This document shows, in pieces, positions 1-51,796 of a stretch of DNA of 51,796 nt (within the stretch, counting starts at the first letter, position 1; every line of letters begins with the position of its first letter). The position numbers were made by a program, and so were the translations under genes. Below the pieces are notes generated by a model. The model was not told the DNA's origin, did no database searches, and saw nothing but the letters and a program-made list of their open reading frames with translations. The stretch lies in contig PWFS01000062.1 in the NCBI GenBank assembly GCA_003554145.1, positions 1-51,796 on the forward strand, read 5' to 3'. The DNA is from Halobacteroidaceae bacterium. Lineage in GTDB: Bacteria; Bacillota; Halanaerobiia; B1SED10-174.

Positions 1-549
1 CAGCTCCGCCGGGATAACCGGGAGGGAACCCTTTATAATCTGGTTGGCTTTCAAACCAGGTTGAAATGGCCTGAGCAGAAGAGGGTCTTTCGCCTGATTC
101 CTGGCCTGGAAAAAGCAGAATTTGCCCGCCTGGGGGTGATGCACCGCAACCTTTATATCAATGCCCCCCGGCTATTGCAAAAAACCCTGCAACTCCAGTC
201 CGATCCCCGGGTTTTTTTCGCGGGGCAGATCACCGGGGTGGAAGGTTATCTTGAATCAGCGTTAATGGGGGCCTGGGCCGGAATAAATGCCTGGCTACAG
301 GTAAAGGGGCAGGAGCCTTTAGCTCCCCCCCGGGAAACCGCCTCAGGCAGTCTTATTGATTATATTACTTCCTCGCATAAAAACTTTCAGCCAATAAACA
401 TGAATTTTGGGCTTCTTCCTGCCCCGGAGAAAAGGATAAAGAAAAAAGAAGAACGAAGGAAATATCAGGCTGATAAGGCGGGTACAATTATGGAGGAATT
501 TTTGCACAAAAATAAACTGCTCCAATCGTTCTGTGTCCCTGAAAAGTAA
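1..549 (+). CDS. trmFO: Methylenetetrahydrofolate-tRNA-(uracil-5-)-methyltransferase TrmFO, C-terminal part (5' truncated by window)
   Basis: Frame is open from base 1: [55 protein letters not shown]...[15 protein letters not shown], typical TrmFO/Gid C-terminus. Confidence 0.95.
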
Positions 550-579
550 AGGAAAATTTTTTCTGGGGAGGTCTGGACT

Positions 580-1113
580 ATGCATTCAACTACGATTATT
601 GCGATAAGAAAAAACGGAAACCTGGCTATTGCTGGTGATGGGCAGGTTACTGTGGGGAATACCATAATGAAAAAAGGGGCCAGCAAAATCCGCCGCTTTT
701 TTGAAGGAGGGGTGGTTGCGGGTTTTGCGGGTGCTTCAGCCGATGCCTTTACCCTTTTTGAAAAATTTGAGGGAAAACTCGAGAGTTATCAGGGAAATTT
801 AAAACGGGCTGCCGTTGAGCTGGCCAAAGAATGGCGTACAGATCGAACCCTGCGCCGACTGGAGGCCCTTTTAATCGTAGCTGATAAAAAAGAGATGTTT
901 ATAATATCTGGAACCGGGGATGTCATAGAACCTGATGACGATATTGCAGCCATAGGATCAGGGGGCCCTTATGCCCTGGCTGCAGCCCGAGCCTTAAGCA
1001 GGTTTGCAACAATGGATGCGGGGGATATTGCCCTGGAAGCCATGCGCATTGCAGCGGATATTTGTATTTATACTAATGATCAAATTGGGGTCGAGGTTGT
1101 GCCCGGGGATTGA
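580..1113 (+). CDS. hslV: ATP-dependent protease subunit HslV (ClpQ)
   Basis: [58 protein letters not shown] motifs. Confidence 0.97.
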
Positions 1114-1230
1114 ACTGTTCAGTCCTGAATAGTTAATAACAATGAAGATCCGGGAACTGTCGATTTTTCCTTTTCCCGGAAAAAATCAATTTTCTGGATT
1201 TCAGAAGATTTTGTTCAAGGAGGTTTGATT

Positions 1231-2619
1231 GTGGAAGATTTGACTCCCCGCCAGACAGTGAATGAACTGGATAAATATATTATCGGGCAGGAACAGGCCA
1301 AAAAAGCGGTGGCCATTGCCCTGCGTAACAGGTACCGGCGGCGTCTTTTGGAAGATGAACTGCGGGATGAAATCCTACCTAAAAATATCCTGATGATTGG
1401 CCCTACCGGGGTGGGAAAAACGGAAATTGCCCGCCGCCTGGCTCGCCTGGTTAAAGCCCCCTTTATTAAAGTGGAGGTCAGCAAATTTACTGAAGTAGGT
1501 TATGTGGGCCGGGATGTGGAATCAATGATTCGTGATCTCCTGGAAACAGCCATCCAAATGGAAAAACAGGAAAAAATAAGAGAAGTAGAGGATAAAGCAG
1601 AGGAACTGGCTGAAGAACGCTTGATGGATTATTTGATGCCAGGACGAAAGAAGTCCAGTAACCCCCTGAATATGTTTTTGAGTTCTTCAGGCCGGGAAGA
1701 AGAAGGAAATGGAGAGGATAATGAAGCCAGGGAAAGAATGAAGTCCAGGCGGGAACGATTGCTGGAAAAACTTCGTTCTGGGGAACTGGAGGAGCCCCCC
1801 ATTGAAATTGAAGTGGAGGCCAGTCATTCCCCCATGCTGGAAATCTTTTCTGGGGCTGGAGTAGAAGAGATGGGCATTAACATGCAGGATCTTTTTGGGG
1901 GGATGTTTCCCCGGAAAAAGAAAAAAAGAAGGGTAAACATCGGGCAGGCCAGAGAAATCCTCAAGCAGCAGGAAGCCCAAAAACTGATTGATATGGATGA
2001 GGTTACTGAAACCGCCCGGGAAAGAGTTCAGGAGAGCGGAATTATCTTCCTGGATGAAATTGATAAAATTACTGGCAAAGATGAAAGTCATGGTCCCGAT
2101 GTATCCCGGGAGGGAGTACAGAGGGATATACTGCCCGTTGTGGAAGGCTCAACGGTAATGACCAAACATGGTCCGGTCAATACTGATCACATCTTATTTA
2201 TAGCTGCCGGGGCTTTTCACATGGCTAAACCTTCCGATTTAATTCCCGAACTGCAGGGGCGCTTCCCCATCAGGGTCGAATTATCCAGTCTCAGTGAGGC
2301 CAATTTCCGGGAAATTTTAACTGAACCTCAGAATGCTTTGATTAAACAGTACGTTGCCCTGCTCCAGGCGGAGGAAGTTGAAATTGAATTTTCGGATGAA
2401 GGAATTGCCCAGCTGGCCCGAATTGCCTTCCTGGCCAATGAACAGATGGAAAATATAGGAGCTCGGCGTCTGCATACCGTTCTGGAGAAATTGCTGGAGG
2501 AAATTTCTTTTGCCGGTCCCGAACTCAAGGGTCAGAAAATAATCATTGATGATGATTTTGTTAAAGATCAGCTGGAGGGGATTATAAAGGATAAAGACCT
2601 TAGCCGATATATTCTTTAA
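1231..2619 (+). CDS. hslU: ATP-dependent protease ATPase subunit HslU (ClpY)
   Basis: [34 protein letters not shown], Walker [24 protein letters not shown] start at 1231 preceded by aaggaggt. Confidence 0.97.
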
Positions 2620-2736
2620 CTGGATAATTTTTGAGCAGACTCTACTAATTTGGGGGATGATTTTTCTCCGTTTAATCTGGATTGAAAAAATAAAAACACC
2701 TTTTTAAGGGTATTTGTTAAAAGGAGGCTGAAAACA

Positions 2737-3519
2737 ATGGAAAACCTATTGCAGAAAACCCGGCAGTTAAACAATCTTTTGCTGGGGGGAGCAGGAAAGG
2801 CAGTTAGTTTTAAAGAAATGGCCAGTGTTTTGAGTGAAGCCATGGATGCCAATGTTTATGTAATCAGCAAAAAAGGGAAAGTCCTGGGCCATCAACTCCT
2901 GGATCAATTTGAATGTGAAAAAATGATGGAAGAAGTGCTGGAAAAAAAACAATTTCCTGCAGATTTTAATGAAAAATTGTTGGGAATAAATGAAACCCGG
3001 GCTAACATCCAGCAGGAAGATGGTAAGTGTGTTTTTGAATTTCAGGGAGACTGTATTTTTACAACCAAGGTAACAACGGTAGTTCCGGTTAAAGGTGCCG
3101 GGGCTCGATTGGGCACCCTTATCCTGGCCAGATTCAGAAACAATTTTGAGGCAGGAGATTTAATTCTGGCCGAATATGCTGCTGCAGTAGTTGGCATGGA
3201 AATACTGCGATCCCGCAGTGAAAAAATGGAGGAAAAAGCCCGGCGTAAGGCCGCAGTACAGATGGCTTTGGACAGCCTTTCTTTTTCGGAAATGGAAGCG
3301 GTGGAGCATATTTTTGCGGAACTGGATCAAAAAGAAGGTTTGATTGTGGCCAGCAAAATTGCCGATGGAGCTGGAATTACCCGGTCAGTAATTGTTAATG
3401 CCCTGCGAAAATTTGAAAGTGCCGGGGTTATCGAGTCCCGGTCCCTGGGAATGAAAGGAACCTACATTAAAGTTTTAAATGAGTTTTTGCTGGAGGAAAT
3501 TGAAAAGATTGATCTTTAG
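2737..3519 (+). CDS. codY: GTP-sensing global transcriptional repressor CodY
   Basis: N-terminal GAF region MENLLQKTRQLNNLL...VSFKEMASVLSEAMDANVYVIS and C-terminal wHTH EGLIVASKIADGAGITRSVIVNALRKFESAGVIESRSLGMKGTYIKVLN; classic position after hslUV. Confidence 0.96.
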   Translation: MENLLQKTRQLNNLLLGGAGKAVSFKEMASVLSEAMDANVYVISKKGKVLGHQLLDQFECEKMMEEVLEKKQFPADFNEKLLGINETRANIQQEDGKCVFEFQGDCIFTTKVTTVVPVKGAGARLGTLILARFRNNFEAGDLILAEYAAAVVGMEILRSRSEKMEEKARRKAAVQMALDSLSFSEMEAVEHIFAELDQKEGLIVASKIADGAGITRSVIVNALRKFESAGVIESRSLGMKGTYIKVLNEFLLEEIEKIDL

Positions 3520-3544
3520 ATATAAAGAGGAAGGAGCAATTTAA

Positions 3545-4189
3545 ATGGTCAATCCAATAGACAAGTTGACTCCTTTTCAAATTGATGCCCTGCGAGAGCT
3601 TGGGAATATTGGGGCGGGTAATACCGCTACCGCTCTGGCCCAGTTTCTGGAAAGAGAAATCCACATGGAAGTCCCTGCTGCTCGCATCCTGCCCCTGGAG
3701 GAAGTGCCCCAGATTATGGGGGTAGAAGAGCGGCGGGTGGGATGCGTACTGCTGCGGATACTCGGAGAAGCTCCGGGGAAAATGGTTTTTTTGATTGAAG
3801 AAGAGTGCCTGCGCCGGTTGTTAACCCTGGTTTTTGGGGAAGAACCTGATGACCTGGAGGGGGAACTGGAAAGGTCTGCCCTCCAGGAAATAGCGAATAT
3901 TCTCTCGGGCTCTTTTCTTAACTCTATTAATAAGATGACCGGTTTAAGTTGCGTACAGTCATTACCCAATTATGCCATGGATATGGCCGAGGCCATCCTT
4001 AGTTCAATTGCTGCTTATCAAGGGCAGTTTGGAGATCACGTTTTATTCCTGGAAACTTCTTTTTCTGAAGGCGATAATCAAATTTTTAGCAAGTTTTTTC
4101 TTATTCCCGAACCAGGAAGTCTGGAGCAGATCCTGGAAGCAATTGGAGCTGAATCTGATGAGCAAGATAATTCCGGTCCGAATGGGTGA
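3545..4189 (+). CDS. cheC: CheY-P phosphatase CheC
   Basis: Two CheC active-site motifs, DALRELGN-x22-P and SALQEIAN-x22-P, both intact. Confidence 0.92.
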   Translation: MVNPIDKLTPFQIDALRELGNIGAGNTATALAQFLEREIHMEVPAARILPLEEVPQIMGVEERRVGCVLLRILGEAPGKMVFLIEEECLRRLLTLVFGEEPDDLEGELERSALQEIANILSGSFLNSINKMTGLSCVQSLPNYAMDMAEAILSSIAAYQGQFGDHVLFLETSFSEGDNQIFSKFFLIPEPGSLEQILEAIGAESDEQDNSGPNG

Positions 4190-4646
4190 ATTAAAAATAG
4201 ATAAAAAACCACAAAAACTGGGGTGTAATGGCCTGGGTTCCTGTATTGGCCTGATAATTTATGATGAGTTCAGGAAAATAGGGGGGCTGGCCCATATAAT
4301 ATTGCCCACAGGAAGAAAAAACGGAAATAATGAACAGAAACCAGGGAAATATGCGGACCTGGCTATTCCCCATTTAATTGAAGAACTGGGGTCAGCGGGA
4401 GCCCATCCACGCCGTTTATGGGCAAAAATGGCCGGGGGAGCCCACATGTTTTCCCTGGAATCAGATAATGATATCAGCCGCATAGGAGAACGCAATATTG
4501 AAGCAGTTCGGGAGATATTAAAACAGTACAAAATACCGGTAAAAGCCATGGATGTGGGAGGGAAATCCGGAAGAACAATTGTTTTTTATCTCAGCTCGGG
4601 AGAGTTAAAAATTAAAACCTTTCAAAAAGGTGAGAAAACATTATAA
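4158..4646 (+). CDS. cheD: Chemoreceptor glutamine deamidase CheD
   Basis: GLGSCIGLIIYDEFRKIGGLAHIILP (Cys and His catalytic region), AKMAGGAHMF, GERNIEAVREILKQYKIPVKAMDVGGKSGRTIVFYLSSGEL; ATG 4158 overlaps the 3' end of cheC. Confidence 0.92.
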   Translation: MSKIIPVRMGELKIDKKPQKLGCNGLGSCIGLIIYDEFRKIGGLAHIILPTGRKNGNNEQKPGKYADLAIPHLIEELGSAGAHPRRLWAKMAGGAHMFSLESDNDISRIGERNIEAVREILKQYKIPVKAMDVGGKSGRTIVFYLSSGELKIKTFQKGEKTL

Positions 4647-4660
4647 AGGTTACCGGGCTA

Positions 4661-4689
4661 TTGATAAATAAGGGCTGCTGTGGTATACT
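4661..4689 (+). promoter_or_regulatory. Predicted sigma-A promoter for rpsB operon (TTGATA-N17-TATACT)
   Basis: -35 ttgata 4661-4666, 17-nt spacer, -10 tatact 4684-4689. Confidence 0.7.
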
Positions 4690-4696
4690 ACCTAAG

Positions 4697-4801
4697 GGTT
4701 AAAAACACATGATCCGCAACTCCAGGGGTGGTGCCCGCCAGGGTTCCCCGGGATGGGGATGACCGGATCAGAGGAAAAACCGAGAGGAGGAAATTTATCA
4801 A
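4697..4801 (+). promoter_or_regulatory. Structured 5' leader of rpsB mRNA (possible r-protein autoregulatory leader)
   Basis: Closing stem tgatccg (4710-4716) / cggatca (4764-4770) enclosing a GC-rich region, directly after the promoter. Confidence 0.45.
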
Positions 4802-5605
4802 ATGGCAGTGGTTACAATGAAACAGCTGCTGGAATCGGGTGTTCACTTCGGACATCAGACCCGGCGGTGGAATCCCAAGATGAAACCCTATATTTTTACC
4901 GAGCGTAACGGGATATACATCGTCGATCTGCAGCAAACGGTTAAAATGGTTGAGGTGGCCCATAATTTTGTGCGGGACCTGGCCATGGAGGGTAAGGAAG
5001 TTCTTTTCGTGGGAACCAAGAAGCAAGCCCAGGAAACAGTAAAAAAAGAAGCGGAAAGATGTGGCATGCCCTATGTAAATCAGCGCTGGCTGGGGGGGAT
5101 GCTGACCAACTTTGCCACAATAAGTAAACGGATCCGTCGGCTGGAGGAACTGGAAAAAATGGATGAGGAGGGACTGTTTGAAGTCCTCCCTAAGAAAGAA
5201 GTAATTCAACTGCAAAAAGAAAAAGAACGCCTGAACCGTTTCCTGGGAGGAATTCGCCACATGAAAAGGTTACCCCATGCGGTTTACGTGGTGGACCCCC
5301 GCAAGGAAAGTATTGCAGTTGCTGAAGCAAATAAGCTGGGAATCCCGGTGGTTGCAATTGTTGACACTAACTGTGACCCCGATGTAATTGATTATATTAT
5401 TCCGGGTAATGATGATGCTATTCGAGCAGTTAAGCTCTTAACTGGAGTAATGGCTGATGCTGTATTAGAGGGTAATCAAGGGCGGGAAGTTCAAATGCCC
5501 GAAACCGATGAAGAAGTAGAAGCCGGAGAAGAGAGCTCTGTGGAGGGTGAAAAGGACCTGGAAGAGTTAAAAAAAGAAACTAATGAACAGGAAAAAGCTG
5601 AATAA
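4802..5605 (+). CDS. rpsB: 30S ribosomal protein S2
   Basis: [45 protein letters not shown]; acidic C-terminal tail. Confidence 0.98.
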
Positions 5606-5620
5606 GGGGGGGGAATTTAA

Positions 5621-6220
5621 GTGGCAATTACCATGGAAACCGTAAAAAAACTTCGTCAGAAAACCGGGGCCGGGGTTATGGATTGCAAAAAGGCCCTGCA
5701 GGAAACCGGTGGCGATATAGATAAAGCTGTGGAGTACCTGAGGGAAAAAGGTATTGCTGCGGCTGAAAAGAAAGCGGGGCGAACTGCGGCTGAAGGATTG
5801 GTGGGCTCCTATATTCACATGGGTGGGAAAATTGGAGTTCTAATTGAAGTTAACTGTGAAACGGATTTCGTTGCCAAGACTGAAGAATTCAAGGCTCTGG
5901 TCCATAATCTGGCCATGCAGGTTGCTGCCAGCCAGCCTGATTATGTTTCCCGGGAAGACATTCCTGGGGAAATAATTGATAGGGAAAAAAGTATCCTCCG
6001 TCAGCAGGCGCTGGAAGAAAACAAACCGGAACATGTTATAGAGAAAATGGTAGAGGGCAGGCTGGAAAAGTTTTTTGAAAACGTCTGCTTGCTGGAACAG
6101 CCCTTTATCAAAGATACTGATCAAAAGGTCAGGGAACTTTTAAAAGAAAATATAGCTCAACTGGGTGAGAACATTGTGATCAACCGCTTTTCCCGCTTTG
6201 CGGTGGGGGAAGAGGAATAG
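5621..6220 (+). CDS. tsf: Elongation factor Ts (short form)
   Basis: [52 protein letters not shown]. Confidence 0.98.
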
Positions 6221-6231
6221 TAAAAGATTTA

Positions 6232-6260
6232 AGAGAGCACCTCTGGTGTTCTCTTTTTTT
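6232..6260 (+). terminator. Rho-independent terminator after tsf
   Basis: agagagcacc-tct-ggtgttctct followed by T-run. Confidence 0.85.
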
Positions 6261-6310
6261 GCAGGATTATGCTATTAAAAGGCGAAAAAAAATAAAATGG
6301 GGGACAGTTT

Positions 6311-7027
6311 ATGGCTAAAGCGCTTTTTTCCAGGGTTATTTTGAAGCTGAGCGGGGAGGCCCTGGCGGGAGAACAGGAATTTGGGATTGATGCCCGGTAT
6401 ATCAGTCTGATAGCCGGGGAGATAAGGAAGACTGTACGTGAAACCGGTGTTGAAATTGCTATTGTAGTTGGTGGGGGGAATATTTTCCGTGGTCTCGCCG
6501 GTAGTGCGGAAGGGATGGATCGGAGCACTGCTGATTATATGGGAATGCTGGCCACGGTAATCAATGGCCTGGCCCTGCAGGATGCACTGGAACATGAAGG
6601 ATTGCAAACCCGGCTGCAGACTGCAGTGGAAATGAGGCAAATTGCTGAACCTTATATCAGACGCCGGGCAATCAGACACCTGGAAAAGGGTAGAATTGTA
6701 ATCTTTTCCGGAGGGACGGGAAATCCCTTTTTCTCGACCGATACAACAGCTGCCCTGCGAGCTGCTGAAATTGGGGCCGATGCAATTTTAATGGCAAAAA
6801 AGGTTGATGGAGTGTACGATTCAGATCCGGTCAGCAATCCCGAGGCAACCAGGTATACAGAACTCACCTATATGGATGTAATAAAGAAATCCCTGCGAGT
6901 AATGGATTCTACAGCAGTTTCGCTCTGTATGGATAATGAAATTCCCCTTATAGTTTTTGGACTTGCCGATCTGGACAATATTAAGCGGGCGGTGATGGGC
7001 GAAAAAATTGGAACTTCTGTTTCCTAA
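6311..7027 (+). CDS. pyrH: UMP kinase
   Basis: [48 protein letters not shown]. Confidence 0.98.
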
Positions 7028-7041
7028 AAGGAGGCTTTGTT

Positions 7042-7599
7042 ATGTTTGATGAGGTGGTAAAAGAATCGGAAAACAGGATGCAAAAAGTTATTGAGAGGTC
7101 CAAAAAAGAATTTGCTACGATCCGAACCGGGCGGGCTACCCCTTCTCTTCTGGAGGGGATAAAAGCTGACTATTATGGTGTGCCCACTCCCCTTAATCAA
7201 ATGGCCAAAATTTCTGTTCCCGAACCACGGCAGCTTATTATTCAGCCCTGGGATAAAAATGCAATCAAGCCTATTGAAAAAGCAATTTTAAAATCCGATC
7301 TCGGTCTCAATCCTAATGTTGATAGTGACCTGATCCGGCTTGTTATCCCCCAGTTAACCGAAGAACGTCGTAAGGAGCTGGTTCGGGTAGTTCGCAAAAA
7401 AGCAGAGGAGCAGCGGGTTGGCATTCGCAATATTCGTCGTGAGGCCAATGAAACTCTCAAAGAAATGGAGAGTGACGGGGATATATCGGAAGATAATTAT
7501 CACCGGGGATTGGAAAATGTTCAGGAATTGACCAATGATTATATTGAAAAAATTGACGAACTCCTGGAGGAAAAAGAAGCTGAAATAATGGAGGTTTAA
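7042..7599 (+). CDS. frr: Ribosome recycling factor
   Basis: ATIRTGRATPSLLEGIKADYYGVPTPLNQMAKISVPEPRQLIIQPWDK. Confidence 0.98.
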   Translation: MFDEVVKESENRMQKVIERSKKEFATIRTGRATPSLLEGIKADYYGVPTPLNQMAKISVPEPRQLIIQPWDKNAIKPIEKAILKSDLGLNPNVDSDLIRLVIPQLTEERRKELVRVVRKKAEEQRVGIRNIRREANETLKEMESDGDISEDNYHRGLENVQELTNDYIEKIDELLEEKEAEIMEV

Positions 7600-7600
7600 T

Positions 7601-7813
7601 ATGGGCAGCCTTATAGGGATTACTGCAGGAGAGGCCAGGCAAATTCCTTCGAAAAAACCTATGGTATTTCAAATTACTGGTGGAGAAAAAAGCACCCGGT
7701 TCCGGGATGATTTGCGAATAATTCGAGTGATCAATTATCCAGAAAAAATTGAATGTGTTCTGGCTGACCCCTGTTATCCCCAGGACAAGACCCCCTCTTC
7801 TGGAGGGGGTTAG
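7601..7813 (+). CDS. Small protein of unknown function (70 aa)
   Basis: ATG at 7601, one base after the frr stop, with ggaggt SD 5 nt upstream; no family recognised. Confidence 0.55.
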   Translation: MGSLIGITAGEARQIPSKKPMVFQITGGEKSTRFRDDLRIIRVINYPEKIECVLADPCYPQDKTPSSGGG

Positions 7814-7833
7814 CTGATAAGGGAGGAGTTAAA

Positions 7834-8568
7834 ATCAATAGGGAAGAAGTGGAAAAATGGCAGGAAGAATTAAAAAAGGAAAAACTCCCCCGCCATGTAG
7901 CCATTATAATGGATGGAAATGGGCGCTGGGCTCAGAAAAAGGGCTTAAGCCGGAATAAAGGGCATCGTCAGGGGGTAGAAACCCTCAAGAAAGTGGTGCG
8001 AACCTGTGGAGAAATGGGGATCTCTTTTTTAACGGTTTTTGCGTTTTCAACGGAAAACTGGGATCGACCCCGCAATGAAGTTCTGTTTTTAATGGATCTT
8101 TTTCATCGGACTTTTAAAAAAGAGGCCCGGGAATTAATTGCCAACCGGGTCCGAGTTGTTTTTATTGGCTACCGCAGTGGCCTTTCCCGGGATCTGCAGG
8201 AAACCATGAACAATATAGAAAAAGATACTCGCTCCTGTGATGGAATTCAGTTGAATATTGCTTTGAATTATGGGGGCCGACAGGAAATAATGGAAGCCGC
8301 TCGGGCTTTAGTGGATAGGGGAGATAGGGATTTTTCCCAGGAAGAGTTCAGTGGAAATCTTTTTTCTGCTCCCTGCCCTGATGTGGATCTGCTGATTCGT
8401 CCGGGGGGAGAAATGCGATTGAGTAACTTCCTGCTCTGGCAGTCCGCTTATGCTGAATTATATTTTACACCGGTTTTATGGCCTGATTTTTCGGAAACCG
8501 ACCTGTACCAGGCGGTGCAGGATTTTCAAAAAAGGCAAAGGAGATTTGGCGGGGTGGGGGGTGAATAG
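7834..8568 (+). CDS. uppS: Isoprenyl transferase / undecaprenyl diphosphate synthase (start uncertain: ATC 7834 or GTG 7849)
   Basis: LPRHVAIIMDGNGRWAQKKGLSRNKGHRQGVETLKKVV, FAFSTENWDRP, DLLIRPGGEMRLSNFLLWQSAYAELYFTPVLWPDF. Confidence 0.93.
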   Translation: MNREEVEKWQEELKKEKLPRHVAIIMDGNGRWAQKKGLSRNKGHRQGVETLKKVVRTCGEMGISFLTVFAFSTENWDRPRNEVLFLMDLFHRTFKKEARELIANRVRVVFIGYRSGLSRDLQETMNNIEKDTRSCDGIQLNIALNYGGRQEIMEAARALVDRGDRDFSQEEFSGNLFSAPCPDVDLLIRPGGEMRLSNFLLWQSAYAELYFTPVLWPDFSETDLYQAVQDFQKRQRRFGGVGGE

Positions 8569-9376
8569 TTTGCTGCAGAAAAGAATTTTAACCGGCCTTA
8601 TTCTGTTTGGCCTGGTAGCATTTTTGATCTGGCAGGGAGGATTGTGGATTGCCGGGGGGATCCTGGTCATAGTGCTTCTGGCCCTGTGGGAATATGGAGC
8701 CCTGATGAAAAAACTTCTGGAGGGAGTAGATACCTGGATTTTATTCCCCCCCGGGATAGGAATTATTGGGGCTGTGACCTGGAGAGTGGAAACAGGAGAG
8801 GATTATCTGCCGGTGGTTTTGTTTCTGGGGTTGTTGCTGATTCTTATTTTTAATATTAAGAGAGGACCCGCTGGATATTTTCTCCGGGTGGCTCTACTCG
8901 TTTTTGGACTTTTTTATATTCCTTTTACCCTGAGTCATGCCCTTTTATTAAGGGGTGGGGTGGCTATCAGCAGCTTTAATCCCTGGCATTTAATCTGGGC
9001 GCCCCTACTGGTAACCTGGGTAACTGATATTGCAGCTTTTTTTATCGGTTCGACCTGGGGCAAGACTCCCCTATCTCCGGCCATAAGTCCCAAAAAATCC
9101 GTGGAAGGGGCCCTGGGGGGAGGGATTCTGGGGATTGGAGTCCTTCTAATTCTGGCCCTGATTTTACAATGGCCTCTGCTTCCCTTTTTGGTCCTGGGAA
9201 TTTTAATGGTTATTACAGGACAACTGGGGGATCTGGTGGAATCCTGTATCAAACGCAATGCGGGGGCTAAAGATTCCGGAAATATTCTACCGGGGCACGG
9301 CGGTTTTTTGGATCGAATAGATAGCGTAATTATTAATTTGCCCCTGGCTTATTATTTTATGGTTTTTTTCCTTTAG
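8561..9376 (+). CDS. cdsA: Phosphatidate cytidylyltransferase
   Basis: Multi-TM protein with CdsA signature region GQLGDLVESCIKRNAGAKDSGNILPGHGGFLDRIDS; probable GTG start 8561. Confidence 0.93.
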   Translation: MNSLLQKRILTGLILFGLVAFLIWQGGLWIAGGILVIVLLALWEYGALMKKLLEGVDTWILFPPGIGIIGAVTWRVETGEDYLPVVLFLGLLLILIFNIKRGPAGYFLRVALLVFGLFYIPFTLSHALLLRGGVAISSFNPWHLIWAPLLVTWVTDIAAFFIGSTWGKTPLSPAISPKKSVEGALGGGILGIGVLLILALILQWPLLPFLVLGILMVITGQLGDLVESCIKRNAGAKDSGNILPGHGGFLDRIDSVIINLPLAYYFMVFFL

Positions 9377-9388
9377 GAGGGGAGAAAT

Positions 9389-10465
9389 ATGAGCAGAAAT
9401 ATTCCTCCATATGTTTACTTTGCTGCTGGGGTGGTTTTGTTTTTTGTTCTGGTTTATTTCTTTGTTTCTTATATCCTGACCTATATTCTGCCCTTTTTAT
9501 TCGCAATTATTCTGGCTGCACTTATTGAGCCCCTGGTAACAAGAATGCAGAGTATATTGCGGCTGGGGCGGGGGCTCAGTGTGGCCATCTGTCTGGCAAT
9601 TATTATTTCATTATTATTGCTTCTCCTTACTGCTGGTGTTTCCCGCCTCTTTTTTGAAATGGATCGTCTGGTGCGCTCTTTGCCCGAATATCAGGCGGCA
9701 CTGCAGCATTTTGAGGTGCTCTGGGATAATGAGAGGTTGCAGGAGGTTCTGGATAACTGGGAATTTTCTCCTCAACTGCGGACCTCGCTGGAAGAGGGAC
9801 TGGAAGAAATTTATGCCACGATCGAAGGTGCCATTAGGAATATTCTGGGGATTTTGCAGGATGGAGCCCGGCGGGTGGTTAATTTTGTAACTGTTACTTT
9901 TTTGAGCTTTCTGGCGGCTTATTTTATCAGTAAGGATAAAGAATACCTGGAAACTTCAATAATGGGTGCGGTTCCGGAAAAATGGCGGGAAGAAGCATTC
10001 AGTTTTAAAAAAGAACTTTCCGTAAGCATTATTGGCTATATCCGGGCTCTTTTTATTCTGATTTCCATTACCACTATTTTAACAATTATAGGACTGGAGA
10101 TTTTCGGGGTTAATTATGCCCTGGTAATTGGAATTATTTCAGGGATTCTCGATTTGATTCCAATAGTGGGGCCGGGGTTGATTTTTGTTCCCTGGATAAT
10201 TTTTTCTTTCTTCATGGGAGAAGTGCTCCTGGGATTTCAGTTGATATTACTTTATGGAACTATGGCTGTAGTGCGTTCCATTCTGGAACCCAAGGTAATA
10301 GGAAAAAACATTGGTGTTCATCCCGTGGCAACCCTGGTTGCCCTTTATGTTGGTTTAAGGGTTTTTGGTCCCACTGGCGTTATTATCGGGCCAGCCATTT
10401 TAATTATTACTATCGCCCTTATACGGGCCGGGATAGTTGCCAGGTGGAGACTGGAAAAGGGGTGA
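9389..10465 (+). CDS. AI-2E family / YtvI-like integral membrane permease
   Basis: Polytopic; GIISGILDLIPIVGPGLIFVPWIIFSF and EPKVIGKNIGVHPVATLVALYVGLRVFGPTGVIIGPA motifs. Confidence 0.85.
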   Translation: MSRNIPPYVYFAAGVVLFFVLVYFFVSYILTYILPFLFAIILAALIEPLVTRMQSILRLGRGLSVAICLAIIISLLLLLLTAGVSRLFFEMDRLVRSLPEYQAALQHFEVLWDNERLQEVLDNWEFSPQLRTSLEEGLEEIYATIEGAIRNILGILQDGARRVVNFVTVTFLSFLAAYFISKDKEYLETSIMGAVPEKWREEAFSFKKELSVSIIGYIRALFILISITTILTIIGLEIFGVNYALVIGIISGILDLIPIVGPGLIFVPWIIFSFFMGEVLLGFQLILLYGTMAVVRSILEPKVIGKNIGVHPVATLVALYVGLRVFGPTGVIIGPAILIITIALIRAGIVARWRLEKG

Positions 10466-10469
10466 TTAT

Positions 10470-11603
10470 ATGGCCGGAGTTTTGATTTTGGGTGCAACCG
10501 GTTCCATTGGTCAGCAGAGCCTGGAGGTTTTGCAAAACTTAAAAAACCGGGGTTATGATCTGGACTTAATTGGTATTACTGCGCATAAAAACCGGGTTTT
10601 ACTGGAGAAACAAAAAGAAAGATACAGGCCCCGGGTCGCAATTCTGACCGGCCAGGAGGCGGGTCCGGATCAGGGTATTGAGTATGGTTCAGGTGCCCTT
10701 TTGCAGTCAATATATCGGGATGATGTTGATATTGTTATCAATGGCCTGGTAGGGATCAGCGGCCTGGAACCCAGCCTGGCGGCAATAGAATCAGGGAAAA
10801 AACTGGCCCTGGCCAACAAGGAGAGCCTGGTGACCGGGGGGCCTTTAATTAACGAATTGCTGGCTAAAGAGGGGTCAGGGTCGTTAATTCCAGTGGATAG
10901 TGAACACAGTGCACTCTATCAGCTCCTACAGGGCCACGGGAAAGGGGACATTTCTTCTTTGATCCTGACCGCTTCGGGGGGGCCCTTTTTCTTTTCCTCC
11001 CGGGAGGAAATGGAGCAGATAACCCCGGAACAAGCCCTGCGGCATCCAACCTGGGCCATGGGGGGTAAGATTTCAATTGATTCAGCAACAATGATGAATA
11101 AGGCCCTGGAGGTTATTGAAGCCTACTGGTTATTTGGAGTTGATTATGATAAAATTGAAGTGCTCGTTCACCCCGAGAGTATTGTTCATTCCCTCATCCG
11201 CCTGGAAGATGGGGCGGTCCTGGGACATATGGGAATCCCGGATATGAAAGTTCCCATTCAATATGCTCTTACCTGGCCCCGGCATGAGGGTGGAGAGTTT
11301 GAGTCCCTGGATCTGGCCCGCGTGGCCCGGTTAAATTTTTATCAACCCCGCTGGGCGGATTTTCCCGCCCTGGAGTTGGGTTATGAAGCAGGACGCCGGG
11401 GGGCGAGTATGCCCGTTGTTCTCAATGGGGCTAACGAAGAAGCAGTAACTGCATTTTTGCAGGGCCGGATTTCATTTTTAGAAATTGCCAGTTCGGTGGG
11501 AGGAGTTATGGCCGCCCATGACCCTTATCCCCTGACAGATCTTCAAGCAGTTCTGGAAGCGGATAAATGGGCGCGGCAAAAATTTGAAGAGGAGGTTAGC
11601 TAG
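10470..11603 (+). CDS. dxr: 1-deoxy-D-xylulose-5-phosphate reductoisomerase
   Basis: VLILGATGSIGQQSLEVL, ANKESLVTGGPL, PVDSEHSALYQLL, TASGGPF, HPTWAMGGKISIDSATMMNKALEVIEA. Confidence 0.97.
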   Translation: MAGVLILGATGSIGQQSLEVLQNLKNRGYDLDLIGITAHKNRVLLEKQKERYRPRVAILTGQEAGPDQGIEYGSGALLQSIYRDDVDIVINGLVGISGLEPSLAAIESGKKLALANKESLVTGGPLINELLAKEGSGSLIPVDSEHSALYQLLQGHGKGDISSLILTASGGPFFFSSREEMEQITPEQALRHPTWAMGGKISIDSATMMNKALEVIEAYWLFGVDYDKIEVLVHPESIVHSLIRLEDGAVLGHMGIPDMKVPIQYALTWPRHEGGEFESLDLARVARLNFYQPRWADFPALELGYEAGRRGASMPVVLNGANEEAVTAFLQGRISFLEIASSVGGVMAAHDPYPLTDLQAVLEADKWARQKFEEEVS

Positions 11604-12698
11604 GTGGAACTTATCCTGGCTTTTACTGGAGTACTATCTTTTTTACAAACTGCGGTAACCTTTATTATTGTAATCGGGTTGCTGATTTTTTTCCATGAAA
11701 TGGGACATTTCCTTGCGGCTAAAAGGAGTGATATCCTGGTAGAGGAGTTTGCCCTTGGTTTTGGTCCCGCCCTTATTTCCCGGAAGAGGGGAGAAACCAG
11801 GTATTCTTTGCGGGCCTTTCCCCTGGGTGGTTTTTGTAAGATGGCGGGGGAAATGCCCGAAGAAGAAGGGGAGGAAAGCGATAAGTATCTGCAGGCCCAG
11901 AAAGAAGGGCGCTGTTTTTTCCAGAAACCCGCCTGGAAGAGGTTTATCGTGGTGGCCATGGGTTCGATAATGAACTTTGTTCTTGCCGCCCTCTTATTCA
12001 GCCTTGTTTTCGTGTTTTATGGTTTGCCGGTGGCTCCGGCCGAGACAACTGATATCGGGGATGTAATCCCCGGAGCACCTGCAGCTGAGGCAGGACTCAG
12101 GGCAGGAGATCGGATCATTGAGGTGGAGGGTCAACCGGTTGCAGAGTGGGATGAAATGGCGGGACTGATTCGCCAGTATCCCGAACAGGAATTAGAAATA
12201 AAGGTGCAAAGACGGGATGAAGTTTTTTCAGTTGCTTTAAGGCCTGAGATCCAGGAAGATGGGCGGGCCGCAATAGGAATATTTCCCGACGTGGTCAGGG
12301 AACCCCTTTCCTTTTTAAATTCCCTCTGGATGGGAACCATCCAGACTTTTGAAGTTATTGGAGCCCTGTTTTTAGCCCTGCGGGATATGATTACCGGTGC
12401 TGCTCCTGCTGATGTTGGTGGTCCGGTTCGAATTGCCCAGATGGTAGGAGAAGCAGCCGAAGTTGGAATGTCCTATTTATTGAATTTTACCGCATTTATC
12501 AGCATTAACCTGGGAATAATCAATCTGCTGCCGATCCCCGCACTGGATGGAGGACGATTAATTTTCATTATTGTGGAAATGGTCCGGCGTAAAAGTCTGG
12601 ATCCAGAAAAAGAGGGATTGGTCCATTTTATTGGTTTTGTCTTCCTGTTAATTTTAATTGGAGTAATAATAATCCGGGATCTGACCCAGGTTTTTTGA
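11604..12698 (+). CDS. rseP: Site-2 metalloprotease RseP/RasP with PDZ domain
   Basis: FFHEMGHFLAAKRSDILVEEFALGFGP, PDZ region, INLLPIPALDGGRL. Confidence 0.95.
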   Translation: MELILAFTGVLSFLQTAVTFIIVIGLLIFFHEMGHFLAAKRSDILVEEFALGFGPALISRKRGETRYSLRAFPLGGFCKMAGEMPEEEGEESDKYLQAQKEGRCFFQKPAWKRFIVVAMGSIMNFVLAALLFSLVFVFYGLPVAPAETTDIGDVIPGAPAAEAGLRAGDRIIEVEGQPVAEWDEMAGLIRQYPEQELEIKVQRRDEVFSVALRPEIQEDGRAAIGIFPDVVREPLSFLNSLWMGTIQTFEVIGALFLALRDMITGAAPADVGGPVRIAQMVGEAAEVGMSYLLNFTAFISINLGIINLLPIPALDGGRLIFIIVEMVRRKSLDPEKEGLVHFIGFVFLLILIGVIIIRDLTQVF

Positions 12699-12699
12699 G

Positions 12700-13761
12700 G
12701 TGGTAGGAGTGGGGGAAAAAAAGAAATCCGTCTGGCTGGGCAATATTGAGGTCGGTGGTCTAGCACCGGTTATTGTGCAATCAATGACCAATACATCCAC
12801 CGCTGATGTTGCGGCCACCTGTGCCCAGATTTCCCGGCTGGAGCGAGTGGGCTGCGAGATCGTGCGGGTTGCAGTCCCTGACCGGGAAGCGGTTCGGGCT
12901 CTGCCTGCAATAATATCCAGGAGCTCTATTCCGATTATTGGTGATATTCATTTTGATTATCGCCTGGCAGTGGAGGCCATAAAAGCTGGAGTGGCGGGGA
13001 TAAGAATCAATCCTGGAAATATTGGTTCCCGGCAGGGGTTGGAAGAGATAATTGCTGCCGCTAGGGATAAAAATATTCCCCTCCGAATTGGAGTTAATAG
13101 TGGCTCCCTGCCGGAGAAAACAATAAAAAGGTATGGTTCCCCCGGAGCTGAAGCTCTATGGGCGACCCTGGAGGAGTATATTGGGTTTCTGGAAAAGAAA
13201 TCTTTTTCAAATTTCAAGGTATCTCTAAAATCAACAGATGTTCTGACCACTATGGAGGCCAACCGACAGGCTGCTCAAAACCTGCCCTACCCCATTCACC
13301 TGGGGCTTACTGAAGCCGGTACCCTGCGGCGGGGTCTTGTCAATTCGGTAGCCTGTCTGGCTCCCCTGCTTTTGGAAGGGATCGGGGATACTATCAGAAT
13401 TTCCCTTACTGAAGATCCCGTAGAAGAAGTGCGGGCAGCCTGGGATTTACTACGGGCTGTTGGGTTAAGGCGGCGGGGCTTGAATATTTTTTCCTGCCCC
13501 ACCTGTGGGCGCTGCGAAATTGATCTGCAGAATCTGGCTAAAGAAATAGAAAGGGCCACCCAGGATATTAATAAAGATCTAACTATTGCAGTTATGGGTT
13601 GCCCGGTAAACGGACCTGGAGAAGCCCGGGAGGCAGACCTGGGCCTGGCCGGGGGCAAGGGTTTTGGGGTAATTTTTGCCCGGGGAAAACCGCTGGGAAC
13701 CTATCCCCAATCGGAACTCCTTTCAGTTTTTCTGGAGAAAATAAGAGAATGGCCGGGTTGA
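12700..13761 (+). CDS. ispG: 4-hydroxy-3-methylbut-2-en-1-yl diphosphate synthase (GcpE/IspG); GTG 12709 also possible start
   Basis: VIVQSMTNTSTADVAAT, IPIIGDIHFDYRLA, FSCPTCGRCEIDL, MGCPVNGPGEAREADLG. Confidence 0.97.
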   Translation: MVGVGEKKKSVWLGNIEVGGLAPVIVQSMTNTSTADVAATCAQISRLERVGCEIVRVAVPDREAVRALPAIISRSSIPIIGDIHFDYRLAVEAIKAGVAGIRINPGNIGSRQGLEEIIAAARDKNIPLRIGVNSGSLPEKTIKRYGSPGAEALWATLEEYIGFLEKKSFSNFKVSLKSTDVLTTMEANRQAAQNLPYPIHLGLTEAGTLRRGLVNSVACLAPLLLEGIGDTIRISLTEDPVEEVRAAWDLLRAVGLRRRGLNIFSCPTCGRCEIDLQNLAKEIERATQDINKDLTIAVMGCPVNGPGEAREADLGLAGGKGFGVIFARGKPLGTYPQSELLSVFLEKIREWPG

Positions 13762-13787
13762 CATTAACTGCTTTTTTTTGCTAAAAT
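13758..13787 (+). promoter_or_regulatory. Predicted promoter for proS T-box transcript (TTGACA-N18-TAAAAT)
   Basis: ttgaca 13758-13763, taaaat 13782-13787. Confidence 0.65.
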
Positions 13788-13799
13788 ACAATAACAAAA

Positions 13800-14000
13800 C
13801 AGAGTTCCAACTGCCGGGGAAGTATTAGGCTGGAAGAAAAGTTTCAGAGAACAGCCGCTGTGGTGCGAGGCTGTCTTTTCAACAGTTGAACCCGTCCCCC
13901 TTTAAAGGCAGACTTAAGAGTGTCCCTTGATGGGAAATCAGGGTGGTACCGCGGGTGGTTATACCTCTCGTCCCTAATCGGATGAGAGGTTATTTTTTTA
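13800..14000 (+). promoter_or_regulatory. T-box leader upstream of proS with intrinsic terminator
   Basis: T-box core agggtggtaccgcgg (13940-13954), upstream acagcc...ggtgcga...ggctgt stem, terminator cctctc...gagagg followed by T-run near 13961-14000. Confidence 0.93.
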
Positions 14001-14010
14001 GGAAAGGAAG

Positions 14011-15717
14011 ATGATCATGAAGATGTCCCAACTTTATATTCCCACTTTGAAGGAAAAACCAGTTGAAGCAGAAACCCCGAGCCATGAGCTGATGTTAAGG
14101 ACTGGTATGATCCGCCGGGTTGCTGCGGGTATTTATTCTTTTTTGCCCCTGGGTTATAAGGTAGTTAGAAAAGTAGAGAAGATAATCAGAGAGGAACTGG
14201 AAAAAGCGGGAGCACAGGAGGTTCATTTGCCCCTGCTGCACCCGGCTGAATTGTGGCAGGAATCGGGTCGGTGGGCGGAAATGGGAGATATGATGATTCG
14301 ACTCTGTGATCGGAAAAAGCGAGAATTCTGCATTGGACCTACCCACGAGGAAGTTATGACTGACCTGATCCGTTATGAGTTGAAGTCCTATAAAAATCTG
14401 CCCCAGAATTTTTATCAGATTCAAACCAAAGTCCGGGATGAGCTGCGGCCCCGGTTTGGGCTTCTTCGGTCCCGTGAGTTTTCCATGAAAGATGCCTACA
14501 GCTTCCATACCACCTGGGAATCCCTGGATCAGACCTATCAGGATATGCACGATGCGTATTGTGAAATTTTCCGTCGTTGTGGACTGAATTATCGAGTAGT
14601 GGAGGCCGATACCGGACCTATGGGAGGCACTGACTCCCATGAATTTATGGTTCTGGCCGATACCGGTGAGGACAGTGTTCTTTTTTGCAATCTTTGTGGA
14701 TATGCTGCCAATATAGAGAAGGCGGGCAGCAGGGTGGAATTCAAAGGGGAAAAAATTGATAATCCAGGAAAAGAGGAAATTTATACCCCCGGGATAACTA
14801 CCATTGAACAACTGGAAAAAGCCCTGGAACTTCCGGGAGAATATCTCTACAAAACTCTTTTGTACCGGGGAGAAAGTGGTTATTATCTGGCAATTGTGCG
14901 CGGTTCAGATCAGCTAAACGAAAACAAATTAATGGCTCTTTTGGGTGACCCCTTATTACACCTCGCCGAGGAAGGCTATGGCAACCTTCCGGCTGGCTTT
15001 TTAGGGCCACAGGGAGAACATGGCCTGAAAATTGTGGCCGATGAACTGGTTATGAATATGGACTGGGGGGTCGCTGGAGCCAACCGGGAGGATTATCATG
15101 TTAAGGGTATAGTGCCGGGAACTGACTTCACTCCTGCTTTTACCGGCAATATTCGTAATGCCCGGCCCGGGGAAAAATGCCTGGAATGCGATGGTAAACT
15201 TGAAGAAATCCGGGGTATTGAGGTGGGCCATATATTTAAACTGGGGAAAAAATATAGTGAGGCCATGGGCGCTAACTACCTGGATGAGAATGGCCACTCC
15301 CACCCCATGATTATGGGTTGCTATGGAATCGGGGTAACCAGGACTGTTGCTGCAGCCATAGAACAGAATCATGATAATTATGGGGTTAAATGGCCTCTGC
15401 CCCTGGCTCCCTATCAGGTGGTTCTCCTGACCCTGGGTGGAGATCAGGCCTTAAAAGAGGAATCGGAAAAATTATATCAGGGACTCCAGGAAATGGGAGT
15501 GGAAGTTCTCTGGGATGATCGGCCGGAGCGACCTGGAGTTAAATTCAATGAAGCAGATTTACTGGGGATCCCCCTGCGAATTACCATGGGTAAGAAGTTC
15601 CTGGAAAGTGGAAAACTGGAAGTAAAAGATCGGTTCCATGATCAGGATCATTTACTGGGGCAGGAACAGGTTCTGGATTGGATCCGGAATTACTGTATAA
15701 AGGAGGGGGTAAGTTGA
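14011..15717 (+). CDS. proS: Prolyl-tRNA synthetase
   Basis: MSQLYIPTLKEKPVEAETPSHELMLRTGMIRRVAAGIYSFLPLGYKVVRKVE, FCIGPTHEEVMTDLIR, RPRFGLLRSREFSMKDAYSFH. Confidence 0.98.
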   Translation: MIMKMSQLYIPTLKEKPVEAETPSHELMLRTGMIRRVAAGIYSFLPLGYKVVRKVEKIIREELEKAGAQEVHLPLLHPAELWQESGRWAEMGDMMIRLCDRKKREFCIGPTHEEVMTDLIRYELKSYKNLPQNFYQIQTKVRDELRPRFGLLRSREFSMKDAYSFHTTWESLDQTYQDMHDAYCEIFRRCGLNYRVVEADTGPMGGTDSHEFMVLADTGEDSVLFCNLCGYAANIEKAGSRVEFKGEKIDNPGKEEIYTPGITTIEQLEKALELPGEYLYKTLLYRGESGYYLAIVRGSDQLNENKLMALLGDPLLHLAEEGYGNLPAGFLGPQGEHGLKIVADELVMNMDWGVAGANREDYHVKGIVPGTDFTPAFTGNIRNARPGEKCLECDGKLEEIRGIEVGHIFKLGKKYSEAMGANYLDENGHSHPMIMGCYGIGVTRTVAAAIEQNHDNYGVKWPLPLAPYQVVLLTLGGDQALKEESEKLYQGLQEMGVEVLWDDRPERPGVKFNEADLLGIPLRITMGKKFLESGKLEVKDRFHDQDHLLGQEQVLDWIRNYCIKEGVS

Positions 15718-16379
15718 TTGGCGTTGAGGAAATACTACTCCGGTTGATAATTGCCGGGGCCCTGAGCGGTTTAATTGGCTGGGAACGGGAAATCCACGAA
15801 CGACCGGCCGGCTTTCGAACCCATATCCTGGTCTGCCTGGGTGCAACCCTGATTATGATCATCTCCCAGAACATCCATCATATTTATGGGGATGCTTCGG
15901 ACCCAGGCCGAATTGCGGCCCAGGTGGTCAGTGGTATTGGCTTTCTTGGAGCGGGAACCATAATCAGGGAGGGGGTAAGCGTAAAAGGTCTGACCACTGC
16001 AGCTTCCCTATGGGCCATTGCGGGGATCGGGCTGGCCATAGGCTCGGGTTTTTACCTGGGGGGAGTGGTCACAGCCCTCCTGGTATTTTTAAGCCTGTGG
16101 TTTTTATCCAAGGTGGAGTTTAGAGCCGCTGCCAAAGCCCGCTTCCGGGAGATAAAATTCCGGGTGAAAGATGTTCCCGGACTCCTGGGTAATCTTGGCT
16201 CCGTCCTGGGGGAATTTGAGGCCAATATTGTAAATGTGCGCATGGAATATGATCAAATTGACGGCGAATTGGAAATAATTATGCGGGTGGAATTGCCTGC
16301 CCAGGTGGATCGCAATCAACTGACGCAAAAACTGGCTCAGTGTAAAGGAGTGCATCAGGTCGAATGGGTGAACATTTAG
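15714..16379 (+). CDS. MgtC/SapB family membrane protein with C-terminal ACT-like domain
   Basis: LLRLIIAGALSGLIGWEREIHERPAGFRTHILVCLGATLIMIIS...GFLGAGTIIREGVSVKGLTTAASLW; TTG start 15714 with aaggaggg SD. Confidence 0.9.
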   Translation: MIGVEEILLRLIIAGALSGLIGWEREIHERPAGFRTHILVCLGATLIMIISQNIHHIYGDASDPGRIAAQVVSGIGFLGAGTIIREGVSVKGLTTAASLWAIAGIGLAIGSGFYLGGVVTALLVFLSLWFLSKVEFRAAAKARFREIKFRVKDVPGLLGNLGSVLGEFEANIVNVRMEYDQIDGELEIIMRVELPAQVDRNQLTQKLAQCKGVHQVEWVNI

Positions 16380-19300
16380 AGCGAATTGCTATCCGGCCCC
16401 GGCCGGGCAATCAATTTATTCGGTTGTTATCCAGCCATTTTGGGCCGGGAATAAAGGAAAAAATTCTAATTAACAGGGTAGAAATTGATTCAGAAAAAAA
16501 CTGCATGATTTCTCTTGCGGTTGCCCCGGAAATCGGAACAGTAGAGATGGAGCAACTGCAAAAGATGCTGCGGAAAAGCCTGCCTGGATTGGGCCGACTG
16601 CGGGTCAAAGAGATTCCCTGGGACAATGCTGTCCAGGAAATTATGCTGGAGATTCTGGAGGGTGTAAAAGAAAGTTTCCCCCGTTTTAAAAGCTGCCTGG
16701 AAAATATGGAACTTATAATTGAACAGGACAGTGTTGTGTTTAAGCTACCCAGCCGGACCATGATCGATTTTTTAAGGGAAAAGAAACTGGATCAACAAAT
16801 TGCTCGAAGATTTGCCCAAAACGGTCTGCCGGCAGAGATCCAGATGGTCCAGATTCAGGGAGAGAAAAAAGCATCGATGAGGAAAAAAAAGCCAACAGCC
16901 CCTGATCCGGAGGAAAAAACAGTTCACCGGCAGATTAAAGGGAGATTTTTGCCTGAAGCTCCAGAAAGCCTGGATAAGGTCCTGGAGCAGGAGGGAGTTG
17001 TCGTGGTTGAAGGAGAGGTTTTCAGCGTTAATTCTCACCGGTCCAGCAGGGGAAAAACAATCCAAATTTTGAATATAACTGATGGAAAAGTTGCCCTGAC
17101 GGTAAAGATTTTTAATTTGAAAGAAGAATTGCAGCCCGGAAAATGGTACAAATTTCGGGGACCTGTCCAGTATGATGATTTTAGCGGGGAGAAAGTTCTT
17201 TTTGCCGGGGATATCCTGGAGGTGTCACCCCTGAAGAGAGAGGATAAGTCCTCTGATAAGAGAATAGAAATGCACCTGCACACCAAAATGAGTGATATGG
17301 ATGGAGTTATTGATATTGAAGAACTGGCCCAGACGCTCAAAAGGTGGGGGCATCGAGGTGCAGCAGTGACAGATCACGGCGTGGTTCAGGCTTTTCCCCA
17401 GGCCTATGCTGCTTTTAAAAAGGCCGGCTTGCAGTTTATTCCCGGCCTGGAAGTCAGTGTTATACCTGATCAGGAACAGATTTATTCGGGATCCTCCCGG
17501 GGCTCCTACAATGATTTTCCTCTGGTTTTTCTGGATATTGAAACTACCGGTTTCAGCCCCTGGCAGCATGAGATAATTGAACTGGGAGCGGTCCGCCTGG
17601 ACCGGGGGTCAACCCGGGAATTTCAGAGTTTGATAAAACCAGAAAAAGACCCATCTTCGGAGATCCTGGAATTAACCGGTATTGAAAAACGGGAACTGGA
17701 AAAGGCCCCTACCCTTAAAGAGGTGTGGCCGGAATTCATGAACTTTATTGCTGGCAGTATTGTCGTGGCCCATAATGCAGCTTTTGATTTGAATTTTTTA
17801 CGCTTCTGGGGAGAACGAGTAGGACACTCCCCTCCACTGGAACTGGGGAGCATTGATACCCTCAGCCTTTCCCGGGCTCTGAATAAAGATTTAAGGAGCC
17901 ACAGCCTGGGAGCATTGACCAGGAAGTTTAATATAAATCTGGATAATCATCACCGGGCCCTGGCTGATGCCCGGGCCACCTATCGGTTGTGGGAGATATT
18001 TTGCAGTAAGCTGGAAGCCCTGGAGATAAAAAAGCTGGAAGAAATCCAAAAAATGGCCCGGGAAATACCCTGGGAACTCAGATTTTCCTGGCACTGGACA
18101 GTATGGGCCTGGAATAAAGAGGGTCTTTTCAACCTTTATCGGCTGGTCAGTACTTCTCACCTGGAATATTTTCACCGCCAGCCCTTGATACCTCAAAACT
18201 GGCTGCAGGAAAACCGATCTGGTTTGTTTCTGGGCAGTGGCTGCCTGCAGGGCCCTCTATATCAGGTTTTGCTGGCTGGAGGGGCCCGGGAAGAAATGGA
18301 ATTACTGGGAACTAACTTTGATTATGTAGAAGTTCTGTCTCCCTCCTACTTGCTCCAGAATTCACCGCTGGAAGACCTGGAAACGGCCCGGGAAGTTACC
18401 AGAATCCTGGTGGAACTGGCTGAAAAGATGCAAAAGCCAGCAATAGCCATTTCCGATGGCCATTATCTGGAGCGAGAGGATCGGGTTTTTCGGGATGTTT
18501 TACTCCATCAAAAAGGGGGTCGAACCACGGGAGGTAATTCTCATTTATTAACCACGGAAGAAATGCTGGGGGAATTTGCCTTTTTGGGCGAAGAAAAAGC
18601 ACGGACCCTGGTCCTGGAAAACCCCCGGGCCCTGGCTGATAAAATTGAAACACTAAACCCGGTCCCTGAAGGGCTTTATCCACCCCGGGTTTCCGGGGCT
18701 GAGGAGCGGATAAAAAAACATACCCGGGAAAAAGCGACCCGATTATATGGGAAAAAGTTACCCCCTCTGGTCAAGAAAAGAATTGATCGGGAGTTGAACA
18801 GTATAGTTGGACAGGGCTTTGCGCCAATTTATGCAATTTCCCAGACCCTGGTGGGCAAATCTCTGGAAATGGGATACCTGGTGGGTTCCCGGGGTTCAGT
18901 AGGTTCTTCCCTGGTGGCTTTTCTCTGTGATATAACCGAAATCAATCCCCTACCCGCCCATTATCGCTGTTCAGAATGTAATTATTCCGAGTTTGAACCC
19001 CTGCAGGAGGTGGACTGTGGTCTGGACCTGCCTGACAGGGTTTGTCCACAATGCGGGAGCAATCTGGATCGAGATGGATTTGATATCCCCTTCGAAGTGT
19101 TTCTGGGTTTCCGGGGGGAGAAAGTTCCGGATATAGATTTGAATTTTGCCGGAGAAATTCAAAATAAGATTCACGGTCATACTGAAGAAATTTTTGGCCT
19201 GAAAAATGTTTTTAGAGCGGGAACTATTTCAACTATTGCCGCTAAAACAGCCTATGGCATGGTAAAGGGTTACCTGGAAGAAAATAATCTGGATGCCAAC

Positions 19301-20548
19301 AGAGCCCAGGTGGAGCGCTTAATTCGAGGTTGTAGCGGGGTCAGGCGCACAACCGGGCAGCATCCCGGTGGCCTGATGGTCTTGCCCGGGGACAAAAATA
19401 TTCATGAATTTACCCCCATTCAATATCCTGCCAATGATAGTTCTGCCGGGGTGCAGACCACCCATTTTGATTATCGGTCCATCAGCAGCCGTTTATTAAA
19501 GCTGGATCTCCTGGGTCATGATGACCCTACCGCCTTAAAACAGCTGGAAGAACTAACCGGTGTAAATGTTAAGGAAATTCCCTTTAACGACCCCCGGACC
19601 CTGAGTATTTTTTCTGGAACTGAGGCCCTGGGTTTAGAATCCGAAGAGGTGGGCAACAGGGTGGGGTCACTTGGTGTTCCCGAGTTTGGAACTCCTTTTG
19701 TTCGGGGAATGCTGGAAGAAACCAGGCCGGAGACCATGAGTGAATTGATCAGGATCAGCGGACTGTCCCACGGGGAAAATATCTGGCGGAATAATGCCCA
19801 GGATTTACTGGCGGCTGAGGAGGCCTCCCTGAGCCAGGTCATTTCTACCCGGGATGATATTTTAAATGATCTCATCCGCTGGGGAGTTGAGCCAGAAAAG
19901 GCTTTTCCCATCATGGAAAAAGTACGTAAAGGGCGGGGAATGACTTCCGGTGAAGAAAAGCTCCTGAAAAGCAAAGGGGTCCCCGCCTGGTATATTAACT
20001 CCTGCAAAAAGATAAAATATATGTTTCCCAAGGCGCATGCTGCTGCCTATGTGTTAATGTCCTACCGCATTGCCTACTTTAAGGTGCATTATCCCTCGGC
20101 TTTTTATGCCACCTATCTTTCCACAAAAGGAGCGGAGTTCGAGATCAGTTTTGTCCAGGAGGGATTGGACTATATTGGCCGTTGCCAGGAAAGGATCAGG
20201 GAGCGAGGCCGGCAGGCCAGCCCTAAAGAAAAAGCCACTTTTACTCTCCTGGAGATCCTGCAGGAAGCCATGCTGCGGGGAGTTGAATTCCTAAATGTAG
20301 ATCTCTATCGCTCCCATCCCCACCGGTTTTTACTCCAGGAAGGCCGTATTTTACCCCCTCTTACTGCGGTTCCCCACCTGGGTCAGAACTGTGCCGAACG
20401 GATAGTTAAAGCTCGAAGCAGCAGGAAATTTACTTCGGTGGAGGATTTTATAGAAAAAACTCAGGCTAATAAAAATGTGATTGATGCTCTGCGGGAGACC
20501 GGTGTTTTCAGGGGATTGCCTGCAAAAAACCAGCTATCCCTTTTCTGA
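16364..20548 (+). CDS. polC: DNA polymerase III alpha subunit, PolC type
   Basis: OB/PHP ([14 protein letters not shown]), DnaQ-like exonuclease ([22 protein letters not shown]), [54 protein letters not shown], C-terminal NQLSLF. Confidence 0.98.
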   Translation: [1394 protein letters not shown]

Positions 20549-20559
20549 GGGTGTCTGGC

Positions 20560-20588
20560 TTGCATTTACCGGGTCCCTATGGTATACT
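20560..20588 (+). promoter_or_regulatory. Predicted promoter of rimP-nusA-infB operon (TTGCAT-N17-TATACT)
   Basis: ttgcat 20560-20565, tatact 20583-20588. Confidence 0.65.
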
Positions 20589-20596
20589 AACTTTAG

Positions 20597-20650
20597 CTAC
20601 GATCAGATAGTCGCGGTTTAAGAGTGGGTTCCCAGCCCACTCTTTAGCTT
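20597..20650 (+). promoter_or_regulatory. Leader hairpin upstream of rimP (rimP-leader-like)
   Basis: Perfect 9-bp stem aagagtggg (20620-20628) / cccactctt (20636-20644). Confidence 0.6.
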
Positions 20651-20663
20651 ATATTCATCAAAA

Positions 20664-21140
20664 ATGCAGGAGGAAATTATTGTGAGCCAGAAAGATACTC
20701 TTTTTAGCCTGATAGAGCCGGTCATCCAGGAAGAAGGACTGGAACTGGTAGACCTGGAATACCAAAAAGAAGGGAAAAGGTGGATGCTGCGGGTTTTTAT
20801 AGACGGTCCGCAGGGAATTTCCCACAATGAATGTGTGCGCGCTACTCGGGCCCTGGAACCGGTCCTGGAGGAGGAAGATCCTATTCCCCATGGATTTGTC
20901 CTGGAGGTTTCCTCTCCGGGTCTGGATCGACCTTTAAAGAAGGATCGTGATTTTGAGAGGGTTGTAGGGAAAAAAGTAGAGATAAAAACATTTATTCCCC
21001 TGGTGAAAAACGAAAAAACCCTGCGGGGGACTTTGCTGGGCCTGGCCCAGGATAGTTTGCGTCTGGAACTGGAAGATGGGTCCACAATCAACATTCCCCG
21101 GGAAAAAATTGCCCGGGCCCGGCTGCATTTTGAACTTTAA
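20664..21140 (+). CDS. rimP: Ribosome maturation factor RimP
   Basis: IEPVIQEEGLELVDLEYQKEGKRWMLRVFIDGPQGISHNECVRATRALEPVLEEEDPIPHGFVLEVSSPGLDRPL. Confidence 0.96.
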   Translation: MQEEIIVSQKDTLFSLIEPVIQEEGLELVDLEYQKEGKRWMLRVFIDGPQGISHNECVRATRALEPVLEEEDPIPHGFVLEVSSPGLDRPLKKDRDFERVVGKKVEIKTFIPLVKNEKTLRGTLLGLAQDSLRLELEDGSTINIPREKIARARLHFEL

Positions 21141-21155
21141 GGGAGGAGCAGGTAA

Positions 21156-22268
21156 ATGAACTTTGAATTTCTTCAGGCTTTATCTGAGATTGAAAGAGAA
21201 AAAAATATCCCCAAGGAGCAGTTGCTGGAGGCAGCTGAAGCTGCCCTTATTTCCGCTTATAAAAGGAATTTTGGGTCCGCCCAGAATGTTACCGCCAGTA
21301 TTGACCGCAATACCGGAAAAGTTGAAGTGATTGCTCGCAAAGAAGTGGTGGAAGAGGTTGAGGATAAATCCCTGGAAATCCCCCTGGAAGAAGCCCGAAA
21401 AATTGATCCCAATTTCGACATTGGTGATATTGTGGAATTTGAGGTAACCCCGGCTAATTTTGGCCGCATAGCTGCTCAAACTGCCAAGCAGGTTGTTGTT
21501 CAGCGCATCCGCGAGGCCGAACGGGGGATTATTTTTGATGAATTCAGCAATAGAGAAGGAGATATTATTACCGGGGTGGTTCAAAGGTACAGTAATAGAA
21601 ACATTATGATTGACCTGGGCAAGACCGAAGCCATTCTGGTTCAACCGGAACAGATGCCCACAGATAATTATAAACCGGGTGACAGGATTAAGCTTTTCAT
21701 AGTTGAGGTTAAACAAACCACTAAAGGACCCCGGATTCTGGTTTCTCGGACCCATCCCGGGCTGCTAAAAAGATTATTTGAATTGGAAGTCCCCGAAATC
21801 CAGGAAGGGATTGTAGAAATAAAGGCGGTAACCCGGGAGGCTGGCTATCGCTCAAAAATATCTGTTTATTCAGCAGATGAAAATGTTGACCCGGTTGGAG
21901 CCTGTGTGGGGCAGAAAGGGATGCGGGTCCAGGCCATTGTGGATGAAATTGGGGGAGAAAAAATTGACATCGTGGAATGGAGTCCTGATCCCACTGTTTA
22001 TGTGGCCAACGCTTTAAGTCCTGCCCGGGCGGTTTCCGTAGAGATTGAACAAGATGAGAAGGTAGCCAAGGTGGTTGTTCCTGATTATCAGTTATCCCTG
22101 GCTATAGGCAAGGAAGGGCAAAATGCACGCCTGGCAGCTAAATTAACCGGCTGGCGCATTGATATAAAAAGTGAAAGTCAGTCAGATGAAGAAGCCAGAT
22201 TAATTGAACCCACTACAGAAGGGGAGGTAATGCGAGATGAAGAGGAAGAAGAAAATACCTCTTCGTAA
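21156..22268 (+). CDS. nusA: Transcription termination/antitermination protein NusA
   Basis: ALSEIEREKNIPKEQLLEAAEAALISAYKRNFG, S1 region, KH domains VGACVGQKGMRVQAIVDEIGGEKIDIVEW. Confidence 0.97.
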   Translation: MNFEFLQALSEIEREKNIPKEQLLEAAEAALISAYKRNFGSAQNVTASIDRNTGKVEVIARKEVVEEVEDKSLEIPLEEARKIDPNFDIGDIVEFEVTPANFGRIAAQTAKQVVVQRIREAERGIIFDEFSNREGDIITGVVQRYSNRNIMIDLGKTEAILVQPEQMPTDNYKPGDRIKLFIVEVKQTTKGPRILVSRTHPGLLKRLFELEVPEIQEGIVEIKAVTREAGYRSKISVYSADENVDPVGACVGQKGMRVQAIVDEIGGEKIDIVEWSPDPTVYVANALSPARAVSVEIEQDEKVAKVVVPDYQLSLAIGKEGQNARLAAKLTGWRIDIKSESQSDEEARLIEPTTEGEVMRDEEEEENTSS

Positions 22269-22509
22269 ATGTGTGGGTTGTGATCAGCGCAAAGAAAAAA
22301 AGGAACTGATTCGAGTAGTCAGGTCCCCGGAGGGGGATGTGGATCTGGATACAACTGGCAAAAAGTCGGGTAGAGGTGCATATATCTGTCCCCATAGAGA
22401 TTGCCTGGAAAAAGCCTTTAAAAATCGTCGAATTGAGAAAAACCTGGAGATCAAGTTGCCGGATACGATAAAAATTAACCTAGAGGAAAAAATCGATGGA
22501 GAAGGATAG
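22237..22509 (+). CDS. rnpM: YlxR family RNase P modulator RnpM
   Basis: PLRKCVGCDQRKEKKELIRVVRSPEG...GRGAYICPHRDCLEKAFK. Confidence 0.92.
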   Translation: MKRKKKIPLRKCVGCDQRKEKKELIRVVRSPEGDVDLDTTGKKSGRGAYICPHRDCLEKAFKNRRIEKNLEIKLPDTIKINLEEKIDGEG

Positions 22510-22810
22510 GGGCCTTCGGATTTTGGGCCTGGGTTACCGGGCCCGCGGGGTTAAAACAGGTTCGGTAAGTATTGAACAAAAAATAAAAAAGAGGCAGGGG
22601 TTTTTGCTCCTGCTGGCAGCGGATTGCGGTGATTCCACAAAAAGAAAATTAACTGAGCTCTGCGCGAAAAACAATATTCCCTGGAAAAAATGGGGCACCC
22701 GAGAGGAGTTTAGCCAGATTTTTCCCCGGGAAACGGTTGCTGTTCTGATTCTGGATGCCAATATTGCTAAACCTTTCTTGAACGGGAAAGGGAGGGTCCA
22801 TAATGATTAA
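22496..22810 (+). CDS. L7Ae/L30e-family protein YlxQ
   Basis: RILGLGYRARGVKTGSVSIEQKIKKRQGFLLLLAADCGDSTKRKLTELCAKNNIP; conserved position between ylxR and infB. Confidence 0.88.
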   Translation: MEKDRGLRILGLGYRARGVKTGSVSIEQKIKKRQGFLLLLAADCGDSTKRKLTELCAKNNIPWKKWGTREEFSQIFPRETVAVLILDANIAKPFLNGKGRVHND

Positions 22811-22827
22811 TTGATGGGGGTGTTAAA

Positions 22828-24795
22828 ATGGGAAAAATTAGGATATATCAACTGGCCAGGGAGCTGGATATCAAGTCCACAGAACTGGTGGATATGCTCA
22901 AGGAGCTGGGAGTTGAAGCTAAATCACACATGAGTACCCTGGAGGATGAAACAGCCGACCTGGTCAAAGAAATGCTTGCTGGTGATAGGGCAAGGGGCCC
23001 GGCCGAGGAACAGGAAAGCTCGGAGGCTGCAACCCCAATAAAAATCGGGGTCCCGGTTAATGTTAAAAAAATTGGGGAAGCCCTGCAAATTAATCCCAAT
23101 AAAATAATCAAGCAGCTAATTGAAGAAGGGATTATGGTCAATCTTACCCAGAACCTGACCGGGGAAGCTTTAGAACAGGTGGAACAGGTCCTGGATATTA
23201 AAGTTCAGGTGGAAGAAGAAGAAAAAACACCTGGAACTCAAAAGGAAAAAGCTGCCCGGAAAAAAAAGAAACAAAATCTGGTTCATCGACCTCCGGTAGT
23301 TACTATAATGGGGCATGTTGATCATGGAAAAACCCAGCTTCTGGACGTTATCCGGGAAGCCAATGTGGTGGCTTCTGAGGCAGGGGGTATTACCCAGCAT
23401 ATTGGAGCCTATCAGGTGGAAGTGAATGGTCGAAAAATTTCCTTCCTGGATACTCCAGGCCACGAGGCTTTTACCGCCATGCGAGCCCGGGGAGCCCAGG
23501 TAACTGATATTGCCATCCTGGTAATTGCGGCAGATGATGGGATTATGCCCCAGACTGTGGAGGCCATCAATCATGCCCAGGATGCAAAAATTCCAATTAT
23601 AGTTGCCCTGAATAAAATTGATAAAGAGAATGCCAACCCGGAACGAGTTAAGCAACAGTTAACTGAATATCACCTTGTTCCCGAAGAATGGGGAGGGGAA
23701 ACTGTAGTGGTAGAAATATCTGCGCTGGAGAGGATCAATATTGAGGAATTACTGGAAATGATCCTCCTGGTGGCGGATGTCGAAGATATTAAAGCAGATC
23801 CCGAGGAAAAAGCTGAAGGAGTAATTGTTGAGGCTGAACTGGATAAAGGTCGGGGTCCGGTAGCTACTGTTTTAATTAAAGAGGGGACCCTGCGAGTGGG
23901 AGAAGCCATTATTGCGGGAGTTGCTTACGGCCGGGTTCGAGCAATGATTAATGATAAAGGCGAACGGGTGAAAAAAGCAGGCCCATCTACCCCGGTGGAA
24001 GTTCTGGGGCTTTCTGATGTTCCTGTTGCCGGGGATTTAATGGAAACTGTGTCCAGTGAAAAAGAAGCCAAAAAGATTGCCGGGGGCAGACGGGAAAAAC
24101 AGCGGGAAAAGGAAATAAGCAGCGATCGCCCGGCCAATCTGGAACAGTTTTTTGCTCGAATGCAGGATGAAGAAGTAAAGGAATTGAAAATAATTATTAA
24201 AGGTGATGTTCAGGGATCAGTTGAGGCCCTTAAGGATTCTCTGAATCAGATAAAAAGTGAAGATGTTAATTTGAATATTATCCATAGTGGCGTGGGCGCT
24301 ATTTCCGAAAACGATGTTATCCTGGCTTCAGCTTCGCGGGCAATAATAATTGGGTTCAATGTTCGCCCCGATTCCAGGGCCCGCAGGATTGCTGAACAGG
24401 AAGGGGTAGATATTCGCACCTACCGGATAATCTATCAGGTCATAGATGATGTTAAAAAAGCCCTGGAGGGACTGTTAGATCCCGAGATCAGGGAAAAGGT
24501 CCTGGGCAGGGCTGAAGTCCGGGAGACTTTCCGGGTTCCCAAAGCGGGAACCGTGGCAGGCCTGTACGTTACCGATGGAAAAATAACCCGCAATTCAAAA
24601 GTCAGAGTTTTACGGGATGGGGTGGTCATTCATGAAGGTAGTATTGGTTCGCTAAAGCGTTTTCAGGATGATGTACGAGAAGTTGAAGCCAACTATGAGT
24701 GCGGCCTGAATGTGGAAGGATTTCAGGATGTAAAGGTTGGTGATGTTATTGAAGCATTTGTCTTTGAAGAAATTAAAAGAAAACTGACCGAGTGA
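22828..24795 (+). CDS. infB: Translation initiation factor IF-2
   Basis: [58 protein letters not shown]. Confidence 0.98.
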
Positions 24796-24847
24796 TTGAG
24801 ATCACTGCCGGCAGATTCCTGAATTATTAGCCGAGGAGTGTTGCAAG

Positions 24848-25198
24848 ATGAATTACCGAGCGAACCGTCTGGCTGAGGTTCTAAAAAAAGAACTCAGTGA
24901 TCTGTTCCAGAAAGAGGTAAAGGACCCCCGTTTAAATTTTTTGACCATTACCGCGGTGGAAGTAAGTGGAGATCTCAGTGTAGCCAAGGTGTATGTCAGC
25001 ACCCTCCAGGAAAAAAATGATCCAGCCCTGATGATGGAAGGCCTGGAAAAAGCTGTTGGTTATCTGCGTAAGGAGCTGGGCCAACGGATAGAGATCCGCC
25101 ACATTCCTGAGCTGAGGTTTATTTATGATCAGTCTATAGAGCGGGGACAGAGGATTCACAATTTATTAAATGAGATAAAAGGAGAAGAGAATGACTGA
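24848..25198 (+). CDS. rbfA: Ribosome-binding factor A
   Basis: NRLAEVLKKELSDLFQKEVKDPRLNFLTITAVEVSGDLSVAKVYVS. Confidence 0.96.
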   Translation: MNYRANRLAEVLKKELSDLFQKEVKDPRLNFLTITAVEVSGDLSVAKVYVSTLQEKNDPALMMEGLEKAVGYLRKELGQRIEIRHIPELRFIYDQSIERGQRIHNLLNEIKGEEND

Positions 25199-26159
25199 TT
25201 GGGGCACTCTGCTTGCAGCTTTTCAATCCCAGAAAAATATTCTGCTTACCGGCCATTCGGATCCTGATGGTGATTGCCTGGGGGCTATTGCCGGGCTTTA
25301 TTATCTGGGAAAAAGTAAGAACAGCCGGTTAAAGTGTATAGTAGAAGGGCCGGTTCCCGACCGGCTCTCTTTTCTGTTACCTCCGGATATTATAATTATT
25401 GGGGATGATACAAAAGAACCGATCTCGAATGATTTTGACCTGGCGGTGGTGGTTGACAGCAGCGATTTAAAGCGGTTGGGTCGGGTTCAAAAAATTGTAG
25501 AGGGTCGGTCGGTAATAAATATTGATCATCACCCTGATAATGAATTTTTTGGTGATATTAATCTGGTGGAGGTTGCTGCTTCATCTGCCTGTGAAATTCT
25601 GGGTCTGGGGCTGCAGGATAGGGTTTTTTTGCCCCGCCCGGCAATTGAGGCCTGGGCAGCTGGAATTCTATATGACACCGGGGGGTTAAAGCATCCCAAT
25701 ACCCGGGCCCAGACCCTGCAACTATTAAGCTCCTGGATGGTCAGAGGTCTTGAATTGGCCCCTCTCCAGGAAAAATTGTTTGCCCGTCAGACCCCTGAAA
25801 CCCTGGCTCTTTATCAAAAAGCCCTGGAAAGATTAAAAATAGGAGCCCGGGGTCTTATGGCCTGGACTGTTGTTGAAGAAGGTCCTGATCTGGGTTCTGC
25901 CCGGGAAATTTCCCAGAAGGTTATTGATGAAATTCGGGGGATCAGAGGAGTTGAAGTGGCTGTCCTTTTTGTTGATCAGGGAAATGAAACCAGGGTTAGC
26001 TTGAGGAGCAAAAATTTCCCGGTCAATAAAATTGCAGCCCTCTGGGGGGGAGGAGGTCATACCCGGGCCGCCGGAATGAACCTTCAGAAACCCTTGATTA
26101 GTATCTATTCCGAAGTCTTAAATGCAGTGGAGGACAGGCTCCATGAATGGAATAATTAA
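25191..26159 (+). CDS. nrnA: DHH/DHHA1 bifunctional oligoribonuclease / PAP phosphatase NrnA
   Basis: GHSDPDGDCLGAIAGLYYL, VVDSSDLKRLG, INIDHHPDN, GGGGHTRAAGMNL. Confidence 0.93.
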   Translation: MTDWGTLLAAFQSQKNILLTGHSDPDGDCLGAIAGLYYLGKSKNSRLKCIVEGPVPDRLSFLLPPDIIIIGDDTKEPISNDFDLAVVVDSSDLKRLGRVQKIVEGRSVINIDHHPDNEFFGDINLVEVAASSACEILGLGLQDRVFLPRPAIEAWAAGILYDTGGLKHPNTRAQTLQLLSSWMVRGLELAPLQEKLFARQTPETLALYQKALERLKIGARGLMAWTVVEEGPDLGSAREISQKVIDEIRGIRGVEVAVLFVDQGNETRVSLRSKNFPVNKIAALWGGGGHTRAAGMNLQKPLISIYSEVLNAVEDRLHEWNN

Positions 26160-27015
26160 TTTTTTAAAACCGCCAGGGATCAGTTCGGCCCGAGCCATTA
26201 ACCGAATAAAAAAGAGGTGGAATTGGAAAAAAGTTGGCCATGTGGGAACCCTTGATCCCATGGCGGCTGGTGTATTACCGCTTTGCGTTGGCAAAGCTAC
26301 CAAGGTTGCCAGTTTTTTACTCCTGGAGGATAAAACTTACTGGGGAGAAATATTTCTGGGACAGGAGCGGGATACCGATGATGCTTATGGGCAGGTCTTA
26401 ACTGAGTTTCCAGTGGATTGTTCTTCCCTTGAAGTCGAGGAGGAATTAAAAAGGTTTCGGGGGCTGATAACCCAGATTCCCCCCCGGGTTTCAGCGATTA
26501 AAGTCAGGGGAGAAAGAGCCTATCGACGAACTCGCAGGGGAGAAGATTTTGAAATTCCATCCCGCCAGGTCCAGGTGTTTGCTCTGCATCCCCTGGAGAT
26601 CAATCCGCCCCGGGTGCGGTTCTGGATTCATTGTTCTCGGGGAACTTATATCAGGTCCATTGCCCGGGATCTCGGTCAGGCCCTGGGAACAGGCGGGTAC
26701 TTAAATTTCCTTATTCGGACCAGCACTGGCCCCTTTGGCCTGAAAGATAGTATCAGCTGGGAGGAAATGGAAACAAAAAAACTGGAGGAGTTTTTGCAGT
26801 CTCCGGATCTGGCTTTAAAGCACATCCCTTTCCTGATTATTGATGAAGGGGGCCGCGAAAAAGTGCAATTTGGTCAGACCCTCAATCCTGAAGATTTCCT
26901 GAACCCTCCTGGGGAAAAGGCGGATTACTTCCGTCTTTATGATCGGGACCAGAATTTTCTGGCTTTATGCCGCCCCGAGGAAGACGGTTATCATCCCTTT
27001 AAAGTTTTTATATGA
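26143..27015 (+). CDS. truB: tRNA pseudouridine(55) synthase TruB
   Basis: GIINFLKPPGISSARAINRIKK, KVGHVGTLDPMAAGVLPLCVGKATK, RYSRGTYIRSIARDLG-like region. Confidence 0.97.
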   Translation: MNGIINFLKPPGISSARAINRIKKRWNWKKVGHVGTLDPMAAGVLPLCVGKATKVASFLLLEDKTYWGEIFLGQERDTDDAYGQVLTEFPVDCSSLEVEEELKRFRGLITQIPPRVSAIKVRGERAYRRTRRGEDFEIPSRQVQVFALHPLEINPPRVRFWIHCSRGTYIRSIARDLGQALGTGGYLNFLIRTSTGPFGLKDSISWEEMETKKLEEFLQSPDLALKHIPFLIIDEGGREKVQFGQTLNPEDFLNPPGEKADYFRLYDRDQNFLALCRPEEDGYHPFKVFI

Positions 27016-27029
27016 GGTGAAGCGAGCTC

Positions 27030-27959
27030 ATGGAGGTATATCAAATATCATCCCAGGAAGAAATAAATGTTCGAGGGCTTTTTCTGGCCCTGGGAACCTT
27101 TGATGGTGTGCATATCGGCCATCAGAAGGTTATTGAAACAACCATACAAAGAGCAAGAGTTGAAGGTGTTCCTGCCGGTGTCTTTACTTTCTGGCCCCAC
27201 CCCCTTTCGGTAATAAATCCCCCAGGGGCTCCTACTCTCCTTACTTCCCTGGAGGATAAGCTGTTTCATATGGGTGCCCTGGGGGCTGATATTTGCCTGG
27301 TCCAGCAGTTCACTCCTGAATTTGCCCATATGCATTATCAGGATTTCCTGACAGAATACCTGGTTGAAAAGCTGGATGTGCGGGGAATTGTGGTGGGGAA
27401 AAAGTTTCGCTTTGGTGATCGGGGGCAGGGGGATACAGGAAAAATTAAGGAAGCCGGGACTACCTTTGGTTTTGAAACCCGTATTCTGGATCCAGTTACT
27501 ATTGATGGCTTTAATGTCAGCAGTACCCTTATTCGACGCCTCATAAAAGCAGGTAGGGTGGCAGAAGTTCACCGCTTCTTGGGTCGTGATTATAGTATCA
27601 AAGGGAGGGTGGAAAAGGGAGAGGGCCGGGGCAGTTCTCTGGGCTTTCCCACCGCCAATCTGGATTTTCCCTCGGGTTTAACGGTACCCCTGCAGGGAGT
27701 TTATGTTGTTCAGGCCCGGGTAAAAAATAAGGTTTTTCCTGGTGTTTTAAACCTTGGTTCCTGCCCTACCTTTGGTAAAGAACGGGAGGGAGTTGAGGTT
27801 CACCTGCTGGGACTGGAAGAGGAAATTTATGGGGAAGAAATTGCCGTATGGTTCAAAAATTATCTGCGACCGGTAAAACTTTTTGGGGATATTCAGGAGC
27901 TACAGGGACAGATAGAAAGGGATATTGAAACTGCCCGGGAAATCCTTAAAAGAGCTTAA
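27030..27959 (+). CDS. ribF: Bifunctional riboflavin kinase/FAD synthetase
   Basis: LALGTFDGVHIGHQKVI, GKKFRFGDRGQGD, SSTLIRRLIKAGRVAEVHRFLGRDYSIKGRVEKGEGRGSSLGFPTANL. Confidence 0.97.
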   Translation: MEVYQISSQEEINVRGLFLALGTFDGVHIGHQKVIETTIQRARVEGVPAGVFTFWPHPLSVINPPGAPTLLTSLEDKLFHMGALGADICLVQQFTPEFAHMHYQDFLTEYLVEKLDVRGIVVGKKFRFGDRGQGDTGKIKEAGTTFGFETRILDPVTIDGFNVSSTLIRRLIKAGRVAEVHRFLGRDYSIKGRVEKGEGRGSSLGFPTANLDFPSGLTVPLQGVYVVQARVKNKVFPGVLNLGSCPTFGKEREGVEVHLLGLEEEIYGEEIAVWFKNYLRPVKLFGDIQELQGQIERDIETAREILKRA

Positions 27960-27969
27960 ACCCCTATTC

Positions 27970-27998
27970 TTTACAGGGAGCGGGGTTTATGATAAAAT
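27970..27998 (+). promoter_or_regulatory. Predicted promoter for rpsO (TTTACA-N17-TAAAAT)
   Basis: tttaca 27970-27975, taaaat 27993-27998, lying within/after an inverted repeat (aaacccc...ggggttt) after ribF. Confidence 0.5.
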
Positions 27999-28091
27999 TG
28001 AGATTGTCAAAATCGTATTCCCTTTTCTAGGATTGGAGATGCTCCGACTCCTCTCTTGGATTGGGGTTTAACCTAAAGAAGGAGGTCAAAC

Positions 28092-28355
28092 ATGGATAAC
28101 GAAAGAAAGCAGGAAATTATTGCCCAGTACCAGACCAGGGAAAGTGATACTGGATCGCCAGAAGTACAGATTGCAATTCTCACTCACCGGATCTTTGAAT
28201 TAACTGATCATCTGAAGAATCATCCCAAAGATCATCATTCCCGCAGAGGATTGTTAAAGCTGGTTGGGAAAAGAAGAAAGCTTCTGCGATATCTCAGGAA
28301 TAAAGACCTGGATCGCTATCGGGACCTAATTACAGAACTTGGTATTAGGGGATAA
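28092..28355 (+). CDS. rpsO: 30S ribosomal protein S15
   Basis: [57 protein letters not shown]. Confidence 0.98.
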
Positions 28356-28429
28356 TAATAATTCTTATTAGGAGCGGGTTGTCCCCGCTCTTAATTGTAC
28401 CTGGAGAAGATGTGAGGAGGAGAAAAATT

Positions 28430-30643
28430 ATGTTAAAAAAGTGGGAACTGGAACTTGGTCCAAGGGGAATTACCCTGGAAACAGGGAAATATGCCAAACA
28501 GGCTAATGGTTCTGTTTTGGTGAAAGGTGGGGATTCTGTCGTCCTGGTGACTGCAACCATGTCCGATCCCCGGCCCGGGGTGGATTTTTTGCCCCTGATG
28601 GTAAATTTTGAAGAGCGGGTTTATGCTATAGGGAGAATTCCCGGTAGCTGGAACCGCAGGGAAGGACGTCCCCGGGATATTGCTACTCTGAATTCGCGGC
28701 TGATTGATCGGCCCCTGCGCCCTCTTTTCCCCGAAGGATTCCGCAACGATGTGCAGATTATAGCTACTGTTCTTTCTTTTGATCCTGATTATGAACCTGA
28801 GATGCTGGCTTTTATTGGAGCGTCAGCTGCCCTGATAATATCCGATATACCATTTACCACCCCCATCGGCGGATTGAAGGTAGGTATGGTGGAAGATGAA
28901 CTGCTAATTAATCCTACTGAAGAAGAAAGGGAAAAAAGCTCCTTAGAATTAATTGTGGCTGGAACCAGGGATGAAGTTACAATGGTGGAGGCTATGGGCC
29001 ATGAAATTCCCGAGGAAAAAATGATAGAAGCCCTGGAATTCAGCCAGGATTATCTGCGGAAAATTGTGGAAATTCAGGAACAGATGCAAAAGGAAGTGGG
29101 CCAGGAAAAAATTGAATTTGAACCAGCCCAACCTGATGCGCAGATAGTTAAAGAAGTTCAAGCCTATTCCTCGGATTTAAATCAGGCCCTGCGGGTTGAG
29201 GATAAACTGGATCGAAAAGAGGCTGTGGATTCCCTCCAGGAACAGATCCTGGAACTCCTGATTCCCCGTTTTACAGAAGCAGGCGAGGAAGAGGAAGGGG
29301 AAAAAATTATTAAAAAAGAATTTGAAGCCATGCTCAAGGATAATGTCCGTCAGATGATAATTAAAGAAAAGAAAAGGCCTGATGGACGGGAACCTGGAGA
29401 CCTACGGGAATTGAACAGCGAAGTTTCCATACTACCCCGGGTTCATGGTTCAGCAGAATTTTCGCGGGGACAGACCCAGGCCCTTTCAGTCCTTACCCTG
29501 GGGGCCATTGGGGACAGCCAGATAATGTTTGACCTCGGGGAATTTGAGCAGAAGCGATTTATGCTCCATTATAATTTCCCTCCCTACTCGGTTGGAGAAA
29601 CATGGCCCATGCGTCCCCCGGGTCGCCGGGAAATCGGTCACGGAGCTTTAGGGGAAAAAGCCATTGAACCAGTTCTTCCCGATAATGAGGAGTTTCCCTA
29701 CACCATTCGCCTGGTCTCAGAAATCCTCGAATCCAATGGTTCTACTTCTCAGGCGAGCATATGTGCCAGTTCCCTGGCCCTGATGGATGGGGGGGTTCCC
29801 CTGAAATCCCATGTGGCGGGAATTGCCATGGGCCTGATGAAAGAAGGGGACGAGCATGCGGTCCTGACAGATATTCAGGGCCTGGAGGATTTTTATGGAG
29901 ATATGGATTTTAAGGTAGCCGGTACCCGCAAAGGGATAACTGCTTTGCAGATGGATATTAAGATTGCGGGAATCAGTCGACCGATTATGGAGCAGGCCCT
30001 GTTTCAGGCCCGTCAGGCCCGCCTGGAAATTCTGGATAATATGGAAGCCGCCATTTCCGAACATCGCGAAGAGCTTTCTCCCCATGCACCCCGGATGATT
30101 ACTCTGCAAATTGATCCGGAACAGATCCGGGAAATCATTGGCCCCCAGGGCAAAACCATTCGGAAAATAACCGAAGAAACGGATACCAAGATTGATATTG
30201 AAGATAGTGGAAAAATATTTATCCTGGGTTACAGCCGGGAAGATGTAGATAAAGCAATTGCAATGGTCGAAGAGTTAACCAGGGATGTTGAGGTGGGAGA
30301 AACCTATCTGGGCAAAGTAAAAAGACTTATGAATTTTGGTGCCTTTGTAGAGGTTCTTCCCGGAAAAGAAGGCCTGGTCCACATTTCTCGCCTGGCCGAT
30401 TATCGGGTAAAGAGTGTTGAGGATGTTGTAAGCGTCGGGGATGAGATCTGGGTTAAAGTTACTGAGATTGATGATAAAGACCGGATCAATCTTTCCCGGG
30501 AAGCTGTTCTAAAGGAAAAAGGTGAAGAGTGCCTGGAGGAAGAAAGCCGCAATCCCAAGCCTAAATCCAGCACAGGTGGTTCGGGTCGGAAAAATGGTTC
30601 CAGGGGTGGTCAGCGGGGAGGAAACCGCGACCGCCGCGGGTAA
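28430..30643 (+). CDS. pnp: Polyribonucleotide nucleotidyltransferase (PNPase)
   Basis: Two RNase PH domains, KH ([19 protein letters not shown]) and S1 ([26 protein letters not shown]); GR-rich C-tail. Confidence 0.97.
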
Positions 30644-30654
30644 AGGAGCACCTG

Positions 30655-31482
30655 ATGCGACTGGGAATTCATCTTTCGATGGGACGCGGGTTAAAGCGGA
30701 CCATGGAGGAAGCTCAGGAACTTGGTTGCAATACTGTGCAGATTTTTTCCAAAAATCCTCGCAGCTGGAAGGCGGGGAAATTTGATCAGGAGGGGGCGGA
30801 CCTGGTCTACCGGGAAAAACAGGACCGGGATCTTAGGCCCTGGGTTGTTCACGCCACCTACCTGATCAATCCCTGTTCTCCTGATGATGATCTTTATTAT
30901 CGTTCCCGGGAGGGCCTGGAATTAGAAATAGGGCGGGCCGAACTTATGGGGGCAGACTATTATGTTTTGCACCCTGGCAACCGCAAGGACAGCAGCCCTG
31001 AACAGTCAATTAAGCGCCTGCAGCACAATCTGGCTTATCTCCTGGAAAAATTTAATTCCATTAACCTGCTGGTGGAAGGAATGGCAGGACGAGGCAGTGA
31101 ACTGGGGGCCAGTTTTTTAGAATTGAGCAAAATTGTTGCCCCCTTTTCTCCAACCAGGGTTGGGATTTGCCTGGATACCTGCCATCTTTTTGCTGCAGGG
31201 TGGGATATTCGTACCGATAAGGGCTGGAGAAAAACATTGGATTTATTTTTTTCCCATATTGATTATCAACGCCTGCAGTTAATTCATGTTAATGATTCCG
31301 TTTATCCCCTTGGTTCTCGCCAGGATCGTCATACTCATCTGGGCCAGGGTAAAATTGGCAGGGAGGGGTTTCGAGCCATGATTAACCGGCCGGAATTGAG
31401 AGAGATCCCTTTAATCCTGGAAACTCCCGGTTCTGTCCGGGAGGAGGGGCGCAAAAACCTTGAATTTATGCGCAGGTTATAA
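30655..31482 (+). CDS. nfo: Deoxyribonuclease IV (Nfo-type AP endonuclease)
   Basis: LGIHLSMGRGLKRTMEEAQELGCNTVQIFSKNPRSW, VGICLDTCHLFAAGWDI, RHTHLGQGKIG, PLILETPG. Confidence 0.95.
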   Translation: MRLGIHLSMGRGLKRTMEEAQELGCNTVQIFSKNPRSWKAGKFDQEGADLVYREKQDRDLRPWVVHATYLINPCSPDDDLYYRSREGLELEIGRAELMGADYYVLHPGNRKDSSPEQSIKRLQHNLAYLLEKFNSINLLVEGMAGRGSELGASFLELSKIVAPFSPTRVGICLDTCHLFAAGWDIRTDKGWRKTLDLFFSHIDYQRLQLIHVNDSVYPLGSRQDRHTHLGQGKIGREGFRAMINRPELREIPLILETPGSVREEGRKNLEFMRRL

Positions 31483-31491
31483 AGGGGAGTA

Positions 31492-33513
31492 ATGATGATT
31501 AATAATAAAGAGGTGGAGGACTTTTTCGCTCCCGGCGGGCTTTTGCAAAATAATTTCCCCCAGTTTGAAATTCGGGATTCCCAGTTGACTCTGGCCAGCA
31601 AGATTACCCGTGCTCTGAACGACAAAAGGTTTTTGATTGCTGAAGCGGGAACGGGAATTGGAAAAACCCTTTCCTATCTGGTTCCGGTAATGTTATGGGC
31701 CGGGAAAGAAAAAAAACCGGTTATTATTGCTACCTATACCAAAAACCTGCAGATGCAGCTCGCAGAAAAAGATATTCCCCAGGTTCAAAAAATCCTGGGA
31801 ACCGACCTGAACAGCACAGTTCTCATGGGGCGGGGGAATTATCTCTGTCAGACCCGGTTACGTTTACTGTCCCAAAAAAAAGATAGCTTTTCTGCCCGGT
31901 TGTTACCGGAAATATATTTATGGGCCGAAGAGACTTTAAATGGCACCTATGAAGAGTGGCCTTTTAGCGAATACCCTGAAATATGGCCTTTGATTGCTGC
32001 GGATGCTGATGGCTGTCATGGGCAATTCTGTCGTTATCAGGAAAAATGCTATCTTCAAAAAGCCCGCAGGCGCTGTCAGCAGGCAGATATTATAGTTGTG
32101 AACCATCATATTTTTTTCAGTGATCTGCAATTGCGGTGTAATGAGGAGCAGGGATTTCTTCCTGATTATAAGGTGATTATTTTTGATGAAGCCCATCATC
32201 TGGAACAGACCGGGATTGATTTTCTGGGGACCGATTTTTCCCGGCGGGAATTTGTGGAAACAGTTGGAGAAATGCGTGAACTACTGCAAAAGCTGCAGAA
32301 AGAAAAAAAAGACGCTCTGAATTTTGTCCAATTATTTTCTATCCTGCAGGGCCTGGAGGAAGAGGCCCAGGCTCTTTTCTTTGAAGTCAATCGGATTATC
32401 AGTTCTCAAGAACCCAGGTTTATTGAACCCTCCTGGTGGCAGAACCTGCAAAATTGCCCCGTGCGCCTCTGTGAGAAAATGGATGAAGTGTATCATAATA
32501 TAAAAACTGGAGAGGTTGAGTTTTCGGAGGAATTACAGGTTGCGCGGGGGGAAATATGTAATAGGTGGAAAAAAAATATTCAGTCCCTGGATTATTTTAT
32601 TAATTTGCCGGAAAGGGGATTTGTTTCCTGGCTGGAGGAAAGGGGGAGAAATTTGAGCCTGCGTTCTCTACCCCTTTCGGTGGACGATTTTCTCCAGAAA
32701 AGTTTTTATCCCCGTATGGACAGTATCGTTTTTACCTCGGCTACTCTTTCCATCAATGATAAGGGTCTCTATTATGCCCGCAACATGGGGTTATCCCCCG
32801 ATCGAACCGATACCCTGATTTTGGGTTCTCCTTTTGATTATGATCAGCAGGCAACCCTATTAATTCCAAGGGAAATACCGGCCCCCTCTGATAAAGATTT
32901 TGTGGATTGTAGTGGGGAGTATTTTAAAAAAATTTATCCCGCTCTTGGTCCCCGTTCCCTGCTTCTATTTACCTCCTATGAAATGCTGAATAGTTTCCAT
33001 TCCTGGATAGAAAAATTCTGTGACCGGGAGGGGATCGAAGTTTTTGTCCAGGGAAACAACGCAGTCAGCCGGATTATCTCTGAGTTTAAAAATAGCTCCC
33101 GGGGAATAATTCTGGGGACCGCCAGCTTCTGGGAAGGCATAGATTTACCAGGGGCGGATCTGACCTCGGTGCTGCTGTTTCGACTCCCTTTTCCTGTGCC
33201 CAGTGATCCCTGGATTAATGGGAAGGCCCTGGAACTCCAGCAAAAAGGGCATAATCCTTTCTTCGATTTAATGTTGCCCCGCGCCCTTATTCGTTTTAAA
33301 CAGGGTTGGGGACGTTTAATCAGGAGTTTTTCTGATCGGGGGATTTTAATTATTTTTGACCGGCGCTTATTGACCAAAAGCTATGGAAAAAATTTTTTGA
33401 ACACCCTGCCCGATCGTTTGCCTGTGCGGGAGGGAGAGGCCGAGGAACTCCTTCAGGCCGGAATTAAATTCTGGGATCGTGCAGGAGAAATATGGACCGA
33501 AGTGGAAAAATAA
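31492..33513 (+). CDS. DinG/XPD-family ATP-dependent DNA helicase (no N-terminal exonuclease domain)
   Basis: Walker A AEAGTGIGKT, FDEAHHLE box, Fe-S cysteines (NYLC, CHGQFCRYQEKC), FKQGWGRLIR. Confidence 0.9.
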   Translation: MMINNKEVEDFFAPGGLLQNNFPQFEIRDSQLTLASKITRALNDKRFLIAEAGTGIGKTLSYLVPVMLWAGKEKKPVIIATYTKNLQMQLAEKDIPQVQKILGTDLNSTVLMGRGNYLCQTRLRLLSQKKDSFSARLLPEIYLWAEETLNGTYEEWPFSEYPEIWPLIAADADGCHGQFCRYQEKCYLQKARRRCQQADIIVVNHHIFFSDLQLRCNEEQGFLPDYKVIIFDEAHHLEQTGIDFLGTDFSRREFVETVGEMRELLQKLQKEKKDALNFVQLFSILQGLEEEAQALFFEVNRIISSQEPRFIEPSWWQNLQNCPVRLCEKMDEVYHNIKTGEVEFSEELQVARGEICNRWKKNIQSLDYFINLPERGFVSWLEERGRNLSLRSLPLSVDDFLQKSFYPRMDSIVFTSATLSINDKGLYYARNMGLSPDRTDTLILGSPFDYDQQATLLIPREIPAPSDKDFVDCSGEYFKKIYPALGPRSLLLFTSYEMLNSFHSWIEKFCDREGIEVFVQGNNAVSRIISEFKNSSRGIILGTASFWEGIDLPGADLTSVLLFRLPFPVPSDPWINGKALELQQKGHNPFFDLMLPRALIRFKQGWGRLIRSFSDRGILIIFDRRLLTKSYGKNFLNTLPDRLPVREGEAEELLQAGIKFWDRAGEIWTEVEK

Positions 33514-33547
33514 TAAGGCACTACCTGTATGGCGGAGGAGGTATTTT

Positions 33548-34459
33548 ATGGAGCAAATCAAAGCAGCTAAGTGGGTATTACTTATCGTTGTGCTTGTTTT
33601 GTTAAGTACTTCTTCCGGACTGGCTTCAGGTTTTTTCCCGGATTTTTACCTGGTTTATGAGGTCAAAGAAGGAGATACTCTGAGCAACATAGCCCAGAAT
33701 TTTGGAGTCAGTGTTGCTGGCTTGCGGTGGGCCAATGGCCTACAGGGTGATATCATTCGTTCCGGCGATGAACTGATTATACCATCCAAACCTGTAAAAG
33801 ATTTTCCTGGTCTCAACCAAAAACTTGAACCTAATGGGTCAGAGGATCTGCGCCTGGAAAACCTGCCTCAGCCCGTTCATATTCGCCCAGCAATGCCCGA
33901 GGTTGATATTCCCCGGGATGAGCTAATTATCTATCAGGTTCGGAGAGGAGATCGTCTTTACGATCTGGCCCGAGATTTTAATACTACCGTGGCTTTTCTC
34001 CAGGCTTTAAATGAATTAGATAGTCCCCAGATCAGGGAGGGGCAGCGGGTTTATCTGCCCATAAAGAATCTTAGTCCACGTCAGGCACTGGAACGGACCA
34101 TAAGCTCAGATGAGAAAGATATCCTGGCCCGGGCAATTCACGCTGAAGCCCGGGGAGAGCCTTTTATGGGTCAGGTGGCAGTGGGAGCAGTAATTATCAA
34201 TCGGGTCCTCAGCCCCCACTATCCAGATTCATTCCGGGGGGTAATTTTTCAACCCGGTCAGTTTTGTGTAGTTCAGGATGGTCAAATCAACCTTCCCGCC
34301 AATCAGCAGGCATTTGATGCTGCCAGGGAAGCTTTAGAGGGAACAGACCCGACCCGGGGAGCAATTTATTACTTCAACCCTGATACTGCAACCAATACTG
34401 CCTGGACCAGAAGCCGGGAAATAACAGTTACTATTGGCAACCATGTTTTTGCGCGGTAG
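33548..34459 (+). CDS. Secreted LysM (x2) + SleB-type (Hydrolase_2) cell wall hydrolase
   Basis: Signal peptide; YEVKEGDTLSNIAQNFGVSVAGLRWAN and YQVRRGDRLYDLARDFNTTVAFLQALN; LARAIHAEARGEPFMGQVAVGAVIINRV. Confidence 0.9.
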   Translation: MEQIKAAKWVLLIVVLVLLSTSSGLASGFFPDFYLVYEVKEGDTLSNIAQNFGVSVAGLRWANGLQGDIIRSGDELIIPSKPVKDFPGLNQKLEPNGSEDLRLENLPQPVHIRPAMPEVDIPRDELIIYQVRRGDRLYDLARDFNTTVAFLQALNELDSPQIREGQRVYLPIKNLSPRQALERTISSDEKDILARAIHAEARGEPFMGQVAVGAVIINRVLSPHYPDSFRGVIFQPGQFCVVQDGQINLPANQQAFDAAREALEGTDPTRGAIYYFNPDTATNTAWTRSREITVTIGNHVFAR

Positions 34460-34465
34460 AGAAAA

Positions 34466-34490
34466 AAAGGGGGCCCTGACGGCTCCCTTT
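34466..34490 (+). terminator. Hairpin, possible weak terminator/attenuator before dut
   Basis: aaagggggcc-ctgac-ggctcccttt, weak downstream T-run. Confidence 0.5.
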
Positions 34491-34517
34491 AGTTTTATCA
34501 GGAGAGGAGAAGGGAAA

Positions 34518-34952
34518 ATGGAAATTCAAATTAAGCTTCTGGAAGAGAACTGGGAATGCCCGGCCTATCAACACCCCGGCGAAGATGCGGGGATGGATCT
34601 CCAATCCCGGGTAGATTGTACAATTAATCCCGGGGAATTTGTTCAGGTTCCAACTGGCATTGCCATTGCCCTGCCCCCCGGTCTGGTAGGCTATGTAAAC
34701 CCCCGCAGTGGCCTGGCCCGACTTTATGGTATTACAGTTTTAAATGCTGATGGGGTTATTGATTCAGGGTATAGGGGGGAAATAGCGGTGATTTTAATCA
34801 ATCATGGGTCCCGGCCATTTTCCATAAAAAAAGGAGATCGCATAGCTCAACTTATAATCCATCGTTTTGAACAGGTTCAGTGGCTGCCCGTAACCGAACT
34901 AACAACTTCTGCCAGGCAGGATAAAGGTTTTGGACAGTCGGGAAAGCAGTAG
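34518..34952 (+). CDS. dut: dUTP diphosphatase
   Basis: EDAGMDLQSR, NPRSGLARLYGI, NADGVIDSGYRGEI, GDRIAQLII, GFGQSGKQ. Confidence 0.96.
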   Translation: MEIQIKLLEENWECPAYQHPGEDAGMDLQSRVDCTINPGEFVQVPTGIAIALPPGLVGYVNPRSGLARLYGITVLNADGVIDSGYRGEIAVILINHGSRPFSIKKGDRIAQLIIHRFEQVQWLPVTELTTSARQDKGFGQSGKQ

Positions 34953-35029
34953 TTATTCTTTAAAGACATTTGTTTTTTAGTCCAGGCAGGGAGTGGCGAA
35001 ATTTCAGGGCTATAAAATAGGGCTTTTTC

Positions 35030-35058
35030 TTGTTTTTTTAGAAACGCTGTTGTATAAT
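35030..35058 (+). promoter_or_regulatory. Predicted promoter of rnjA (TTGTTT-N17-TATAAT)
   Basis: ttgttt 35030-35035, tataat 35053-35058. Confidence 0.55.
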
Positions 35059-35109
35059 AGGTACGGTTTAATTGCTCCGGGACAATGTTTGGGAGGTGTT
35101 TTTTTATAT

Positions 35110-36765
35110 ATGGACAGTATTAAAGCCATTCCCCTGGGTGGGGTGGGCGAAATTGGGAAAAATATGATGTTGATCGAAAAAAATGGACGTATTCTGATTA
35201 TTGATGCCGGGGTCATGTTCCCCGAAGATGATTTGCTGGGAATTGACCTGGTGATTCCGGATATTTCCTACCTGGTTGAGAATAAAGAGCGAATAGATGG
35301 AATGGTTTTAACCCATGGTCATGAGGATCATATTGGGGCTATACCCTATATTATTGAAGAACTGGATATTCCTATCTATGGAACCCGCCTGGCTCTTGGC
35401 CTGGTCAAAGCAAAGCTTAAAGAATTCCACCTTTCCCGGGAGGTGAAGTTTAAGGAGGTAGCTCCCCGGAAAAAGACCAAAATAGGTACTTTTGAAGTGG
35501 AGTTAATTCGGGTCAATCACAGTATTGCTGACACCTGTGCTCTGGCCATAAAGACTCCTTACGGCCCTATCATCTATGCCAGCGATTTTAAGTTTGATCA
35601 AACTCCAGTTGATGGGATTGTTGTTGATTATCATAAATTGAGTCAATATGGGGATTCCGGTGTCCTGGCCCTTTTTTCAGACAGCACCAATGCTGAACGG
35701 GAAGGATTTACTAATTCGGAGCGGGTGGTCGGAGAAAAAATTGATGATGTTTTTTCCACTGCTCGGGGGCGAATTATTGTTGCTACTTTTGCTTCCAATA
35801 TTCACCGGATTCAACAGGTTTTTGATGCTGCTCGGCGATACCGGCGCAAGGTGGCTATAACCGGGCGGAGCATGGTGCATAACTGTCAGATTGCTTCAGA
35901 ATTAGGATATTTAGACATTCCCGAGGATAGCATGGTGGAATTAAGGGATTTACCGGCCATGGATCATGATAAAATTGCAATTTTAACAACAGGCAGCCAG
36001 GGTGAACCACTGGCGGCATTGACCCGCATGGCCAATGGGGAACCCCGGCAGGTAAATGTATGTGCTGGAGATACAGTTATGGTTTCTGCTTCTCCTATCC
36101 CCGGAAATGAAAGACTGGTGGGGGAAACAATAAATAAATTGTACCGGTTGGGTGCGGATGTTATATATCAGGCCATCTCCGGAGTTCATGTTTCAGGACA
36201 TGCCAGCAAGGAAGAACTGAAGCTGATGTGCAACCTGGTCCGTCCCCGCTATTTTATTCCTGTCCATGGGGAATACCGGCACCTGTACCATCATGCCCAA
36301 CTGGCAGAAAATATGGGTATTGAAAGGGACAATATCTTTGTTCTGGAACCGGGCTCAGTCCTGGAATTAAACTCTGAGCAGGGAAAAATTAAGGGCAATG
36401 TTGGAGTGGATCGGGTTCTGGTTGATGGCCTTGGTATTGGGGATGTGGGAACAGTGGTCTTGAGGGATCGCAGGCTCCTGTCCCAGGATGGAATTTTGAT
36501 TGTGGTAATGACCATTGATAGAAAAAACGGCCAGATGATTTCCGGCCCGGATATTGTTACCAGGGGTTTTGTTTATATGCGGGAATCGGAGGAGTTAATC
36601 CAGCAGGCCACTGATATCGTGGAAAGGACCATGGAAAAATGCCTTAATAATGGGGAAAAACAATGGTCCCGAATGAAAAACAGGGTTCGTGATGCCTTAA
36701 GTGGTTTTGTTTATCAGAAAATAAAGCGGCGTCCGATGATTTTACCCATTATCATGGAAATATAA
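35110..36765 (+). CDS. rnjA: Ribonuclease J
   Basis: AIPLGGVGEIGKNMMLIE, LTHGHEDHIGAIPYI, TTGSQGEPLAALTRMA, HVSGHASKEELKLM. Confidence 0.96.
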   Translation: MDSIKAIPLGGVGEIGKNMMLIEKNGRILIIDAGVMFPEDDLLGIDLVIPDISYLVENKERIDGMVLTHGHEDHIGAIPYIIEELDIPIYGTRLALGLVKAKLKEFHLSREVKFKEVAPRKKTKIGTFEVELIRVNHSIADTCALAIKTPYGPIIYASDFKFDQTPVDGIVVDYHKLSQYGDSGVLALFSDSTNAEREGFTNSERVVGEKIDDVFSTARGRIIVATFASNIHRIQQVFDAARRYRRKVAITGRSMVHNCQIASELGYLDIPEDSMVELRDLPAMDHDKIAILTTGSQGEPLAALTRMANGEPRQVNVCAGDTVMVSASPIPGNERLVGETINKLYRLGADVIYQAISGVHVSGHASKEELKLMCNLVRPRYFIPVHGEYRHLYHHAQLAENMGIERDNIFVLEPGSVLELNSEQGKIKGNVGVDRVLVDGLGIGDVGTVVLRDRRLLSQDGILIVVMTIDRKNGQMISGPDIVTRGFVYMRESEELIQQATDIVERTMEKCLNNGEKQWSRMKNRVRDALSGFVYQKIKRRPMILPIIMEI

Positions 36766-36777
36766 AATATTCAAGGA

Positions 36778-36822
36778 ACCCTCCTGCTCTGATCTGAATC
36801 CTGAACAGGAGGGTGTTTTTTT
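36778..36822 (+). terminator. Rho-independent terminator after rnjA
   Basis: accctcctg (36778-36786) / caggagggt (36806-36814) followed by T-run. Confidence 0.85.
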
Positions 36823-37017
36823 CCCAGGGTTAGGAGCAACCAATAAAAAAATTAAATTTCCTGTCGAAAAATTCCCATGAAGCTTAATATAAAAAGGAAT
36901 CCGGGGCCTGCTCATAGAAAGAAGGGTTAGTAACCCCGCCAAAAAAAATGAAGATAGATTATCTTCAATCAGGTTTAGGTAAATAACCGGCCAGTTTCTT
37001 CCGGCCTGCATTTAGCT

Positions 37018-38685
37018 GTGATTAGGAGGGTGTGGGGATTGTCGTATTTTATGATTTTTGAGTTGCTGGGCGGCGTTGGCCTATTTATATTTGGCATGCG
37101 GCAGATGGGTGAGGGTCTTCAGAAGACTGCAGGAGATCGTCTGCAGCGGTTTATTGAACTTTTAACCACCAATCCCCTGGCTGGCATCCTGGTAGGCGCT
37201 GGAGTTACCGCAATTATCCAGAGCAGTAGTGCCACTACCATCATGACTGTCGGTTTTGTTAATGCCGGTTTAATGTCCCTGCGACAGGCAGTGGGGATAA
37301 TTATGGGAGCCAACATTGGCACAACCATAACCGCCCAGCTGATTGCTTTCGATCTGGGAAATTATTCTCTCCCCGCAGTGGCTCTGGGAGCATTCCTCCT
37401 GTTTTTTTCCAGGAAAAAGCGTTTTAAACAGATTGGGCAGGTGATTTTCGGATTCGGCCTTTTGTTTTTGGGGATGACTGTAATGCAGGATACCATGTTA
37501 CCCCTGGCTGAATCAGAAGCTTTCCGGGAGTTTTTTAAAACTTTTGGAGCCATGCCTGTCCTGGGGATCCTGGTAGGTGCGATGACTACTGCGCTGGTTC
37601 AGAGTAGCAGTGCCACCATTGGTATTCTGATCAGCCTTGCCTCGGTGGGAGCTATTGATTTTGCCATTGCTATTCCCATACTCCTGGGAGATAATATTGG
37701 AACCACCTTTACTGCCCTTCTTTCCAGTATAGGAGCAAAATTAGCTGCTCGTCGTGCTGCCATGGCCCACATGGTTTTTAATGTTCTGGGCACTGGGTTT
37801 TTTATTCTGGTTTTTTATTTAGTCCCGGGTTTCTCCGGTCACCTGGAAACTTTCTTCCAGAGTATCGCTGAGTACTTTGGTCATACCTGGAATGTGCAGC
37901 GCCTGGTAGCCAATACTCATACTGCCTTTAACCTGACCAATACCCTGCTCTGGTTTCCTTTTGTGGCCTTTCTAACCAATCTGGTGATCCGCATGATCCC
38001 CGGTAAGGAAGATATTTTACACAAAGGGCCCATTTACCTGGACGAAAGAATGTTAAAAACCCCGGCAGTAGCGCTGGAGCAGGCTCATAAAGAACTTTTG
38101 AGGATGGCCGACCTGGCCTATGTTAATGTGGGGGATGCCAGGCGGATATTTATGGATGAAGAAGAAAATCTCATGGATAATTTTTATGAAAGGGAAGAAG
38201 CCATTGACGCCCTGGAGACTGCTATTACTGATTATCTGGCCAAATTATCGCGTCAGCCCATGGATGAAAGCCATTCCAACCGATTGAATAATTTTTTCCA
38301 TCTGATTAATGATATTGAACGTATTGGGGATCATGCCGAAAACGTTGTTGAACTGGCTGAATATAAAATGGAGCACCGCCTCCCGTTTTCCGACAAGGCC
38401 GTTGCAGAATTAGATAATATGTTTGATCGGGTGATGCAAACTATTGATGAGGGGATCAGCTCTTTGAGTACCGGGGATCTGGCAACTGCAGTAAAAGTCC
38501 TACGCTTTGAAGATGAGGTTGATGAGCTGGAAAATGAATACCGGGAAAATCATATAAAGAGATTAAATGAAGGTTTGTGCTACCCCGGTTCAGGGATTGT
38601 TTTTGTTGATATTTTAAGTAATCTTGAGCGAATCGGGGATCATGTTTCCAATATTGCCAAGATAATTCTAAAGGATCGCAATTAA
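37018..38685 (+). CDS. Na+/phosphate cotransporter family protein with PhoU-like C-terminal domain
   Basis: Two QSSSAT repeats (TAIIQSSSATTIMTVGFVNAG; TALVQSSSATIGILISLAS), GANIGTTITA / GDNIGTTFTA, C-terminal PhoU-like helices. Confidence 0.93.
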   Translation: MIRRVWGLSYFMIFELLGGVGLFIFGMRQMGEGLQKTAGDRLQRFIELLTTNPLAGILVGAGVTAIIQSSSATTIMTVGFVNAGLMSLRQAVGIIMGANIGTTITAQLIAFDLGNYSLPAVALGAFLLFFSRKKRFKQIGQVIFGFGLLFLGMTVMQDTMLPLAESEAFREFFKTFGAMPVLGILVGAMTTALVQSSSATIGILISLASVGAIDFAIAIPILLGDNIGTTFTALLSSIGAKLAARRAAMAHMVFNVLGTGFFILVFYLVPGFSGHLETFFQSIAEYFGHTWNVQRLVANTHTAFNLTNTLLWFPFVAFLTNLVIRMIPGKEDILHKGPIYLDERMLKTPAVALEQAHKELLRMADLAYVNVGDARRIFMDEEENLMDNFYEREEAIDALETAITDYLAKLSRQPMDESHSNRLNNFFHLINDIERIGDHAENVVELAEYKMEHRLPFSDKAVAELDNMFDRVMQTIDEGISSLSTGDLATAVKVLRFEDEVDELENEYRENHIKRLNEGLCYPGSGIVFVDILSNLERIGDHVSNIAKIILKDRN

Positions 38686-38773
38686 TCCCCCGCCATCGAA
38701 TTGACCGGAGGGCGGAGATGGGAGCAGGACAAAGCCCAGTAAGAGAGAAAATAATACATGAGGTGAAGCTCCC

Positions 38774-40834
38774 ATGAAAAGGCTTTCCGAAAAAAGAAAA
38801 AATGAAATTCTGGGCATTATTTTATTTATTCTTGGTTTAATTAACATTCTCCATCTGTTCTGGGGAGAAACCGGAAGGTTTGGAGAAAGAATGTTTGAAT
38901 TTATTGAGCTATTTATAGGCCAGGGAGTTTACCTGTTTCCGCTTTTTTTGTTTTATCTGGGTTACCAGTTAATTCAGAAAAAAAATATCCAGGTAAATAT
39001 TGCTCATCTGGGTATTACCATGGTTTTTCTGGTCTTTTTAGCCTTTTTTCATTCCGGGTTACCTGCGGGAGAAGAACTTTCTGAAGGCCTGCGGGGGCGT
39101 GGCGGGGGCATTATGGGCGGGAGCCTGATCTGGTTGCTCCGACAGTTTTTTGCTGATGTGATTGGCTATATTATACTGGTGGGACTGGGATTGATAGGAG
39201 TGCTATTGTGGTCAGGCCTGGATCTAAAGGACATGGGTAAAAAACCTTTTGAGATTTTTTCTCTTCGCCGTCGTAGCAAGAAGGCCCCTCCCAGAAAAAA
39301 AGCCCGTAAACCTCGACCAAAACGAATTAAAAAAGAGAAAGAAAAAATTCGGGAAGAGGATATTGTCGAAGAAGATGAAGAAGAGGGGGTTATTACTCCC
39401 CGGCCCCAGCAGGGATATCAATTACCCCCGCTGGATGTTCTCCGCTCCCATAACGGGGGTTCTGGAAAAAAGCCGGATGATCAGAGCAGGCTTTTGGAAA
39501 AAACCCTGGCCGATTTTGGAATAGAAGCCCAGGTGATAAAAGTTACCCATGGTCCCCGTATATCGCGCTATGAAATTCAGCCTGCTCCAGGGGTCAAGGT
39601 TAGCCGAATTGTTAACCTGGCCGATGATCTGGCCCTGGCTCTGGCTGCTCCTGATGTCAGGATTGAGGCCCCAATTCCCGGTAAAGCTGCTCTGGGAATT
39701 GAAGTTCCTCATAATGCCCAGCAGGTTGTTGGGCTGCGGGAAATTCTTTCCAGCACCGCTTATACTGATAATCCCTCTCTTTTAGCCCTGGTTTTGGGTA
39801 AGGATATCAGCGGGCAACCAGTAATTAAAGATCTGGGCAAAATGCCTCATCTGCTTATTGCCGGGGCAACGGGAACCGGAAAAAGTGTTGCTCTTAACAC
39901 ACTTATCCTCAGCATTCTGTACCGGGCTACTCCTCACGAGGTCAGATTGGTTTTGATTGATCCCAAGCAGGTGGAGCTGACCAATTTTAAAAATCTTCCC
40001 CATCTCCTGGTTCCTGTGGTCAACCATGTTAACAAGGCTGCAGGGGTATTACAGCAGATGGTAGAAGAGATGCAGCGCCGCTATGAATTATTTGCTGAAC
40101 TGGGAGTCAGGGGGATTGGGGAATATAATGAAATTCAGGAAACAGATGAACCGGAAAAGGTTTTACCCCTGATTGTAATAATAATAGATGAACTGGCGGA
40201 TCTTATGATGGCGGCTCCCAAGGAGGTTGAGGATTCTATCTGCCGCCTGGCTCAGATGGCCCGAGCTGCCGGAATTCATCTGATAATTGCTACCCAGAGA
40301 CCTTCAGTAGATATAATTACCGGTTTGATTAAGGTAAATATTCCCACGCGAATTTCCTTTTACGTTTCTTCCCAGACCGATTCCCGGACCATTCTGGATA
40401 TGGGAGGAGCCGAGAAACTAATGGGAGATGGGGATATGCTTTATTCGCCGGTAGGGGCTATTAAGCCGACGAGAATTCAGGGCCCCTTTGTTTCCACTGC
40501 AGAAGTAAAGAAAGTGGTAAAATTTGTCCGGGATCAGCAGGACCCTGATTATGAAATGAATCTGGAGGATATTGGTAGCGCAGAAACCAGGGTTTCTTCC
40601 GAGAAAAGGGATTCTCTGTACCCCGAAGCCGCCCGACTGGTGGTAGAAAGTGGCCAGGCATCTATATCCATTTTACAAAGGCGTTTAAATATAGGCTATA
40701 CCCGGGCTGCCCGGTTAATTGATACCATGGAACAGGACGGGATTATTGGTTCTTTTGCGGGAAGCAAGCCCCGCAAGGTCCTGCTGGGAGAAGAAGAGCT
40801 GGAGGATTTTCTTGAAGGAATTCAGGAAGGATAG
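38774..40834 (+). CDS. DNA translocase FtsK/SpoIIIE
   Basis: N-terminal TM segments, HLLIAGATGTGKSVALNTLI, IDPKQVELTNF, ATQRPSVDIITGLIKVNIPTRISF, C-terminal gamma winged helix. Confidence 0.97.
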   Translation: MKRLSEKRKNEILGIILFILGLINILHLFWGETGRFGERMFEFIELFIGQGVYLFPLFLFYLGYQLIQKKNIQVNIAHLGITMVFLVFLAFFHSGLPAGEELSEGLRGRGGGIMGGSLIWLLRQFFADVIGYIILVGLGLIGVLLWSGLDLKDMGKKPFEIFSLRRRSKKAPPRKKARKPRPKRIKKEKEKIREEDIVEEDEEEGVITPRPQQGYQLPPLDVLRSHNGGSGKKPDDQSRLLEKTLADFGIEAQVIKVTHGPRISRYEIQPAPGVKVSRIVNLADDLALALAAPDVRIEAPIPGKAALGIEVPHNAQQVVGLREILSSTAYTDNPSLLALVLGKDISGQPVIKDLGKMPHLLIAGATGTGKSVALNTLILSILYRATPHEVRLVLIDPKQVELTNFKNLPHLLVPVVNHVNKAAGVLQQMVEEMQRRYELFAELGVRGIGEYNEIQETDEPEKVLPLIVIIIDELADLMMAAPKEVEDSICRLAQMARAAGIHLIIATQRPSVDIITGLIKVNIPTRISFYVSSQTDSRTILDMGGAEKLMGDGDMLYSPVGAIKPTRIQGPFVSTAEVKKVVKFVRDQQDPDYEMNLEDIGSAETRVSSEKRDSLYPEAARLVVESGQASISILQRRLNIGYTRAARLIDTMEQDGIIGSFAGSKPRKVLLGEEELEDFLEGIQEG

Positions 40835-40845
40835 GACTGGATGGT

Positions 40846-41610
40846 ATGGATAGGTTTTATCTGGAGTATAAAATTCTGGTGAATCGGGTTGGGCTGCTGG
40901 GAGATGTTTCCTCCCTGATGGGAATGCTGGGGATTAATATTATCAGCATTGGAGGAATTCCTCCTGATCGCAGATGCTTCCTCCTTGAAGTGCCGGGATC
41001 CGAATACCTAACCCCGGTAAAAAGCTCGCTGGGACTTTCTCCGCACCTGGAATTACTGGAACTTCACCCTCCCACTTATATTGATTTGCTGACCATGCGT
41101 CATGGCCGCAAAATCTACTCTCAGGGAGATCCCCCCATGTTTCATTTTCAAAGGCAGGAGCTTCCCATTCTGGTGGATTTTATGGCTGAAACTATCCGGG
41201 AAAAAAGGTTGCCCCTGATAGGCATTCAGGGTTCACCCCGGGTGGGAAAAACTGAAGCTGCTATTGCTGCCTGTGTTCATGCCAGCAAAAAATGGATTCT
41301 TTTTTCCACTACTTTTATCCGCCAGATGGTCAGAGAGGAAATGGACTTTTCTGCCCTGGACGAGGACAGTGTAATTATTATTGATGCTCTTACTTCTCTT
41401 CACCGGTCCGGACCCCGCCACCGGCGGCTCCTAAAAGAAATCCTGCAACAGCCTCAGGCCAAGATTGTGGAACATCCCCGTGTATTTGTGGAGGAACTGG
41501 ATTATGAGTTTGAAAATTTTGATGCCCTGATTTTCTTAAAGAAAGATGCAGAGGAGAATGGAGAGGAAGAACTGGAACCAAATCCGTTTAATCATTTTGA
41601 TATAAGCTAA
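40846..41610 (+). CDS. YmfK-like DUF3388 protein: N-terminal ACT-like domain plus P-loop NTPase
   Basis: YLEYKILVNRVGLLGDVSSLMGMLGINIISI; Walker A GSPRVGKTE; Walker B-like DSVIIIDAL; position after ftsK/spoIIIE and before ymfM as in Bacillus. Confidence 0.85.
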   Translation: MDRFYLEYKILVNRVGLLGDVSSLMGMLGINIISIGGIPPDRRCFLLEVPGSEYLTPVKSSLGLSPHLELLELHPPTYIDLLTMRHGRKIYSQGDPPMFHFQRQELPILVDFMAETIREKRLPLIGIQGSPRVGKTEAAIAACVHASKKWILFSTTFIRQMVREEMDFSALDEDSVIIIDALTSLHRSGPRHRRLLKEILQQPQAKIVEHPRVFVEELDYEFENFDALIFLKKDAEENGEEELEPNPFNHFDIS

Positions 41611-41618
41611 AAGGGTGG

Positions 41619-42047
41619 ATGCAAATGAATCAAATAGGAAAAGAATTAAAAGAGATCCGTGAAGAAAAGGGAATTTCCCTGGAAGAAGTGGCCGAGAAAA
41701 CAAAAATCCCTCTTCGTTTCCTACAGGCCATAGAAAACGGGAGATGGGAGGAATTGCCAGAAGAAGTGTACCTGCGGGGTTTCATAAAAACCTACGCCGA
41801 AGTTTTGGGGCTGGATGGCAAGAAATTTGTGGACAATTATAAACGGTCTCAGTCCCAGGAAGTTACCCCCGATGTTCCAGAAAAAGAAGCCGAGGTAGGG
41901 GAAGAGGAGGATCAAGATCAATTTCTCCATGTTCCCGAAGAAGACCTGGAAGAAGAAGATCAGGGACAGTTCCTTTTAATAATCATTATTCTGGTCCTGG
42001 TCGGGTTGGGGGTAATAGGTTTTCTGGCCTGGCAATTCTGGTTTTAG
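41619..42047 (+). CDS. RodZ/YmfM-like HTH membrane protein (short form)
   Basis: IGKELKEIREEKGISLEEVAEKTKIPLRFLQAIENGRWEELPEEVYLRGFIKTYAEVLGLD plus C-terminal TM helix. Confidence 0.9.
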   Translation: MQMNQIGKELKEIREEKGISLEEVAEKTKIPLRFLQAIENGRWEELPEEVYLRGFIKTYAEVLGLDGKKFVDNYKRSQSQEVTPDVPEKEAEVGEEEDQDQFLHVPEEDLEEEDQGQFLLIIIILVLVGLGVIGFLAWQFWF

Positions 42048-42057
42048 GAGCTAAAAT

Positions 42058-42759
42058 ATGACCTGGTACCAAATGATTTTTGTGGGGCTTCTTCTGCTGG
42101 CAATGGTGGTTGGTGGAAGAAGGGGGTTTTTCAGTTCCCTTCTTCGATCCATCAAGTTCCTGATCACCCCTGTTCTGATTTATTTCTGGTCTTTCCCTAT
42201 AGCTCGTTCTATAATTGATAGTTTAAACCTGAAGCAATATATGGAGTTGGGTTTGCAGGAGGTACTTAATCCAGTAACCGGAAAAGCTAAAGAACAGGTT
42301 ATTTCTTATCTGGAACAGCTCTCTGTTTCCAATCCCAGCCATTTTCTGGTGCGGGAATCTTTGCATACCGAAAAAGTTATGGGAACCGGGCTGGAATCAA
42401 TGGAAATCATTGAACTTCTGGCTGGTACCCTTGCTGTTGTTTTTGCCCTGCACGTTGCTTTTTTGTTAATTTTTATTATTGCTTTCCTTGCAGAAAAGAT
42501 TTTGATTTTACTGGTAGAAACAATTATTTCGCGAAATAGAATAATATCTCTCTGGTCCCGCCTCCTGGGAGGGCTATTAACAGCAGGACACGCCACAATT
42601 TTTCTGGCTTTCATTTTAATTCTTATTCAACCCTTATTTGATTTTTTCATTATTGATTTTCCCGAATATCTAAACCCTTATGGTTATTTTAAGTCCTGGC
42701 TGGAACCCTTCAGCCCCTGGCTGGTTGATCAAATCCGCAATTTTGTCCTGGGGGGTTAA
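42058..42759 (+). CDS. CvpA-like integral membrane protein
   Basis: Multi-TM; N-terminal MVVGGRRGFFSSLLRSIKFLITPVLIYFWSFPIA, ISLWSRLLGGLLTAGHATIFLAFIL. Confidence 0.7.
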   Translation: MTWYQMIFVGLLLLAMVVGGRRGFFSSLLRSIKFLITPVLIYFWSFPIARSIIDSLNLKQYMELGLQEVLNPVTGKAKEQVISYLEQLSVSNPSHFLVRESLHTEKVMGTGLESMEIIELLAGTLAVVFALHVAFLLIFIIAFLAEKILILLVETIISRNRIISLWSRLLGGLLTAGHATIFLAFILILIQPLFDFFIIDFPEYLNPYGYFKSWLEPFSPWLVDQIRNFVLGG

Positions 42760-43470
42760 ATGATGCGCCACGAAACCCGAGAACCGTTCAAGGTCTGGTG
42801 GGGACCAGGTGAACTTTTATTGGTTTTTATTGGGCCAATTCTGTTTTTTATTCTGGTTGATTTGTTTTTTGCTCCCCGGGGAATCTGGGCCCCCTTAATT
42901 TCCGGATTAATTCAGGGCCTCGGCATTTTGTTATTTTCCTGGCTTTTTGTAGGAACTGGTTATGGTTATAGTTTATGGGCCCAAAAGTTTTTGCCGGTTA
43001 AGGGCAGGGTTTTAAAGATAATCAAGTGGAGCCTGCTATTATGGTTGGGGGCTACTTTTTTAAATTTCGTTATGCAGGTTCTTCTGGCGGGCTTTCTGGG
43101 ATTATCCCCTGAACCCCAGGAAATGATAGTTTATATCGTGGAACAGGTAGAAGGGATCCACTTATTATTATATCCCCTGCTGGTTGTAATTCTGGCTCCA
43201 GTGGCAGAGGAGGTTTTTTTCCGGGGCCTCCTTTATAATTATCTTCGGGGGTTGTTGCCTCTGAGATGGGCTGCTATAATCAGTAGCGGGCTCTTCGCCC
43301 TGGCCCATGGTGAAATATGGGCCTTTTTCCCTACCTTCCTGGGGGGACTGGGGTTTGTCTACATTTTTGAAAAAGCCAAAAGTTTATGGGCACCGGTAAT
43401 TGCCCATATTATATGGAATGGCATGGGTTTTGTTCTGTTGTATGCCGGAAGATTTCTGGGCCTTTATTAG
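42760..43470 (+). CDS. CPBP family intramembrane metalloprotease
   Basis: VAEEVFFRGLLYNYLRG and SSGLFALAHGEIWAFFPTFLGGLGFVYIFEK, HIIWNG. Confidence 0.92.
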   Translation: MMRHETREPFKVWWGPGELLLVFIGPILFFILVDLFFAPRGIWAPLISGLIQGLGILLFSWLFVGTGYGYSLWAQKFLPVKGRVLKIIKWSLLLWLGATFLNFVMQVLLAGFLGLSPEPQEMIVYIVEQVEGIHLLLYPLLVVILAPVAEEVFFRGLLYNYLRGLLPLRWAAIISSGLFALAHGEIWAFFPTFLGGLGFVYIFEKAKSLWAPVIAHIIWNGMGFVLLYAGRFLGLY

Positions 43471-43484
43471 GGGGGATAAAATTA

Positions 43485-44234
43485 ATGAAAATTTTATTAA
43501 CCAATGACGATGGTTTGTATGCACCCGGAATCAACTGTCTTTTTAATGTTCTAAAAGAAAAGCATACTGTTTATGCAGTTGCCCCCGAAAGAGAAATGAG
43601 TGCTACCGGCCATGCCATAACCCTGCACAAACCTCTAAGGGTTAAAGAGGTGGAATTGGAGGCAGGAATGGCCCAGGCGGTTAATGGAACTCCTTCGGAC
43701 TGTGTAAAACTGGCCCTGGAGGCCATCCTTCCTTCGCCTCCTGATCTTGTAATATCGGGAATTAATCGCGGTCCCAACCTGGGAAATGATGTTTTTTATT
43801 CTGGAACAGTTTCTGCTGCAGTGGAAGGATATTTTCTGGGGTTCCCTGCTCTTGCGGTTTCCCTGGTAATAAAAAATGACTTTGCTGATTTTGATTTTGG
43901 TGCCCGATATATTAATGATTTACTTTCTCGCCACGGGCAGAAAATAATTAACAGCAGGTATCTTTTGAATATTAATTTTCCTCCCGGAGGTCAGGAAGAA
44001 ATTAGGGGAACCAAAATTACCCGCTTAAGCAAGAGAAATTTTTCCAATATTTTTGATCAAAGAATTGACCCCCGGGGTGAAAAATATTACTGGATGACTG
44101 GAAGCATTGAAGAAAAGAAGGAAGAAGGTAGCGATACACTGGCTATTGAAGAGGGGTTTGTTTCTATTACTCCCCTTTGTGTGGATCTGACCCATCATGA
44201 GCAGTTAAAAGATCTGAAAAACCTGGACTGGTAA
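43485..44234 (+). CDS. surE: 5'-nucleotidase SurE
   Basis: MKILLTNDDGLYAPGINCL, APEREMSATGHAITLHKPLRV, VNGTPSDCVKLAL, SGINRGPNLGNDVFYSGTVSAAVEG. Confidence 0.97.
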   Translation: MKILLTNDDGLYAPGINCLFNVLKEKHTVYAVAPEREMSATGHAITLHKPLRVKEVELEAGMAQAVNGTPSDCVKLALEAILPSPPDLVISGINRGPNLGNDVFYSGTVSAAVEGYFLGFPALAVSLVIKNDFADFDFGARYINDLLSRHGQKIINSRYLLNINFPPGGQEEIRGTKITRLSKRNFSNIFDQRIDPRGEKYYWMTGSIEEKKEEGSDTLAIEEGFVSITPLCVDLTHHEQLKDLKNLDW

Positions 44235-44268
44235 ACATCCTGCGATTAACAGGCTGGAAATAGTTTGT

Positions 44269-44296
44269 TTGATAATGTTCCAATCTATGTTATAAT
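44269..44296 (+). promoter_or_regulatory. Predicted promoter of degV (TTGATA-N16-TATAAT)
   Basis: ttgata 44269-44274, tataat 44291-44296. Confidence 0.6.
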
Positions 44297-44326
44297 CAAT
44301 TAAAATGAGATGGGGAGGGCTGAAAT

Positions 44327-45160
44327 TTGGGGAAAATTAAGGTTATTACTGATGGTGCTTCAAGCTTGCCCCGTTTTCTGACGGAAAAACTGAACATTGG
44401 GGTGGTAAATATCCCTGTTGTCTGTGAGGGTCAGGAGATTCCTACCGATACCATGGATGAATTTTATAATGTTCTGGAAAAAGGGAAAATGCCCAAAACT
44501 TCGGCACCTGCTCCCGGCGATTTCCTGAAAAAATTCCAGGAAACACTAAAAGAATATGATACCATAATTTCTATACACATCAGTGGGAAAGTTAGTGCTA
44601 CCTACCAGTCTGCCTGCCTGGCCCGGGAAATGCTTCCTGAGGAGGATATCCATGTGATTGATTCCAACAATATTTCCATGGCTACCGGGTTTATGGTGTT
44701 AACTGCTGCCAGGAAGGTTATTGAAGGCTTATCTGTTGAGGAAATCAAGGAACAGGTAGAAACTCTGAAAGAAAAGGTAGGAGGAATGGTGGTTTTGCCC
44801 ACCCTGAAATATCTGGCCCGCAGTGGTAGGGTTTCTCAGATTCAGGCGCTGCTGGGAAATATTCTTTCTATTAAACCCATTTTGATAATTAATTCCGGTG
44901 AGGTTAAGGTAATAGATAAAACCAGATCGGTTGGTGGGTCTCTTAACCGTATGCTTGAACTGGCCAGGAAACGAGTGGGGGAATCCCGCCTGCAGGTTGC
45001 GGTTATCCATTCCAATGCCGTGGAAAAAGCCAATAATTTTGTCGACCGGGTTTGGGAAAACTTAAATTGCTCCGATGTTTTTATCTCGGAAATGGGTCCC
45101 GGCCTTGCTGTGCATGGCGGCCCCACTATGATTGGTCTGGTCTGGATGAAAGAAAATTAA
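44327..45160 (+). CDS. DegV family fatty acid-binding protein
   Basis: KVITDGASSLPRFL, TSAPAPGDFLKKFQE, ISIHISGKVSATYQSACLA, PTLKYLARSGRVSQIQALLGNILSIKPIL. Confidence 0.93.
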   Translation: MGKIKVITDGASSLPRFLTEKLNIGVVNIPVVCEGQEIPTDTMDEFYNVLEKGKMPKTSAPAPGDFLKKFQETLKEYDTIISIHISGKVSATYQSACLAREMLPEEDIHVIDSNNISMATGFMVLTAARKVIEGLSVEEIKEQVETLKEKVGGMVVLPTLKYLARSGRVSQIQALLGNILSIKPILIINSGEVKVIDKTRSVGGSLNRMLELARKRVGESRLQVAVIHSNAVEKANNFVDRVWENLNCSDVFISEMGPGLAVHGGPTMIGLVWMKEN

Positions 45161-45162
45161 AG

Positions 45163-45187
45163 AAAAGCCTTCCGAGGCTTTTTTTAT
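45163..45187 (+). terminator. Rho-independent terminator after degV
   Basis: aaaagcct-tccg-aggctttt plus T-run. Confidence 0.85.
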
Positions 45188-45466
45188 TAGGAATTCTGGA
45201 AAAATAGCTGGGGTTTACTTGGAGAAGCTTGGAAAAAGATGTTACCAGAAATCGTTCTTAATAAGGCGTTTTTCCCCGTATATGGAGGAAAGGATTAGTA
45301 GAGATGATTTCTTGACTGATTATAAAACTTGCTTTTTGGAAGAAAAAATGATAAAAATATCCTAGTAAATCTCCCGGGGAAATGGGGTTTTTTCTAATCG
45401 ATTAAAGGAATAAACCCTGGGAAAAGAGAAATATTAGGGAGAAAGAAATTACATGCAAAGGGAGGA

Positions 45467-46972
45467 ATGAAAATGGGAAAAAAGAAAAAGTTGACCTCTA
45501 TTCTGGGGCAACCAGTTGGTAACGATCAGGCTTCTTTAACTACAGGAAAACCACCCTTTACTCTCCTTGGTGATACTCACCTTATAGAAAAACTGGCTCA
45601 CTTTAACCGGGAGAGAATTCCCGAAAGGGTGGTCCACGCTAAAGGGGCAGGGGCCTATGGGTATTTTGAGGTTACCCATGATGTTTCAAAGTATACCTGC
45701 GCTTCGTTCCTGTCAGAAGTAGGAAAGAAAACGGAAGTTTTTGCTCGCTTTTCTACGGTAGGTGGAGAGAAAGGTTCGGCCGATTCGGAAAGAGATCCCC
45801 GGGGGTTTGCTGTTAAGTTTTATACTGATGAAGGGAACTATGATATGGTGGGTAACAATACCCCGGTATTTTTTATCAGGGACGCCATCAAATTCCCTGA
45901 CTTTATCCACACTCAAAAGAGAGATCCAGTCAAAAATACCAAGGATCCCGATATGTTCTGGGATTTCCTTTCCCTGACCCCGGAATCAATTCATCAGGTT
46001 ACCATACTTTTTTCCGACAGGGGAACTCCCGCCGGATACCGGAACATAAATGGCTATGGTAGCCACACCTTTATGATGTATAAGAATCAGGAGGATTATT
46101 GCTGGGTAAAAATTCATTTTAAAACGGAACAGGGCATAAAAAACCTTACCATGGAAGAGGCTGGCGAACTGGCCGGGAAAGACCCGGATCATGCCACCCG
46201 AGATCTGTTTGATAGTATCGAGCAGGGAGATTATCCTTCCTGGAAAGTATATATTCAGGTTATGACTCCGGAACAGGCTCGGGAATACAAGTTTGATCCT
46301 TTTGACGTTACCAAAGTCTGGTTTCAGTCCGAATTTCCCCTGATCCCAGTAGGAAGAATGGTTTTAAACCGTAACCCGGTAAATTATTTTACTGACGTGG
46401 AACAGGCTGCTTTTTCCCCTGGGAATTTTGTTCCCGGTATCTGGGCTTCGCCGGATAAAATGCTGCAGGGCAGGATGTTTGCTTACCCTGACACTCATCG
46501 TCACCGCCTGGGAGTTAATCATCATCAGATTTCGGTTAATGCTCCCCGGGCTGCAAATCCCCTATCCTATCAACGGGATGGAACAATGAGTAATTTCCAG
46601 GTTGGAGCTCCTAATTATTATCCCAATACTATGGAAGAAGTGGAAGTTTCCCCGGAAAAGCTACCTCCTTCACTGGAAGTCGGAGATGGCGTTCAACGCA
46701 GCGAGTATGAATTGAAAGAAGTCGATTTTGTTCAGGCCGGGGAACTATATCGGCGGGTAATGAGTGAACAGGATCGCAAAAACCTGGTAAAAAACATTGC
46801 CGCTCACTTGCAGAATGCCCAGGAAAGGATACAATATCGGCAAACAGCCCTCTTTTTTAAGGCTGATGAAAATTATGGGGCCGAAGTAGGCAAAGCCCTG
46901 GGAATCGATATGGACCGGGTAAAAAAACTGGCGGCCCTGGATCAAGAAGAGAGAGTGGCTGCTACAGAATAA
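45467..46972 (+). CDS. katA: Monofunctional heme catalase
   Basis: [92 protein letters not shown]. Confidence 0.97.
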
Positions 46973-46990
46973 AAAAATAGGGCAATGAGG

Positions 46991-47026
46991 TTGGGCTGCG
47001 GGTTTAACTGCAGCCCAATTTTTTTT
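46991..47026 (+). terminator. Rho-independent terminator after catalase
   Basis: ttgggctgc (46991-46999) / gcagcccaa (47010-47018) plus 8 T. Confidence 0.9.
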
Positions 47027-47051
47027 AAAAAGATATTAGTAAGCAAAAAAG

Positions 47052-47069
47052 ATTACCCCCGGGGGTAAT
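47052..47069. promoter_or_regulatory. 18-bp perfect palindrome ATTACCCCCGGGGGTAAT, operator candidate
   Basis: Direct read of intergenic sequence. Confidence 0.4.
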
Positions 47070-47504
47070 GTTCATCCCATTTAATTAATGCTATATTGTA
47101 ACTGATAAGAGCAAATGCGTTTGTTTCCCGCAAAAGTGTATTCTGGGGTTGTAATTTGCATTAGGTGAAGGAGGTTTAAATTGAGAGAGGAATATATTTA
47201 ATTAAGGGAATGGAGTTCAGTTAATGGCTTATACTTAAACCTGGCAATTTGAATAATACTTTAAATGAAAAGGAAAAAGTTGGTTCTGGATAAAGTGTTT
47301 TGATCTCTTTTTTTTCCAGAAAAAAGTATTTGTGTTAAAAAAAAGGTGAGGAATAAAAGTTTGAAAAAGGGAGGGAGCTTACTAAGGCCCGAGGTTTGAT
47401 CATTAAAGATTTTGATACTGTTTTTAAAACGGAAAAATAAACTGGGAAATCGGCGGATTTTTCTCTTTCTTATTTTTAATTTCCAACAAAAAAGGGGGCT
47501 AAAA

Positions 47505-48008
47505 ATGAAAAAAGAAATGGTTATAGTCGTTCTGATCCTGATCTTCTTGGTTTCCTTATCTTCAGCAGCGGAAGCCAGGTTTTATATTGGGGGTATGTAT
47601 GCCCGGCAACTGGAACATGATGCTCCGGGCACCAGCTGGCTGGGGATAACCCTTCGTTCTCTGGGAAATGGTCTTTTTGGCTCCGACCTTGATTTCCGCT
47701 TTCATTCTGGGGATTATATGGGAGAAGACTATTTTATCTTAAGAATCAATCCCTTTCTCCATTTAAATTTAAAACTGGGACAATTAAACTTATATGGAGG
47801 TATCAGTCCCTTTACAGTTCAGTACCTATCCTATGGCGAAGGGGAATGGGAGTTTGATTTTCACCTTTTTTATGCAAAAGCTGGCGCCCAATACGATTTT
47901 GGTCCACTGGGAGTTTTTGCCCATGGGCTCAATCGTCTGGAACTTGATGATATTGAGGGGTCTTTACGGCAAATGGGGCTGGAATTTGGTGCGGCCTTTG
48001 GATTTTAA
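47505..48008 (+). CDS. Small exported beta-barrel-like (outer-membrane-protein-like) protein
   Basis: Signal peptide MKKEMVIVVLILIFLVSLSSAAEA; alternating hydrophobic strands; C-terminal LEFGAAFGF ending in Phe. Confidence 0.6.
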   Translation: MKKEMVIVVLILIFLVSLSSAAEARFYIGGMYARQLEHDAPGTSWLGITLRSLGNGLFGSDLDFRFHSGDYMGEDYFILRINPFLHLNLKLGQLNLYGGISPFTVQYLSYGEGEWEFDFHLFYAKAGAQYDFGPLGVFAHGLNRLELDDIEGSLRQMGLEFGAAFGF

Positions 48009-48095
48009 GAATTAGCCGGGGAAATAGTTTACAAAGTAAGAATTCCCCCTGGTATTTATCTATTTGGGGCTATGGACACAACAGGAGGGGTGGAA

Positions 48096-48485
48096 TTGGC
48101 CAAAAAGGATTTTAAAATTCTGTATTGTGATGATTCTTTGCTGGTTCGTAAACAGCTAAAGGAAATTTTGAACCAGGAGGGCTACACAAACCTTATAGAA
48201 GCCGCAGATGGTGAAGAAGTCGTAAAGAAGTACCAAAGCGAAAACCCTGATCTTGTTTTCTGTGATATTGTTATGCCTCGTCTGGATGGGTTGGAAGCTT
48301 TAAACAGGATTAAAGCCCGGGATCAGTCTGCCCGGATAGTAATGATTTCAACATCGGGGACCAGAGCTAACCTGATCAGGGCCCTGGATGAGGGAGCGGT
48401 GGATTTTGTGCAAAAACCCTTAAATCCGGAAAGGGTAAAAAAAATTGTTGCTCGGGAAATCAAAGGAGGCAGGGGCCTTGTTTAG
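48096..48485 (+). CDS. CheY-like single-domain response regulator (TTG 48096 likely start; ATG 48072 in frame)
   Basis: ILYCDDSLLVRK, DLVFCDIVMPRLDGLEAL, IVMISTSG, DFVQKPLN. Confidence 0.92.
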   Translation: MAKKDFKILYCDDSLLVRKQLKEILNQEGYTNLIEAADGEEVVKKYQSENPDLVFCDIVMPRLDGLEALNRIKARDQSARIVMISTSGTRANLIRALDEGAVDFVQKPLNPERVKKIVAREIKGGRGLV

Positions 48486-49341
48486 TCAATACCTGGGGAG
48501 CTATCTTTTGCGCAGGGAATTAATTTCTGCGGAAGAGCTGGGCTCATTATTAAAAAAGGAAAAAGAGCACCGAATAAAGCTGGGAGTTCTGGCCATTGAC
48601 CGGGGCTATATGACTGTAGATCAGGTTGAGGAGATCCATGCCCAGCAGAAAAAAATTGATCGCAGATTCGGAGAACTGGCAATAGATAAGGGTTATCTTA
48701 CTTCTTCAGCCCTGGAAAAATTGTTAACTGAACAGAAGGAGGCCCATGTTTCCCTGAGTGAGATTCTGTTGGATGAAGGATATTTTTCCCTGGCAGAAAT
48801 AGAAAAAATTGTTCGGGAGTACAAAGAGGATGCGGGCATATCTGATAGAGATATCAGAAGTTTACAGGAAGGCGATGTAGCAATTGCTGTTGATAGGTTA
48901 GTGGAGTTTAATAAAGCAGATGAGTTTTTTCGAAATTATGTCATCCTGTTTTTACGGAATTTAATCCGATTTGTTGACCCTCGCTCCCGAATTTTGAGTT
49001 CCCAGGAAAAAATAGAGATCCCCAAGGGGCTTGTTATTGAACAGGCAATCCGGGGAGAAGTTGATATTAATACTGCTGTAATGATTGATAGCAGGGATGC
49101 GGGTGAAATAGCTTCTCGTTTTAGCCGCCGGGATATTTCTTCTCCCGATCCCCTGATTTCGGAAACACTTAAAGAGCTTTTGAACCTACATAACGGGTTG
49201 TTTGCGGTTAATCTATCCAACCAAGGTGTTGAAGTTAATCTTAACCCTCCCGAGATTGCCCAGCAGGCCCCCTATAAATTTAGTGAGGAAATTGAGTTTC
49301 GAACCTCGGTGGGGGATATTAAGTTATTCCTTGGAAGCTGA
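48478..49341 (+). CDS. Four MshEN/GspE-N-like 29-residue repeats fused to a CheX/CheC-like phosphatase domain
   Basis: TTG 48478 with aaaggaggc SD; repeats begin at residues 5, 34, 63, 92; C-terminal ETLKELLNLHNGLFAVNLSNQGVEVNLNPPEI resembles the CheC/CheX E-x2-N...P signature. Confidence 0.7.
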   Translation: MFSQYLGSYLLRRELISAEELGSLLKKEKEHRIKLGVLAIDRGYMTVDQVEEIHAQQKKIDRRFGELAIDKGYLTSSALEKLLTEQKEAHVSLSEILLDEGYFSLAEIEKIVREYKEDAGISDRDIRSLQEGDVAIAVDRLVEFNKADEFFRNYVILFLRNLIRFVDPRSRILSSQEKIEIPKGLVIEQAIRGEVDINTAVMIDSRDAGEIASRFSRRDISSPDPLISETLKELLNLHNGLFAVNLSNQGVEVNLNPPEIAQQAPYKFSEEIEFRTSVGDIKLFLGS

Positions 49342-49382
49342 TTGAAATTTGGCTGGTCAGATTAATAATGGGGAAATCAAAA

Positions 49383-49404
49383 AAGCGGGGTTAAAACCCC
49401 GCTT
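49383..49404 (-). terminator. Terminator hairpin for minus-strand tRNA (possibly bidirectional)
   Basis: aagcggggtt-aa-aaccccgctt; U-run on minus strand (ccccgcttttttga). Confidence 0.8.
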
Positions 49405-49411
49405 ATTTTCA

Positions 49412-49487
49412 TGGAGCTGGCGACCGGATTCGAACCGGTTACCTGGTGATTACAAGTCACCTGCTCTACCGTTTGAGCTACGCCAGC
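49412..49487 (-). tRNA. tRNA-Thr (anticodon TGT), CCA encoded
   Basis: Reverse complement gctggcgtagctcaaacggtagagcaggtgacttgtaatcaccaggtaaccggttcgaatccggtcgccagctcca folds as cloverleaf with loop cTTGTaa. Confidence 0.95.
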
Positions 49488-49559
49488 CTGCCTGAACTAT
49501 TATAACTTAAAAGCCGCAAGTGGTCAAGGTTAAACACCTTCTGTTCGGAAATAGAAGGA

Positions 49560-50810
49560 TCAAAAGGAAGGGAGAAAAAGGGTAACAATTTTCCCACCCC
49601 TATTGGTAACGTGTAGTAAATTGGGGTCATCATCGGAAGAAATGCTGGTAATTCTGCTCCGAACTGCAAGAGACCTTTTACCCAGAACCTCACCGCTATC
49701 TTTACAGAGAATAAAAACACTGCCATCATGGGTTCCAAAGTAGAGGTGATCTTCAAAGAAAGCAAAAGCAGAGGTCGGAGTATAAAGGGGTCTTTCCCAG
49801 GCTTTATCTCCCGTTTCTAAGTCAAAAGCGGTCATAACCCCCTGATTGTCACCCCAGACTAAAAGTTGGGAGGTCAGGAACAGATTGTTGAGGCCGGGAA
49901 CATCAAAACCATCCCAGAGCTCAGGACTTCCACTTTCCTTATCCCATAACAGTAGAGTATTTTCTTTTCCCACGGCTGCAAGCTTATTGCGGTTCTGAGC
50001 CACATCCATTATTTCCCCAATATCAAAGCCCTCAATCAGGGAAACTTCCCCGTCAGCAAGGTCAATAGCCAGCAGGTCTCCTTTTCGGGAGAGAACTACT
50101 GCTTCTCCCTCTCCCGAAAATAGGCTGCCACGAATCAGTTCCCTTTGGGGGTCGCTTTCCCAGAGTATATCACCTTCATAATCCAGGGCAATTAACTGGC
50201 TGCGGAAGGAAATTCCCAAAAGGCCTTGATCGGTAGCAAGCAGTTCGATCAGGCGCTCGGGAATAGAGGCTTCCCAGACAATGTTTCCTTCAGCCTGATC
50301 CAGGGCCAGAACGGGTCCATAGAATGAAGGAATAAACACCCTGTCCTCAGCAGTTACCGGCTGATAAAGAAAGGTTTCATTCTCTGCCTGAGTTTCCCAG
50401 ACTTTATCCTTACTTTTTTTATCAATTGCAAAAATACGCCCGTCGGTAGTTGGCAGATAAAGGTGTTCTTCGTGGGAAAAGCTCCCACCGGAGGTGGTAG
50501 CAATAACTTCAAAGTGGGGGCCTATTTCAATATCCTTATCCGAGAGATAGACAATAAGCTGGCGCTCACTCCCGGGATTAAACTGAAACAACCTGCTGTA
50601 GGTTTCATAACCTTCTTTTCCAACACTAACTTCTCTTAGACCCAGCTGGACTCCGGTAATCCGGTCGGGAGAGGTTCCTACCTCGCCACCGTCTATAAAA
50701 ATACGGGCTTCTTCTGGATAGGTGGTTACTTCCAGAACTCCCTGGGAAGCGGTAGCCGAATAATAAACATATCCGGCCGCACCCGCAATTACCAGGAGTA
50801 ATAACAACAA
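49560..50810 (-). CDS. Membrane-anchored PEGA domain + PQQ-like beta-propeller protein (start may extend to ATT at 50837)
   Basis: N-terminal TM, PEGA-type GVLEVTTYPEEARIFIDGGEVGTSPDRITGVQLGLREVSVGKEGYETYS, repeats VLALDQAEGNIVWEASI, MTAFDLETGDKAWERPL. Confidence 0.85.
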   Translation of the reverse strand: MLLLLLVIAGAAGYVYYSATASQGVLEVTTYPEEARIFIDGGEVGTSPDRITGVQLGLREVSVGKEGYETYSRLFQFNPGSERQLIVYLSDKDIEIGPHFEVIATTSGGSFSHEEHLYLPTTDGRIFAIDKKSKDKVWETQAENETFLYQPVTAEDRVFIPSFYGPVLALDQAEGNIVWEASIPERLIELLATDQGLLGISFRSQLIALDYEGDILWESDPQRELIRGSLFSGEGEAVVLSRKGDLLAIDLADGEVSLIEGFDIGEIMDVAQNRNKLAAVGKENTLLLWDKESGSPELWDGFDVPGLNNLFLTSQLLVWGDNQGVMTAFDLETGDKAWERPLYTPTSAFAFFEDHLYFGTHDGSVFILCKDSGEVLGKRSLAVRSRITSISSDDDPNLLHVTNRGGKIVTLFLPSF

Positions 50811-50855
50811 CGCCCAGTGAATATTTGTCCGGCTAATTTAAACCACACCCCTTAA

Positions 50856-51796
50856 TTAATCTCGCCCTTTTAGCTTGGGATCAAGGGCATCCCGCATGGC
50901 ATCTCCCAGGAAGTTAATGGAAAGAAGAGTGAGGAAGATGCAGAGTCCTGGCCAGACTGCCAGCCAGGGAGCAGTTGTTAAATACTGGCGGGCATTCATC
51001 AGCATGTTGCCCCAGGAAGGGGTTGGCGGTTGAATTCCCAGGCCCAGGTAACTGAGCTGCGATTCAGATAGAATTGCACCGGCAACCATCAGGGTCATGG
51101 CTACCAGAACTGGAGCCAGGGTGTTAGGAATAATGTGCCGTAATATGATTCTCCGGTTGGTTGCTCCTAAAGCACGCGCAGCTTCAGTAAAATCCTGCTC
51201 TTTCAAAGAAAGGGTCTGACTTCGAACCACCCTGGCTATAGACATCCAGCCCAGAATGGCCAGTGCTATAATCATGGTTTGAAAGCTGGGTCCCAGAATA
51301 TAGGTCAAGATCATCAGAATGGGCAGGGCGGGAATAGAAAGCAAAAAGTCAACAAAACGCATAATTATGCTATCTACAACTCCCCCGAAGTAGCCTGAGG
51401 TTGCACCGACTACTGTTCCCACTGTAACACAGACTATAGAAACGATAATCCCCAGAGAAAGTGATACCCGTCCCCCGGCCAGGATCCGGGAAAAAACATC
51501 CCGGCCCAGTTCGTCTGTTCCCAGGATGTGAATATCGGAAAAACCCTGAACCATTCGGGAGGAAGTAGTGCCGCCTGTTTCCAGGTTGATAATCCGGTGG
51601 CTTCCATTATTCCAAAAAGTTTCCACCCGGTGCTCTTCTCCGGCCCGGACAGAAATCAGTTGGCCGGAATCCTCTCTGTCCCAGATTACTTCGCCTTTTT
51701 CCGGGTCAAATCCCTTGGATAGTCCACCGCTAAAAGCAAGGAAAAGATATTCCTGGTGGTAATGAATTTTAACTGGTTCATCTGTTATTCCATTGA
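50856..51796 (-). CDS. Oligopeptide/dipeptide ABC transporter permease OppC/DppC type, N-terminus beyond window end
   Basis: HILGTDELGRDVFSRILAGGRVSLSLG, EAARALGATNRRIILRHIIPNTLAPVLV, LSYLGLGIQPPTPSWGNML; frame stays open to 51796. Confidence 0.93.
   Translation of the reverse strand, partial: NGITDEPVKIHYHQEYLFLAFSGGLSKGFDPEKGEVIWDREDSGQLISVRAGEEHRVETFWNNGSHRIINLETGGTTSSRMVQGFSDIHILGTDELGRDVFSRILAGGRVSLSLGIIVSIVCVTVGTVVGATSGYFGGVVDSIIMRFVDFLLSIPALPILMILTYILGPSFQTMIIALAILGWMSIARVVRSQTLSLKEQDFTEAARALGATNRRIILRHIIPNTLAPVLVAMTLMVAGAILSESQLSYLGLGIQPPTPSWGNMLMNARQYLTTAPWLAVWPGLCIFLTLLSINFLGDAMRDALDPKLKGRD

Follow-up and report, generated by a model that had tools for sequence, protein, structure and literature searches.

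A cheY gene paired with a gene for a CheX-type protein that carries a predicted c-di-GMP receptor: a conserved module of the Bacillota

Results

The window analysed here, a stretch of 51,796 nucleotides from a Halobacteroidaceae bacterium, contains a gene for a single-domain response regulator, cheY, followed by a gene for a protein in which an array of MshEN-like motifs precedes a CheX domain (the MshEN-CheX protein, Table 1). Both genes use TTG as start codon and they overlap by 8 nt (48478-48485). The start at TTG 48478 and the overlap with cheY had been part of the original prediction from the sequence and are supported by the AGGAGG found before both starts. The identities of the domains in the MshEN-CheX protein can be regarded as close to certain.

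Table 1. Features of the cheY/MshEN-CheX gene pair, given as positions in the window.
Feature	Position	Strand	Remarks
cheY Shine-Dalgarno AGGAGG	48083..48088	+	7 nt before TTG 48096; sequence
cheY, single-domain response regulator, 129 aa	48096..48485	+	PF00072, E 3.1e-30
MshEN-CheX gene Shine-Dalgarno AGGAGG	48464..48469	+	8 nt before TTG 48478; sequence
MshEN-CheX protein, 287 aa	48478..49341	+	overlaps cheY; full-length homologues in other genomes
Motif 1, residues 5-28	48490..48561	+	degenerate: Tyr/Phe at position 1, Gln in only 55/96
Motifs 2+3, residues 34-86	48577..48735	+	predicted c-di-GMP site; MshE alignment and contact residues
Motif 4, residues 92-115	48751..48822	+	degenerate: Gln replaced by Tyr/Phe in 95/96
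CheX domain, about residues 149-287	48922..49338	+	PF13690, E 2e-4 (C-terminal half); fold matches
Catalytic pair E233-x-x-N236	49174..49185	+	conservation; alignment with Borrelia CheX

The N-terminus of the MshEN-CheX protein consists of four 24-residue motifs that begin at residues 5, 34, 63 and 92 and repeat with a period of exactly 29 residues. When the N-terminal 130 residues were shuffled 20,000 times, no shuffle scored as high as the best tandem pair, which starts at residue 34, or as high as the four-motif array, which bears out the motif positions and the period as originally predicted. The MshEN-like character of the repeats, also part of that prediction, received support from two sides: the NCBIfam model NF053729 (‘c-di-GMP_motif, MshE-related’) matches the array with an E-value of 3.4e-18 and 65.2 bits at a cut-off of 38, and the 11 PDB entries whose fold matches the N-terminus best belong to MshE and the GSPII-B domain of PilF, with the non-binding GSPII-A domain ranking far lower. 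The Pfam MshEN model PF05157, however, gave no hmmscan match to the MshEN-CheX protein at E-values up to 10. This model spans 90 positions, and the absent MshEN_C part may explain the miss. Since the Foldseek E-values for the short helical N-terminus are weak (best 0.05, at a probability of 1.00), the MshEN assignment rests on sequence evidence. Pfam hits to FumaraseC_C and DUF4388 stayed under the cut-off and were taken as cross-hits of helical repeats.

In MshE, each of two motifs contacts c-di-GMP through its initial Arg, its Gly and its final Gln, and Leu clusters contribute further contacts (PMC5013675). Motif 2 (residues 34-57) and motif 3 (residues 63-86), which are separated by a spacer of 5 residues, provide K34, G36, Q57, R63, G65 and Q86 at these contact positions. 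Contacts of the type Arg/Lys/Leu, Gly and Gln in both motifs of a pair were found for motifs 2+3 in 91 of 96 homologues, for motifs 1+2 in 2 and for motifs 3+4 in none. Across the 75 N-termini that were compared, M1, G36, Q57, D61 and G65 are invariant, and K34 and Q86 nearly so. An alignment of the family profile with the MshE crystal structure 5htl (E 1.1e-6) covered profile positions 30-96, which correspond to motifs 2 and 3. Because the contacts are kept only in this pair and the alignment with MshE falls there as well, we infer a single c-di-GMP site, which probably lies in the middle of the array. A reading of the four motifs as two c-di-GMP sites (1+2 and 3+4) was rejected: these pairs are without the contact residues in nearly all of the 96 homologues, and only motifs 2 and 3 are canonical.

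The Leu cluster of motif 3 is formed by L79 and L83. Its equivalents in motif 2 are V50, a Val in place of MshE Leu25, and H54, which occupies the position of MshE Leu29, the residue that stacks on guanine (PMC5013675). This position is taken by His in 78 and by Asn in 14 of the 96 homologues; its family-wide replacement is the main doubt over c-di-GMP binding. The motif 2 signature QVExIHxxQ, found in the window at 48635-48642 (the region of residue 54) and in the homologues, carries this His/Asn. In PilF GSPII-B a Lys at motif position 1 accompanied tighter, not weaker, binding (PMC11731258). A further point against binding is that in PilF GSPII-A the consensus motifs were restored, yet no binding resulted from those alone (PMC12002112).

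Judged by the conserved contact residues, the MshEN array is likely to bind c-di-GMP. It could alternatively serve for docking or oligomerisation without binding c-di-GMP, in which case the CheX domain would still be a real phosphatase for the adjacent CheY. MshEN folds without binding do exist, namely XpsE and PilF GSPII-A (PMC5013675, PMC12002112), and both the His/Asn at the Leu29 position and the loss of the motif in two homologues whose genomes retain GGDEF proteins would be in agreement with such a role. Docking alone, however, hardly explains why the ligand contacts are the most conserved residues of the N-terminus (91/96) while the equivalent positions in motifs 1 and 4 vary freely, such that we consider this alternative unlikely.

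The two homologues without the motif, L025 and L026, belong to one family (f40); the residues of the c-di-GMP motif are gone in both, but the adjacent CheY and the E-x-x-N pair are retained. Their genomes have 15-17 GGDEF hits each, by which a loss of GGDEF proteins was rejected as the cause of the motif decay. With GGDEF proteins this numerous, the module can work there without the site, which makes L025 and L026 natural candidates for a non-binding variant.

The C-terminal half had been described as CheC/CheX-like due to an ELLN...PP region. Both segments are present (ELLN at residues 233-236, NPP at 257-259), and the description is supported by a CheX fold in which the catalytic acid and Asn are both present. 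PF13690 scored 21.8 bits on the C-terminal half of the MshEN-CheX protein, which is under its gathering cut-off of 27; for 12 of 16 family members the CheX Pfam model matches at E-values up to 0.01, with a best E-value of 8.5e-12. An AlphaFold2 model of the whole MshEN-CheX protein reached a mean pLDDT of 79.9 and a pTM of 0.58, a value that supports no claim on the packing of the N- and C-terminal halves. Each of the 13 best PDB matches of the model is a CheX or CheX/CheC-like structure (E 1.5e-7 to 8.5e-6), among them the Borrelia CheX-CheY-BeF3 complex with an E-value of 4.3e-7. During catalysis, CheX uses its Asn to orient the water and its acidic residue to pair with the Lys of the receiver (PMC3035606). 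The E233/N236 pair lines up with Borrelia CheX in the profile alignment, and Glu or Asp at 233 together with Asn at 236 is found in 95 of 96 homologues. From these residues it appears probable that the MshEN-CheX protein is a CheY-P phosphatase for the neighbouring CheY.

The cheY product itself keeps the positions of the Asp/Asp pocket, the phospho-Asp (CDIVMP), the Ser and the Lys (QKP). A receiver gene on the same strand and at most 150 nt from the MshEN-CheX gene was found at 93 of 96 loci (80 upstream, 13 downstream), of which 80 are the best matches of one scan and 15 come from an even phylum sample; within the even phylum sample only, a receiver gene adjoins at 13 of 15 loci. The genome search for the same fusion beside cheY that had been suggested with the original prediction thus found this arrangement widely. 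A comparison across 94 neighbouring receivers showed that the active-site residues are kept. The upstream partners form a separate CheY class in which DDS and QKP are invariant; the downstream partners look closer to the two CheA-linked CheYs of the present genome. The downstream arrangement is confined to one clade of the tree, which also holds the two homologues that lack a receiver gene next to them. In Lachnospira eligens, MshEN, CheX-like and receiver parts are joined in one 435-aa protein (WP_012740644.1) with the receiver at the C-terminal end. It is annotated as ‘response regulator’ and encoded on a 627-kb replicon (L114:4001-5305). The association with receivers in two gene orders and one fusion provides the best evidence for CheY as the substrate. 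The proposal of a two-gene module with CheY is therefore strengthened by a conserved pair, a phosphorylatable CheY and a natural CheX-receiver fusion.

Signal flow in the reverse direction would be another way to explain this pairing: the CheX domain would mainly read CheY-P, the binding of which would control how the MshEN array binds c-di-GMP or interacts with a partner, with the output given via MshEN rather than via CheY dephosphorylation. The partner CheY differs from both CheA-linked CheYs of the genome (36% identical) and has no known target. Furthermore, readers with a CheX/CheC fold exist, since CheY-P binding to CheC strengthens the CheC-CheD interaction of Bacillus subtilis (PMC3513319). 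A pure reader would, however, not need the two catalytic residues that are both kept in 95 of 96 homologues, which renders the reverse flow improbable compared to a phosphatase acting on CheY-P.

At least three proteins of the source genome are CheY-like. Its one CheA gene lies on another contig (L109, G000:C27, positions 3547-6327) and is followed by two genes for single-domain CheYs, each only about 36% identical to the CheY of the window. FliM is present as well, adjoined by a FliM/CheX-domain protein that is probably FliY. In the window, a CheC gene at 3545-4189 (PF04509, E 4e-22) is followed by a CheD gene (PF03975, E 1e-35). Both belong to the gene row hslV, hslU, codY, CheC, CheD and rpsB at 580-5605, the site of the fla/che operon in Bacillus subtilis, here reduced to cheC-cheD. 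With CheA and its CheYs, CheC and a FliY-like protein located elsewhere, the module adds a further phosphatase-like protein, together with a CheY of its own, apart from the main che genes.

GGDEF proteins are represented by 16 hits in the source genome. Among the further module-carrying genomes that we checked, GGDEF proteins occur in 14 of 14, CheA in 14 of 14 and FliM in 13 of 14. The latter number is not informative about an enrichment of flagella, given that FliM occurs in 325 of the 398 genomes (82%) of the phylum sample. In one genome of 99% completeness (L021, G384), which has the module and CheA, FliM was not matched; CheY may act there on something other than a flagellar motor. Binding of another dinucleotide such as cGAMP in place of c-di-GMP is very improbable: although cGAMP is bound weakly by MshEN (PMC5013675) and the position of the guanine-stacking Leu29 of MshE is His/Asn in 92 of 96 homologues, both Gly that give guanine-specific backbone contacts are kept, and GGDEF proteins are encoded in all 15 genomes examined.

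Besides the source genome, 14 of 398 phylum-sampled genomes contain full-length homologues, and a scan of one-genome-per-species contigs yielded at least 475 confirmed relatives. The MshEN-CheX family is widespread in the Bacillota (Firmicutes) and extends to the Desulfovibrionaceae. Three homologues from the Desulfovibrionaceae (Thermodesulfobacteriota; L065, L066 and L070), which have CheY downstream, lie inside the Bacillota tree; this nesting suggests transfer between phyla. The nearest named sequences to the MshEN-CheX protein of the window are about 40% identical and come from Sporomusa and Clostridia. The module is absent from four genomes of the same genus, one other genome of the same family and all remaining genomes of the class sample, where only short repeat matches were obtained, and is thus sporadic in these groups. 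In the tree the module of the window sits on a long branch, to which long-branch warnings apply. Its presence in the source genome may possibly be a horizontal gain or a relic.

Discussion

The N-terminal array resembles the MshEN domain of MshE from Vibrio cholerae and the GSPII-B domain of PilF from Thermus thermophilus. With these it shares two 24-residue motifs with a 5-residue spacer, Arg/Lys, LG or FG, Gly and Gln at the contact positions and a fold that matches within 0.8-2.0 Å over 56-61 columns. Unlike in MshE and PilF, the motifs are part of a four-motif array that has no alpha/beta MshEN_C subdomain, has His/Asn at the Leu29 position and is fused to CheX rather than to an ATPase. 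The CheX domain in turn shares its fold and the catalytic acid-x-x-Asn with the CheX phosphatases of Thermotoga maritima (1xko) and Borrelia burgdorferi (3hzh), from which the protein differs by the N-terminal MshEN array and by an identity of 14-20% in the fold alignments. An enzyme with an attached MshEN for which allosteric control was proposed is also known in the glycosyltransferase NfrB of Escherichia coli (PMC8669469). NfrB controls polysaccharide synthesis, whereas we propose response-regulator dephosphorylation for the module described here.

The combination of MshEN with CheX has been noted before: one sentence in Wang et al. 2016, which points to a supplementary table and figure, includes CheX among the domains that occur together with MshEN (PMC5013675). 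For this combination, the main text of that paper does not say which genes lie nearby, how many sites there are or what the function is. In the openly licensed main texts that we searched, we found no description of a conserved module with CheY, of a single c-di-GMP site, of a fusion to a receiver or of the proposed regulation. Nor did these texts yield any functional work on the module or on c-di-GMP-gated CheY-P dephosphorylation, in line with the original statement that no c-di-GMP-gated CheX has been characterised.

The computational analysis identifies the domains, shows that the residues of the predicted sites are conserved and finds a receiver gene as a conserved neighbour. We infer, in the following model, that the ligand is bound, that the CheX domain is catalytic and that binding affects catalysis in one direction or the other. 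The module would consist of a CheY-type response regulator and a dedicated CheY-P phosphatase carrying a c-di-GMP receptor. Motifs 2 and 3 would bind one c-di-GMP, while motifs 1 and 4 would complete the helical array and probably relay the change to the CheX domain. The latter would insert N236, positioning the attacking water, and E233, pairing with the active-site Lys of CheY, into CheY-P and remove the phosphate. By altering the phosphatase rate, c-di-GMP would let its cellular level reset the level of CheY-P and the output of that CheY, which may be directed at the flagellar motor, a type IV pilus or another target. Gating of CheY-P dephosphorylation by c-di-GMP through the MshEN-CheX protein appears moderately likely to us from the features of the protein and its homologues. 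For the more general idea of widespread second-messenger-gated response-regulator phosphatases, in which c-di-GMP would directly switch CheY-P dephosphorylation via a CheX enzyme, we see the case as evenly balanced.

Known routes by which c-di-GMP reaches motility are PilZ brakes, transcription and riboswitches. If the model is true, c-di-GMP would meet chemotaxis-type signalling at the turnover of the CheY phosphate instead of at the level of the motor or of gene expression. A phosphatase with its own c-di-GMP receptor, encoded beside its CheY, would then be a direct biochemical junction of both networks.
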